Shown here in pieces: positions 1 to 47,739 of a DNA stretch of 47,739 nt. The notes below the pieces were generated by a model. That model saw only the letters and a list, made by a program, of their open reading frames with translations. It made no database searches and was not told where the DNA came from. The translations under genes and the position numbers were made by a program. Origin of the DNA: Clostridiaceae bacterium (GTDB lineage: Bacteria > Bacillota > Clostridia > Oscillospirales > Acutalibacteraceae). The stretch's first letter is position 1; the number at the start of each line of letters is the position of its first letter. The stretch is taken from contig JAEEHB010000049.1 in assembly GCA_016280595.1 (NCBI GenBank), forward strand, positions 1-47,739, in the 5' to 3' direction.

Positions 1-335
1 AGGCCGAGGTTGAGGATGGTATCCATCATACCGGGCATTGATGCGCGGGCGCCGGAACGAACGGAAACAAGAAGAGGATTGGTGAGAGAGCCGAACTGCT
101 TGCCGTTCTTCTCTTCCATCTTCCTGACGCCTTCCATAGCCTGAGCCATGATTTCGTCATTGATTTTTCTGCCGTCTTCATAGTACTGGGTGCAGGCTTC
201 TGTGGTGATGGTGAAGCCGTAGGGAACGGGAAGGCCGATTTCGGTCATTTCCGCAAGGTTTGCGCCTTTGCCGCCGAGAAGGTTGCGCATAGTCATGTTG
301 CCTTCATCGAACATGTAGCAATATTTCTTGGACAT
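1..335 (-). CDS. ppdK: Pyruvate, phosphate dikinase, N-terminal part (runs off the window)
   Basis: This is the first 111 residues of PPDK, a cytosolic enzyme that interconverts pyruvate + ATP + Pi and phosphoenolpyruvate + AMP + PPi. It is often used glycolytically by anaerobic Clostridia. The start reads [12 protein letters not shown], followed by the [10 protein letters not shown] nucleotide-binding motif of PEP-utilising enzymes and, near residues 95-105, the [14 protein letters not shown] motif typical of PPDK. The ATG at 335 is preceded by GGAGG at 346-350 with good spacing. The gene continues leftwards out of the window. It has its own promoter at 418-446 and a leader hairpin. PEP synthase is less likely because the SMPGMMDT region is PPDK-like. 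Confidence 0.96.
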
Positions 336-375
336 TTCGGGTTTACCTCCGATTCAGAATTTGTTTTGGGGCGGG

Positions 376-391
376 GCGCCTCGGGAGGCGC
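376..391 (-). promoter_or_regulatory. Perfect hairpin in the ppdK 5' leader
   Basis: GCGCCTC-GG-GAGGCGC is a perfect 16-nt palindrome in the roughly 75-nt leader between the ppdK promoter and its ribosome binding site. No T-run follows, so it is not an intrinsic terminator. It could stabilise the mRNA 5' end or bind a regulator; no function is proven. Confidence 0.45.
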
Positions 392-417
392 ATTTGCCCT
401 CTATTTTGACCGCTAAC

Positions 418-446
418 ATTGTATCACAGCATAAAATATTTGTAAA
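418..446 (-). promoter_or_regulatory. Promoter of ppdK (sigma-A type, extended -10)
   Basis: On the minus strand TTTACA and TACAAT are separated by exactly 17 nt, with TG one base before the -10 (TGTGATACAAT). It lies about 80 bp upstream of the ppdK start. Confidence 0.75.
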
Positions 447-488
447 CAGATAATTTTCGATAATTCTATTTTTGTATTATGTAAATAA

Positions 489-515
489 TCGGGTGGTTGA
501 GCCGCCCGATTTTTT
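489..515. terminator. GC-rich hairpin upstream of the ppdK promoter
   Basis: ATCGGGTGG and CGCCCGAT form a stem with a short loop, followed by a T-run only in the plus direction (510-515). On the minus strand, where the neighbouring genes lie, it has only a weak T-rich tail, so it may be a back-up terminator behind the hairpin at 547-572, or a terminator for antisense plus-strand transcripts. Confidence 0.4.
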
Positions 516-545
516 GTGAAAATGTCACATTGAAGAGCACAAATA

Positions 546-573
546 AAAACTCCCGCCCGGAGGCAGGAGTTTC
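546..573 (-). terminator. Intrinsic terminator of the 585-1382 gene
   Basis: AAACTCCTGCC and GGCGGGAGTTT pair, with one G-T wobble, around a short loop and are followed by TTTTTAT on the minus strand, 12 bp after the stop codon. Confidence 0.8.
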
Positions 574-584
574 AGGTTTTGCTT

Positions 585-1382
585 TTACTTTTCGTATTTC
601 GCGTTTTCGAGTTTGTAGATATATCCTCCCGCCTCACCGTCGCTTCCGGGCGTGAGGATGTTATAGGTGACATACATGGTGTCGCCGATGAAGAAAATGT
701 TTTCCGCCTCGTTTTCCGTCACGGGCAGGGCGCATTTGCCTTCGTAATTGCCGTTTGTATCGTACTTGTAGATGTAATTCTCCTTGTAGTAAACGGCATA
801 GATATATTCGCCGTCGGTGTCAATTGTCTGGCGGGTAAAGCCGTTGTTTATCATATCAAACGTGCCCGTCACCTCAAAGTTGCTGTTCATTTCAACCACG
901 GTGTAAGTGTTTGAAATGCCGGCGTAGTAGAAGTCGCCGTCGCCTACATAGACCACCGAATAAACCTTTGAGGAAATATCCCTTGTGGACTTGATTTCGA
1001 GAGTATCGGGGTCAACGAAAGTGAGGGTGGAATAATTGGGCTTGTTGTTGCACACTATGAGTTCGCGGGTGTTGCTGTTGTAGGTGATATCGTTCGCGTG
1101 GTCAATCCTGAGTTCGCCCGAAACCTTGACCGTCTGCATGGTAGCCGCCGATATTTTCACAAGACGGCAGGGCACGTTTCCGTCCTCCGCCTTGGGGTCT
1201 ATGAGAGTCTGATAGATGTATGTGCCGTCGGTGCATCCGCCTTCAACCGTACGCACGTTTTCATACGAAGGAATAACGCCGACTTTCGTCATTGTCATCT
1301 CGGGCTCTTTCGGGCCGAAAAGGCCGAAAAGGCTGAGAATACTCATAAAGAATGAGATCAGAATCTGAAAAAACTGCTGCAT
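585..1382 (-). CDS. Membrane-anchored protein with propeller-like repeats
   Basis: A 265-residue protein of unknown function. Residues 1-24 are strongly hydrophobic (FFQILISFFMSILSLFGLFG) without an obvious cleavage or lipobox site, so it is probably an N-terminally anchored extracellular protein. The rest is a series of roughly 40-residue units with the rhythm 'YxVxYVGDGDFYYAG...V', 'DGEYIYAVYYKENYIYKYDTNG' and 'FIGDTMYVTYN', typical of beta-propeller blades (about five). Start ATG 1382 has AAAGGAGAG upstream. It has its own promoter (1416-1444) and a strong terminator, so it is monocistronic. Its upstream neighbour is the PASTA-kinase-like gene, but a terminator lies between them. The fold is inferred from repeat rhythm; no family name is claimed. 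Confidence 0.75.
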   Translation of the reverse strand: MQQFFQILISFFMSILSLFGLFGPKEPEMTMTKVGVIPSYENVRTVEGGCTDGTYIYQTLIDPKAEDGNVPCRLVKISAATMQTVKVSGELRIDHANDITYNSNTRELIVCNNKPNYSTLTFVDPDTLEIKSTRDISSKVYSVVYVGDGDFYYAGISNTYTVVEMNSNFEVTGTFDMINNGFTRQTIDTDGEYIYAVYYKENYIYKYDTNGNYEGKCALPVTENEAENIFFIGDTMYVTYNILTPGSDGEAGGYIYKLENAKYEK

Positions 1383-1415
1383 TTCTTTCTCTCCTTTCCC
1401 TTTAAGGGTCGTAAC

Positions 1416-1444
1416 AGATTATCACAGGAAACGCAGGAATGCAA
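1416..1444 (-). promoter_or_regulatory. Promoter of the 585-1382 gene (extended -10)
   Basis: TTGCAT, 17-nt spacer, TAATCT on the minus strand, with TGTGA directly before the -10. It lies 34 bp before the start codon. Confidence 0.7.
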
Positions 1445-1492
1445 GGGCTTAAATGTTAATTTTTTTCGCGCCCGGCTTATTATTCGATTGCG

Positions 1493-1527
1493 GCAAAATA
1501 AAAGCCGGGGCTTCGTGCCTCCGGCTG
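1493..1527 (-). terminator. Intrinsic terminator of the PASTA-kinase-like gene
   Basis: AGCCGG-A-GGC, loop ACGAA, GCC-C-CGGCT, then TTTTATTTT on the minus strand, about 15 bp after the stop at 1542. Confidence 0.8.
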
Positions 1528-1541
1528 TGTGTTTTATGCGA

Positions 1542-3272
1542 TTATTCGTCGCCCGTGTCGTACATCGGCTCGAGCTCTTCGTAAGTCTGCACGGGCCCAT
1601 CTTCTTCGTTGTAATCCGGCTCGTCCCACGACGGCTGTGTGGCGGGAGCAACCTGCTCCGCGGTGGTCGTGGTGGGTGAAACATATACCTTGAGCGTGAC
1701 TTTGGTGCCCACATCGTATTTCTGATTTTCTGTGAGGGAAACCATAATCACTTCGCCGTCGGCGTAGTTGCCGACAGTCGTTTCGGATTTCACAACCTCA
1801 AAGCCGAGTTCGGTAAGACGGGCGGATGCCTCTTCGAATTTTGCGCCGACAACATAGGGCAGTACAACCTTTTCCTTGCCTTTGCTGACATAGAGGGTAA
1901 TCTCCGTGCCCTTGCCTACCATGGTGTCGGGGTCAATACTCTGGGTGATGACATAGCCTGCATTGACATCGTCGCTGTATATTTCCTGTGACTTGATTTT
2001 GAAATTGCTGTTGAATACGGGATTCGACTCAATGTCATAGTAGCTTCTGCCTAAGAAATTGGGCACGGCGGTAAGTTCCGCATCCTGCTCAACAGTGGTT
2101 GTCTCCTTGCCGGGCACCACGATTCTGTCCTTGAAAACGGTAAGCATAAGCGCCGCGAAGATTGCGATTCCCGCAAGGGCAATCACGCCTGCCGTGATGC
2201 CTATAATCGCGGCGGGTTTCATCTTCTTTTTCTTTTTGGCGGGAGCGGGTGTACCTGCGGTTTTATTGATTGCCTGCTGCCTGTTGAACTGCTCTCCCGA
2301 GGCGGTGGCGACGGGTGAAGCGGAAAGCTCCGCGCGAAGCTGCTCAACGGTCCTGGTCCTGTCGTTGGGCTGAATCTGAAGGGCGTTGATAAGGCCGTTT
2401 ATTACATACGCGGGCAGTGATTCGGCAAACTTGCCGGGCACCATAAGGCGGTCGTTTACTGCCCTCTCCCTTGCGGGAATCGGGTCGGAACCGATGAGGG
2501 CTCTGTAAAGCACGGCGGCAAAGGCGTAAATGTCGGTCCACGGGCCCTGCTGGGCATCCGAGCCGTATTGCTCTATCGGGGCGTAACCGTCAAAAATCTG
2601 AGGGTTGAGTTTGCCTCCGGCGGAGCGCACTTCGCCGATTGAAAAGCCTGTGATTTTAATCTTGCCGTCTTCGCCTATCACAAGCGTGGTGGGCGAAATT
2701 CCGCGGTGTATAATGCCGTTTTTATGAAGATTTCCGAGCGTTGAAAGCGTGGGCATAAGAAGCTGCCTTGCCTTCTCCCAGGGGATGTATCCCGTCTTGC
2801 TGCGCAGGAGGAAGTCCCTTAGCGAAATGCCGTCAAAATGATCGTAAACGGCAAAGGATGTGCCGTAATCTTCAAACACGGCGGTAACGTTTATGAGAGC
2901 GGAAAGTCCGCTGAGTTTTTCGAGTTTGCCCCACATTTCCTCAAACGAGCGGCGCATTTCGGCGAATGCCGCTTCGTTGCCGAGCATCACCTGAAGATTG
3001 AGGCTCAGGCCGGACCTGGTGGTGATGGCGGCAGGGCTGAATTCCCTGATATTTACCGCCTTGCGCTCGGTTAAATCCCACCCGATATAGGTGATGCCCT
3101 CTCCGTTTCTTTCGAGGGCGCGCCCGAGCAGATATCTGTTGGCAACTACCGTGCGAACGGGCAGAAAAGGCGGCTCCTGCACGGTGTCAACATGAAAACC
3201 GCAGTGAGGGCACTTCTTCTCGGTGCCTATCTCACGCATGCAGCCCATACAAAGGCTTTCCGAACTGATCAT
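1542..3272 (-). CDS. Zinc-ribbon / PASTA receptor-like protein with a catalytically dead kinase domain
   Basis: A 576-residue membrane protein built like the Clostridial zinc-ribbon PASTA kinases. It has a Cys4 zinc ribbon (C8-x2-C11...C21-x2-C24), a kinase fold (about 44-310), a Lys-rich stop (about 345-351), one membrane helix (about 353-378), and two extracellular PASTA domains (about 400-535) that in relatives bind muropeptide or lipid II. The fold is recognisable from GEGITYIG, YAPIEQY and GPWTDIYAFA. The catalytic residues are changed: the VAIK lysine is Arg76, HRD is H189-R190-G191, the catalytic-loop Asn is Thr196, and DFG reads G209-F210-S211. It is therefore probably a pseudokinase acting as a sensor or scaffold. 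It has its own promoter (3331-3359) and terminator. No PP2C phosphatase gene lies beside it. Confidence 0.9.
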   Translation of the reverse strand: MISSESLCMGCMREIGTEKKCPHCGFHVDTVQEPPFLPVRTVVANRYLLGRALERNGEGITYIGWDLTERKAVNIREFSPAAITTRSGLSLNLQVMLGNEAAFAEMRRSFEEMWGKLEKLSGLSALINVTAVFEDYGTSFAVYDHFDGISLRDFLLRSKTGYIPWEKARQLLMPTLSTLGNLHKNGIIHRGISPTTLVIGEDGKIKITGFSIGEVRSAGGKLNPQIFDGYAPIEQYGSDAQQGPWTDIYAFAAVLYRALIGSDPIPARERAVNDRLMVPGKFAESLPAYVINGLINALQIQPNDRTRTVEQLRAELSASPVATASGEQFNRQQAINKTAGTPAPAKKKKKMKPAAIIGITAGVIALAGIAIFAALMLTVFKDRIVVPGKETTTVEQDAELTAVPNFLGRSYYDIESNPVFNSNFKIKSQEIYSDDVNAGYVITQSIDPDTMVGKGTEITLYVSKGKEKVVLPYVVGAKFEEASARLTELGFEVVKSETTVGNYADGEVIMVSLTENQKYDVGTKVTLKVYVSPTTTTAEQVAPATQPSWDEPDYNEEDGPVQTYEELEPMYDTGDE

Positions 3273-3330
3273 ATATAAGAATCTCCTTCAGTCAAGAGCA
3301 ATTTTCAGACATAGTCCCGCTATTGTTGCT

Positions 3331-3359
3331 ATCTTATCAAAAGCGATTTTCTTTGTCAA
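3331..3359 (-). promoter_or_regulatory. Promoter of the PASTA-kinase-like gene
   Basis: A consensus TTGACA, 17-nt spacer and TAAGAT on the minus strand, with an extended TGA before the -10, about 60 bp before the start at 3272. Confidence 0.8.
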
Positions 3360-3443
3360 CGGTGGTTACACCTTTGTAATAATTTTTGTTATTCTTGTTT
3401 AATTTTTTGATTAAATATTTGTTTTGAAATATTCTTTTTCATC

Positions 3444-3472
3444 TTGAAGTCGGCGGCGGCACAATATATAAT
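3444..3472 (+). promoter_or_regulatory. Promoter of the glycogen operon
   Basis: TTGAAG, 17-nt spacer, TATAAT, about 100 bp upstream of glgB. The gene-free stretch 3273-3571 otherwise holds the divergent promoter at 3331-3359, an AT-rich middle (3360-3440) and an unremarkable leader; I see no riboswitch. Confidence 0.75.
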
Positions 3473-3571
3473 ATGATTGTGTTATTGTATGATGGCGTAT
3501 AGTGCGGTAATCAGCAGTAAAACCAGGCGACCCTCACGGTCTCCCTCCCAAAACGAATCAGGAGGTCCTTT

Positions 3572-5455
3572 ATGGCAAAGAAAGAAAATGTGCCGCTTTA
3601 TCTCTTTCATGAAGGCACAAACGCAAAAGCCTACGAATATCTCGGCTCTCACGCCGACGGCGACGGCGCCGTATTCAGAGTGTGGGCTCCCAATGCAAAA
3701 TGGGTAGGCGTTGCCGGAGATTTCAACGGCTGGCAGGCCGGAAACTCCCCTATGGAAAAAGTCAGCGGCGGCGTATGGCAGTGCAGAGTGGAAAAAGTCA
3801 GCAGATATGACGCTTACAAATATCTCATCACCGCAAACGACGGCCACTCCTTCTACAAGGCCGACCCCTATGCTTTCCACTGTGAAACAAGGCCGGGCAC
3901 CGCATCAAAATTCTACGAACTTCCCGATTTCAAATGGACCGATTCGGCCTGGCTGAAAAAGAGAAAAGAGAGAGACATATATTCCTCGCCCGTCAATATT
4001 TACGAAGTGCACGCAGGCTCCTGGCAGACTTATGCCGACGGCAACAACCTGCCCTACCGCGAACTCGCCGACAGGCTCGTGCCGTATGTAAAAGATATGG
4101 GCTACACCCATATTGAGCTGCTGCCGATAATGGAGCATCCCTTTGACGGCTCGTGGGGCTACCAGGTCACCGGCTATTTCGCCCCTACTTCAAGGTACGG
4201 CACGCCCGAGGATTTCGCCTACCTTGTAAACACCGCCCACAAAGCAGGCATAGGCGTGATACTCGACTGGGTGCCCGCCCACTTCCCGAAGGATGCCTTC
4301 GGGCTGTATGAATTTGACGGCTCACCATGCTACGAATACCCCGACCCGCGCAAAGGCGAGCATTACCAATGGGGCACAAAGGTATTCGACTACGGCAGAA
4401 ACGAAGTGCGCTCGTTCCTTATGTCCAGCGCGATGTTCTGGATTGAAAAGTATCATATAGACGGCCTCAGGGTTGACGCCGTGGCGTCAATGCTTTACCT
4501 CGACTACGGCAGGGACGACGGCCACTGGATTGCAAACAAATACGGCGGCCACGAAAACCTGGAAGCGGTCGATTTCATAAGAAAACTCAATGAAATCATC
4601 TTCCGTGAGCACCCCGATGTGCTTATGATTGCGGAGGAAAGCACCTCCTGGCCGATGGTTTCAAAGCCCACCTTCAGCGGCGGACTCGGCTTCAATTTCA
4701 AGTGGAATATGGGCTGGATGAATGACTGCCTGCGTTACTTCTCGCTCGACGGCATATTCAGAAAGTTCAATCACGACTGCCTCACCTTCTCATTCTTCTA
4801 CGCCTTCTCGGAAAACTTCGTGCTTCCGATTTCGCACGACGAAGTGGTGCACGGCAAGTGCTCGCTCATAAACAAGATGCCCGGCACATACGAAGAAAAG
4901 TTTGCCGGTGTGAGGTCTTTCCTCGGTTATATGATGTCGCACCCCGGCAAAAAACTTCTCTTTATGGGCAGTGAATTCGGTCAGTTTATCGAGTGGAATT
5001 ACAAGCAGGGGCTTGACTGGCTTCTTCTTGATTACGACGCTCACAGGCAGCTGCAGAATTATGTGAAGGCTCTCAATAAATTCTATCTCTCAAAGCCTGC
5101 TTTCTGGGAGGAGGATTACAGCTGGGACGGCTTCAGGTGGATAGTCAGTGACGACAGCACAAACTCCGTTGTGGCATACATCAGAAGCGACCGCAAGGGC
5201 AAAAACATAATCTCGGTGTGCAACTTCACAACGGTTGACCGCTGTAAATACAGAATAGGCGTGCCCGAGAGCGGCACCTACAGACCCGTCTTCTCTTCCG
5301 CCTCGCCCGAATACGGCGGCAGAGGCAGGAGCACCTGCTCGTCCGTAAAGGCGCAGAAGATACCCATGCACGGATACGAATACAGCATTGAACTCGACCT
5401 CGAGGGCCTGAGCTGCATGTATATAGAAAACACTTCAAGGAAAAAAAACCGTTAA
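3572..5455 (+). CDS. glgB: 1,4-alpha-glucan branching enzyme
   Basis: A 627-residue GH13 branching enzyme that introduces alpha-1,6 branches into growing glycogen in the cytosol. It has an N-terminal CBM48 (VFRVWAPNA...VAGDFNGW, residues about 30-55). The GH13 regions are present: DWVPAHF (region I), [11 protein letters not shown] with the nucleophile Asp (II), AEESTSWP with the acid/base Glu (III), and ISHDEVVHG (IV). The C-terminal beta domain follows. Length is normal for bacterial GlgB. The ATG at 3572 follows AGGAGG with good spacing. It is the first gene of the operon; glgC starts 14 bp after its stop behind a fresh AAGGAGG. Confidence 0.97.
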
Positions 5456-5469
5456 GGAGGATTCATAAA

Positions 5470-6684
5470 ATGGCAAGAAAACCCGAATGTATTGCAATGT
5501 TGCTCGCGGGCGGCCAGGGAAGCCGTCTCGGCATACTCACAAAGAAAATCGCCAAACCCGCCGTACCCTACGGCGGAAAGTACAGGATAATCGACTTTCC
5601 CCTGTCAAACTGCGTAAACTCCGGCATCTACACGGTCGGCGTGCTTACCCAGTATCAGCCGCTTGAGCTCAACGATTATATCGGCAACGGCGCACCCTGG
5701 GACCTTGACAGGACAAACGGCGGCGTACACATTCTTTCTCCTTATCAGCAGATTAAAGGCACCGAGTGGTACAAGGGCACCGCAAACGCCATTTACCAGA
5801 ATATCAATTTCATTGAAAGATACGACCCCGAATATGTAAAGAATCTTTCAGGCGAACACATCTACAAGATGGATTACGACAAGATGCTGGATTAACACAA
5901 AGAGAAAAACGCTGACTGCACAATAGCGATGCTCGAAGTGCCCTGGGAAGAGGCAAGCAGATTCGGCCTTATGATAGTCAACGAAGACGGCAGTATTTCC
6001 GAGTTTGAAGAGAAGCCCAAAAATCCGAGAAGCAACAAGGCCTCTATGGGCGTGTATATCTTCAACTGGCAGAAACTGCGCAAGTATCTCATTGACGACG
6101 AGGCAAACGAAAACTCCGGCAACGATTTCGGCCACGACGTAATTCCCGCGATGCACTCAAACGGCGAAAGAATGTTTGCCTATCAGTTTGACGGCTACTG
6201 GAAGGATGTAGGCACAATCAACAGCCTCTGGGATGCAAACCTCGACCTGCTCAATCCCAATGTTGACCTTGACCTCGATGATGACAGCTGGAAAATTTAT
6301 TCAAAATCTCCCGCCGCGCCGCCACACTTTACGGGCGAAAACGCACAGATAGAAAACAGCATGATAAATGAAGGCTGCGAAATTTACGGCAACATAGATT
6401 TCTCGGTGCTCTTTGCAAATGTCACGGTGGAAGAGGGCGCAAATGTCAAATACTCAATCGTGATGCCCGGCACCACAATAAAAAAGGGCGCGACCGTGCA
6501 GTATTCGATAGTCGCCGAAAACGCGGTGATTGAAGAAGGCGCCGTTGTAGGCGCAAGCCCCGAGCATATGGAAAACATTGACGACTGGGGCGTAGCCGTT
6601 ATAGGCAACGGTGTGACAATCGGCAAAAACGCCGTTGTCGAGCCGAAAGCAATGATAGACGAAGATATGGGAGGTAACAACTGA
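5470..6684 (+). pseudogene. glgC: Glucose-1-phosphate adenylyltransferase with an in-frame TAA at codon 142
   Basis: GlgC makes ADP-glucose from glucose-1-P and ATP, the committed step of bacterial glycogen synthesis. Codons 1-141 (5470-5892) cover the nucleotidyltransferase core: [39 protein letters not shown] and the [12 protein letters not shown] stretch. TAA then sits at 5893-5895, exactly where relatives have a Tyr codon (MLD-Y-HKEKNAD). The same frame runs on without a gap through [28 protein letters not shown] and the left-handed beta-helix domain to the TGA at 6682-6684. So a single TAT/TAC-to-TAA change, not an indel, breaks the gene. A downstream ATG at 5929 has no good ribosome binding site and would lack the catalytic core. 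The cause may be a real nonsense mutation or a sequencing/assembly error. Start ATG 5470 has AAGGAGG. Confidence 0.93.
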
Positions 6685-7796
6685 TGGCAATCAATGATGT
6701 ACTCGGCATTATCTTTTCAAATGCCAATGACGAAGCAGTGCCCGAACTTACCTCTCTGAGGACTATGGGCTCCGTACCCTTCGCAGGCCGCTATCGTCTT
6801 ATAGATTTTCCGCTTTCAAGCATGGTTAACTCCGGCATCACGAAAGTGGGCGTTATCACTAACAGCAATTACCGCTCCCTTATGGATCACATAGGCAACG
6901 GCAACTCCTGGGATCTCGCGAGAAAGAGGGACGGTCTCACAATTCTGCCTCCCTTCAACGCTCCCTCAGCCGGCATATACAGCGGCAAGGCGGACGCTCT
7001 TTACGGCAGTATCGGCTACATAAGCGACTCCGGCAAGGATTACGTTCTGCTCGTTGACTGCAACATTATCTGCAGCATCAACTATGAGGATATGCTTAAA
7101 TTCGCGCAGAAGAAAAACGCGGATATGGTTATCGCATCCGCTTACGGTCTGCCGCCTCACCTGCCCGACACCATGGAATACGCGTTTGACGAAACGGGCA
7201 AGATTATGGATGTGAAATATGTTGACTATTTCAGCAAAGCGGTCAACTATTCGCTCAAAACAATGCTCGTCAAGAGGACTCTGCTTGAGCGTCTGCTTCA
7301 CGAAGCGCACGCCAAGAGGATATCCACTCTCGAAGAACTTGTTTCCAAAAACACAGGCAATATCAATATGTACTGCTATATGCAGGAAGGCTATGTAAAG
7401 GTGATTGAATCTGTTTCATCCTACTACGATATCAGCCTTGACCTGCTTAAAAGCGATGTGAGAAAACAGCTATTCAGCCCCGAAAGACCCGTATATACCA
7501 AAACGGGTGACAGGACTCCCGCCATTTACGGCATAAACGCGAAGGCGAAGAATTCGCTCGTTGCCGACGGCTGTAAGATTGAGGGCGAGGTTGAAAACTG
7601 CATTCTCTTCAGAGGGGTTAAAATCGGCAAAGGCGCTAAGGTCACAAACTCCATAATCATGCAGGATACCGTAATCGGCGACAATGCCGAAATCGACTGC
7701 GTGATTGCGGACAAGGACGTAACCGTCAAAACCGGCAAAAAACTTTGCGGCGCTTCAAACTATCCCGTCTATATCGGTAAAGGAATAGTAATCTGA
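6684..7796 (+). CDS. glgD: Glucose-1-phosphate adenylyltransferase subunit GlgD
   Basis: A 370-residue paralogue of GlgC, found in Firmicutes as the second subunit of the ADP-glucose pyrophosphorylase. The N-terminal half has the degraded nucleotidyltransferase pattern typical of GlgD (GIIFSNANDEAVPELTSLR replaces the GGxGxRL loop), then FAGRYRLIDFPLSSMVNSG and GNGNSWDLARKRDGLTILPP. The C-terminal half has hexapeptide beta-helix repeats (GEVENCILFRGVKIGKGA). Its ATG overlaps the glgC TGA by one base (ATGA), so translation is coupled to glgC. GlgD alone is thought to have little or no catalytic activity in known systems, which matters because glgC is interrupted here. Confidence 0.95.
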   Translation: MAINDVLGIIFSNANDEAVPELTSLRTMGSVPFAGRYRLIDFPLSSMVNSGITKVGVITNSNYRSLMDHIGNGNSWDLARKRDGLTILPPFNAPSAGIYSGKADALYGSIGYISDSGKDYVLLVDCNIICSINYEDMLKFAQKKNADMVIASAYGLPPHLPDTMEYAFDETGKIMDVKYVDYFSKAVNYSLKTMLVKRTLLERLLHEAHAKRISTLEELVSKNTGNINMYCYMQEGYVKVIESVSSYYDISLDLLKSDVRKQLFSPERPVYTKTGDRTPAIYGINAKAKNSLVADGCKIEGEVENCILFRGVKIGKGAKVTNSIIMQDTVIGDNAEIDCVIADKDVTVKTGKKLCGASNYPVYIGKGIVI

Positions 7797-7817
7797 TACG
7801 AAGAGAGAGAAACCGAA

Positions 7818-8621
7818 ATGGCTCTGGACAAAAGAAAAACAATGAATATCGTCACAATCGCGGCGGGCGCGCTTGCCGTGATACTCGTGACAGTTGTAAT
7901 TCTCGTGAAAACGGGAGTGCTCAAACCTTCAAGGTCTGCCGAATCGACCACAGACGGCACCGTAATTGTATCGGAAGTGGTTGAATACAGCGAAGTAAAT
8001 GACGAGGGCGAAATAGAGTATTACACGATGATAAACTACTATATGAAGCCAAGCATTTCTTCAAACCACAGTTACCCTTATGTGCCTCCGAAGACCACCA
8101 CGGTGCCCGAAACGACCACCGAAAAGGAATACTACATTGAGTATACCGATGTGGAAGAGGAAACCGACGAAAACGGCGAAAAGGTGACCGACGAGCAGGG
8201 CAGAGCGGTTACAAAGCAGGTTGTACACACAAAGAAAACCGATGAGCAGGGCAACGTTATAGAAAACGGCACAACTGCCGAGCCCACAACGGTTACAACC
8301 AGCCAGCAGACCACAAGTATCGTTTACCGCACCGACCCGATAAGCAAAAGACCGATTAAGAATATCAAGGGCGAATATATAACCATAGGCATTGCAACGG
8401 AAGCGCCCACCACAACCACCACAACCACCAAGCCGGTTGTACACGTGAAGGGCGAAACCACAACAAAAGCCCCCGAAACGACAACCAAGAAGCAGGCGGA
8501 ATCAACAACTTCCGACACTTCCGTGACAAATCCGTCAACGGAAAATGTTCCTTCATCCGAAGCGGTTACTCCGGTTGCCGCCGAAAGCGACCGCGGTGAA
8601 GTTTCACCGGCGGCACAGTAA
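7818..8621 (+). CDS. Single-pass membrane protein with a Thr-rich outer region
   Basis: A 267-residue protein of unknown function. A basic N-terminus (ALDKRKT) is followed by one hydrophobic helix (about residues 10-31, IVTIAAGALAVILVTVVILV), giving a type II anchor with the rest outside. The exterior is low-complexity: poly-Thr tracts (PKTTTVPETTTEKE, APTTTTTTTKP, GETTTKAPETTTKK), an acidic 'TDENGEKVTDEQG' stretch and a Ser/Thr/Pro-rich tail. No enzyme motif is visible. It sits 21 bp after glgD and 17 bp before glgA, so it is almost certainly co-transcribed with cytosolic glycogen enzymes, an odd place for a surface protein. The Thr tracts resemble those of the 17258-18138 gene pair. Confidence 0.8.
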   Translation: MALDKRKTMNIVTIAAGALAVILVTVVILVKTGVLKPSRSAESTTDGTVIVSEVVEYSEVNDEGEIEYYTMINYYMKPSISSNHSYPYVPPKTTTVPETTTEKEYYIEYTDVEEETDENGEKVTDEQGRAVTKQVVHTKKTDEQGNVIENGTTAEPTTVTTSQQTTSIVYRTDPISKRPIKNIKGEYITIGIATEAPTTTTTTTKPVVHVKGETTTKAPETTTKKQAESTTSDTSVTNPSTENVPSSEAVTPVAAESDRGEVSPAAQ

Positions 8622-8638
8622 AGAAAGTGAGAGATGAT

Positions 8639-10057
8639 ATGAAAGTATTATATGTAGCATCCGAAGCACTGCCCTTCGCTGCAAGCGGAGGTCTCGCGGA
8701 TGTGGCGGGCTCGCTGCCTGCCGCGCTCAGGAAGCATAAAGTCGCCTGCCGCGTGGTGATGCCTCTCTACGGCTGCATAAGCGATGAGATGAGAGCAAAT
8801 ATGAGATTCATCACCAATATTATGGTGCCCGTTTCGTGGCGTATGCAGTACTGCGGTATATTTGAGGCAAACGCAAACGGCGTAATCTATTATTTCATAG
8901 ACAACGAGTATTACTTCAAAAGGGATACTCTCTACGGTCACTATGACGACGGTGAAAGATTTGCCTTCTTCTCCCGCGCGGTGCTCGAAATACTGCCTTT
9001 CATTGATTTCAAGCCCGATATAATCCACTGCAACGACTGGCAGAGCGCGCTCGTGCCTCTCTACTACACAGCCATTTACTCGCAGAGAGAGGGCTACACG
9101 GGCATAAAGACCGTGTTCACCATTCACAACATTCAGTATCAGGGCATCTACGGCAAAGAGATACTCGGCGATGTTTTCGGACTCGGCGAAGAGAATATGT
9201 CCCTGATTGAATTCGGCGGAGACCTCAACCTTATGAAGGCGGGCATCGAGTGCGCCAACAAGGTGACTACCGTCAGCAGGACTTACGCTCAGGAAATTCT
9301 CGACCCCTGGTTCAGCCACGGCCTGCATCCGATTCTTCAGGAGAGAAGTTACAAACTCAGCGGCATACTCAACGGTATAGATGTTGACAACTACAATCCC
9401 GAAACCGACAAAGCCATCCCCTGCAACTATTCAGCCTCCGATTTTTCGGGCAAGGCAAAGTGCAAGGCGGCCCTGCAGGAGAGTTTCGGCCTTCCCGTGC
9501 GCGATGACGTGCCCGTGATGGCGATTATATCAAGACTCGTTTCACACAAGGGCTTTGACCTTGTCAAGAGGATTATGTGGGAGCAGCTTTCGGCGGCGGA
9601 TATGCAGCTTATCGTGCTCGGCTCGGGCGACTGGGAATATGAAGAATACTTCCGCGCTCTCGCGGGCGCCTTCCCCGATAAAGTCGGCCTTCGTCTCGGC
9701 TTCCTGCCTGATGTCGCAAGGCAGATTTATGCCGGCTCCGACCTCTTCCTCATGCCTTCAAAGAGCGAGCCCTGCGGTCTCTCTCAGATGGTTGCCCTTC
9801 GCTACGGCTCACTGCCCATCGTAAGAGAGACGGGCGGTCTGAAAGACACAATAACCGACAGCGGCGACGGCGCGGGCAACGGCTTCACCTTCAAGAGTTA
9901 TGACGCTTATGATATGCTTGACGCCATAAGAAGAGCGCTCGGCGCGTTTTATGACAAGGATTACTTCAAAGTGCTCGTTGAAAGAGCGATGAAGTGCGAC
10001 AACAGCTGGGGCAAATCCGCAAAAGAATATATTGCCCTTTACGAATCAATCCTGTAA
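8639..10057 (+). CDS. glgA: Glycogen synthase (ADP-glucose, GT5)
   Basis: A 472-residue glycosyltransferase family 5 enzyme that adds glucose from ADP-glucose to glycogen non-reducing ends. It opens MKVLYVASEALPFAASGGLADVAGSLP, containing the KxGGL-like ADP-glucose loop in its S-G-G-L form. HCNDWQSALVPLYY, TIHNIQYQG and NGIDVDNYNP follow. The C-terminal GT-B domain has ISRLVSHKGFDL and the catalytic SKSEPCGLSQM with the conserved Glu. I chose ATG 8639 over the in-frame GTG at 8627 because family members begin with MKVLYVASE and GTGAGAG upstream can serve as ribosome binding site. It is the fifth gene of the operon and is intact. Confidence 0.97.
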   Translation: MKVLYVASEALPFAASGGLADVAGSLPAALRKHKVACRVVMPLYGCISDEMRANMRFITNIMVPVSWRMQYCGIFEANANGVIYYFIDNEYYFKRDTLYGHYDDGERFAFFSRAVLEILPFIDFKPDIIHCNDWQSALVPLYYTAIYSQREGYTGIKTVFTIHNIQYQGIYGKEILGDVFGLGEENMSLIEFGGDLNLMKAGIECANKVTTVSRTYAQEILDPWFSHGLHPILQERSYKLSGILNGIDVDNYNPETDKAIPCNYSASDFSGKAKCKAALQESFGLPVRDDVPVMAIISRLVSHKGFDLVKRIMWEQLSAADMQLIVLGSGDWEYEEYFRALAGAFPDKVGLRLGFLPDVARQIYAGSDLFLMPSKSEPCGLSQMVALRYGSLPIVRETGGLKDTITDSGDGAGNGFTFKSYDAYDMLDAIRRALGAFYDKDYFKVLVERAMKCDNSWGKSAKEYIALYESIL

Positions 10058-10059
10058 TT

Positions 10060-10671
10060 ATGAAAACATACAGAATACACCTTATCCGGCACGCCGAAAA
10101 TGAAGGCGCCGGCGAAGGAAGATACATAGGCCACACCGACCTTCCTCTTTCCGAGGAGGGTCGGGCCTGTGCTTTACAGATGAGAGACGATTACGCCTAT
10201 CCATACGCGGATTCGGTTTTCTGCTCCCCTCTCAAAAGGTGCAGGGAAACGGCGGAAATATTATACCCGGACAAAGAGGTTGTTGACCTGCCCGGCTTTA
10301 TCGAATGCAATTTCGGTGAATTTGAAAACAAGACGGCGGATGAACTCAGGGATAATGAAGATTTCGCCGGCTGGCTCGCGGGCAAAAACGCCCCGCCTTT
10401 CGGAGAGACGAGCCGTGATTTCGGCAAAAGAGTGTGCGAGTGCTTTGAAAAACTCGCCGACGGTATGATAAAAAGCGGAGTGTTCAATGTTGCGGTTGTC
10501 ACTCACGCGGGCGTTATCGCCGCCGTGCTTGCCGCCTACGGTCTGCCTCAGGCGCCGATGCACTCGTGGGTTATTCCGCACTGTCAGGGCTACACCCTGC
10601 TGGTTGACCCCTCTATATGGATGCGCGGCAAAAAGGCGGAAATATTCGCCGAGATACCCGATATAACCTGA
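10060..10671 (+). CDS. Histidine phosphatase superfamily protein (phosphoglycerate mutase-like)
   Basis: A 203-residue branch-1 histidine phosphatase. The phosphate-accepting His lies in HLIRHAENEG near residue 12, with GHTDLPLSEEG next. FCSPLKRCRETAEIL, the proton-donor region FIECNFGEFENKTADEL and the second catalytic His in VVTHAGVIAAVL (about 150) complete the set. Relatives include GpmB-like phosphatases and alpha-ribazole phosphatase CobC; the substrate cannot be read from sequence. It starts 2 bp after the glgA stop, so it belongs to the glycogen operon, where dephosphorylation of a sugar phosphate would make sense (inference). An upstream in-frame start at 9994 would overlap glgA and lacks homology, so ATG 10060 is chosen. 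Confidence 0.88.
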   Translation: MKTYRIHLIRHAENEGAGEGRYIGHTDLPLSEEGRACALQMRDDYAYPYADSVFCSPLKRCRETAEILYPDKEVVDLPGFIECNFGEFENKTADELRDNEDFAGWLAGKNAPPFGETSRDFGKRVCECFEKLADGMIKSGVFNVAVVTHAGVIAAVLAAYGLPQAPMHSWVIPHCQGYTLLVDPSIWMRGKKAEIFAEIPDIT

Positions 10672-10687
10672 TTTTTATACAAATTTA

Positions 10688-10716
10688 TTGACTTTTTTAT
10701 GTGCACATTATACAAT
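10688..10716 (+). promoter_or_regulatory. Promoter of the type III glutamine synthetase
   Basis: TTGACT, 17-nt spacer, TACAAT; about 75 bp upstream of the gene. No obvious terminator of the glycogen operon lies between 10672 and 10687. Confidence 0.8.
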
Positions 10717-10789
10717 GGATGTCATAAATAATAAAAGCAACTCAATTCTCATTGTGAATGTTCCCGATAAAATATACGGAGGTTGAACC

Positions 10790-12874
10790 ATGGAGAAAGT
10801 AACCGATTATTTCGGCAGTCTTGTTTTTGACGATAAAGTCATGAAAGAGTATCTGCCCTCCGATGTTTATGTTACTCTGAAAAAGACGATAGATGAGGGC
10901 GCAAGCCTCGATATCTCCGTTGCCAACGCGGTGGCGGGGGCTATGAGAGACTGGGCAATTTCAAAAGGCGCCACTCACTATACCCATTGGTTCCAGCCCC
11001 TCACGGGCGTGACCGCCGAAAAGCACGACAGTTTCATAGTGCCCACACCCGACGGCAGAATTATAATGGAATTTTCCGGCAAGGAACTCATCAAGGGCGA
11101 GCCGGACGCTTCGAGTTTCCCCTCGGGCGGCATCAGAGCCACATTTGAGGCAAGGGGCTACACCGCGTGGGACCCGACCTCTTTCGCTTTCATAAAGGAT
11201 AAAGCCCTCTGCATACCCACCGCTTTCTGCGCGTACACGGGAGAGGCGCTTGACAAAAAGACTCCCCTGCTCAGATCCATGCAGGCTCTCAACAAGCAGG
11301 CTCTGCGCATACTCCGCCTTTTCGGCAACACCAAGGCAAAGTGCGTGCGCTCATCCGTAGGCCCCGAGCAGGAGTATTTCCTTATAGACAAGGAGCAGTA
11401 CAAAAAGAGAAAAGACCTCATCTTCTGCGGCAGAACTCTTTTCGGCTCCACCTCAGCCAAAGGTCAGGAACTTGACGACCACTACTTCGGCGTAATCAAG
11501 CCCAGAGTCGCCGCCTTTATGGCAGACCTCAACAAAGAACTCTGGAAACTCGGAATTCTTGCCAAAACGGAGCACAACGAAGTGGCTCCCTCACAGCACG
11601 AACTCGCTCCGATTTACACCACCACCAATATTGCAACCGACCACAACCAGCTCACAATGGAAATTATGCAGAAAGTTGCCGACAGGCACGGGCTTGTATG
11701 CCTTCTGCACGAGAAACCGTTTGAGGGCGTTAACGGCAGCGGCAAACACAATAACTGGTCCATCGCTACCGACGACGGAGTAAACCTGCTTTCTCCCGGC
11801 GAAACACCCTATGAGAACGCTCAGTTCCTGCTCTTCCTGTGCGCGGTAATCAAAGCGGTTGACGATTATCAGGATCTGCTTCGCATTTCCGTTGCGACAG
11901 CGGGCAACGACCACCGTCTGGGCGCAAACGAAGCCCCGCCCGCCATCGTTTCGATGTTCCTGGGCGAAGAACTTGACGGCATTCTTGACGCGATTGAAAA
12001 CGACAAGCCTTACAGCGGAGCGGAAAAAACCGTTATGCGTCTGGGCGTGCACGTGCTTCCGAAATTCCCGAAGGACACAACAGACCGCAACCGCACCTCC
12101 CCCTTCGCGTTTACGGGCAACAAGTTTGAATTCCGTATGCTCGGCTCGGCAAACTCAATCGCCTGCGCAAATATAATGATTAACACCGCTGTGGCGGAGT
12201 CTCTGAGAATCTACGCCGACAGGCTTGAAAATGCGGAGAATTTTGAAGACTCCCTGCACAAGATGATAAAGAAGACCATAACCGACCACAGAAGAATTAT
12301 CTTCAACGGCAACGGCTATGACGAGCACTGGGTGAAAGAGGCTGAAAGCAGAGGCCTGCTCAACTACAAGACAACAGCCGACTGTATGCCTCACCTGCTT
12401 GACGAGAAAAATGTTACCCTGTTTGCGACCCACAAGGTTTTCTCGCTTGTTGAACTTGAATCACGCTGTGACATCATGCTCGAAAACTACTGCAAGAGCG
12501 TGCTGATAGAATCGAAGACGATGACCGATATGGTCAACAGGGAGATTATACCCGCCATCGAAAAATTTGTTTCTGACACCTGCGCGGCGGCACTTAAGAA
12601 ATCCGAATTCTGCTACTCCGCCTGCGCATATGAGAAAAAGATTGTCGCCCTGCTGAGCAAGGATATTGACGAACTCTGCTCGGGCTCCGAAAAACTCGCT
12701 CATATAACCGAGGAAGCAATGGCGTTTGACAATCCGAGAGATATGTCCGCCTTTATCCGCGATTCACTCTTGCCGCAGATGGAAAGCCTGCGCAAGTTTG
12801 CGGACGAAGCGGAGAAGTATACCGCGAAGGATTACTGGCCGTTCCCGACTTACGACGATTTGCTTTTCTATTGA
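10790..12874 (+). CDS. glnN: Glutamine synthetase type III
   Basis: A 694-residue GSIII, which makes glutamine from glutamate, ammonia and ATP in the cytosol. Its length is that of type III enzymes (about 700) rather than type I (about 450). The start [58 protein letters not shown] and [15 protein letters not shown] are all hallmark GSIII stretches. The ATP/metal regions include [10 protein letters not shown] and [19 protein letters not shown] 10790 has ACGGAGG upstream. It is followed by a hairpin at 12884-12909 and is probably transcribed alone or with the next gene. It is likely the organism's nitrogen-assimilation enzyme, but no regulator gene is nearby. Confidence 0.96.
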
Positions 12875-12883
12875 TAAATAATT

Positions 12884-12909
12884 AACGGTCCGCCTAATGC
12901 GGGCCGTTA
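12884..12909 (+). terminator. Hairpin after glutamine synthetase
   Basis: AACGGTCCGC, loop CTAAT, GCGGGCCGTT; ten pairs with one wobble, starting 10 bp after the stop. The T-run is poor (ATGACTTG), so termination may be partial and the next gene may receive read-through. Confidence 0.5.
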
Positions 12910-12950
12910 TGACTTGATAATACTTTACCGGCAGAGATAAAGGTGATAAT

Positions 12951-13577
12951 ATGAAAAAACTTCTTCCGATACTGCTTGTTATAGCGATAGCCGCTTTCAT
13001 TTATTATAACGGCAGTTACTCTCAAGATGCAAACAGGAGCATAAGCGGCATACCCGAGCCCGTGCAGAAAAGCGCAGAGGGCACGGTAAACACCGTTGCA
13101 AACGGCTGTGACACCGTAATCACTTTCAAGGCGTCATACGAAATACAGGCGCTTGTTGTGAGCACGAAGAATTACCGCGGCGCGGGTGTGTTTGACGCCC
13201 TCTCGCCCAAAGATGTCGCTCTCGCCTGGGGCAGTGTTGCCGAGCACAACGGCGATATTGATTTTCACTGGTCGCAGTCGGGGCGCTGGTACTACTGGCA
13301 CACATCCGCCGATGTTGACCTGTCACCCGTAGGCTCGTCGGCAGGAGTAAACCAGCACTCGTCAAACAATCACCTGATACCCGCCGATGACGGCGTAAAA
13401 TCACTGATAAATAAAATCAAGACCGGCGATTATATCAAACTCACGGGCTACCTTGTTGACTTCAGGGCAACGAAACCCGGCGGCACGGTTTACACAAACT
13501 CCTCGAGCACCTCGCGCACGGACACGGGCGACGGCGCGTGTGAGATAATCTATGTGACAAGCGTGGAGTGGCTGTAA
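12951..13577 (+). CDS. Conserved exported protein of unknown function
   Basis: A 208-residue protein with a short basic N-terminus and one hydrophobic segment (about residues 3-18, LLPILLVIAIAAFIYY), then an extracytoplasmic domain. The domain carries a conserved-looking core: YEIQALVVSTKNYRG, SPKDVALAWGSVAE, FHWSQSGRWYYWH (about 105-117), SSNNHLIPA and GDYIKLTGYLVDF. I recognise this pattern from uncharacterised exported proteins in diverse bacteria but know no function for it. Aromatic and His residues cluster around SGRWYYW and NNHL, suggesting a ligand site (inference). ATG 12951 has AAAGGTGAT upstream. A strong terminator follows. Confidence 0.75.
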   Translation: MKKLLPILLVIAIAAFIYYNGSYSQDANRSISGIPEPVQKSAEGTVNTVANGCDTVITFKASYEIQALVVSTKNYRGAGVFDALSPKDVALAWGSVAEHNGDIDFHWSQSGRWYYWHTSADVDLSPVGSSAGVNQHSSNNHLIPADDGVKSLINKIKTGDYIKLTGYLVDFRATKPGGTVYTNSSSTSRTDTGDGACEIIYVTSVEWL

Positions 13578-13593
13578 AACTTCTATAAACAAT

Positions 13594-13619
13594 AAGGACT
13601 GTGAAAATTCACAGTCCTT
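13594..13619. terminator. Bidirectional terminator between convergent genes
   Basis: AAGGACTGTGAA-AA-TTCACAGTCCTT is a perfect 12-bp stem, with T-runs on both strands (TTTATTTTAT to the right; ATTGTTTATAG on the minus strand). It serves the exported protein ending at 13577 and the MATE gene ending at 13624. Confidence 0.88.
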
Positions 13620-13623
13620 TATT

Positions 13624-15021
13624 TTATGCACTTTCTTCCGTCCTGTCGCGCGTCAGATTTTTCATCCAGTTGAAACTGTTGATTTTGAATACCGCCACAA
13701 AGCATTTCAGAATCTGGTCGCTTTTAAGCAGGGCAAATACCAGCCAGGCGGGTGCGCCGAGCCAAAGGGCGAGCGCGGCGCCGGGCAGCACAACTCCGAA
13801 GACGAATATCATATCGTTTTTGAATACGAAGGAAATATCGCCGCCCGATTTGACCAGCCCGAAAAGGCAGGCCATCTGATAACTCGTGCCGATGATTGTC
13901 ACGCTGAGCACCGTGCAGAACTGCAGGGCGTAATGCGCGGCTTCGGCGGTTATGCCCGAATAAAGCGAAATGAAGGGGCGCCTGAGAAGGGCAAGCGTAC
14001 CTCCTGTCAGAAGGCCGACACAGAAAAAGATAAGCTGCGTGGTCCTCGCGTATTCCTTCATCTTTTCCGTTTCGCCCGCGCCGACGGTTTTGCCCGTGAT
14101 TATGCCTACGGCGGATGCCATACCTGTAATTGAAACGTAGGCGAGGGAATTGAGGTTGTTTGCGACGCTTGCCGCCGCTATCACGCTCTTGTTGAGCCTG
14201 CCGAGTATCACGGAGTTGCACATAAGGTTTACGCTCCACACGACGTTGCCGCCGATTATGGGCAGACCGTATCTAATGAAATCCTTACGCAGCAGAGCGT
14301 CGGTTTTAAGCAGGTCGCCCGCTTTGAGGCAGAGTCGTTTGTCTATGCGGAAAACATAGACCGCGATAACCGCAGTTTCGGCAATCCTCGAAACGAGAGT
14401 CGCCGCCGCGGCGCCCTTCACTCCCATTGCGGGAAATCCGAATTTGCCGAAAATAAGCGTATAGTTGAGGCCTATGTTTATCACGAGCGAAATCGCGGAA
14501 ACTATCATACCTATGTTTGCCGCCTCCACGCTTCGCATAGCGGCAATAAACGCCTGCGTGACGCAGAAGAAGATGTATGAGAAGCACACGATTCTCAGAT
14601 ACACCGTGCCCTGCTCAATAACCTCGGGGTCGCGTGTGAATATGCCGATTACCGGGCCCGGTATCACGGCACAAACGGCGGTAAGCAGGGCTCCGAAGCC
14701 GAGCGAAAAATGAATGCCGATTGAAATGATACGCTTTATGCTCTCTTTATCGCCCTTGCCCCAGTACTGAGCCGCAAGCACAAGAATAGCGCCCTCAACG
14801 CCGGCTGAAAACATCTGCAGGAAGGTCTGCAGCTGACCGCCCATATATACGCCCGACACGGCGGAATCACCGAGCGAACTTACCATAAGGTTATCCGCAA
14901 AAGTCACGGCAAAGGTGATGAGGTTTTGCAGTGCAACGGGTATGGCGAGAGTTATAAGCGAAATGTAAAAACTTCTGTCCCGCGTAATAAGCGGGATTTT
15001 TCCGTCTGCCGTTTTTTCCAT
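13624..15021 (-). CDS. MATE family multidrug/Na+ exporter
   Basis: A 465-residue inner-membrane exporter with about 12 transmembrane helices in two related halves. MATE features: ITLAIPVALQNLI in TM1, FADNLMVSSLGDSAVSGV after TM1, GVEGAILVLAAQYWGKGD (residues about 75-92), and the second-half counterpart FIRYGLPIIGGNVVWSVNLM. MATE proteins exchange cationic compounds against Na+ or H+; the substrate here is unknown. The start ATG 15021 has CGGAGAAAAG upstream. It has its own extended -10 promoter (15060-15065 core) placed just after the terminator of the surface-protein cluster. Confidence 0.93.
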   Translation of the reverse strand: MEKTADGKIPLITRDRSFYISLITLAIPVALQNLITFAVTFADNLMVSSLGDSAVSGVYMGGQLQTFLQMFSAGVEGAILVLAAQYWGKGDKESIKRIISIGIHFSLGFGALLTAVCAVIPGPVIGIFTRDPEVIEQGTVYLRIVCFSYIFFCVTQAFIAAMRSVEAANIGMIVSAISLVINIGLNYTLIFGKFGFPAMGVKGAAAATLVSRIAETAVIAVYVFRIDKRLCLKAGDLLKTDALLRKDFIRYGLPIIGGNVVWSVNLMCNSVILGRLNKSVIAAASVANNLNSLAYVSITGMASAVGIITGKTVGAGETEKMKEYARTTQLIFFCVGLLTGGTLALLRRPFISLYSGITAEAAHYALQFCTVLSVTIIGTSYQMACLFGLVKSGGDISFVFKNDMIFVFGVVLPGAALALWLGAPAWLVFALLKSDQILKCFVAVFKINSFNWMKNLTRDRTEESA

Positions 15022-15059
15022 TTTCTTTTCTCCGTATTTACTGTTTTTCCTTTTCCCGG

Positions 15060-15088
15060 ATTATATCACATTTTGTTGCGCAAAAGAA
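15060..15088 (-). promoter_or_regulatory. Promoter of the MATE gene (extended -10)
   Basis: TGTGATATAAT on the minus strand (-10 at 15060-15065) with a weak -35 (TTCTTT, 17-nt spacing) that overlaps the T-run of the preceding terminator. Confidence 0.6.
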
Positions 15089-15120
15089 GAACCGGCAGTA
15101 AACTGCCGGCTATCTTCTTC
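15083..15120 (-). terminator. Intrinsic terminator of the surface-protein cluster
   Basis: CCGGCAG-TTTA-CTGCCGG core with an outer AAGAAG/CTTCTT helix, ending in TTCTTCTTTT on the minus strand, about 30 bp after the 45-aa gene. Confidence 0.8.
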
Positions 15121-15148
15121 GCAAAAAAATTGCTTTCGGTGTCTGCCA

Positions 15149-15286
15149 TCAGGGAGCCTGAGTTGTGGTAACGATCGGAGTTTCGTGTTCATCGGGATTG
15201 AACGGATCGCTCGCTGTGATGATGTCTTCCGCTTCGAAGTTAACAACTTCAAGTTCAACCGCTTCGTAGATTTCTCTGTTTTCCAT
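15149..15286 (-). CDS. 45-residue peptide with a (D/E)TPI motif
   Basis: A short gene read directly from the sequence: ATG at 15286, TGA at 15151-15149, AAGGAG about 11 nt before the start. The peptide is acidic: MENREIYEAVELEVVNFEAE, then DIITASDPFNPDEHETPIVTTTQAP. There is no signal peptide. The 'ELEVVxFEAEDIITxSD' shape resembles small proteins commonly found in gut Clostridia; no function is known to me. The tail DPF...ETPIVTTT matches motifs in the two Thr-rich proteins of the same cluster (DPFETPIF, YETPIIFVS, YDTPIIFVS). It lies 69 bp after the 626-aa gene and before the cluster terminator, so it is probably the last gene of that operon. Confidence 0.72.
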   Translation of the reverse strand: MENREIYEAVELEVVNFEAEDIITASDPFNPDEHETPIVTTTQAP

Positions 15287-15355
15287 ATTCTTTTTCTCCT
15301 TATCTTGATGTTATGTTTATATTATTTTTTATTATTTTACCTTATCGATTGGGTA

Positions 15356-17236
15356 TTATTCCTGTGATGAAAAGTAATTGTATGAGAAGAATCCGTAGGC
15401 TAAGAGCGCTTTGCAGAGCATCTCGAGCCCGGGATCATCCATTTCTCCTTTTTCGCAAAGATCCATCACCGTGTAAACATAATTGAGCGGACAGTAATCA
15501 ATGGTTTTTACGGTGTCGCCGTTCTTTGCAACAGTAATTGTACGCTGATTTATGATTTCCGGAGCGGGCAAACCGGATATCTCAACATAATACATGCCGT
15601 TTCTTTCCACGGGAACGAGATCGGTATCAATTACGTTTTCGCCGGAGAAACTTAATGAACTGAATGTGTACTCGTCTATGCTGTGACCTTCTTCAACGGA
15701 GAAGTACAGTCTGAATGACGTCTCCGTGAGGAGCACAAGCGTTGAGCCGATGTAGGTAAGACCGGAGTTTTGCGCTTCGACTGTGTAATCCGCGGGCACT
15801 AAATCTTTTATGTTCTCGGTTGTGGTTGCTTCCAGCGGGCTGAAATAACCATCCACAAGATTGCTGCCGACTTCTTTTTCGAAGTAAGTTGCCGCAAAGT
15901 ATCCGTATTCCATAAGCGAGCCCATAAGATTAATCATTTTCTGATCATCCTTATACTTCACGGCCGCTTCCGTAATATAATCCGCTATGGTGTATGTTTC
16001 CTCCGTGTAGATGTCTGAGTAGATGGCTCTGAATGTTATATCGGTATATATATAAGCAGGTGCTACATTGAAGGAGAAGATGTGGTAAAGTACACCGTTC
16101 TCTTCTCTGCACTTGTTTTCGTCATAATCTATTGTGTAGGTTCTTCCCAGGAAATCAACTTCGCCGTAAAAAGTGTTTTCGGGATCAAAGTCGGTAACAT
16201 ACACAAAAAAGTTAAGACCGATATCGCCCTCAAGAGTCAGGCTGTGCGCTGCGATTTCAAGATCAAATTCCGGGTCGTCCGGTTCATCCGGTTCATCTTC
16301 TTCGCAGTAAACTTTAACGGCTACATTTGAAGACGGCATAGTGAAGGTGTAAACACCGTCTTCATCACCATGGAGTGCATAAGAGCTGTCGCCATCATTA
16401 TAAGAAACATCAACTACGATATATCCTTCATAGGGAGTAATATCCGAAACCGTGATTGTGTCTCCTTCATCTGCGCATATTACATTGACAGTAAACTCGC
16501 AGCTGTCTGCTGTGGTCTTTACGGCATACCGTTTATCAATTTTACTTATGGCTACATTGATGTCTGAGGCGTTGCCGTTATAATCCATTACGCCGATAAA
16601 ATACTCTGTGTCCGCCTCAAGCTCTGCCGTCATTGTGAAATCAAGACCGGCAAGATCATCATTTTCAGCTTCTGCTCCTGCTGAGGATAACAGGATACCG
16701 CAGGCATCATAAGTATTATCCGAACTGCCTGTTGAAGAAAACTCATAGTAACCGCTCTCTTCAGGGGTAAAGGATGCCCAGACAAATATTTCTTCGTCAA
16801 CGACGCTGAAGGTGTTGTTGCCGGGCACTGCCTCAAAAGAAGCAACCGGGGTTGACTTTTCAATCGTCAGAGTCAGATTAAATGCTTCTGCTTCAGTTTC
16901 AGCATTTTCGATTTCAATATAATATAATTCATTTCCGGTCAAATAAGTTTCTACATAAAAGTCAAGACCATCATGATCATCATTTGACTTGATTTGATAA
17001 TTATCTTCACTATAAAGGGTCATAACCGGATCGCCTGCGCTGGTTGACCGGAATGAATACATCGCGCTTTCTTCAGGGACAAAATAATAATACAGAGCCA
17101 CCCCCTCCTCAGGTGCGGTAACTGCATTATCGCCGAGGAAAACCTGCACTGCATCTTCAAAGCCGGCAAACGAAACAACGCTAACGCAGCCGAGCATAAG
17201 AGCAAGGGAAAGAATAATTGATAAAACTTTTTTCAT
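15356..17236 (-). CDS. Large secreted multidomain protein
   Basis: A 626-residue secreted protein. Signal peptide MKKVLSIILSLALMLGCVSVVSFA (cleavage likely after SFA, about residue 24). Two related roughly 100-residue domains follow (about 30-130 and 130-235), with 'YYYFVPEESAMYSFRSTSAGDP' and 'WASFTPEESGYYEFSSTGSSD' motifs that look like pre-peptidase C-terminal (PPC) beta-sandwiches. Next is a domain (about 240-305, GDTITVSDITPYEGYIV...YTFTMPSSNVAVKV) like the divergent InlB B-repeat. An acidic linker and a C-terminal region (about 320-626) with 'SLTLEGDIGLNFFVYV', 'TIADYITEAA' and 'MGSLMEYGYFAATYF' follow; I know this type only from surface proteins of gut Firmicutes. No catalytic motif or sortase signal. 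Adhesion or glycan binding is a guess. Confidence 0.8.
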   Translation of the reverse strand: MKKVLSIILSLALMLGCVSVVSFAGFEDAVQVFLGDNAVTAPEEGVALYYYFVPEESAMYSFRSTSAGDPVMTLYSEDNYQIKSNDDHDGLDFYVETYLTGNELYYIEIENAETEAEAFNLTLTIEKSTPVASFEAVPGNNTFSVVDEEIFVWASFTPEESGYYEFSSTGSSDNTYDACGILLSSAGAEAENDDLAGLDFTMTAELEADTEYFIGVMDYNGNASDINVAISKIDKRYAVKTTADSCEFTVNVICADEGDTITVSDITPYEGYIVVDVSYNDGDSSYALHGDEDGVYTFTMPSSNVAVKVYCEEDEPDEPDDPEFDLEIAAHSLTLEGDIGLNFFVYVTDFDPENTFYGEVDFLGRTYTIDYDENKCREENGVLYHIFSFNVAPAYIYTDITFRAIYSDIYTEETYTIADYITEAAVKYKDDQKMINLMGSLMEYGYFAATYFEKEVGSNLVDGYFSPLEATTTENIKDLVPADYTVEAQNSGLTYIGSTLVLLTETSFRLYFSVEEGHSIDEYTFSSLSFSGENVIDTDLVPVERNGMYYVEISGLPAPEIINQRTITVAKNGDTVKTIDYCPLNYVYTVMDLCEKGEMDDPGLEMLCKALLAYGFFSYNYFSSQE

Positions 17237-17257
17237 TTATAAATCTCCTTTACTGTG

Positions 17258-17794
17258 TCAGAATATCGGAGTTTCAAACGGGTCTGTGTCTATTTCGCCC
17301 TCGCGGGTGGTGCCCGAAGGGGTGCGGGTTGTGCCCGGAGTATTGGGCCCCGTTGAAGCGGGAGCGCTCGTGCGCTGAGTAACGGGGGCGCTTGTACGCT
17401 GAGTAACGGGAGCGCTTGTGCGCTGAGTTGAAGAATTGCCCGTGGGTCCGGTTACGGGTGCCGTAACTTTGCCGTTACCTTGAGTGCGGCTCTCTGCGGA
17501 CTGCGCCTGAGAGGTGCCGCGTGTCACGGACGATCCTGCCTCGCTGTAGTTTTTCCCGGTTTTTGCCGTTACTCTTTCTTTTTCACCGGAGGCGGTGCCT
17601 TTGTCTTTGCCGGTGCTTGCCGAATCCGCCGTGGCGGCGGTGGTGCTTACAAATATAATCGGCGTTTCATAAGGAGCGGCTGTTGTGCTCTCTGTTTCCG
17701 ATGTCTGCTCATCCTGTGATTTTTTATCTGCACAAGCGGTGAAGATGAGGGCAAGCGCAAGCAGAAGCGCCGCGATAATTACTGTCTTTTTCAT
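17258..17794 (-). CDS. Thr/Ser-rich lipoprotein with internal tandem repeat
   Basis: A 178-residue lipoprotein: signal sequence with lipobox F-T-A-C (Cys21). The mature part is low-complexity, with the motif APYETPIIFVSTTAA (residues about 40-54), a basic/Thr-rich middle, three tandem copies of QRTSAPVT-type octapeptides, and a C-terminus ending DPFETPIF. No enzymatic domain is visible; it looks like an extended, possibly glycosylated spacer. Its ATG overlaps the stop of the upstream 115-aa gene by four bases (ATGA), so the two are translationally coupled. The 626-aa gene follows after 21 bp. Confidence 0.8.
   Translation of the reverse strand: MKKTVIIAALLLALALIFTACADKKSQDEQTSETESTTAAPYETPIIFVSTTAATADSASTGKDKGTASGEKERVTAKTGKNYSEAGSSVTRGTSQAQSAESRTQGNGKVTAPVTGPTGNSSTQRTSAPVTQRTSAPVTQRTSAPASTGPNTPGTTRTPSGTTREGEIDTDPFETPIF
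17361..17432. repeat. Three 24-bp direct repeats inside the lipoprotein gene
   Basis: Three adjacent 24-bp units start at 17361, 17385 and 17409, each beginning GGAGCGCT- or GGGGCGCT-; the first two share ...GCTGAGTAACG endings and the third diverges at its last bases. They encode the octapeptide repeats (TQRTSAPV type). The repeat number may vary between strains. Confidence 0.88.
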
Positions 17795-18138
17795 CCTGCA
17801 AACCCTGAGAAGAGAGAAACTATGAATCTGAAGAACGCTTTGATTGCGTTGAGAATCATTGTGAAGATTGATGTGCTCTCTTCGCCCTGACCGTCGTCAT
17901 CTGTGCCTGTGCCGGGGTCCTGCGGCTGAGTGGTGGTTGTGGTGCTGTCTGCAGGCGGGTTCGCGGTGGGATTGGTCTGACCGGAATCCTGCTTCGTGGT
18001 TGTTGTTGTAGTGGTTTTGCTTACAAAGATTATCGGGGTGTCATAGTCGCCCTCTTTGCCGAAGGCGGAAAATGAAAATGTAAATACGGTTGCAACAATG
18101 ATGAGAAATGCTACTGCAACCATTCCTGATTTTTTCAT
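17791..18138 (-). CDS. Exported Thr-rich protein with amphipathic C-terminus
   Basis: A 115-residue protein from the ATG at 18138, which has AAGGAG about 10 nt upstream; the longer reading from 18174 adds 12 residues and lacks this support. Residues 1-28 form a signal sequence or anchor (MKKSGMVAVAFLIIVATVFTFSFSAF). Then comes GDYDTPIIFVSKTTTTTTT, sharing YDTPIIFVS with the downstream lipoprotein's YETPIIFVS. After a Thr/Pro/Asp-rich linker, the last 25 residues (FTMILNAIKAFFRFIVSLFSGFAG) are hydrophobic/aromatic with spaced Lys and Arg, able to form a membrane-active or membrane-anchoring helix. It is the first gene of the cluster (promoter 18200-18229). Function unknown. Confidence 0.75.
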   Translation of the reverse strand: MKKSGMVAVAFLIIVATVFTFSFSAFGKEGDYDTPIIFVSKTTTTTTTKQDSGQTNPTANPPADSTTTTTQPQDPGTGTDDDGQGEESTSIFTMILNAIKAFFRFIVSLFSGFAG

Positions 18139-18199
18139 AAAGGACGCGTCTCCTTCCTTGAGATAATTCGCCATAATAACAGCATATATATACAGGATA

Positions 18200-18229
18200 A
18201 TATTACACTATAAAGAGGCGTTTCGTCAA
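18200..18229 (-). promoter_or_regulatory. Promoter of the surface-protein cluster
   Basis: TTGACG, 18-nt spacer, TAATAT on the minus strand, about 60 bp before the 18138 start. Confidence 0.6.
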
Positions 18230-18277
18230 CCCTTTTATATATATTGAAATTATTTTATTTCTTTAACAAAAAAACAC

Positions 18278-18306
18278 TTGCATTTCAAAATAAAGTATGA
18301 TATATT
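18278..18306 (+). promoter_or_regulatory. Promoter of rplS
   Basis: TTGCAT, 17-nt spacer, TATATT with an extended TGA before the -10. The roughly 120-nt leader that follows is long for such a gene. Confidence 0.7.
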
Positions 18307-18311
18307 ATTGA

Positions 18312-18425
18312 GGCATTTCCACCGTCATTAGGTCAATGCCGAAGACGGGATTTAATTACAACATTAAAACGGGTGTTCCTCTGGCGAATGATTTTTTGTG
18401 AATGAACATCTGAAAAAAACGGAGG
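18312..18425 (+). promoter_or_regulatory. Structured leader of rplS (possible L19 autoregulatory RNA)
   Basis: Within the leader, GGCATT (18312-18317) pairs with AATGCC (18335-18340), and TTTAAT (18351-18356) pairs with ATTAAA (18363-18368) over a 6-nt loop. Ribosomal protein L19 leader RNAs are known in low-GC Gram-positives; I cannot test whether this matches that family. Confidence 0.5.
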
Positions 18426-18434
18426 TTATTCATC

Positions 18435-18779
18435 ATGGATGCACTCAAACTCATCGCACAGGATTCACTCAAAGAAAACGCCCCTGTAATCGAAATCGGC
18501 GACACCGTAAAGGTTCATGTCAAGATTCGTGAAGGCGAAAAAGAAAGAATCCAGATTTTCGAGGGAACAGTTATCGCTCGTAAAGGTTCCGGCGTTTCCG
18601 AAACCTTCACCGTCCGCCGTGTTTCCTACGGCGTAGGCGTAGAAAGAGTATTCCCCGTTCATTCCCCCAATGTTGTCAAAGTCGAGCCCGTAAGACACGG
18701 CCGTGTCCGCAGAGCGAAACTCTACTATCTTCGTGACAGAGTCGGCAAGGCAGCCAAGGTTAAGGAACAGATCAGATAA
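18435..18779 (+). CDS. rplS: 50S ribosomal protein L19
   Basis: A 114-residue L19, which sits at the 30S-50S interface near the 16S-23S bridge. Hallmarks: [38 protein letters not shown] and the basic C-terminus [17 protein letters not shown]. Length is normal. ATG 18435 follows ACGGAGG. Unlike many genomes, rimM and trmD are not upstream; the gene has its own promoter and a strong terminator. Confidence 0.98.
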
Positions 18780-18791
18780 CATCATTCAGGT

Positions 18792-18825
18792 AGGGCGTAA
18801 CAATGGGTCATTGTTACGCCCTTCT
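18792..18825 (+). terminator. Intrinsic terminator of rplS
   Basis: AGGGCGTAACAATG-GGT-CATTGTTACGCCCT is a perfect 14-bp stem followed by TCTTG. The weak T-run may allow some read-through into lepB. Confidence 0.75.
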
Positions 18826-18865
18826 TGAAAAAGCAGTATTTTGGAATTTACGCAGGTGATTTCCG

Positions 18866-19435
18866 GTGAAAAACGAAAGAAAAACCGAAGTATATTATTC
18901 CGTCTTCCCCAAACAGACGCGCGGGCCCGTATCCGCCGTGTATGAAATATTTGACTCTCTGAAAACCTCGGTCGTAATCATCTTTCTGATATTTATGCTC
19001 GCCGTAAGGGTTGTGGGCGTTGAAGGCGATTCCATGGTGCCCACCCTCAACGACGGTGACAGACTGATTATCGCATCCGCCCCGCGCACCTCCGAGAGAG
19101 GCGATATAATCATCATCGCCCAGCCGTGGGAGAGGGACAATTCCCTTGTAAAAAGAGTTATCGGCGTTGGCGGAGACACGATAGACATTGATTTTGAGAA
19201 CGGATATGTTTATGTAAACGGCGAAAAGCAGACCGAAGAGTATGTGAAAGAACTCACGCATATCAACTACGATATGCAGTTTCCGCTCACCGTGCCCGAA
19301 GGCTGTGTTTTCGTGATGGGTGACAACAGAAACGAATCGCTTGACAGCAGGTCGAGCAGAATCGGATTCATAGACGAAAACTATGTGCTGGGCAAGGCGC
19401 TTTTCAGGCTGCATCCCGACGCAAAGAAACTGTGA
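18866..19435 (+). CDS. lepB: Signal peptidase I (first of a tandem pair)
   Basis: A 189-residue type I signal peptidase that removes signal peptides on the outer face of the membrane. One N-terminal membrane helix (about residues 33-50) precedes the catalytic Ser56 in GDSMVPTL and the general-base Lys96 in LVKRVIG. The box VMGDNRNESLDSR lies near residue 145. The start is GTG 18866, with GCAGGTGA upstream. The second signal peptidase gene starts 9 bp downstream, and rbgA follows, the usual Firmicute order. Confidence 0.95.
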   Translation: MKNERKTEVYYSVFPKQTRGPVSAVYEIFDSLKTSVVIIFLIFMLAVRVVGVEGDSMVPTLNDGDRLIIASAPRTSERGDIIIIAQPWERDNSLVKRVIGVGGDTIDIDFENGYVYVNGEKQTEEYVKELTHINYDMQFPLTVPEGCVFVMGDNRNESLDSRSSRIGFIDENYVLGKALFRLHPDAKKL

Positions 19436-19444
19436 GGAGATATT

Positions 19445-19993
19445 ATGAGCAATAAAAAAGAAGAGCCCAAAGGCTCATTTATCTATGATATGGTAGGCGT
19501 TGCGGTGACATCCGTCGTGATTGTCGCAATCGCTTTCTCTTTCATTTTCAGGACTGTGGGAGTAAACGGCTCGAGCATGTTTCCCACCCTTGAGGATAAG
19601 GACAGAATCATTCTTTCCGCCTATCCCTACAAGCCTCATACCGGAGATATCGTGGTAACCTGCCAGCCCTCCAAAGTGGACTATATCGAGCCCACACTCG
19701 TTAAAAGAATAATCGCCACCGAAGGGCAGACCGTGGATATTGATTTTGTGCTCGGAATAGTTTATGTTGACGGCGAGGCTCTTGACGAGCCCTATGTAAA
19801 CGAGCCCGTGCACAAGCCCGAAAGTTTCACGGGCCCCGTAACCGTACCCGAAGGTTATGTGTTTGTGATGGGTGACAACAGAAACGCCTCCACCGACTCA
19901 AGAGACTCGAGAGTGGGCCTCATCAGAGAGGACTTCCTTCTGGGCAAGGCTCTGTTCAGAATTCACCCCTTCGGCAACTTCAAAATAGGCTGA
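19445..19993 (+). CDS. lepB: Signal peptidase I (second of a tandem pair)
   Basis: A 182-residue type I signal peptidase, paralogous to the preceding gene. Membrane helix at about residues 17-36, catalytic Ser44 in GSSMFPTL (Ser in place of the usual Asp before the nucleophile), Lys87 in LVKRIIA, and VMGDNRNASTDSRDSR. The two copies are clearly diverged, so duplication is not recent. AGGAGAT precedes ATG 19445. Two peptidases in a lineage with many secreted proteins may split the substrates (inference). Confidence 0.95.
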   Translation: MSNKKEEPKGSFIYDMVGVAVTSVVIVAIAFSFIFRTVGVNGSSMFPTLEDKDRIILSAYPYKPHTGDIVVTCQPSKVDYIEPTLVKRIIATEGQTVDIDFVLGIVYVDGEALDEPYVNEPVHKPESFTGPVTVPEGYVFVMGDNRNASTDSRDSRVGLIREDFLLGKALFRIHPFGNFKIG

Positions 19994-19994
19994 T

Positions 19995-20849
19995 ATGAGA
20001 GAAAATATTACAAACATAAACTGGTTTCCCGGCCATATGGCAAAAACCCGCCGCCTTATCAAGGAGAGTCTGCCTCTGGTTGACGCCGTGTGCGAAATTG
20101 CGGACGCGCGCCTGCCGCTGAGCAGCAGAAACCCCGAAATTGATGAGATTACGGGCTCAAAGCCGCGCCTTCTGCTTCTCAATAAATGCGACCTTGCAAA
20201 TGACGAAGCGACCGCGCGCTACATTAAATATTTCGCAGAGAGAAACATCACCGCCATCCCCGTGCAGTGCAACACGGGCAAGGGGCTTGATAAGTTTCAG
20301 AGCGCCGTGAAAGAGGTGCTCAAGGACAGAATCCGCCTGAACGCCGAAAAAGGCATGAGCGGCAAATCGCTTCGCGTGATGGTGGTCGGAATACCCAACA
20401 CCGGCAAGTCCTCGTTCATAAACCGTATGGCAGGGCAGACGAGAGCAAAAGTTGAAAACCGCCCCGGAGTGACAAGGGGCAACCAGTGGTTTAACATCGG
20501 TCAGGGCATTGAACTGCTTGACACTCCCGGTGTGCTCTGGCCCAAGTTTGAGGACCCGGAAGTAGGGCTTAAACTGACATACATCGGCTCGGTAAAAGAA
20601 AACATCACCGATGTGCAGGAGGTCGCGGTAAGTTTCCTTTCCTTTATGAGGGAAAACTACCCCGGTAACCTCGCCGCAAGATACGGCATATCGGATTTTG
20701 ATGACCTTGAGCCCTATGAACTGCTTGAACTGATTGCCTCAAAGCGCGGTATGCTGCTGCGCAAAGGCGAATATGATACCGAAAGAGCCGCCGTGATGCT
20801 GCTTGACGAATTCAGAGACGGCAAACTCGGAAAAATAACCCTCGACTGA
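19995..20849 (+). CDS. rbgA: Ribosome biogenesis GTPase RbgA (YlqF)
   Basis: A 284-residue circularly permuted GTPase needed for late 50S assembly (L16 incorporation) in Gram-positives. INWFPGHMAKTRR at the N-terminus is the RbgA signature. G motifs come in permuted order: LLNKCDLA (G4), GIPNTGKSSFIN (G1), RPGVTRG (G2), DTPGVLWPKF (G3). The C-terminal ANTAR-like helical region is present. The start ATG 19995 lies 1 bp after the lepB stop, implying coupling. Neighbours fit the conserved rplS-lepB-rbgA-rnhB order. Confidence 0.96.
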   Translation: MRENITNINWFPGHMAKTRRLIKESLPLVDAVCEIADARLPLSSRNPEIDEITGSKPRLLLLNKCDLANDEATARYIKYFAERNITAIPVQCNTGKGLDKFQSAVKEVLKDRIRLNAEKGMSGKSLRVMVVGIPNTGKSSFINRMAGQTRAKVENRPGVTRGNQWFNIGQGIELLDTPGVLWPKFEDPEVGLKLTYIGSVKENITDVQEVAVSFLSFMRENYPGNLAARYGISDFDDLEPYELLELIASKRGMLLRKGEYDTERAAVMLLDEFRDGKLGKITLD

Positions 20850-20878
20850 TTATTTCAAAGGAAAGGACCGGAAAGCAA

Positions 20879-22024
20879 ATGAGAAAAGTGCTGGCAATAT
20901 TTTTATGCGCCGTGCTGTTCCTTGACGTAATATGCGTCGGGGTTATTTTCTTTACTTCCGGCAGTTCCCGCGAGAGTGAAGAAAACGGCGATATTTTCAC
21001 AAAAGCCACCGTGCTCGCTGCCGGCGCGAATATCGTGCAGGACGAAATGCTGATACAGGCTAAGGACAGAAGCAACAGCGGCGGCTATGATTTTTCGCTC
21101 GTTTACGAAAACATAAAAGACGCGGTTTCCGATGCCGACGTTTCGATAATAACACAGAGTTCCGTAATCTCGCAGAATCACACCGTGAGCGGCGATAAGA
21201 GGTATAACTCCCCCGCCGAACTCGGCGACGAACTTGTGAAAACGGGCTTTGACGTAATAAACCTCGCAACAGATCACATCCTCGACTACGGCGAAGAGGG
21301 TCTGCTCAACACGCTCGATTACTGGGCGGGCAAAGAGGCGGCGACCACCGGAGTTTACAGAAGCGCGGAAGAGGCCGCCGAGCTCACAATGATACAGGCA
21401 AACGGCATAAAATTCGGCTTTGTTGCGTTTACCGAAAGCACGGGCGGCAACAGCCTGCCGGAGGACTCCGAGGCGGTTATTCTGTCCGCTTTCGCGGAAA
21501 ACGTGCTCGCCGAAAAAATCTCCTATGCCGAGAGAAAAGCGGATGTGGTAATCGTGTGCGCCAACTGGGGCAACGAGTTTGACAGAGAGGTTGACGATGC
21601 CCGCCGCGAACTCGCCGCAAAGATAGCCGACTGGGGCGCAGATGTGATTATCGGCACCCATCCCGACACCGTTCAGGAGGCGGAAATGATAAGCGCGAAA
21701 GACGGTCACAAGTGCTTCGCGGTTTATTCGCTCGGCAACCTTGTTTCCTGCTCGTCTCAGGCGGAAAATCTTCTGGGCGGAATTCTCACGTTTGATGTAA
21801 TCAAAAACAAAGAGGAGCGCACCGTTTCGGTTGAAAACTTTGTTATTTCCGGCACGGTGACTCACTACGGAATGAATATGTCCAAAATCCGCGTATATCC
21901 CCTTGCTGATTACACAGGCGAGCTTGCTTCGCTTCACGGCATCAATGAAACCTTTGACGGCTTCGGAATCCGTTATCTGAACGGCCTGCTCACGGACACA
22001 TACGACAAAAAATTCCTGAGGTAA
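20879..22024 (+). CDS. CapA-family (poly-gamma-glutamate type) exported protein, metal site altered
   Basis: A 381-residue protein of the CapA/PgsA metallophosphatase-like family, linked in other bacteria to poly-gamma-glutamate capsule. It has an N-terminal anchor or signal (residues 4-25). The fold is recognisable, but residues that normally bind metal are changed: the GD of motif 1 is G49-A50-N51, NLANNH reads NLATDH (about 128-133), HWGxE reads NWGNE (about 229-233), and HPHxxQ reads HPDTVQ (about 261-265). It may be an inactive or re-purposed member. ATG 20879 follows AAAGGACCGG. It is inserted between rbgA and rnhB, which are usually adjacent. Confidence 0.82.
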   Translation: MRKVLAIFLCAVLFLDVICVGVIFFTSGSSRESEENGDIFTKATVLAAGANIVQDEMLIQAKDRSNSGGYDFSLVYENIKDAVSDADVSIITQSSVISQNHTVSGDKRYNSPAELGDELVKTGFDVINLATDHILDYGEEGLLNTLDYWAGKEAATTGVYRSAEEAAELTMIQANGIKFGFVAFTESTGGNSLPEDSEAVILSAFAENVLAEKISYAERKADVVIVCANWGNEFDREVDDARRELAAKIADWGADVIIGTHPDTVQEAEMISAKDGHKCFAVYSLGNLVSCSSQAENLLGGILTFDVIKNKEERTVSVENFVISGTVTHYGMNMSKIRVYPLADYTGELASLHGINETFDGFGIRYLNGLLTDTYDKKFLR

Positions 22025-22029
22025 TAATT

Positions 22030-22632
22030 ATGGATTGCAGTTATGAAAATGCCGCCGCCGCAAAGGGCTGTAAAGCAATCTGCGGAGTGGACGAGGCGGG
22101 CAGAGGCCCTCTCGCGGGCCCCGTATATGCCGCCGCGGTGATTCTGCCGCCCGACGCTGAAATACCCGGCCTCAACGATTCGAAAAAACTCTCCGAAAAG
22201 AAGAGGGAAGAACTTTTTGATGTTATCACCTCCTGCGCCGTCGCTTACGGAATAGGCACGGCAAGCGCAAAGGAGATTGACGAAATAAACATTCTTCAGG
22301 CAACCTACCTCGCCATGAAAAGGGCGATTGACGCTCTGCAGGTGAAGGCGGATTTCGCGCTGATTGACGGCAACAGAATGCCCCCGCTCGATATCGCGGC
22401 GCAGACAATAATAAAGGGCGACGCCAAATGCCCGAGCATAGCCGCCGCCTCAATCCTCGCCAAAGTGAGCAGGGACAGATATATGTATAACCTCGATAAG
22501 GAAATGCCGCAGTATCAGTTTGCAAAACACAAGGGCTACGGCACAGCCCTGCACTATGAATGCATTGAAAAATACGGCATTTCGGAGCATCACCGTCTCT
22601 CTTTCCTCAAAAAGATTACGGGTGAGAAATAA
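22030..22632 (+). CDS. rnhB: Ribonuclease HII
   Basis: A 200-residue RNase HII that cuts RNA in RNA-DNA hybrids and removes single ribonucleotides from DNA. AICGVDEAGRGPLAGPV supplies the first two acidic residues, LNDSKKLSEKKREEL follows, the third Asp is in ALIDGNRMP (about residue 118), and the fourth region is AAASILAKVSRDRYM. The C-terminal GYGTALHYE...HRLSF is typical. It begins 5 bp after the CapA-like gene, and its TAA overlaps the yraN ATG by one base. Confidence 0.97.
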   Translation: MDCSYENAAAAKGCKAICGVDEAGRGPLAGPVYAAAVILPPDAEIPGLNDSKKLSEKKREELFDVITSCAVAYGIGTASAKEIDEINILQATYLAMKRAIDALQVKADFALIDGNRMPPLDIAAQTIIKGDAKCPSIAAASILAKVSRDRYMYNLDKEMPQYQFAKHKGYGTALHYECIEKYGISEHHRLSFLKKITGEK

Positions 22633-22994
22633 TGATAAAAAACAAAACGGGCGTGCGCGGGGAAATTTATACCTCACGCTACCTGAGAGACAATAAATAT
22701 GAAATTCTCTCCACAAACTACATAAGCAGTTTCGGTGAGATAGACATAATCGCGAGAAAAGGCGATACCATTCACTTCGTTGAGGTGAAAGCGAGAGATG
22801 AAGATACTCTCACAAGACCTGCCGACGCGGTTGACGACTACAAGCAAAACAGAATTATGCTCACGGCAAACAACTTCGTCACGCGCTACAAAATTGAGGG
22901 CGCCTGCGTATTCGATGTGAGCGAAGTCTATATCGGCAAGGACGGAAGCCTTGTGAAACTCAACTATATACCAAACGCATTTGAAGAAAACTGA
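22632..22994 (+). CDS. yraN: YraN family endonuclease-like protein (UPF0102)
   Basis: A 120-residue member of the YraN/UPF0102 family, which has a restriction-endonuclease-like fold. RGEIYTSRYLRDNKYEIL, SSFGEIDIIARKGDTIHFVEVKAR (residues about 34-57) carries the E...D...ExK nuclease residues. The cellular role is not settled; it regularly follows rnhB. The start overlaps rnhB by one base, and a strong shared terminator follows. Confidence 0.93.
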   Translation: MIKNKTGVRGEIYTSRYLRDNKYEILSTNYISSFGEIDIIARKGDTIHFVEVKARDEDTLTRPADAVDDYKQNRIMLTANNFVTRYKIEGACVFDVSEVYIGKDGSLVKLNYIPNAFEEN

Positions 22995-23001
22995 AACAGA
23001 A

Positions 23002-23034
23002 AAGCACCTGTCGGCTGACAGGTGCTTGTTTTTT
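23002..23034. terminator. Bidirectional terminator between yraN and the CNNM/CBS gene
   Basis: AAGCACCTGTC-GGCT-GACAGGTGCTT is a perfect 11-bp stem. On the plus strand it is followed by GTTTTTTATT; on the minus strand by TTCTGTTTCAG. Confidence 0.85.
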
Positions 23035-24385
23035 ATTCTTCCTCTTCCGGCTCTTCAACCGGCTTTATTTCAACCTTGATGTCGTCTATCCGTCTGTCGT
23101 CAAGCGAGAGAATGGTGAAGTGCAGGTTTTCATAGTCAATCTCAATCGGCAGTTCGGTTTCCTCGTCCGGCAGGTAGCCGAGAGTGCTTATCAGGAAGCC
23201 CGCGAGGGTGTCATAGTCACCCTCCGGCAGATTAACTCCGGTAAGTTCCTCTATCTCGTCAACCGAAGTCGTGCCGTCAACATTGAATATGTTTTCGCTG
23301 AGTTTTATTATATCTTCTTCCTCATCGTCGTCATATTCGTCTCTTATGTTTCCGACGATTGATTCGAGCACGTCCTCTATCGTGACTATGCCCGCCGTGC
23401 CGCCGTATTCGTCAACAACCACCGCAAACTGCGTGCGGCTTTCGTTCATCTCTTTGAAGATATCAAAGCACGCCTGTGTTTCGGCAACATAGAGGGGTTT
23501 TCGCATTACGCTCTCAATGGTGGTTTCCTTCGGGATTTTCTGCCCTACAAAATGGAGCAGATCCTTCGCGTAGAGCACGCCTACTATATTATCCGGGTCG
23601 CCCTTGTAAACGGGTATTCTCGAGTAGCCGTTTTCAACGCATATATCCGCCACTTCTTCAACCGAGCGCTCGATTTCTATGGCAACCATCTCGGTGCGGT
23701 GAGTCATTATGTCGCCCGCGTTGAGGTCGTCAAACTCAAAGATGTTGTCAATCATTTCCGCCTGGCTGTTTTCGATAACTCCGGTTTCTTCGCCGACATC
23801 GACCATCATGCGGATTTCCTCTTCCGTCACATTTTCCTCGTCGGCATTCGGGTCAAAGCCGAAAAGACGCACCGCGCCGTTTGTGGAAAGGGAGAGGAAT
23901 TTTACAAACGGTCTTGTGATTTTCGCAAAAGCGAGGAGAATACCCACCACTTTGTAACTCACCTTTTCGGGTATCTGCATCGCGATTCTCTTGGGGGCGA
24001 GTTCACCCAGAACAAGTGAAAAATAAGCGATGATAAAGGTGATGACAATTACTGAGAGCGCGGAAATAACGCCCACGGGGACCGGATTGCCCGGTATCGC
24101 GGCAATTTTTGCAGTAAGCAGGGTAGCGAAATTCTGCGACGCGGATGCGGAAGTCAGGAAGCCCGCCAGCGTGACGCCTATCTGTATGGTTGAGAGAAAG
24201 GCGCTGGAGTTTTCCGTCAGTTTCACTATCTGCTTCGCTTTTTTGTCGCCCTCCTCGGCAAGATGCTTTATCTTGTTGTCATTGAGGGAAATAATCGCTA
24301 TTTCGCTCATCGCGAAAAAGGCGTTGATGATAATCAGCAAAAGAAGCAGAAGAAGTTTCAATGCGATTTGCAGGCCCGTGCCCAT
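23033..24385 (-). CDS. CNNM/TlyC-type membrane protein with CBS pair and CorC domain
   Basis: A 450-residue membrane protein: an N-terminal CNNM (DUF21) membrane domain with about four helices (residues 1-190, SEIAIISLNDNKIKHLAEEGD), a CBS pair (about 210-330, IMTHRTEMVAIEI...FAVVVDEYGGTAGIVTIED), and a C-terminal CorC/HlyC transporter-associated domain (about 345-435, INLPEGDYDTLAGFLISTLG type). Relatives are Mg2+ transport or export proteins; the old name 'hemolysin' is historical. AAGGAGTG precedes ATG 24385. It starts 38 bp after the GH130 gene and may be the last gene of the operon from 30082. Confidence 0.93.
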   Translation of the reverse strand: MGTGLQIALKLLLLLLLIIINAFFAMSEIAIISLNDNKIKHLAEEGDKKAKQIVKLTENSSAFLSTIQIGVTLAGFLTSASASQNFATLLTAKIAAIPGNPVPVGVISALSVIVITFIIAYFSLVLGELAPKRIAMQIPEKVSYKVVGILLAFAKITRPFVKFLSLSTNGAVRLFGFDPNADEENVTEEEIRMMVDVGEETGVIENSQAEMIDNIFEFDDLNAGDIMTHRTEMVAIEIERSVEEVADICVENGYSRIPVYKGDPDNIVGVLYAKDLLHFVGQKIPKETTIESVMRKPLYVAETQACFDIFKEMNESRTQFAVVVDEYGGTAGIVTIEDVLESIVGNIRDEYDDDEEEDIIKLSENIFNVDGTTSVDEIEELTGVNLPEGDYDTLAGFLISTLGYLPDEETELPIEIDYENLHFTILSLDDRRIDDIKVEIKPVEEPEEEE

Positions 24386-24423
24386 ACGGGTTAATCACTC
24401 CTTGTTTAAGTTAATGGCTGTGT

Positions 24424-25380
24424 TTATATGCAAAGTGAAATAAGGTCATTTATATCGGCATACGCGAGGCACTCGACGGTGTCGGACGCGCCGTAATAGA
24501 TTTTTACTTCGCCGTCTTCGGCAATCATGCCGCCCGGGAAAATAACATCTTTGCGAAATCCGTTTTCGGTTTCAAAATCCCTGTCGCAGACTATCAGCGG
24601 TTTATCGTAGATTCCCCTGACTTGTGACGGGTTTTCCGGGTCGAGCAGCATTACGCCCGCCCTGTAAATTTTCTGCCACTTATCTTCCCAGCCGTTTTTA
24701 CCCCTTGAGGTGTCAAGTTCAACGGCGTGAAAGAGGGTGAGCCAGCCTTCCGAAGTTTTTACGGGAGGGGCGGCAGGCCCGATTTTGTCGTTTGCAAACG
24801 GAATATCCTCAACGCCCGCGACAAGCCTGTGATTGCCCCAATATTTGAGGTCGGGGCTCTCGCACACCCACATATCAAAGCAGTCCTTCCCCCTTGAATA
24901 AACGGGCATCGGGCGTTCAAGCATCACAAAATTGCCGTTTATCTTTTCGGGGAAAAGCGCAAGGTTGCGGTTATCCGGCGGCAGGAGGGAAAGCACTTCA
25001 ATCTCGGTGAAATTGTGAAGTTTCCCGACTCCGCCCATAAGCCCGTGACGGGTGTCGCAGGCAAAGCAGATATATATTTCGCCTTCAATAACCGTAAGGC
25101 GCGGGTCATACACTCTCTTGATTTCGGGGCTGTCGGGGTATGTGAGCGTGTTTTCGCTCACCTCCCATTTTACGCCGTCGCTGCTGAAAGCGAGGCCGAG
25201 ACTCGTGCCGGCGAATTTACAGCCGTAAAAGTCGCCGTAATCGTTGCGGAAAACCATAACGTATTTTCCGTCAAAGCGGCACACGCCCGCGTTGAAAACA
25301 AGCGATGCGTCATACGGTACATCGTCCTTCGTGAGGACGGGTCTGTCAAGTTTTCTGATAACGGAAGATGATATTTCCAT
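24424..25380 (-). CDS. GH130 family glycosidase/phosphorylase
   Basis: A 318-residue five-bladed propeller enzyme of family GH130, which contains beta-mannoside phosphorylases (releasing mannose-1-P) and some hydrolases. Typical stretches: VFNAGVCRFDGKYVMVFR (about 28-45), RVYDPRLTVIEGEIYICF (about 90-107), LPPDNRNLALFPEKINGNFVMLERP (about 133-157), IGPAAPPVKTSEGWLTLFH and DVIFPGGMIAEDGEVKIYYGASD. The start ATG 25380 lies 1 bp after the stop of the PfkB gene; a longer reading from 25434 would overlap it and lacks homology. The exact linkage is not readable. It places mannoside breakdown in the LarA-homologue operon. Confidence 0.87.
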   Translation of the reverse strand: MEISSSVIRKLDRPVLTKDDVPYDASLVFNAGVCRFDGKYVMVFRNDYGDFYGCKFAGTSLGLAFSSDGVKWEVSENTLTYPDSPEIKRVYDPRLTVIEGEIYICFACDTRHGLMGGVGKLHNFTEIEVLSLLPPDNRNLALFPEKINGNFVMLERPMPVYSRGKDCFDMWVCESPDLKYWGNHRLVAGVEDIPFANDKIGPAAPPVKTSEGWLTLFHAVELDTSRGKNGWEDKWQKIYRAGVMLLDPENPSQVRGIYDKPLIVCDRDFETENGFRKDVIFPGGMIAEDGEVKIYYGASDTVECLAYADINDLISLCI

Positions 25381-25381
25381 C

Positions 25382-26458
25382 TTATCTCTTAACTCTGGCG
25401 TTTCCGCTCCACACGGACCACACCATATCTTCATCCGCAGGCTGTGCGTAGTCGGTGAGGAAAGTGGTTGCGAGCGCGCCGCTTGCCCAGCCGAACTGAA
25501 TCCACTTTTCGCTCTCCCAGCCCTTTATTACCGCATAGAGAAGGCCGCCCACAAAGCCGTCTCCTCCGCCTATGCGGTCAAGCACTCTGATGGTGCGCGG
25601 CTCAACGATATGCCACTCGTCGCCCGCGAGCATAATTGCTCCCCACTTGTGCTCATTTGCGTTAACAACCTCTCTGAGGGTGGTGGCAAACACGCCCGCG
25701 TTGGGGTATGCCTGTTTTACTCTGCCTATCATTTCCTTGAAGGACTCAATCTTTGATGCGAGGTCTTTGCCGCCCGCTTCGGGGCCTTTGATGCCGAGGC
25801 AGAGCTGGAAGTCCTCTTCGTTGCCTACAAGGATATCCGCGCTGCCCGCTATCTCGGAAAAGATTTCGGAAAGCTCCTGCTCCCTGCCCTTCCAGAAAGT
25901 GGCTCTGTAGTTAAGGTCAAATGAAATCACGGTGCCGTATTTCTTTGCTGCTCTCGCGATTTCGAGGCAGAATCTGCCCGTTTCGGGCGAAAGCGCGGCG
26001 ATAAGACCGGAAAGATGAAGCACGGCAACACCTTCGGTGCCGAATATGCGGTCAACATCAAAGTCCGCGATGTTGAGTGTTTTACCCACTTCACCGGCTC
26101 TGTCGTTTTCTACTCTGGGGCCTCTTGAGCCCGCGCCGCTGTCGGCAATATTGAACTGATGGCGGTAGCCCCAGGGACCGCCCTTGTCTACATCCTTGCC
26201 TTCAAAAACCATACCTCTTGCTCTGAGGTCCTGCTTGATGAAAGAGGCAATCTGGCTGTCCTTCACAAAGGTGGTGAGCACCTTTACGGGCAGACCGAGA
26301 AATGATGAAACGGAGGCAACATTGGTTTCGGCGGAAGTTGCCTGCATTCTGAAAAGATTGCTTGAGGCGACAGTCTGACCCTCTGCGGGGCAGATACGCA
26401 CGCCCATACTTGTGGGCACTACCATAGCCCAGGTGTAATTGTCTTTTACCTTAATCAT
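25382..26458 (-). CDS. PfkB family sugar or sugar-acid kinase
   Basis: A 358-residue ribokinase-fold kinase. The C-terminal signature DRIGGGDGFVGGLLYAV (about residues 290-306) carries the catalytic Asp and anion hole. SAETNVASVSSFLGLPVKVLTTFVKD (about 42-67) is the substrate-lid region, and VISFDLNYRATFW (about 175-187) and ADILVGNEEDF are typical of 2-keto-3-deoxygluconate kinases and related fructokinases. The substrate is not certain: KDG, gluconate or a ketose are all possible. It lies 12 bp after gnd and 1 bp before the GH130 gene, so it is clearly in the same operon. Confidence 0.88.
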   Translation of the reverse strand: MIKVKDNYTWAMVVPTSMGVRICPAEGQTVASSNLFRMQATSAETNVASVSSFLGLPVKVLTTFVKDSQIASFIKQDLRARGMVFEGKDVDKGGPWGYRHQFNIADSGAGSRGPRVENDRAGEVGKTLNIADFDVDRIFGTEGVAVLHLSGLIAALSPETGRFCLEIARAAKKYGTVISFDLNYRATFWKGREQELSEIFSEIAGSADILVGNEEDFQLCLGIKGPEAGGKDLASKIESFKEMIGRVKQAYPNAGVFATTLREVVNANEHKWGAIMLAGDEWHIVEPRTIRVLDRIGGGDGFVGGLLYAVIKGWESEKWIQFGWASGALATTFLTDYAQPADEDMVWSVWSGNARVKR

Positions 26459-26470
26459 TACGTCTCCCCC

Positions 26471-27922
26471 TTATACGGTATACTGTGTGGCGGCGGTGTC
26501 TCCGCCTTCGCCTGTCCAGTTGGTGTGGAAGAATTCGCCTCTGGGTCTGTCTGTCCTCTCGTATGTGTGAGCGCCGAAATAGTCTCTCTGCGCCTGCAGG
26601 AGATTTGCGGGAAGGTTTGCGCAGCGGTAGCCGTCAAAATATCCGAGCGCCGCGGTCATCGCGGGCAAAGGAATACCATTTGTAAGCGCGGCGGCGCACA
26701 CTCTTCTCCAGCCTGCCTGAGCGGATTCCATAATGCCTTTGAAATACGGGTCAAGCAGCAGATTTTCGAGCGCGGGGTTATTGTCATAAGCCTCTTTGAT
26801 TTTGCCGAGGAATACGCTTCTGATTATACAGCCGCCTCTCCACATAAGGGCGATGCCGCCGTAGTTGAGATTCCAGCCGTAGGTCTTCGCGGCGGAGCGC
26901 ATAAGGGTGTAGCCCTGCGCGTAGGAAACTATCTTTGACGCGAAGAGGGCGTTTTTGATGTCGTTTATAAACTGTGCGCGGTCTCCCTCAAACACGGGGG
27001 CGGGGCCCGAAAGCACCTTTGAGGCTTTCACTCTCTCTTCTTTCATTGAGGAAAGGCAGCGTGAAAATACCGCTTCGCCGATGAGCGTGAGGGGTATGCC
27101 TTCGTCAAGGGCGGCTATGCCTGTCCATTTGCCGGTGCCCTTCTGGCCTGCGGTGTCAAGGATTTTGTTGACTATCGGCTCACCGTCGGTGTCTTTATAG
27201 GCGAGAATGTCTCTGGTGATTTCAATAAGATAACTGTCAAGTTCTTCGGTATTCCACTTCGCGAATACTTCGTGCATTTCGTCCGCGCTCATACCGAGCA
27301 GGTCTCTCATAAGCTGATACGCTTCGCATATAAGCTGCATATCGCCGTACTCTATGCCGTTATGCACCATCTTTACAAAGTGGCCCGCGCCGTTTTCGCC
27401 TACCCAGTCACAGCAGGGTGTGCCGTCTTCAACCTTGGCGCAGATGCTCTGGAATATGGGCTTTACGCTCTCCCACGCGGCGGGTGAGCCGCCGGGCATC
27501 ATGCTCGGGCCTTTGAGCGCGCCCTCTTCGCCGCCGGATACGCCCGTGCCGATATAGAGAAGGCCTTTGCTCTCAACATAAGCGGTGCGCCTTGCGGTGT
27601 CAGGGAAGTGGCTGTTGCCGCCGTCAATGATTATATCGCCCTGCTCCATTAGAGGAATGAGCTGCTCAATCATATCGTCGACCGCCTGACCTGCCTTTAT
27701 CATCATCATAACCTTGCGGGGTTTTTCGAGTGACGAAACAAGTTCTTCAAGGGAGTATGTTCCGACAATGTTTTTGCCCTTTGCTCTGCCGTTTACAAAA
27801 TTTTCAACCTTCTGCGAGGTTCTGTTGTAAACCGATACGGTGAAACCCTTGCTCTCCATATTCATAACAAGGTTTTCGCCCATAACGGCAAGTCCTATGA
27901 GGCCGATATCGGATTTTTTCAT
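26471..27922 (-). CDS. gnd: 6-phosphogluconate dehydrogenase, decarboxylating
   Basis: A 483-residue long-form enzyme that oxidises 6-phosphogluconate to ribulose-5-phosphate and CO2 with NADP+. GLIGLAVMGENLVMNM is the Rossmann motif, then YNRTSQK, GTGVSGGEEGA (about 128-138), KMVHNGIEYGDMQL with the catalytic Lys (about 183-196), and GGCIIRSVFLGKI near residue 370. The length matches the E. coli/animal type rather than the short 300-residue type. Its ATG overlaps the PHP gene's stop by four bases. No zwf or pgl gene is present in the window, so the 6-phosphogluconate may come from gluconate (inference). Confidence 0.97.
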   Translation of the reverse strand: MKKSDIGLIGLAVMGENLVMNMESKGFTVSVYNRTSQKVENFVNGRAKGKNIVGTYSLEELVSSLEKPRKVMMMIKAGQAVDDMIEQLIPLMEQGDIIIDGGNSHFPDTARRTAYVESKGLLYIGTGVSGGEEGALKGPSMMPGGSPAAWESVKPIFQSICAKVEDGTPCCDWVGENGAGHFVKMVHNGIEYGDMQLICEAYQLMRDLLGMSADEMHEVFAKWNTEELDSYLIEITRDILAYKDTDGEPIVNKILDTAGQKGTGKWTGIAALDEGIPLTLIGEAVFSRCLSSMKEERVKASKVLSGPAPVFEGDRAQFINDIKNALFASKIVSYAQGYTLMRSAAKTYGWNLNYGGIALMWRGGCIIRSVFLGKIKEAYDNNPALENLLLDPYFKGIMESAQAGWRRVCAAALTNGIPLPAMTAALGYFDGYRCANLPANLLQAQRDYFGAHTYERTDRPRGEFFHTNWTGEGGDTAATQYTV

Positions 27923-28770
27923 GACATATTCTCCTTTGCTGTTTTTATATTTTCAAGAACGGAATAGGGTATCCTCAGATTGCCCGTGCCCGTCCCTATG
28001 CTTATGTGAGGCTTCATCGCGGCGTGGAAATCTGTGCCGCCGGAAATGAGCAGACCCATATCTTTTGCCATCTGCTGATATTTTGCCTGCATTTCGGGAG
28101 TGTATTCGGTGTAGTAGCCTTCCACTCCGCTCAGACCGTGCTCTTTGAGAGTGCCGAGAAACTTTTTGAGCGGCTCATCGTCCATTTTTATAAGATGCAG
28201 GTGGGCAACGAAACTGAGCCCTCCGCACTCGTGTATGAGTTCAACCGTCTCCTCCGCCTTAAGGCGCTGTACTCCGCAGTAGGCGGGTTTCCCGTTTTCG
28301 AGGTAGAGTTTGAAGCCCTCTTTTACGCTCGAAGTGTAGCCCTTGTCCATAAGGATTCTCGCGAAGTGCGCCCTGCCGATGATACCGTTGGGGGCGATTG
28401 CCCTCGCCTCTTCCATAGTTACATCAAAGTCGAGTTTGTTGAGCAGGCGGCAGGTTTCCTCGTTTCTGTAATTCCTGGTCTGCTTGCACTCCTCGAGAAT
28501 GCGGATGAGTTTGGGATTGTCGATATCGAGATAATAGGCGAGTATGTGCGTTTCGGTGTCCGACTGCACGGAAAACTCGATTGCAGGCACCACTTCAATG
28601 CCGTTTTCTTTACCTCTCGCCATGGCCTCTTTTACGCCGTCGGTTGTATCGTGGTCCGAAAGAGCCATAGCCGCGAGCCCCGCTCTTTTTGCCTCGTCAA
28701 CAACCTGCGAAGGTGTCATCGAGCCGTCGGATTTGATTGAATGCGTGTGTAAATCAATATACTTTTCCAT
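27919..28770 (-). CDS. PHP domain phosphoesterase
   Basis: A 283-residue protein of the TrpH/YciV-type PHP family; known members hydrolyse 3',5'-nucleoside bisphosphates or short oligoribonucleotides. Metal ligands are visible: DLHTHSIKSDG (His7, His9 and Asp14 region), ALSDHDTTDG (about 38-47), PAIEFSV with Glu (about 62) and GGTDFHAA near residue 255. It starts 17 bp after the LarA-homologue stop and overlaps gnd by four bases, so it is firmly in the operon. Its specific substrate is unknown; a sugar-phosphate or sugar-acid phosphate is conceivable given the neighbours. Confidence 0.88.
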   Translation of the reverse strand: MEKYIDLHTHSIKSDGSMTPSQVVDEAKRAGLAAMALSDHDTTDGVKEAMARGKENGIEVVPAIEFSVQSDTETHILAYYLDIDNPKLIRILEECKQTRNYRNEETCRLLNKLDFDVTMEEARAIAPNGIIGRAHFARILMDKGYTSSVKEGFKLYLENGKPAYCGVQRLKAEETVELIHECGGLSFVAHLHLIKMDDEPLKKFLGTLKEHGLSGVEGYYTEYTPEMQAKYQQMAKDMGLLISGGTDFHAAMKPHISIGTGTGNLRIPYSVLENIKTAKENMS

Positions 28771-28786
28771 TTTACTTTTGCCTTTG

Positions 28787-30046
28787 TCAGTTGTTTTTTA
28801 CGCTCCACAGACCGAGAGCCGGGTTGCTGATGTAAAACACCTTTTCGCCGTCAATCTCGTGGAAACCGTCTGTCAGTTTTGCGGGGTCGTATTTCTCTGC
28901 CGCTTCGTCATACGGGATGTATGAAAAGCCCGCTCCCTCAACCTCTTCGCGGGTGAGCCTGCGTGTGCAGTATGTGATATTGAATCTGCCGTCGGACGAG
29001 CCGTGAATAAGGTGGGCGGCAACGGAAAGATTTGCCCTGAGGTCCTCGTTTTCCTCAACGAGTTTCAGTATGTTCTCTCTGCCGATATAGCCGTATTTTC
29101 TTATCAGGCGGTCATTTTCGTCGTCCTCGCCGAATTTGCGCACTTCGGGGGCGAGAATAATCAGTTCGCCGCCCTGCGCCATAGCCATTCTCGTTCTGTA
29201 AATCGCCTTGTTGCCGAGCCAGGTGCTCTTGAATTCTCTCGGATCAAGATAGACGACAGCCTTTTTGAAAGGCTCGTCAACGAAGGTGAGGTTAATCTCT
29301 CTGCTGAGCGCAACCGCGCCCTCAAACGAATCTCTCTTTTCGCCGATGAATGCGCCGTGAATACGGGTTTCGTCCCCTTCGTTTGTGGTAACGGTGAGCA
29401 CGAAAAGCAGCGGCACATCTTTAAGGAAATTCTCGTGAGCGTAATCGAAAACCTTGCGCACGGGCGAATAATCCCTGCCCATAATTCTTTCCATGCCGTA
29501 AAACGCGCCGAGCATATGAGAGGAGTTTATCATATTGCTGCCGCCGCATCCGACAAAGATGTTTTTGGAGTAATTCGCCATACCGACAACTTCGTGCGGC
29601 ACGACCTGACCGATTGAAATAATCAGGTCGTATGAGGGGTCGACTATACGGCGGTTAACTTCAACGTCGATTTTGTCTTTTACGAGCCCCTCCGAAACGG
29701 AGGATACAAATTCGCCGGGCACTTCACCGATTTTGACAACATCGGTGCGCCAGTTGTGGACTATGATACTGTCAAACGGCACGCCCTCGCCGAAAAACGC
29801 CGTGCACTCCTCGCGCGTCATAGGCTCGTGAGTGCCCAGAGCCGGCATAATATCCACCTGACAGGTGTCCTTGAGCATATCATAGTAATAAGCGGTTATT
29901 TTGCCTGCGCCCGAGTACATCCTGGTATAATCGGGCGGAAGGAGAAGCACCTTTTTAAGGCATCTGCCCTCAAGCGAAGCGGCGAGCGCCTCTTTTAACT
30001 GAGAATCGGAAATATACGGTTCGTTTTTAATAATCAAAGGAGTCAT
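28787..30046 (-). CDS. LarA-superfamily nickel-pincer hydroxyacid racemase/epimerase
   Basis: A 419-residue LarA homologue. LarA uses a covalently bound nickel-pincer nucleotide to racemise lactate; the wider superfamily includes epimerases of longer hydroxyacids, among them D-gluconate 2-epimerase. Cofactor residues are conserved with the spacing of L. plantarum LarA as I recall it: DYTR at 39-42, GTHEP at 71-75, His151, Lys161 (ten residues later, as His174-Lys184) and His177 (sixteen later, as His200). So it is probably active. ATG 30046 is chosen because AAAGGCGG lies upstream and the promoter (30082-30110) would overlap an upstream start at 30091. No larB, larC or larE is in the window. 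It is the first gene of the operon with PHP, gnd, PfkB kinase and GH130. Confidence 0.85.
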   Translation of the reverse strand: MTPLIIKNEPYISDSQLKEALAASLEGRCLKKVLLLPPDYTRMYSGAGKITAYYYDMLKDTCQVDIMPALGTHEPMTREECTAFFGEGVPFDSIIVHNWRTDVVKIGEVPGEFVSSVSEGLVKDKIDVEVNRRIVDPSYDLIISIGQVVPHEVVGMANYSKNIFVGCGGSNMINSSHMLGAFYGMERIMGRDYSPVRKVFDYAHENFLKDVPLLFVLTVTTNEGDETRIHGAFIGEKRDSFEGAVALSREINLTFVDEPFKKAVVYLDPREFKSTWLGNKAIYRTRMAMAQGGELIILAPEVRKFGEDDENDRLIRKYGYIGRENILKLVEENEDLRANLSVAAHLIHGSSDGRFNITYCTRRLTREEVEGAGFSYIPYDEAAEKYDPAKLTDGFHEIDGEKVFYISNPALGLWSVKNN

Positions 30047-30081
30047 TCCGCTACCGCCTTTCCTGAAAAATAATCTATAAT

Positions 30082-30110
30082 ATTTTATCACCTGCAGGGC
30101 GAAAATACAA
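30082..30110 (-). promoter_or_regulatory. Promoter of the LarA-homologue operon
   Basis: TTGTAT, 17-nt spacer, TAAAAT on the minus strand, with an extended GTGA before the -10; the transcript would start near 30075. It also decides the start codon of the gene. Confidence 0.7.
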
Positions 30111-30148
30111 TAGAAATTATTATAAACATTATATTTACAAATATTTAA

Positions 30149-30177
30149 TTGATTTTAATTATATGCTGTGATATCAT
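30149..30177 (+). promoter_or_regulatory. Promoter of the 30232 gene (extended -10)
   Basis: TTGATT, 17-nt spacer, TATCAT; ATGCTGTGATA across spacer and -10 is identical to that of the ppdK promoter. Confidence 0.65.
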
Positions 30178-30231
30178 CATATCGGATAAAATGTTACGCT
30201 TTTAAGCGCATACCGGAAAGGAGGTAACCGT

Positions 30232-31698
30232 ATGGCACTCATAAAAGCAATTCTTTCCTTCATAACCGCGATTCTATTCGGCTTTTCGCTGATGCCCGGC
30301 CCGGTGATTCTTACGGACGGCGAAGACCCCGATGCCTCAAAATCGCTTGCGCAGGCTCCCGCGCTTCTTTACGCCGCGGCGCCTCTTTCAAATGTAAGCA
30401 AAACTTCCTTCGGCAGTATGGCTCACGACACCGTCAACGCCTCCGACTGCCGCGGTGATTATTACTATATCTGCGGTTCGGCAGGCAATGCGAACGGTGA
30501 CTTCACTGTCTCAGGCTCTTTCGCAAAGCCTTTCGGCTTCATAAAGCGCGTCAGTCTGACGGGCGAAACCCTTGCCGAAACTTATGTTACCGACAGTGTT
30601 CAGTCCGTTTCGCTCACGGATATATGCGTGCTCAGAAACGGCAACGCCGCGGTGTGCGGTTATCTCTATTCAACAGGTAACGACAATCTCCCCTGCTCCG
30701 CTTTTGTCGCTGTGTATGATACGCAGTTAAACCTTTTGTGGAGAGAAGATATCGAGTGCTTTGACAGCGTTTTCCTCAATACAATTTCCACCACTTCAAA
30801 CGGCTTTGTGACGGGCGGCGAAACCTCCGCCGTTGACGGCATATTTGAAGGCACGGATTTCTTCGGCTCGCCCGGAGCATTCTTTATGAGATATAAAATT
30901 ACCGCAGATTCGGACACGGGCGAAACAACAGGCACCGTTATGTGGATGAAGAATCTGCACGGCGAGGGCACAAGCAAAGTGACCGACATTTCGGTTGACT
31001 CAAACAACAATGTTTTCGTGTGCATTTCAACCAACTCAACCACCGGCAACTACTCCGCGTTTGACGGCCTTATCCCCGGCTCGTTTGACAATGTGCTGCT
31101 AAAATACAGCGGCACGGGAATTTTCCAGTGGAGTTATGTGCTCGCGTCCGCAGGCAAAGACAGTTTCGACTGCGTTGCCGCCGACGCATCGGGCGGCTGC
31201 CTTGTGGGCGGATATTCCTACAGAGCCGGAGCGTCATCGGGCGACGACCTCGGAGGCACGCTTTCGGGCATAAGGTACCTCGGCGGCTATGACGGCTTCG
31301 TTTTCAAGATTTCGTCCTCCGGCGCGCTTTCGTGGTACAGGAGAATCGCGGGCACGAAAAACGATATGGTGCTCAGCATCGCGAAATTCGGCAGTAATTT
31401 TGCCGTGGGCGGCTACTCCGCTTCGGACAATTACGAGTTTGCCGAAAACAAGGGCGAAACCGACGGCTTTGTTGAAATCATCACTTCCTCGGGTGACAAA
31501 GGCGAAATGATTAACCTCGGCGGCTCCGGAAACGACAGGGTAAATACCGTATCCGCTTCCGGCAGCACACTGCTTGCCGCGGGCATCTCCGTTTCACAGG
31601 ACGAATGGTTTGACGGGATGAATCAATATGCCTATACCACTTACACCTATGACCTTCCGCAGGATTCAAGCGACTGCTTCACAGCATTTTATCAATAA
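30232..31698 (+). CDS. Exported propeller-like repeat protein
   Basis: A 488-residue protein with a hydrophobic N-terminus (about residues 5-27, AILSFITAILFGFSLMPGPVIL), so exported or anchored. The rest consists of blade-like repeats of about 45-60 residues with motifs such as 'GDYYYICGSAG', 'GNAAVCGYLYSTG', 'NGFVTGGETSA', 'NNNVFVCISTNS', 'GGCLVGGYSYRAG' and 'FAVGGYSASD', each followed by 'DGFVxKISSSGALxWYRR'. This matches the SBBP-like beta-propeller style. No catalytic motif. GGAGG precedes ATG 30232. The lipoprotein gene starts about 20 bp downstream, so the two probably form an operon at the cell surface. Function unknown. Confidence 0.8.
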   Translation: MALIKAILSFITAILFGFSLMPGPVILTDGEDPDASKSLAQAPALLYAAAPLSNVSKTSFGSMAHDTVNASDCRGDYYYICGSAGNANGDFTVSGSFAKPFGFIKRVSLTGETLAETYVTDSVQSVSLTDICVLRNGNAAVCGYLYSTGNDNLPCSAFVAVYDTQLNLLWREDIECFDSVFLNTISTTSNGFVTGGETSAVDGIFEGTDFFGSPGAFFMRYKITADSDTGETTGTVMWMKNLHGEGTSKVTDISVDSNNNVFVCISTNSTTGNYSAFDGLIPGSFDNVLLKYSGTGIFQWSYVLASAGKDSFDCVAADASGGCLVGGYSYRAGASSGDDLGGTLSGIRYLGGYDGFVFKISSSGALSWYRRIAGTKNDMVLSIAKFGSNFAVGGYSASDNYEFAENKGETDGFVEIITSSGDKGEMINLGGSGNDRVNTVSASGSTLLAAGISVSQDEWFDGMNQYAYTTYTYDLPQDSSDCFTAFYQ

Positions 31699-31718
31699 TA
31701 TTTCCGGATGTGATACTT

Positions 31719-32849
31719 ATGAACAACCTCAGAAAACTAACCGCCGCGTTTCTCGCGCTTGCTCTTTTGTGCCTGTGCGCGTCCTGCTCTTTCGGGCAGA
31801 GTAAAACAGCAGGCGAAGAGTCATCCGTCGAAGCGGACACTTCCCTGACACAGGATATAACTCAGGAGAATGAAGCGCCCGCCGTGCGCGACGCAAACTA
31901 CAAACAGATTCCGGGCGGCGAAAAATTCACAGGCGCGCGCCACGATAAATACAGCAACAGGTGCGATATGATTGTGTCTCACATCGGAGGCAATTACTAT
32001 GATATCAACATCACCTGGAGCAACGGACGCGAGTCGACAATATGCATGTCCTTCACAGGCACATACAACAGCGAAACCGACGCCCTCGATTACACCGGCA
32101 CGGAATATGAACTTCACGTTACGGAAAACGACGAATACTCTGCCTATCTCATAAATGACAAATGTGAGGGCTCCTTCTCATTCAAAGATGAGGACACTCT
32201 TGTATGGTCCGAGAGGAAGGAATGCAAATTCATACTCAAGGGCGATGCCTATGAGAGCGACGAATTTGCAAAAATCACTACTACCGAAGAATATATAAAC
32301 GTGACGGGCGGCGAAGAATACGGCTACAGTTACAGCGAATCCCCGCGCGTAGTTTCCTCGCTCGTAAACGGCGTCACCGTAAATATTGTTGAACGCGGCG
32401 ACACGCAGACTCTTATCGCCTGCGGCCCGTATGAGGGCTATGTGCCTAACGATAATCTTACGGACACCGGCCTTGTTTACGCGAAAGCCGAAATCACGGC
32501 GCTGTGGCAGTCCGATACCGACGACGAGAGCGAGCCCGCCTTTATAGCATCCGAAAGTTACTACGCCAGAAACGTGGTCTTCACCGCAGTAAATCCCGTG
32601 AGCGATTTCCGCTTCCTTTCCGTATCCGTCAATGAAAATGACGAGGGCGAAATCGTTTTTGACAGTGAAACCCTCTACTCGCTCGAAAGACTTGACGACA
32701 GTATCACAATTAAAATGTCCTTCCCCGGCGATTTGCCGACAAATGCCGTTTCCTATGTCGACTCTTACGGCGACACCTGCGTATATGCCGTTGAGATAAG
32801 CGGCAGGGACGGAGACCTCGTGATGAGCGAAATCACTCTTGCAGACTGA
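31719..32849 (+). CDS. Lipoprotein of unknown function
   Basis: A 376-residue protein with a clear lipoprotein-type signal (LRKLTAAFLALALLCLCASC, lipidated Cys23; the -3 residue is Cys rather than Leu, slightly atypical). An acidic linker (about 25-50) follows. Two regions look like beta-rich domains: one with 'MIVSHIGGNYYDINITWSNG...DYTGTEYEL' (about 80-170), lipocalin-like in rhythm, and one with 'EAEITALWQSD...NVVFTAV' further on. No known motif. ATG 31719 is preferred over GTG 31710. It ends at a strong terminator and is paired with the upstream propeller-like gene. Confidence 0.75.
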   Translation: MNNLRKLTAAFLALALLCLCASCSFGQSKTAGEESSVEADTSLTQDITQENEAPAVRDANYKQIPGGEKFTGARHDKYSNRCDMIVSHIGGNYYDINITWSNGRESTICMSFTGTYNSETDALDYTGTEYELHVTENDEYSAYLINDKCEGSFSFKDEDTLVWSERKECKFILKGDAYESDEFAKITTTEEYINVTGGEEYGYSYSESPRVVSSLVNGVTVNIVERGDTQTLIACGPYEGYVPNDNLTDTGLVYAKAEITALWQSDTDDESEPAFIASESYYARNVVFTAVNPVSDFRFLSVSVNENDEGEIVFDSETLYSLERLDDSITIKMSFPGDLPTNAVSYVDSYGDTCVYAVEISGRDGDLVMSEITLAD

Positions 32850-32862
32850 AGAAGATAAAACC

Positions 32863-32895
32863 AAAGCCGCAGATTTTCTGCGGCTTTTCTTTTTC
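32863..32895 (+). terminator. Intrinsic terminator after the lipoprotein gene
   Basis: AAAGCCGCAG-ATTTT-CTGCGGCTTT followed by TCTTTTTC. Confidence 0.88.
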
Positions 32896-32903
32896 AAAAA
32901 ATA

Positions 32904-32933
32904 TTGATAAGAAACGCCTTTTTATGCTATAAT
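32904..32933 (+). promoter_or_regulatory. Promoter of addBA
   Basis: TTGATA, 18-nt spacer, TATAAT. The predicted transcript start (about 32940) leaves room only for the AAGGGGTG site and ATG 32960, which rules against the ATG at 32942. Confidence 0.75.
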
Positions 32934-32959
32934 ATTTTTATATGCAAGGGGTGAAACAA

Positions 32960-35900
32960 ATGCTTCATTTCATACTCGGCGGCGTAGGCGCCGGAAAAAC
33001 AACCGCGGTTGAAAATATGATAGGGGACTACTCCGGAAAAGAAGAAGTCAGGATGACTCTGATTGTGCCGGAGCAGTTTGCTTTTACCTGCCAGAAAAAC
33101 ATTCTCACCCTTGTCGGCGCAAAGAAAATGCCCTGTACGGATGTACTTTCTTTCAAATCGCTCGGCGAAAAACTGATAGGTATGCCGTCCTCTCTCGGCA
33201 AACGCCGCCTCAGCGACTCCTCCGCCTGCGCGTTTATGTCGCTCGCTCTCAAGAGCGTTAAAGACAGCCTGCAGGTTTACGGCAGAAGCGCCGAAAATCC
33301 CTCCGCCGTGAGAGATTTTCTTTCTCTTTCATCCGAGCTTAAGCAGAATCTCGTGTCGCCCGAAATGCTCAGAGATGCCGCCGATAAAATGGAAAGCGGC
33401 CTGCTTAAAGCAAAACTCTGCGATATCGCCGCCGTGCTCACGGCTTACAATGAAAGAATTGAAAACAGTTACTTCGACCCGGAGGATCTTATATCCGAAC
33501 TTTCGTCCTGCGCCGCGCTTGACGCGTATTTCGGCGGCAGAATTGTATTCATAGATTCTTTCAGGGGTTTTACCGCGGGTCAGTATGCCGTGATTGAGCG
33601 CATAATGAAATCCGCGCGCGATGTATGGGTTACGCTCTGCACCGATTCTGCGGACGAAGACGCCGATATCACCGATTTCTTTGCGAAAACAAAAAACACG
33701 GCATTACGCCTCACCCGTATCGCAAAGGATAACGGCATTGAAGTCGATTCACCCGTGATACTCTCCGCCTGCGGCGAATATTCAAACGCCTCCGAGCGCT
33801 TCGAAAGATATTTCCGCCCCGAACTTTCCTACCTTGAATACGCAATGCGCATGCCCGCCCCCGCCGTTTACACCGTGGAATGCGGCGGCATTACGCTCTG
33901 CAAGGCGGCAAACACTTACCTCGAGTGCGAATATGTCGCGGCAACTATAAAGAGACTTATAAGAGAAGAAAATTTCAGATACAGGGATATAGCCGTCATC
34001 GCGAGGGATATCGGCTCCTACCGCATCGCGCTGACCTCCGCGCTGAAAAAATACGGCATTAAAATCTATGAGGACTACCGCAAGAGCGTTGATGTGTCGC
34101 CCGTGATGAATGTGCTCAGCGCCTGCCTGCACGCCTGCGCGGATAATTTTTCAAATGAATCAGTTATGCGCTACCTCAAGACAGGGCTCGCGGGTATGGA
34201 TGTGCAGGATATTTCCCTGCTTGAAAACTATTGCTACACCTGGCAGATAAGCGGTAAAAAATGGCTGAGTGAATGGACGCGCAGCCCCGACGGCTACACG
34301 GACTCAGAGCGTATTGATGAAAAGGACACCGCACGACGCCTTGAAAAACTGAACAGACTCCGTGTTTCCCTCATAACTCCCCTGCTCTCTCTCAGGCAGG
34401 CTCTCTCCGGCGGAGTGCCGGGGTCTCAGGCAGTGGAGGCAATCTGGAAATTCTTTACCGCGATTAAACTTTCCGACAATGTAAAAGCGATGGCGGCGGC
34501 GCTTGCCGAAGACGGAGAAAACAGCGCCGTGCTCGAACTCAGGCGCACCTGGAAAATGCTTGTTGATATACTCGATGAACTCTACGGCGTGCTTGAAAAC
34601 GAAAAGGTCACCGCTTCATTTCTCAGCAGTATAACCGACCTCATGCTCTCCGCCGACACAATGGGCACCATTCCGCAGGAACTTGACGGGATAACCATCG
34701 GCTCTGCGGACAGAATCAGAATTTCGTCACCCCGCGTTGCCTTTGTAATCGGGGTAAACGAAGGGATATTCCCGCCCGAAGTGAAGCCCGTTTCCGCCCT
34801 TACGGTAAGAGAGCGCGCAAAACTCGAAACTCTCGGCATAAAACTCAGCGACAGCGGAGAATGGCGCATAGCGGAGGAAAATATCATCGCCTACTGCTCC
34901 CTCTGCTGCCCGAAAGACAGGCTCTATGTGACCTGCTCCCTGAGCGCCGCCGACGGCTCGGAACTGCATCCGGGCGATCTGTACAGAAAAATCAGAACCA
35001 TTTTCCCCGAAGCGAAGGAATACGACGCAGCTTCTCTGCCCGGCGAATACTATGCGCAGGATAAGCCGCCTGCCTTTGAGCAGCTTGCAAAATCCGAACC
35101 CGGTGTTTTCAGGGAAACTCTCAAAAAATATTTTGCCTCAAAAGAGGAATACGCCGGCAGAATCGCCGCTCTTCAGAGAGCGCAGGGCGGCAGGAATTTC
35201 AAAATTCTCGACCGCGAAATTGCCGCCGAGCTTTTCGGCAGAAATATGTATATATCCCCTTCACGCATAGAAAAGTACTATCAGTGCGCCTTTTCATACT
35301 TCTGCGAATACGGCATCTACGCCGCGCCGCGCAAGCCTGCCGAACTTGACGACCTGCTTATGGGCAATATCAGGCACAAGGTGATTGAGCGCCTGCTCAG
35401 AGAGCACAGCCGCGAAGAACTGCTCGCGATGGATGATGCCCAGATTGAAGCCGCCGTAAGAGGCTATATGGACGATTACTTTAAAGATGTGCTCGGCTCA
35501 CCCGACGACAGCCGTCTGATTTACCTTTTCAACCGCGTAGGCGACGCGCTTGTTGACACGGCAAAAACGCTTATCGCGGAATTTGAATACTGCAGTTTCA
35601 GCCCCGTTGACTTTGAACTTTCAATTGACCGCGACGGGGATATCCCTCCTTACCTGCCCGAAGACGGAGACGGCTGTTTCATACGCGGCAAGGTGGACCG
35701 CCTTGATATCTGCCGCGACGGCGGGAGCACATATTTCAGGATAATCGACTACAAATCATCAAAAAAAGAGTTTGATATAAACAAGGCCGTTCACGGCCTC
35801 GACCTGCAGATGCTCGTCTACCTGTTTGCCATATGGCAAAACGGCGGTGAGCGTTATGACGGAAACCTTACCCCCGCCGCGGTGCTCTACCGCAACGTCA

Positions 35901-36352
35901 CCGACGAAGCGCTCAAACCCGAAGATATATCCAGAGACGGCTCAGCAACCAAGGCAAGGCTCAGAGCCCACAAGATGAACGGCATCATACTCAGGGATAT
36001 GCAGGCGGCAAACCTTATGGAAAAAGGATGCACCGGACTTCTTCTGCCCGCGAAACTTGACAAAAACGGTGAACTGTCGGGCTTTGTGATTAACCTCGAC
36101 GGTCTCATCGCCTTGAAAAAAAGAACCGATAAACTTATAAACGATATGGCCGCTCTTCTGCGCGGCGGCAATATCGAAGCGGTACCATACCGCATAAAAG
36201 ATTCTTTGGGTTTCTGCAAAAACTGTGACTACAGGGCGGTGTGCGGCTTTGAGGATTCCATTGAATCAAGGCCCCTGCCCGAAGCGAAAAAAGAGGATGT
36301 TATAGCAGACCTTGAAAACGGAGGTGACGGCGATGTCGGTACAGTGGAATAA
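32960..36352 (+). CDS. addB: ATP-dependent helicase/nuclease subunit B
   Basis: A 1130-residue AddB, partner of AddA in the double-strand-break resection complex of Firmicutes (the RecBCD counterpart). Walker A is GGVGAGKTTAVE at residues 8-19. The C-terminal RecB-type nuclease domain carries the iron-sulfur Cys set: a Cys in YYQCAFSYFCEYG (about 780) and C-x2-C-x5-C in FCKNCDYRAVCGF near the end. Nuclease residues lie in FIRGKVDRLDI...FRIIDYKSSKKEF (about 910-940). ATG 32960 is chosen because it follows AAGGGGTGA; the ATG at 32942 would have no leader. Its end overlaps addA by 20 bp. Confidence 0.95.
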   Translation: MLHFILGGVGAGKTTAVENMIGDYSGKEEVRMTLIVPEQFAFTCQKNILTLVGAKKMPCTDVLSFKSLGEKLIGMPSSLGKRRLSDSSACAFMSLALKSVKDSLQVYGRSAENPSAVRDFLSLSSELKQNLVSPEMLRDAADKMESGLLKAKLCDIAAVLTAYNERIENSYFDPEDLISELSSCAALDAYFGGRIVFIDSFRGFTAGQYAVIERIMKSARDVWVTLCTDSADEDADITDFFAKTKNTALRLTRIAKDNGIEVDSPVILSACGEYSNASERFERYFRPELSYLEYAMRMPAPAVYTVECGGITLCKAANTYLECEYVAATIKRLIREENFRYRDIAVIARDIGSYRIALTSALKKYGIKIYEDYRKSVDVSPVMNVLSACLHACADNFSNESVMRYLKTGLAGMDVQDISLLENYCYTWQISGKKWLSEWTRSPDGYTDSERIDEKDTARRLEKLNRLRVSLITPLLSLRQALSGGVPGSQAVEAIWKFFTAIKLSDNVKAMAAALAEDGENSAVLELRRTWKMLVDILDELYGVLENEKVTASFLSSITDLMLSADTMGTIPQELDGITIGSADRIRISSPRVAFVIGVNEGIFPPEVKPVSALTVRERAKLETLGIKLSDSGEWRIAEENIIAYCSLCCPKDRLYVTCSLSAADGSELHPGDLYRKIRTIFPEAKEYDAASLPGEYYAQDKPPAFEQLAKSEPGVFRETLKKYFASKEEYAGRIAALQRAQGGRNFKILDREIAAELFGRNMYISPSRIEKYYQCAFSYFCEYGIYAAPRKPAELDDLLMGNIRHKVIERLLREHSREELLAMDDAQIEAAVRGYMDDYFKDVLGSPDDSRLIYLFNRVGDALVDTAKTLIAEFEYCSFSPVDFELSIDRDGDIPPYLPEDGDGCFIRGKVDRLDICRDGGSTYFRIIDYKSSKKEFDINKAVHGLDLQMLVYLFAIWQNGGERYDGNLTPAAVLYRNVTDEALKPEDISRDGSATKARLRAHKMNGIILRDMQAANLMEKGCTGLLLPAKLDKNGELSGFVINLDGLIALKKRTDKLINDMAALLRGGNIEAVPYRIKDSLGFCKNCDYRAVCGFEDSIESRPLPEAKKEDVIADLENGGDGDVGTVE

Positions 36353-39300
36353 CGATCAGTTAAAAGCCATTGAGGGCAGAAACGGCACCATGCTCGTAAG
36401 CGCCGCCGCCGGCTCCGGCAAAACCGCCGTGCTTGTGGAAAGGGTGATACAGCGTCTTTGCGACGAAAAAAATCCCTGCGGCATCGAAAACCTGCTGATT
36501 GTCACCTTCACGAGAGCCGCCGCGGCGCAGATGAAGGAAAAAATCACCTCCGCCCTGCAGAAAAAGATTGCCGAGGAGCCCGGTAACAAGCGCCTTCGCA
36601 AGGCGGTATTTATGCTGCCGTATGCGAATATAAGCACCATTGACTCTTTCTGCATAAACCTCGTGCGCGACAATTATCACGTGCTCGGGATTGCGCCCGA
36701 TTTCAGAATACTCGATGAAACAATGCACGAGCAGATGAAAAGCGCGGCTGTTATGGAAACGGTCAATGAATTCCACGCCGAAAGGGCAGACGAATTCGTA
36801 TATCTCAACAATCTTATAAACTCCCTTAAAAACGATGATCTCGTGATTGAGGTTATACGCCGCCTTCACGAAAACTCCATGGCATACACCTTCCCCCTGC
36901 GATACCTTGAAGGTCTCAGGGAAAACTACCTGATGGACCTTCCGATTGAAGAAACCGTGTGGGGAAAAGCCGCGATTGACAGCGCGATAAAATATCTCAA
37001 AGAAACCCTTGCGCTCATTGACAGAAGCATTGAGGAAACCTCAGGCGACCCGGAGTGCGAGCCGTATTACTCAAGATTCCGCAATGACAGGGCGACACTT
37101 GAAAGGCTTCTCGATGTTGTATTCTCACACAACTGGGAGGCAATAGCAAGCGCCGTTGCCGCGCTCGAATTTCAAAGTAAGCCCTACAAAGGGACCGTGC
37201 CCGAGCAAAAGGATAAATACTATCACGCCGTAAGGTCATATTCACGCGGCAAAACGCATGTCGCCAATAAACTGTCCATCTTTTCGTATACACGCGAAGA
37301 GCACGAGCACGCGATGAAAGTGATTGCCCCCGCCGTTGTCACGCTGATTGACGCCGTGCTCACTTACAGGGAAAAACTGTTCGCTCTCAAAAAAGAGGCG
37401 AATATGTACGGCTTTAATGACGTGCTCCATTTCACGCTTGAACTGCTTGTGGAGGACGACGGAAACGGCAATCCCGTTAAAACCGGACTCGCCGAAAAAA
37501 TCAGCGAAAACTACACGGAAATCCTTGTTGACGAGTATCAGGATGTCAGCAAGGCGCAGGATACCGTTTTTGCCGCGCTCTCACGCAATGACGAAAACAG
37601 ATTTATGGTGGGCGATGTCAAGCAGAGCATCTACACCTTCCGTCAGGCTATGCCCGAAGTTTTCACGGACCTCAGAAAAACCATGACGGACTATGACGCG
37701 GTACATTACCCCGCGAGGGTAGACCTTTCCGCAAACTACCGCTCCCGCAAGGGAATAACGGACACGGTCAACTTCATCTTTTCGCTCATTATGACCGAGT
37801 ACGCGGGCGGCGTTGACTATGACTCCCGAGAGGCGCTCAACCCCAAAGCCGAATATCCGGAGAGCCGTGAGCCCTGCGCGGAGTTTTATCTGCTCGAAGA
37901 TACTTCCGCCGCCGCTCAGGCCGCGCAGATTGCAAAATACATTAAAGACGCCGTGCAAAACGGCATGCAGATATCCGAAGGCGAGGGATTCAGAAACGCG
38001 AAATACAGCGATTTCTGCATCCTTGCAAGGCAGAAAAAATCTTTTCTGCTTTACTCGGAGGCTTTCATAAAAGCGGGAATTCCACTGATTATCGGCTCGG
38101 GCAGAAATCTTTTCGACACCCCCGAAGTGAGTTTTATCATCTCCCTGCTCAAAGTGATTGACAATCCGCTCAACGATGTGCCTCTCGCGGCGGTTATGCT
38201 TTCGCCCGTTTACGGCTTCACGCCCGACGAGGTAAGCAAAATGCGCATAAAGACGAGGAAGGGCTCCATATACAAGTGCCTGCGCAGAAGCGCCGATGAC
38301 GGCGACGAAAAAGCCCGCCGCTTCATTGATGAAATCTCACGCCTCAGGAGAATCGCGGTGAATCTGCCCGCGAGCGAGTTTGTGCAGAGGATAATAGACG
38401 AGTCCGGTTACAGGGCAATAGTCTGCGCCATGAGCAACAGGGACGCCCGCCTTGCAGGCATCAACAAATTCATCTCCGTGGCGCAATCCTACGAAACAAC
38501 CGGAGTCAAGGGCATTTCCGCCTTTGTCAGGTATATCGACTCCGTTGAAAAAAGCGGAAAAGGACCTGAAATAAAGCCCTCTCTCACAGATTCGACAGAT
38601 GCGGTCACGATGAGCACCATACATTCGAGTAAAGGACTTGAATACCCCGTTGTTATTCTGTGTGAAGCGGAAAACACCTTCAGCACACAGTCAATCAAAA
38701 GTAATCTGATCGTTTCAGGCAACGCGGGGCTCGGAATGAAATACACCGAAGACGGAGTAATTTACGAAACCTTCGCCCGCGTGAGCGTCAAAAACGAAAT
38801 AAAGAAAAAAGAGCATTCCGAAGAAATAAGGCTGCTCTATGTTGCCCTTACAAGACCTAAGGAAAAACTCGTTGTCTTTGCCGCATCAAAAGACTGGGTG
38901 AAAAAACTTGAAACCCTTTCGGCAAACGCCGTAAAGGGCGGCAAGCCCGCCGAGGTGGCGGTGCTCGAGATGAATTCCCACGCCGACCTTATTTTCACTG
39001 CGCTGCTCAAGCACCCGGATGCCCACCTGCTCAGAGAACTTGCGGGCATTGATTCATCGGTATATGACGAGTGCGAAAGCAGAGCGGTTTTTGAACTGAT
39101 AAAAGAATCGGCAGGCGGGGAAACTGCAGATGAAACTCCGGAGGCCGAATATCTGCCCGACCCCGCCCTGCTCGAAGAACTTGAAAGCCGTCTCTCCTAT
39201 GTCTACCCATATGATTCCCTTCACGGAGTAGCCGCAAAGAGAGTTGCGTCCGACTTTGAGGACGAGGGCTTTGATATCACATATTTCGCCGCGGAAACTC

Positions 39301-39845
39301 CCGCGTTTACGGGCAAAGCGGGGCTCACCCCCGCCCAAAGGGGCACGGCGACGCACAGGTTTATGCAGTACGCCGATTACAGAAACGCTCTGCGTGACAC
39401 TGCGGGTGAACTCAGCCGCCTTGTTGCCGAAAACAAAATGACGCCCGAAGAGGGCGCCGCGGTTGACATTGAGAGCGTGCACAGATTTTTCACCTCGTCG
39501 CTCGCGCAGAGGATACTTGCCGCGGACGATGACAAGGTGTTCAGGGAATACGAATTTGCCGTTTCCCTGCCGCTTCGCGAGGTCTATCCCGATATACCCG
39601 AGCAGGCGGCGAAAGACGAGGTTGTCATCATTCAGGGCATAGCGGACTGCGCCTTCGTGGAAAACGGCGAACTTGTGATAGTCGATTACAAAACGGACCG
39701 CGCCGCATCGGTATCGGACCTTGCCGTCAGATACGCGCCGCAGCTTGCCACCTACCGCAGGTGTCTCTCGCTCGTATTTGATATGAACGTGAAGGAAACC
39801 TACATTTACTCCTTCCGTTTCGGCACGCAGATTGAAGTAAAATAA
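36333..39845 (+). CDS. addA: ATP-dependent helicase/nuclease subunit A
   Basis: A 1170-residue UvrD-type helicase and nuclease. Walker A SAAAGSGKTAVLVERV lies at about residues 22-37, motif II is VDEYQDVS (about 395), then VGDVKQSIYTFRQA (III), STIHSSKGLEYPVVIL (V) and RLLYVALTRPKEKL (VI). The C-terminal RecB nuclease motif is GIADCAFVENGELVIVDYKTDRA (about 1110-1132), with the GxxD and DYK residues. ATG 36333 has GGAGGTGA upstream, so translation is coupled to addB. The expected Chi-regulated end resection would work with RecA encoded elsewhere. Confidence 0.96.
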   Translation: MSVQWNNDQLKAIEGRNGTMLVSAAAGSGKTAVLVERVIQRLCDEKNPCGIENLLIVTFTRAAAAQMKEKITSALQKKIAEEPGNKRLRKAVFMLPYANISTIDSFCINLVRDNYHVLGIAPDFRILDETMHEQMKSAAVMETVNEFHAERADEFVYLNNLINSLKNDDLVIEVIRRLHENSMAYTFPLRYLEGLRENYLMDLPIEETVWGKAAIDSAIKYLKETLALIDRSIEETSGDPECEPYYSRFRNDRATLERLLDVVFSHNWEAIASAVAALEFQSKPYKGTVPEQKDKYYHAVRSYSRGKTHVANKLSIFSYTREEHEHAMKVIAPAVVTLIDAVLTYREKLFALKKEANMYGFNDVLHFTLELLVEDDGNGNPVKTGLAEKISENYTEILVDEYQDVSKAQDTVFAALSRNDENRFMVGDVKQSIYTFRQAMPEVFTDLRKTMTDYDAVHYPARVDLSANYRSRKGITDTVNFIFSLIMTEYAGGVDYDSREALNPKAEYPESREPCAEFYLLEDTSAAAQAAQIAKYIKDAVQNGMQISEGEGFRNAKYSDFCILARQKKSFLLYSEAFIKAGIPLIIGSGRNLFDTPEVSFIISLLKVIDNPLNDVPLAAVMLSPVYGFTPDEVSKMRIKTRKGSIYKCLRRSADDGDEKARRFIDEISRLRRIAVNLPASEFVQRIIDESGYRAIVCAMSNRDARLAGINKFISVAQSYETTGVKGISAFVRYIDSVEKSGKGPEIKPSLTDSTDAVTMSTIHSSKGLEYPVVILCEAENTFSTQSIKSNLIVSGNAGLGMKYTEDGVIYETFARVSVKNEIKKKEHSEEIRLLYVALTRPKEKLVVFAASKDWVKKLETLSANAVKGGKPAEVAVLEMNSHADLIFTALLKHPDAHLLRELAGIDSSVYDECESRAVFELIKESAGGETADETPEAEYLPDPALLEELESRLSYVYPYDSLHGVAAKRVASDFEDEGFDITYFAAETPAFTGKAGLTPAQRGTATHRFMQYADYRNALRDTAGELSRLVAENKMTPEEGAAVDIESVHRFFTSSLAQRILAADDDKVFREYEFAVSLPLREVYPDIPEQAAKDEVVIIQGIADCAFVENGELVIVDYKTDRAASVSDLAVRYAPQLATYRRCLSLVFDMNVKETYIYSFRFGTQIEVK

Positions 39846-39849
39846 TTAC

Positions 39850-39878
39850 TTTTATTTTTGCGCGCGCCGTGTTATAAT
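39850..39878 (+). promoter_or_regulatory. Possible promoter of the 39895 gene
   Basis: A perfect TATAAT at 39873-39878 with a poor -35 (TTTATT, 17 nt upstream). It is only 16 bp before the start codon, so the leader would be very short. Confidence 0.4.
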
Positions 39879-39894
39879 ATTCAGCGGTGAGAAT

Positions 39895-40497
39895 ATGGAA
39901 AAAAAGGCTATCGGAATTATATCGGCCGCTCTCGCACTCAACCTCGCGCTTTTCATCACAAAACTCTATGTCGGCATAAGCACCGGCTGCCTCGCGATTT
40001 ACTGCGACGGCATCAACAACCTTGCCGACTCCCTTTCCTGCGGCGTGGCTGTTTTTGGCTTTGCTATGGCGGCGCGCCTTGATGAAAAGCAGAGTATACG
40101 CGCGCAGAGCCTTGTATCTTTTGTAATGGCGCTTGCCGTTGCGCTCACGGGGGCGTATTTCGCATATCAGGGCGCGGAAAAACTTCTTTACCCGACTCTC
40201 GTTTCATTCCGCGTGAATTACGCGGTGCTGATTGCGGTGACCGCGCTCGTAAAACTCTTTATGGCGTTTATGTTCCGCCGCGCGGACAGGGGCCTACCCT
40301 CCCCCGTTTTCAAAACCATGATGCTGGACTGCTTTATGGATTTCGGAATAACACTGTGCGCTCTTATGAGTTTCGGGCTTTCCGAAAAACTGAATTTTGC
40401 AATTGACGGACTCGTTTCCGTTTTGATAGGCGTTATCGTCGCAATCGGCGCGATAAAGACGCTTAAAGAACAGATTGTGTTTCTTATAAAGAACTGA
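39895..40497 (+). CDS. Cation-efflux (CDF) family membrane protein, short form
   Basis: A 200-residue membrane protein with about five to six helices. It resembles the membrane domain of cation diffusion facilitators: the TM2 motif YCDGINNLADSLSCGVAVFG (about 42-61) with Asp residues, and the TM5 counterpart MMLDCFMDFGITLCALMS (about 142-160) with DxxxD. A CDF monomer is usually about 290 residues with a cytosolic C-terminal domain; that domain is missing here. CDF proteins export divalent metals; the metal here is unknown. It starts about 50 bp after addA and is followed after 17 bp by the metallophosphoesterase. Confidence 0.78.
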   Translation: MEKKAIGIISAALALNLALFITKLYVGISTGCLAIYCDGINNLADSLSCGVAVFGFAMAARLDEKQSIRAQSLVSFVMALAVALTGAYFAYQGAEKLLYPTLVSFRVNYAVLIAVTALVKLFMAFMFRRADRGLPSPVFKTMMLDCFMDFGITLCALMSFGLSEKLNFAIDGLVSVLIGVIVAIGAIKTLKEQIVFLIKN

Positions 40498-40514
40498 ATC
40501 AAGGAGCGGATATA

Positions 40515-41792
40515 ATGAAAGACAAAAAAGAAAAGGTCAAAAAGACAGGCAAACAGAAATTCAAAACATTTCTCAAGGTGCTCGGCATAATCGTTATCGT
40601 TATTGCCGTAATTGTTGCGGTTATCGCTCTGCTCAACGCTCTGGGCAACCGCTCAAACAAAAACTTTGTGAAAGAAATCCCCGCCGTTACCTATGAAAAT
40701 CAGCTTGTGCCCGCCGTAGCGGACGACGGCTACTATTCTTTTGAAACCGACAGAGACCTGAGAGTGATGCAGCTCACCGATATTCACATCGGCGGCGGTA
40801 TTCTCAGCGCCAAAAAAGACAATCTCGCCATCAACGCCGTGAGCGCAATGGTTACAGCGGAGAAACCCGACCTTGTCGTAGTTACGGGCGATATCGCCTA
40901 CCCCGTTCCTTTCCAGTCGCTCACCTTCAACAATAAAACCGGCGCCGTAATCTTTGCCGAACTTATGGAGCAGCTCGGCGTTTACTGGGCTCCCGTTTTC
41001 GGCAACCACGATACCGAGGCGTATTCCTTCTATTCAAGAGAGCAGATTTACAATCTCTACACAAGCGGCAAATATCCCCACTGCCTTATGCAGGCGGGTC
41101 CCGAAGATGTTTCGGGCGTGGGCAACTATGTAGTCAATGTCAGAAAGCCGGGCGGCGAAATCACCGAGAGCCTGTTTATGCTTGACTCCCACTCCTACAC
41201 CGACAACGACTATTTCGGCATCCTCTGGAAGTATGACACCTTCCACGAAGACCAGGTGAAATGGTATGAAGATACCGTGAACGCTCTCGCCGAGGAAAAC
41301 GGCGGCACAGCGCCCAAATCCCTCGCCTTCTTCCATATCCCCATTCCCGAATTCAAAGAGGCTTACGACAAGTGGGCGGAAAACGGCTTTAAGGATACGG
41401 ACGATGTGAAATATGTCTGCGGTGACGCGGGCGAGCACAAGACCGTTGTTTACGCGAGCGAGCACAACTACGGTTTCTTTGACAAGGTCAAGGAACTCGG
41501 CTCCACTCAGGCGCTCTTCTGCGGCCACGACCACCTCAACAACTTCGCCCTTGATTATGAGGGAATCCGTATGGCATACAGTTACTCGGTTGACTACCTC
41601 GCCTATGTGGGCATTATGAAATACGGCGTTCAGCGCGGCTGCACCATGATAGATGTGAAGACCGACGGCTCGTATGAAGCGACGCTCGAGAATTATTATC
41701 AGGATAAGTATGCGCCGGTGAAGGCGAAAGAGCCGGTGCTGATGGAGCAGTTAAACGAAGATCCCGCCTTTGTAGAGCCGGTCGTAGAATAA
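40515..41792 (+). CDS. Membrane-anchored calcineurin-like metallophosphoesterase
   Basis: A 425-residue protein. A very basic N-terminus (KDKKEKVKKTGKQKFK) is followed by one membrane helix (about residues 21-42), placing the catalytic domain outside. The phosphoesterase motifs are complete: LTDIHIGG (about 92-99), VVVTGDIAYP (about 125-134), FGNHDTEAY (about 166-174), FFHIPIPE and FCGHDHLNN. Two metal ions are expected. The substrate is unknown; exported members act on nucleotides or lipid phosphates. GGAGCGG precedes ATG 40515. A strong terminator follows. Confidence 0.9.
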   Translation: MKDKKEKVKKTGKQKFKTFLKVLGIIVIVIAVIVAVIALLNALGNRSNKNFVKEIPAVTYENQLVPAVADDGYYSFETDRDLRVMQLTDIHIGGGILSAKKDNLAINAVSAMVTAEKPDLVVVTGDIAYPVPFQSLTFNNKTGAVIFAELMEQLGVYWAPVFGNHDTEAYSFYSREQIYNLYTSGKYPHCLMQAGPEDVSGVGNYVVNVRKPGGEITESLFMLDSHSYTDNDYFGILWKYDTFHEDQVKWYEDTVNALAEENGGTAPKSLAFFHIPIPEFKEAYDKWAENGFKDTDDVKYVCGDAGEHKTVVYASEHNYGFFDKVKELGSTQALFCGHDHLNNFALDYEGIRMAYSYSVDYLAYVGIMKYGVQRGCTMIDVKTDGSYEATLENYYQDKYAPVKAKEPVLMEQLNEDPAFVEPVVE

Positions 41793-41820
41793 ACGGCGAA
41801 AAACGAAAAGACAAAAAATA

Positions 41821-41856
41821 AAGAAGTTCGGGTTTTTAACTCGAACTTCTTTTCTT
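41821..41856 (+). terminator. Intrinsic terminator after the metallophosphoesterase gene
   Basis: AAGAAGTTCG-G-GTT, loop TTT, AAC-T-CGAACTTCTT (14 pairs including a G-T wobble), then TTCTTTATG. Confidence 0.85.
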
Positions 41857-41903
41857 TATGCAATCTGATTTGATATAAGGAATAATTGATTATTGTCTTT
41901 TCT

Positions 41904-41959
41904 CGGAGCATTTGCTCATTCGCCGTACTTCAGTACCGTCTTCATTCGCAAATGCTCCG
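41904..41959. repeat. Long inverted repeat (56 bp)
   Basis: CGGAGCATTTGC at 41904-41915 is the exact reverse complement of 41948-41959, and an inner GTACT/AGTAC pair (41925-41936) sits in the loop. Smaller palindromes follow (CTTCG...CGAAG near 41975; TGCCTCTGAGGCA near 41990). There is no reading frame. Confidence 0.8.
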
Positions 41960-42038
41960 TTTTCACTCGTTTCTTCGTCCTCCCGAAGTGCCTCTGAGGC
42001 AGTAACATCAAAAACAATTGTGTTTTATTAGAGCCATT

Positions 42039-42235
42039 GTAGGGAACGCCGTTTCGGCGTTCCGTCCGTGCCGCAGGCGCGGAATTGCTAACGCCTTATA
42101 ACCTAATCCCTAATGCCTGACATCGTAGGGGCGGATATCATCCGCCCGCGACACAGGATATGCGGAGCATTAATAAAATCGGAGCGAAGCGACCTGAGCC
42201 TAACGCCTTACGCCCTAACCCCTAATACCTTTTAC
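42039..42235. repeat. Two copies of a composite intergenic repeat
   Basis: Copy A starts GTAGGG at 42039 with hairpin GGAACGCCG-TTT-CGGCGTTCC (42043-42063) and CCGTGCC-GCA-GGCGCGG (42066-42082), ending in AACGCCTTATAACCTAATCCCTAATGCCT. Copy B starts GTAGGG at 42125 with GGGCGGA-TATCA-TCCGCCC (42129-42147), ending in AACGCCTTACGCCCTAACCCCTAATACCT. The GTAGGG-plus-hairpin head and the CCTAA-rich tail occur in the same order in both. The stretch 41857-42231 holds no gene. Similar GTAGGGGCGG...CCGCCC elements are, to my recollection, scattered in Clostridial genomes. Confidence 0.75.
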
Positions 42236-42879
42236 GACAACGGCAATCCTTTGCTGTCGGTGAAATCGCCGCGCATAATCGCGGCGGCGTCCATCAGCAC
42301 GCCCACAAACATCAGCCCCATCGTCATTACATAGAGCATTCCTTTTTTGCTGTTGCCCACATAGTATTGATGCGCTCCGACCCAGCCGAGAAGCAGGCAG
42401 AGTATGAGAGCGGTGGTCTTTTTGCACTTGCTTTTCTGCGGCATAAGGGCTGCAAAACTCATCGGGTTTGCCGCATTTTTGTTGAGCGCCATCTCGGCGA
42501 GGAAAAGTTCCTGTGCGGTGTAGCCCTTGCCGCTGAGGTCGTGCTTTTTCACGCCGTCAGCCGTTTCTTCTGCGCCGCCGGCGGCTTCGTTGCCATTGCC
42601 GGCATCTTGGGGTTTTATGGTGGGGGCGTATACTTTATTCGCGTTTTCCATGCCCTTGCGGTAGCCGCAGTCGGGGCAGGATTTGCCGTAATATTTTTTA
42701 TCGCAGTTCGGGCAGAGTATGCCGTCGTTCCCCGCTTCCACGCCGCAGACCGGGCAGAAAGAGGCGTCATATATTTCGCCGCAGTTGCTGCACTTAACGC
42801 TCAGAAAAGCGCTCGAGCATTCGGGGCATATTTCGGCGGAATTGTCAAGTTCCGCTCCGCAGGAAGAACATACTTTCAT
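42232..42879 (-). CDS. Multi-zinc-ribbon TM2 domain membrane protein
   Basis: A 215-residue protein. The first 90 residues hold three zinc ribbons, each with two CxxC pairs: CSSC...CPEC, CSNC...CPVC and CPNC...CPDC. A low-complexity linker (about 95-150) follows. The C-terminus is a TM2 domain (about 160-205): two helices around GWVGAHQYYVGNSKKGMLYV, a family of unknown general function. ATG 42879 is chosen over GTG 42888 because GAGGTGAG would be its ribosome binding site. The membrane protein gene 42923 lies just upstream and is likely co-transcribed. The stop codon lies at the edge of the intergenic repeat, whose CCTAA tail ends at it. Confidence 0.85.
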   Translation of the reverse strand: MKVCSSCGAELDNSAEICPECSSAFLSVKCSNCGEIYDASFCPVCGVEAGNDGILCPNCDKKYYGKSCPDCGYRKGMENANKVYAPTIKPQDAGNGNEAAGGAEETADGVKKHDLSGKGYTAQELFLAEMALNKNAANPMSFAALMPQKSKCKKTTALILCLLLGWVGAHQYYVGNSKKGMLYVMTMGLMFVGVLMDAAAIMRGDFTDSKGLPLS

Positions 42880-42922
42880 TTTTCTCACCTCAGAGTGATA
42901 ATATCACATTATTGCCGCCTGT

Positions 42923-43624
42923 TCAAGATTGCGGCTTTGTTATCCTCGCGTTGTGTATTTTCACGATCACGGCGGTTATCGCCATAAACAGCGAAATGCC
43001 GAAAACGAGCAGCACGGCGATTATGCCGTAAGCCGCCGGCAGATTGAGAGGGGCGTCGCCCTTAACCGTCTGCCGGATGAATTCGGGATTGTAGAAGGGG
43101 TAGGGGTAATAGGTCGGGTCCGAAAAAGCGCCCCTGACAATCGAAACAATCGAATAAACAAGCGGATAAGCGCCCGATAAAAGCACGCACTTCTTACCGA
43201 GTTTCTCGTTTGTAAACGGGAAAAACCAGAAGATGAGCGCGAGCGGCGGCATTATCATATGGTAATAAACCTGTATGAAAGATGACATCGCGTGATAGGC
43301 GCTGTCCCACTTGAGCGGCGGAGTGAGGCCGAGCGGAAAACCGGAGCAGTAAGTTACTCCCGCCACGAGCACATACACCGTCACAAGCGCGCCGATTACA
43401 GGATTAAAGCCGATTATCTTTGCTCGCTCCGATCCGAAAACGCCGAGCCCCGCGCACAGAAAATATATGTAGGCGAAGAAATTGGACTGCACCGTGAAAT
43501 ATGAAATGATATTGTATTTGCCGTAGTTTACGGGCGAATACTGCGGGTCGTATTCATAGACATAATAAGTCAGGCGGTAGATAATAAGCGCAAAGCCGAT
43601 GAGCGCCAATGCGAGGAAAAGCAC
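42923..43624 (-). CDS. Multi-pass membrane protein, start codon uncertain
   Basis: A protein of at least 233 residues with about six hydrophobic helices. It has the shape of the Pr6Pr-type membrane proteins ('YFTVQSNFFAYIYFLCAG' about 40-58, 'SAYHAMSSFIQVYYHMIMPPLALIFW' about 112-137, 'YPLVYSIVSIVRGAF...YPYPF' about 152-175), whose function is unknown. The listed start is GTG 43624, with no good ribosome binding site. A strong site GGGAGGGAG sits 5 nt before ACG 43660-43658, in frame, and a promoter (43692-43720) gives a transcript starting near 43685. So the true N-terminus is probably twelve residues longer (TENNIARNKKAG), read from a non-standard or mutated start. Confidence 0.75.
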   Translation of the reverse strand: MLFLALALIGFALIIYRLTYYVYEYDPQYSPVNYGKYNIISYFTVQSNFFAYIYFLCAGLGVFGSERAKIIGFNPVIGALVTVYVLVAGVTYCSGFPLGLTPPLKWDSAYHAMSSFIQVYYHMIMPPLALIFWFFPFTNEKLGKKCVLLSGAYPLVYSIVSIVRGAFSDPTYYPYPFYNPEFIRQTVKGDAPLNLPAAYGIIAVLLVFGISLFMAITAVIVKIHNARITKPQS

Positions 43625-43691
43625 TCCCGCCTTTTTGTTACGGGCGATATTGTTTTCCGTTTTCGCTCCCTCCCTTTTACCGTATGAAATA

Positions 43692-43720
43692 ATAATATTA
43701 CATTTTCACGCGCACTGCAA
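43692..43720 (-). promoter_or_regulatory. Promoter of the 42923-43624 gene
   Basis: TTGCAG, 17-nt spacer, TATTAT on the minus strand, placing transcription start near 43685, well upstream of GTG 43624. Confidence 0.65.
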
Positions 43721-43834
43721 CCGTCTTTACCAAACTTCGGGCAAAGTGGGGTATTTTTTGAGCCGCCGGTTCAGATCCATTTTTAATATTTTGTAAACTT
43801 TTAGAAAACATACACAACATATTGTGCTTTTTTC

Positions 43835-43863
43835 TTGCATTTAATCCTGAAATATGCTAAAAT
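43835..43863 (+). promoter_or_regulatory. Promoter of tRNA-Gly
   Basis: TTGCAT, 17-nt spacer, TAAAAT; the predicted transcript starts a few bases before the tRNA. Confidence 0.7.
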
Positions 43864-43875
43864 TCCGTTGTGTGC

Positions 43876-43949
43876 GCAGGGTTAGTATATCGGTAATACG
43901 GACGCTTCCCAAGCCTCAGCGGCGGGTTCGACTCCCGTACCCTGCTCCA
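43876..43949 (+). tRNA. tRNA-Gly (anticodon CCC)
   Basis: A complete 74-nt tRNA: acceptor GCAGGGT/ACCCTGC (7 pairs), D-stem GTAT/ATAC, anticodon loop TTCCCAA (CCC, reads GGG), T-arm GCGGG-TTCGACT-CCCGT with one G-T pair, discriminator T and encoded CCA. The anticodon stem GACGC/GCCTC has one C-C mismatch at position 29-41. No intron. Confidence 0.95.
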
Positions 43950-43951
43950 AT

Positions 43952-44009
43952 ACGGGCTGTATTATATCAAACTCTGAGTTTTTTCGGCGTTTCATCGAAT
44001 ACAGCCCGT
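43952..44009 (+). terminator. Nested hairpins between tRNA-Gly and the acyl-CoA synthetase
   Basis: ACGGGCTGTATT (43952-43963) is the exact reverse complement of 43998-44009. Inside its loop AAACT-CTG-AGTTT plus TTT (about 43969-43984) makes a small terminator-like hairpin. Together they probably end the tRNA transcript, though some read-through to 44051 is possible. Confidence 0.55.
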
Positions 44010-44050
44010 TTAATCACAAATAATCACTTCCCCTCACGGAGGACTTCCTT

Positions 44051-45742
44051 ATGTATTCAATGTACCGAACAAGAGATTTCGGTAATATAAAAGAAATGAT
44101 TGACCAATCTGTTTCGCTCTACTCCGAAAGAAACGCTTTCAGGGTAAAACGGAGCGGAGAGGTCATTTGTATTTCATATAAAGAATACGGCAAAAAAATC
44201 GACGGCATGATGACCGCCCTTCTCAGCGAGGGCTACACGGATTCCAAAATCGCAATCTGCGCAAACAACTGCTACGAATACTGCCTGACCTACCTTTCGG
44301 TAATCTGCTCGGGCAACGTAATTGTGCCCGTTGACAAAGAGCTGCATGAGGATGACATTCTCGGCATTCTTTCCGCGTCCGATTCAACCGTGCTCATCTG
44401 CGACGATTATTTCCTTAACAGAAACGATATTTCACGTTTTTCCGATTACAGGATTATCTATATCGGCAGCACCGAAAAATATTCTCACCTTGAAAACTTT
44501 GCCGACTTTGTTTCAAAAGGCATTGAACTCAACGCCTCGGGCAAAACCCTTTACAAGGATGTGGTGCAGGACCCGGAGAAACTCTGCACCCTGCTCTTCA
44601 CCTCCGGTACCACCGGCACCTCAAAGGGCGTTATGCTCTGCCAGCGCAACTTTGTGTTTGAAATACTTTCCGCGATGAAAGTAATCAAGATAAATCCCGA
44701 AGACTGCGGCATATCAATGCTGCCGCTTCATCACACATTTGAAAGTTCGATTATGATTTTCTTCGCGGTTTACTGCGGGGCTGAAGTCACCTTCTGCGAG
44801 AGCCTCAAATATGTGCTCAAAAATATGGCTGATTTCAATCCCAGCGTTTTCGTAGCCGTGCCGCTGTTGCTTGAAACGGTGCACAGGCGCATAATGAAAA
44901 CCGTGAGAAAACAGAAATTCGGCGCTCTCAAATTCAAGGCCGGCACTGCGATCACCCGCACCGCAGGCAGATTCGGCATAGACTTAAAGAGCGTAATCTT
45001 CAAAGAAATTCAGCAGACGTTCGGCGGCAATATGCGCCTGATTATCTGCGGCGGCGCGCCCATCGATCCGAAAATCATCAAGGATTTTGATGCTTTCGGC
45101 ATTCAGGTAATCTTCGGTTACGGTCTCACCGAGTGCGCTCCCCTCGCAATTATAAACAACGATTTCATCCGCACCACCGACTCCATCGGTGTGCCCATTC
45201 CGGGAGTTGCGGCGAAGATTATCAACAAGGACGAAAACGGCATAGGCGAAGTGTGCGTCAAGGGCGGAATGGTGATGCAGGGTTATTACAAAAACCCCGA
45301 GGCAACCGCCGAAGTAATAGATGCCGACGGCTTTTTCCATACGGGCGATGTCGGCTTTGTTGACGCAAAGGGTCATTATCACATCACCGGCAGATGCAAA
45401 AATGTCATAGTCACCAGCAACGGCAAAAACATCTACCCCGAAGAGCTTGAATATCATCTGTGCCAGAGCGGCTTTGTCGCCTCCGCAATGGTTGAGGGCA
45501 AAGAGGATGAGCACGGTGAAATTCAGGTGCACGCCCAGATTTTCCCCGACAAATCGGAAATCAAGGATTACCTTGACAAAGAGCCTACCGAAGAAGAAGT
45601 AAAGGCCATTGTCAAAAAGGTGATTGACAACGTGAATAATTCCGTGCCCGGTTTCAAGAAGATAAAGAGTTACTATATCCGCACCACGGAATTTGTGATG
45701 ACAACCACCAAAAAAATCAAGAGAAACGAGAATAAAGAGTAA
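44051..45742 (+). CDS. AMP-forming acyl-CoA synthetase (long-chain fatty acid-CoA ligase type)
   Basis: A 563-residue member of the ANL adenylate-forming family. LLFTSGTTGTSKGVML (about 178-193) is the AMP/phosphate-binding loop, SMLPLHHTFE follows, FGYGLTECAPLAI (about 356-368) is motif A5, and GFFHTGDVGFVDAKGHYHITGRCKNVIV (about 435-462) covers the hinge Asp and Arg. The C-terminal Lys is in TTTKKIKRNE. The typical long-chain FadD-like order suggests fatty acyl activation, but the exact acid is not readable. ATG 44051 follows CACGGAGG. It is transcribed alone, downstream of the tRNA. A weak GC hairpin lies after the stop. Confidence 0.9.
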   Translation: MYSMYRTRDFGNIKEMIDQSVSLYSERNAFRVKRSGEVICISYKEYGKKIDGMMTALLSEGYTDSKIAICANNCYEYCLTYLSVICSGNVIVPVDKELHEDDILGILSASDSTVLICDDYFLNRNDISRFSDYRIIYIGSTEKYSHLENFADFVSKGIELNASGKTLYKDVVQDPEKLCTLLFTSGTTGTSKGVMLCQRNFVFEILSAMKVIKINPEDCGISMLPLHHTFESSIMIFFAVYCGAEVTFCESLKYVLKNMADFNPSVFVAVPLLLETVHRRIMKTVRKQKFGALKFKAGTAITRTAGRFGIDLKSVIFKEIQQTFGGNMRLIICGGAPIDPKIIKDFDAFGIQVIFGYGLTECAPLAIINNDFIRTTDSIGVPIPGVAAKIINKDENGIGEVCVKGGMVMQGYYKNPEATAEVIDADGFFHTGDVGFVDAKGHYHITGRCKNVIVTSNGKNIYPEELEYHLCQSGFVASAMVEGKEDEHGEIQVHAQIFPDKSEIKDYLDKEPTEEEVKAIVKKVIDNVNNSVPGFKKIKSYYIRTTEFVMTTTKKIKRNENKE

Positions 45743-45748
45743 AAATCA

Positions 45749-45781
45749 CCGCGCGCGGCATACCGGGCGCGGCTGTTGTTT
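45749..45781 (+). terminator. Weak GC-rich hairpin after the acyl-CoA synthetase
   Basis: CCGCGC...GCGCGG with a 12-nt loop, followed by CTGTTGTTTGG. A plausible but imperfect terminator. Confidence 0.4.
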
Positions 45782-45847
45782 GGTAAGTTTGCCCGCGAAA
45801 AGGCGTGCGGGTGACATAAATTTGGCATAAAATTCATATTTTAATTA

Positions 45848-45876
45848 TTTATTTTTTTCCTTATATATGATATAAT
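45848..45876 (+). promoter_or_regulatory. Promoter of the LCP gene (extended -10)
   Basis: TATAAT at 45871-45876 preceded by TGA; -35 is weak (TTTATT). A small hairpin CGCCG-CTTG-CGGCG (about 45898-45911) sits in the leader. Confidence 0.6.
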
Positions 45877-45942
45877 TGCATTCCGATTGAAAAACACCGC
45901 CGCTTGCGGCGCATATTGTGATATACAAAGAGGATTTGTTTT

Positions 45943-47439
45943 ATGGCAAAAAAAGGCAAATACGAAGACATCTCTTCAAGCAGCACACCCGAGGGCTTCA
46001 AAGAACGTGCCGCTTTCAGAAGAGAAAAAATAAAAACATTTTTCCTGCGCAACCGCAAGAGAAACCTCAAGGCCCTGCTGAGCATCATCATCTGCCTTGT
46101 GCTTGTGCTTGCCGCCATGGGCGGAGCGTATGTGCGCAAGATTCTCTCCCTCATCAATTATGATGACGGCAACGTCGGTAACCCCGACGCCACCTTTGCC
46201 ACCGGCGAGGAAGAAGAAAATCTCAACTTTGAGACTATGTATGATATTGCCAGCGCGGACTCCATAAAGGATTTAATCAAATCCTGGGCGACCAACGGCG
46301 GCGAAAAACTCCACAGCAAAAATGTTATCAATGTGCTTCTGATAGGCGAAGACAATGACGACGGCTCCCATCGCTCAGACTCAATGATGCTCGCCTCCGT
46401 AAACACAAAGACCAAAAAGATTACCCTGTGCTCCTTCCTGAGAGACACTTACACCTATATGCTCATCAACGGCAGCGAGCGTTATGACAAAACAAACCAC
46501 GCTTACTCCTGGGCAGGCCCCGCAAAGGTTATGGAGGTGCTCTCCAACAACTACAAGATTGAAATCGACCACTATGTTTCAATAGATTTCGGCTCGTTTG
46601 AAAAGGTGATTGACCTTTTGGGCGGCGTGAGCGTGCCCATCACCGAGTCAGAGGCGAGATATATGAACCGCACCACCAAAGTTAAAGGCTTTGAGGCGGG
46701 CGACTCGGTTCTGCTTAACGGCAAAAGAGCCCTCATTTATTCGAGAATCAGAAAACTTGACAGCGAAATCGAAAGAACCAGGCGCCAGAGAAATGTTATC
46801 GCCTCGGTTGTCAAGAGCGTGAAGGCCTCGTCAATCAGTGAAATCAACGAACTTGTTGAAACCTTCCTTCCCTATGTAACCACCAATTACCGGTATTCAG
46901 AAATCCTGTCGCTTGCGACAACGGCGCTCACCGACAGATGGATGAACTATCAGCTTGTCGGTATGGTTGAGCCTAACGAGGACCTCAGAGTAGGCGTAAG
47001 CGGTTTCCGCACCTACACGGGCTACCTTGATGTGTGGATTGCGGACTACGTGAAAGCGGCTCAGGAAGTGCAGCTTGCGCTTTACGGCACCACTAATATT
47101 CAGATAAGCCCCGATCATATTTCCGCCATTTCACTTGCCAGAGGCAACACGAATAACTACGGCAGAGGCGACGACGGCGATTATTCCACGGTGGAGAGTT
47201 ACGATGATTTCGGCAGCGATGAAGAGGAAACCTCATCATCACGCAGCATATTTGACTGGCGCTACACGCGAAGCAGTGAAGAATCCTCCTTGCGCTCGGG
47301 CATAAGCGACCTGTTCCCGCGCGGCCGTCAGGATGAAACGGAAACAGATGACACCGAGACTGATTACTATGAGGATACCGAGCCGGTATATGAGCCCGAT
47401 ACTCAGGAAAGCGTCACCTACTACGAAGAAGATTATTAA
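45943..47439 (+). CDS. LytR-CpsA-Psr (LCP) family cell-wall glycopolymer ligase
   Basis: A 498-residue membrane protein. LCP enzymes transfer teichoic acid or capsular polymers from lipid carriers onto peptidoglycan on the outer face of the membrane. Basic N-terminus (about 1-42), one membrane helix (about 43-62), then the LCP domain (about 120-330): VLLIGEDNDDG, SDSMMLASVNTKTKKITLCSFLRDTY with the conserved Asp and Arg, FGSFEKVIDLLGGVSVPI, and LNGKRALIYSRIRKLDSEIERTRRQRNVI with the Arg cluster. The C-terminal 90 residues are low-complexity, very acidic and Tyr-rich (DETETDDTETDYYEDTE). AGAGGA precedes ATG 45943. It faces the 23S rRNA gene. Confidence 0.94.
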   Translation: MAKKGKYEDISSSSTPEGFKERAAFRREKIKTFFLRNRKRNLKALLSIIICLVLVLAAMGGAYVRKILSLINYDDGNVGNPDATFATGEEEENLNFETMYDIASADSIKDLIKSWATNGGEKLHSKNVINVLLIGEDNDDGSHRSDSMMLASVNTKTKKITLCSFLRDTYTYMLINGSERYDKTNHAYSWAGPAKVMEVLSNNYKIEIDHYVSIDFGSFEKVIDLLGGVSVPITESEARYMNRTTKVKGFEAGDSVLLNGKRALIYSRIRKLDSEIERTRRQRNVIASVVKSVKASSISEINELVETFLPYVTTNYRYSEILSLATTALTDRWMNYQLVGMVEPNEDLRVGVSGFRTYTGYLDVWIADYVKAAQEVQLALYGTTNIQISPDHISAISLARGNTNNYGRGDDGDYSTVESYDDFGSDEEETSSSRSIFDWRYTRSSEESSLRSGISDLFPRGRQDETETDDTETDYYEDTEPVYEPDTQESVTYYEEDY

Positions 47440-47447
47440 AACAAAGA

Positions 47448-47480
47448 CTCCCGGTATTTCAGATACCGGGAGATTTTTTG
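47448..47480 (+). terminator. Intrinsic terminator of the LCP gene
   Basis: CTCCCGGTAT-TTCAG-ATACCGGGAG followed by ATTTTTTG. Confidence 0.9.
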
Positions 47481-47483
47481 CGC

Positions 47484-47521
47484 TTATAAAAATATTAAAG
47501 CCGTCTCGTGTGAGACGGCTT
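47484..47521 (-). terminator. Terminator of the rRNA operon
   Basis: AAGCCGTCTC-ACAC-GAGACGGCTT followed on the minus strand by TAATATTTTTATAAG. It lies about 85 bp after the 23S 3' end with no 5S gene between. Confidence 0.8.
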
Positions 47522-47603
47522 GTGTTTTAAGGTTTTAACACACCCTGAAAACTGAACAAAAGGTGTAATGAAATGGGGTAATGCTGAGGGGAGAGAAATA
47601 AAA

Positions 47604-47739
47604 GGTCAAGCCCTCGACCTATTAGTATTGCCAAGCTGAACATATCACTATGCTTACACATGCAACCTATCAACCTCATAGTCCATGAGGGGTCTTACTG
47701 GCTTACGCCATGGGATATCTTATCTTGGAGGCGGCTTCA
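47604..47739 (-). rRNA. 23S ribosomal RNA, 3' end (partial)
   Basis: On the minus strand the segment reads ...TAAGACCCCTCATGGACTATGAGGTTGATAGGT... and ends ...ACTAATAGGTCGAGGGCTTGACC, the characteristic 3' end of bacterial 23S rRNA. The final GGGCTTGACC normally pairs with the 23S 5' end. The end is placed at about 47604 by comparison with the usual mature end. The gene continues to the right beyond the window. Between its end and the terminator there is a CACACC...GGTGTG hairpin (about 47533-47562) but no 5S rRNA. Confidence 0.93.

Follow-up and report, generated by a model that had tools for sequence, protein, structure and literature searches.

We found an operon that, as judged from its sequence, probably encodes the lower part of a hexuronate route and in which a nickel-pincer enzyme would replace the mannonate dehydratase UxuA. 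The operon lies in a 47,739-nucleotide stretch of DNA from a rumen or gut Clostridiaceae bacterium, and this stretch as a whole is referred to here as the window. In the proposed pathway, UxaC would isomerize uronates to fructuronate; galacturonate would enter through tagaturonate, with UxaE taking part in some relatives. An SDR reductase, presumed to be present in the window's genome, would convert fructuronate to D-mannonate. The LarA homologue would then turn D-mannonate into D-gluconate, inverting C2 by NPN-mediated hydride transfer, the PfkB-family kinase would phosphorylate D-gluconate to 6-phosphogluconate, and Gnd would decarboxylate 6-phosphogluconate to ribulose-5-phosphate, returning a reducing equivalent; we infer every substrate, the epimerase-then-kinase order and the direction of flux. 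Compared with the canonical UxaC-UxuB-UxuA-KdgK-KdgA route, the proposed route would keep UxaC and a reductase of the same SDR type (57–67% identity), whereas UxuA, KdgK and KdgA would give way to LarA, PfkB and Gnd.

The observations comprise gene content, linkage, active-site residues, cofactor genes, co-occurrence and mutual exclusion. The window's ORFs and the family models show five genes, head to tail on the minus strand, in the order LarA homologue-PHP-Gnd-PfkB-GH130, which bears out the positions, ORFs and families of the five-gene operon in a preliminary description of this DNA. The LarA homologue (28787..30046) is 419 aa long when read from the ATG at 30046, and an alternative GTG start is possible at 30091. 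A gap of 16 bp separates it from a PHP-domain phosphoesterase (27919..28770, minus strand; PF02811), which overlaps by 4 bp the gene for Gnd, a decarboxylating, NADP-dependent 6-phosphogluconate dehydrogenase (26471..27922, minus strand). After 12 bp follows the PfkB-family kinase (25382..26458, minus strand), a predicted gluconokinase (or mannonate kinase). The last gene encodes a mannoside-phosphorylase-like GH130 enzyme (24424..25434, minus strand); with the ATG at 25380, it starts 1 bp past the PfkB stop, and its longest ORF, from the ATG at 25434, overlaps PfkB by 53 bp. Against an expectation of 5.1 ± 2.3, nine promoter-like sites were counted, including one upstream of LarA (30205–30176); terminator-like sites numbered seven, with 8.2 ± 3.5 expected, and our conclusions draw on neither count.

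The LarA homologue scored 52.8 bits with the Lar_N domain model (PF09861; cut-off 23.3), which places it in the LarA superfamily, and 638.5 bits with NF052594, the "nickel-dependent putative hexonate epimerase" (curated cut-off 500). It stayed below the Ni_dep_LarA and MAR equivalog cut-offs (29.7 of 460, 58.7 of 500 and 40.3 of 462 bits), and an identity as lactate or malate racemase was therefore rejected. The preliminary description had named a tree position among these racemases as the outcome that would count against its reading; the scores side instead with the hexonate family, as the best malate-racemase model gave 59 bits versus 638 for NF052594, and the structure ranked first as nearest was that of GntE2 (4nar). 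This placement is based on family models and structure, and the correspondence of residues to the reference LarA on the 4nar alignment and motif order. The NPN-binding and catalytic residues of the reference are D72, R75, H108, H174, K184, H200 and K298 (PMC7583248); in our alignment of 57 rows (3 of them duplicates), D39, R42, H73, H151, K161, H177 and K280 are invariant. The residues noted earlier (DYTR at 39–42, GTHEP at 71–75, His151, Lys161 and His177) were correctly assigned, and Lys280 can now be added to them. Groups 18–20 are marked by an E-V/S loop after the catalytic His and a Trp in helix 11 (PMC7583248). The window protein, above the cut-off of NF052594 (LarAH group 18), has the E-V loop and Trp of this signature, and E152, V153 and W276 are likewise invariant in the same 57 rows, 3 duplicates included. 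The best reading of the homologue is thus a predicted D-mannonate/D-gluconate 2-epimerase. A hexonate epimerase was proposed for group 18 by Desguin 2020 (PMC7583248), so the epimerase idea for NF052594 is already in print as a hypothesis; no assayed member of group 18 was found in the available portions of PMC7583248 and PMC11770544.

The nickel-cofactor genes larB, larC and larE had been expected elsewhere in the genome, and their absence would have counted against the earlier reading; a cluster of larB-, larC- and larE-like genes indeed lies on another contig (C60). There, larC was recognized by the LarC1 model (191.6 bits, cut-off 90), and the ORFs on either side of it are LarB-like and LarE-like, as read by eye without a model score. 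The same genome, a MAG that is 78% complete, holds a second PfkB-Gnd-HAD-LarA set on contig C13.

Gnd scored 783 bits with TIGR00873 (equivalog cut-off 427), which identifies it as a 6-phosphogluconate dehydrogenase. In a sample of 200 genomes of the family, with LarA counted above its family cut-off, group-18 LarA occurred in 11, and Gnd occurred in exactly the same 11, which are spread over 9 of 135 genera; the identity of the two sets offers a simple annotation rule. The two genes also co-occur when carried on separate long contigs, as in G087 and G174; the separation seen in G069 and others could stem from a contig break. Furthermore, 36 of 46 loci have Gnd no more than 7 kb from LarA, and because these loci had been fetched by the LarA protein alone, the linkage is not due to chance. 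Glucose-6-phosphate dehydrogenase was present in 2 of 54 distinct genomes with group-18 LarA (a wider set, with duplicates removed), so 6-phosphogluconate can hardly come from glucose-6-phosphate in most of them; the count covers LarA genomes only, and the family as a whole may lack this enzyme. The proposed pathway, if true, would explain a Gnd without glucose-6-phosphate dehydrogenase.

Could the LarA homologue stand in for UxuA? Pectin, xylan side chains and host glucuronides all yield uronic acids, which are an important food source in the rumen and gut. UxaC was found in 113 of the 200 family genomes, including all 11 with LarA (in G096 as a 134-aa piece only). UxuA was above its cut-off in 98 of the 200 (in G010, G027 and G122 as weak or partial matches) and in none of the 11. 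Among the UxaC genomes, this amounts to 98 of 102 without LarA versus 0 of 11 with LarA (Fisher 2e-12, kinship ignored). Four genera hold both types (G145 versus G000/G015, G144 versus G014, G043 versus G162 and G056 versus G174), and the data suggest that UxuA and LarA routes exchange within genera. In the wider set, UxuA was above cut-off in 4 of the 54 LarA genomes; UxaC was present in 44 and not found in the other 10. KDPG aldolase occurred in 7 of the 11 family LarA genomes, so some of them retain part of the KDG route, and the aldolase was rejected as a discriminator between the routes. These results suggest a nickel-dependent route to pentose phosphates in some Oscillospiraceae-like Clostridia, one that is redox-neutral and serves instead of UxuA and the KDG branch. 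These organisms would then need nickel to use uronates, and both the group-18 LarA and the new PfkB clade described below would have a function.

The genome profile and the recurring farther neighbors (SDR, UxaC and UxaE) point to hexuronates as the input. Within 7 kb of LarA in the 46 loci, we counted PfkB in 25, SDR in 9, UxaC in 6 and UxaE in 3, and a check of gene order that the preliminary description had called for thus turned out in its favor, as the LarA-Gnd-PfkB linkage recurs in relatives. UxaC, UxaE or the SDR fructuronate reductase was near LarA in 13 loci. Nine loci, some ending close to LarA, had no pathway gene nearby, and in 6 of these 9 genomes the kinase was located elsewhere. 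The counts were made by tblastn because the greedy ORF picking used earlier for gene order hid some genes, such as LarA in L059 and, beneath antisense ORFs, Gnd and PfkB; we set the identity thresholds at 50% for Gnd, 55% for PfkB, 45% each for PHP, SDR and UxaC, 40% for UxaE, 50% for GH130 and 35% for aldose epimerase. ORF picking grouped the L071 gene with the SDRs, but this gene fell below the threshold in the tblastn count. An SDR of the same type (57–67% identity) also occurs in UxuA-positive relatives, where 7 of 8 loci (L109–L116) carry it between uxuA and kdgA; it adjoins uxaC in 1 of 10 family loci (L079–L088; 10 neighboring genes scanned).

These neighbors also bear on whether the LarA homologue might act on another C2 epimer pair, such as altronate/allonate or idonate/gulonate, with Gnd and the kinase serving that pair. 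In Desguin 2020, the natural hexonate of group 18 was not settled, and a high KM cast doubt on mannonate for group 19 (PMC7583248). However, one representative of the LarA-linked reductases (L037) matches the "D-mannonate oxidoreductase" model NF006132 with 447 bits (cut-off 281), the missing enzyme UxuA is the consumer of mannonate, and the presence of Gnd points plainly to 6-phosphogluconate as the end product, so that we regard another pair as quite improbable.

The PfkB kinase is predicted, from its pathway position only, to be a gluconokinase. It reached no equivalog cut-off, that of KdgK included. In the tree, 31 operon PfkB rows formed one clade with support of 100/100, apart from both KDG-type groups and subject to a long-branch warning; an identity as KDG kinase was rejected on the grounds of this clade and the KdgK cut-off. 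In that tree, the "ALD" label denotes a fetch list, adjacency to the PF01081 aldolase being confirmed by coordinates only for L099–L102; L102 was grouped with the 340-aa type by length prior to tree building, and 5 of the 6 "UXUA" rows are in the order uxuA-kdgA-kdgK. KDG kinases are the nearest solved sequences and folds, which, together with the presence of KDPG aldolase in 7 of the 11 family genomes with LarA, would fit an ordinary KDG kinase, with LarA turning gluconate into mannonate, which would then be dehydrated and passed to an Entner–Doudoroff-type aldolase. Yet UxuA is absent from all 11 LarA genomes, and mannonate would therefore have no known route to KDG; Gnd would be left without a role; several LarA genomes have separate KDG-type PfkB kinases (in G221 and G222, in UxuA-aldolase-kinase order); and the distinct operon clade has Thr-Ser-Ala in place of the Gly-Gly-Gly stretch of KDG kinases. 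We consider this reading very improbable.

Returning to the predicted gluconokinase, matches to the operon PfkB at E ≤ 1e-60 were found in 9 of the 200 family genomes, all of them among the 11 LarA/Gnd genomes. No long match was found in 11 of the 54 LarA genomes, one of which (G014) has a 74-aa piece, 84% identical. These PfkB-negative genomes include those of SDR + Gnd loci (L047, L052, L057, L064–L066), and no alternative gluconokinase was recognized among the part of the genes scanned in L047, L057 and L064. The FGGY kinase adjoining uxaC in G000 and G015, considered as a gluconokinase, is a glycerol kinase.

The gene data are also compatible with the opposite order, in which PfkB phosphorylates D-mannonate and the LarA homologue epimerizes 6-phosphomannonate to 6-phosphogluconate, giving the same net pathway; the motif difference from KDG kinases suits this order as well. 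To our knowledge, this would be the first nickel-pincer enzyme to act on a phosphorylated sugar acid. It would supply a gene pair for the type of reaction seen in Lactobacillus suebicus, with UxuA displaced in several gut and rumen genera. Extracts of L. suebicus show a mannonate kinase and then a 6-phosphomannonate 2-epimerase, the genes of which were unidentified there (PMC6978723). On the other hand, the assayed hexonate LarA homologues use free mannonate or gluconate (PMC7583248, PMC11770544), and the L. suebicus epimerase candidate is aldose-1-epimerase-like, with "lactate racemase" not mentioned in the available text (PMC6978723). We therefore hold phosphorylation before epimerization to be unlikely. 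Like our preferred epimerase-first pathway, the isomerase-phosphoketolase pathway of L. suebicus leads from galacturonate-derived mannonate to 6-phosphogluconate and Gnd without UxuA and is redox-neutral to ribulose-5-phosphate; unlike it, phosphorylation precedes epimerization there (PMC6978723).

Rodionova 2012 reportedly proposed the Thermotoga maritima pathway. There too, hexuronate genes, Gnd and a gluconate kinase are linked with a nickel-pincer gluconate 2-epimerase, and the pathway logic is the same. The LarA group is 18 in the window versus 20 in T. maritima, and the kinase is PfkB in the window versus the annotated GntK, which we take to be of the FGGY type. Moreover, T. maritima retains kdgA-kdgK-uxuB-uxuA, whereas all 11 LarA genomes in our family sample lack UxuA. 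Given the T. maritima operon gnd-uxaRED-gntEK (PMC3750489) and the group-18 proposal of Desguin 2020, which also showed the activity of GntE2 (LarAH20) (PMC7583248), the earlier statement that no such pathway had been described was too strong. In the main texts consulted, we found neither the UxuA swap nor the Gnd profile nor a kinase partner for group 18, and a literature search for the gene set found no report of a group-18 LarA/PfkB/Gnd pathway.

The mannonate-gluconate-6-phosphogluconate-Gnd-ribulose-5-phosphate core of the preliminary description is retained in the pathway proposed here, and its mannose input through GH130 is not. According to that version, GH130 would free mannose-derived units that reach the operon as mannonate; in the window, the GH130 gene directly follows that of the kinase, and the enzyme matches mannoside phosphorylases best. 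A phosphorylase acting on mannosides gives mannose-1-phosphate, not mannonate, and the operon contains no mannose-oxidizing enzyme. GH130 was near LarA in 5 of the 46 loci, all with a LarA 76–89% identical to that of the window, and was not found near it in the other 41, some of these loci ending a short distance from LarA; on these counts, a mannoside input was rejected, and we regard it as extremely improbable. GH130 is probably a local passenger of the operon. The PHP protein, which scored far below the cut-offs of the nucleoside bisphosphatase/RNase models, appears to be accessory and not universal, and its gene is next to LarA in 15 of the 46 loci.

The preliminary description was correct on the arrangement of the operon: five successive minus-strand ORFs between 30046 and 24424 encode, in turn, the LarA homologue, a PHP-domain protein, 6-phosphogluconate dehydrogenase (Gnd), a kinase of the PfkB family and a GH130 enzyme. 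The successive junctions measure 16 bp, −4 bp, 12 bp and, if GH130 starts at the ATG at 25380, 1 bp. Against the NCBIfam model NF052594, named "nickel-dependent putative hexonate epimerase", the LarA homologue scored 638 bits (cut-off 500); its scores against the models for lactate and malate racemases fell far short of their cut-offs. We read NF052594 as group 18 of Desguin et al. from the model's short name, NPN_18_hexonate. Across an alignment of 57 rows, three of them duplicates, the equivalents of catalytic or cofactor-binding residues (D39, R42, H73, H151, K161, H177 and K280) were invariant, as was the hexonate signature (E152-V153 and W276). The sole match in a PDB sequence search (E ≤ 0.001) was 4nar, the T. 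maritima protein demonstrated to be GntE2, according to the available part of PMC7583248. It was also the top match of the AlphaFold2 model (pLDDT 89.7), with a TM of 0.81 by query length, against 0.62–0.70 for lactate racemases and 0.51–0.53 for malate racemase, values that are only a rough guide because the compared proteins vary in openness. The available parts of PMC11770544, PMC12611868 and PMC11851776, supplements apart, contained no assay of a group 18 protein.

Could LarA and Gnd replace mannonate dehydratase (UxuA) and the KDG genes in uronate breakdown? Among 200 genomes sampled from the window's family, LarA exceeded the NF052594 cut-off in 11, and Gnd (PF00393) was present in exactly the same 11. 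Uronate isomerase (UxaC) was found in 113, including all 11 LarA genomes (in G096 as a 134-aa piece only). UxuA exceeded its cut-off in 98 genomes, three of them (G010, G027 and G122) with weak or partial matches, and in none of the LarA genomes, one of which (G015) had a 20-bit match below the cut-off. Among the UxaC genomes, UxuA was present in 98 of the 102 without LarA versus none of the 11 with it (Fisher 2e-12, kinship ignored). The operon-type PfkB (E ≤ 1e-60) occurred in nine genomes, all within the same 11; of the remaining two, G014 carries only a short piece at the edge of a contig (74 aa, 84% identical), and the best match in G013 is 34% identical. KDPG aldolase was above cut-off in 110 genomes, including seven with LarA. 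Four genera (g1, g15, g43 and g56) each contain both LarA-type and UxuA-type genomes, which suggests that the switch between the two occurred more than once. In G051, G062, G066 and G153, UxaC was present and neither UxuA nor group 18 LarA was found; these genomes may have a third route or lack the genes through assembly gaps.

In a wider LarA-positive set of 54 genomes (57 handles, including three duplicate pairs), UxaC was found in 44, UxuA above cut-off in four and glucose-6-phosphate dehydrogenase in two, the last counted among LarA-positive genomes only; 43 genomes have a long PfkB match with an identity of 64% or more (split in two pieces in G207). Single absences in draft genomes are weak evidence, and quality ratings exist for 11 of this set. 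In the six with ratings of ≥90% completeness and ≤5% contamination, UxaC was present in all, and glucose-6-phosphate dehydrogenase and above-cut-off UxuA in none; two of the six had UxuA matches of 18 and 20 bits, below the cut-off. Furthermore, in loci of eight UxuA-positive, LarA-negative relatives (L109–L116), uxuA, the fructuronate reductase-type SDR gene and kdgA were adjacent in seven, with uxaC immediately ahead in five. Three LarA loci (L052, L056 and L071) read SDR-gnd-larA-uxaC; the position of UxuA and the KDG genes is taken by LarA and Gnd.

We then considered 46 loci from one scan of GTDB-representative genomes with the LarA protein, neighbours playing no part in the choice. Within 7 kb of LarA were Gnd (36 loci), PfkB (25), PHP (15), SDR (9), UxaC (6), GH130 (5), aldose 1-epimerase (4) and UxaE (3), and in nine loci none of Gnd, PfkB, SDR, UxaC and UxaE lay within that distance. 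Where at least 4 kb was available on both sides of LarA (23 loci), Gnd was found in 20 and PfkB in 16. Of the five-gene order that the preliminary description proposed to survey, the LarA–Gnd and LarA–PfkB associations recur, but the order varies (LarA-Gnd-PfkB, PfkB-Gnd-LarA, SDR-Gnd-LarA-UxaC) and PHP and GH130 are found in the smaller numbers of loci just listed. This variation argues for a functional association, not merely an inherited order. One representative each of SDR, UxaC and UxaE was tested against models: the SDR scored 447 bits against "D-mannonate oxidoreductase" (NF006132, cut-off 281), and the other two matched their respective Pfam models. A beta-glucuronidase-like gene follows LarA in L055 (285 bits, short of the model cut-off of 544). 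The operon input is most likely a uronate rather than the mannoside first proposed from GH130. The core proposal, a hexonate C2-epimerase feeding Gnd, is supported by family models, linkage and genome profile. The PHP gene (27919–28770 in the window) is doubled in tandem in L040 and L073.

The window corresponds to contig C59 in an assembly of 1.83 Mb and 65 contigs (completeness rating 78%). The cofactor genes expected elsewhere appear on its contig C60 in the order larB-larC-larE, larC by a model match and the outer LarB-like and LarE-like ORFs as judged by eye. The 4-kb contig C13 (L075, C13:1-3974) carries, in this order, a second PfkB (69% identical), a second Gnd (80%), a Cof-type HAD phosphatase, which could be a sugar-acid phosphatase, and a second LarA (61%); the contig ends truncate this LarA and PfkB. 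LarA, Gnd and PfkB are therefore linked twice in a single genome.

The closest solved sequences and folds to the operon PfkB are KDG kinases (2afb, 4gm6 and 1v19), and it keeps their D119-R120 and a D-N-R..W stretch at ~181–189. In a tree of 47 rows, on the other hand, the 31 operon kinases formed one clade (100/100), parted by a long branch from two KDG-type groups of nine and six kinases, although the tool warned of long branches meeting there. Both KDG groups have Gly-Gly-Gly before Glu44 versus Thr-Ser-Ala in the operon clade. Five of the six kinases in the second group lie in a uxuA-kdgA-kdgK order, in LarA-negative L112–L114 and double-pathway L117 and L118, and G221 and G222 hold both gene sets on separate contigs, each with its own kinase. 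These results fit a putative kinase of another sugar acid than that of the KDG kinases; gluconate is the simplest choice and mannonate the alternative.

Whichever the order of steps, LarA, PfkB and Gnd very probably form a branch from mannonate to ribulose-5-phosphate. Neither the family name nor the pathway idea is new, given NF052594 and two precedents. As described in the available part of PMC3750489, T. maritima embodies the same idea but differs in using another LarA group with GntK and in also having kdgA-kdgK-uxuB-uxuA. In L. suebicus, by the available part of PMC6978723, mannonate is converted to 6-phosphogluconate with phosphorylation as the first step, by genes unknown there. This precedent, like a mannonate-phosphorylating PfkB, would place the kinase first; we consider it reasonably likely that the epimerase acts before the kinase. 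As far as our literature searches show, with subscription papers mostly outside them, there is no earlier description of the UxuA exchange, of the PfkB partner or of the exact LarA–Gnd profile. The same part of PMC6978723 names an aldose-1-epimerase-like protein as the L. suebicus candidate for 6-phosphomannonate 2-epimerase. Separately, an aldose 1-epimerase-like gene comes after LarA in L057, L064, L065 and L066, loci that contain SDR and Gnd and in which no kinase was recognised.

Judged by LarA, the nearest named relatives are MAGs that bear the labels Clostridiaceae, Ruminococcaceae, Oscillospiraceae or Clostridia, and the isolate names of many point to rumen or gut. Upstream of the operon and divergent from it, a gene at 30232–31698 encodes a 488-aa protein with no Pfam match and weak SBBP beta-propeller similarity; homologues (31–54% identity) are equally placed in L028, L034, L036, L038 and L051. 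After the operon lies a CNNM/CorC-type CBS transporter gene (23033–24385), a position it holds in six of the 46 LarA loci, where LarA is 76–89% identical to that of the window.
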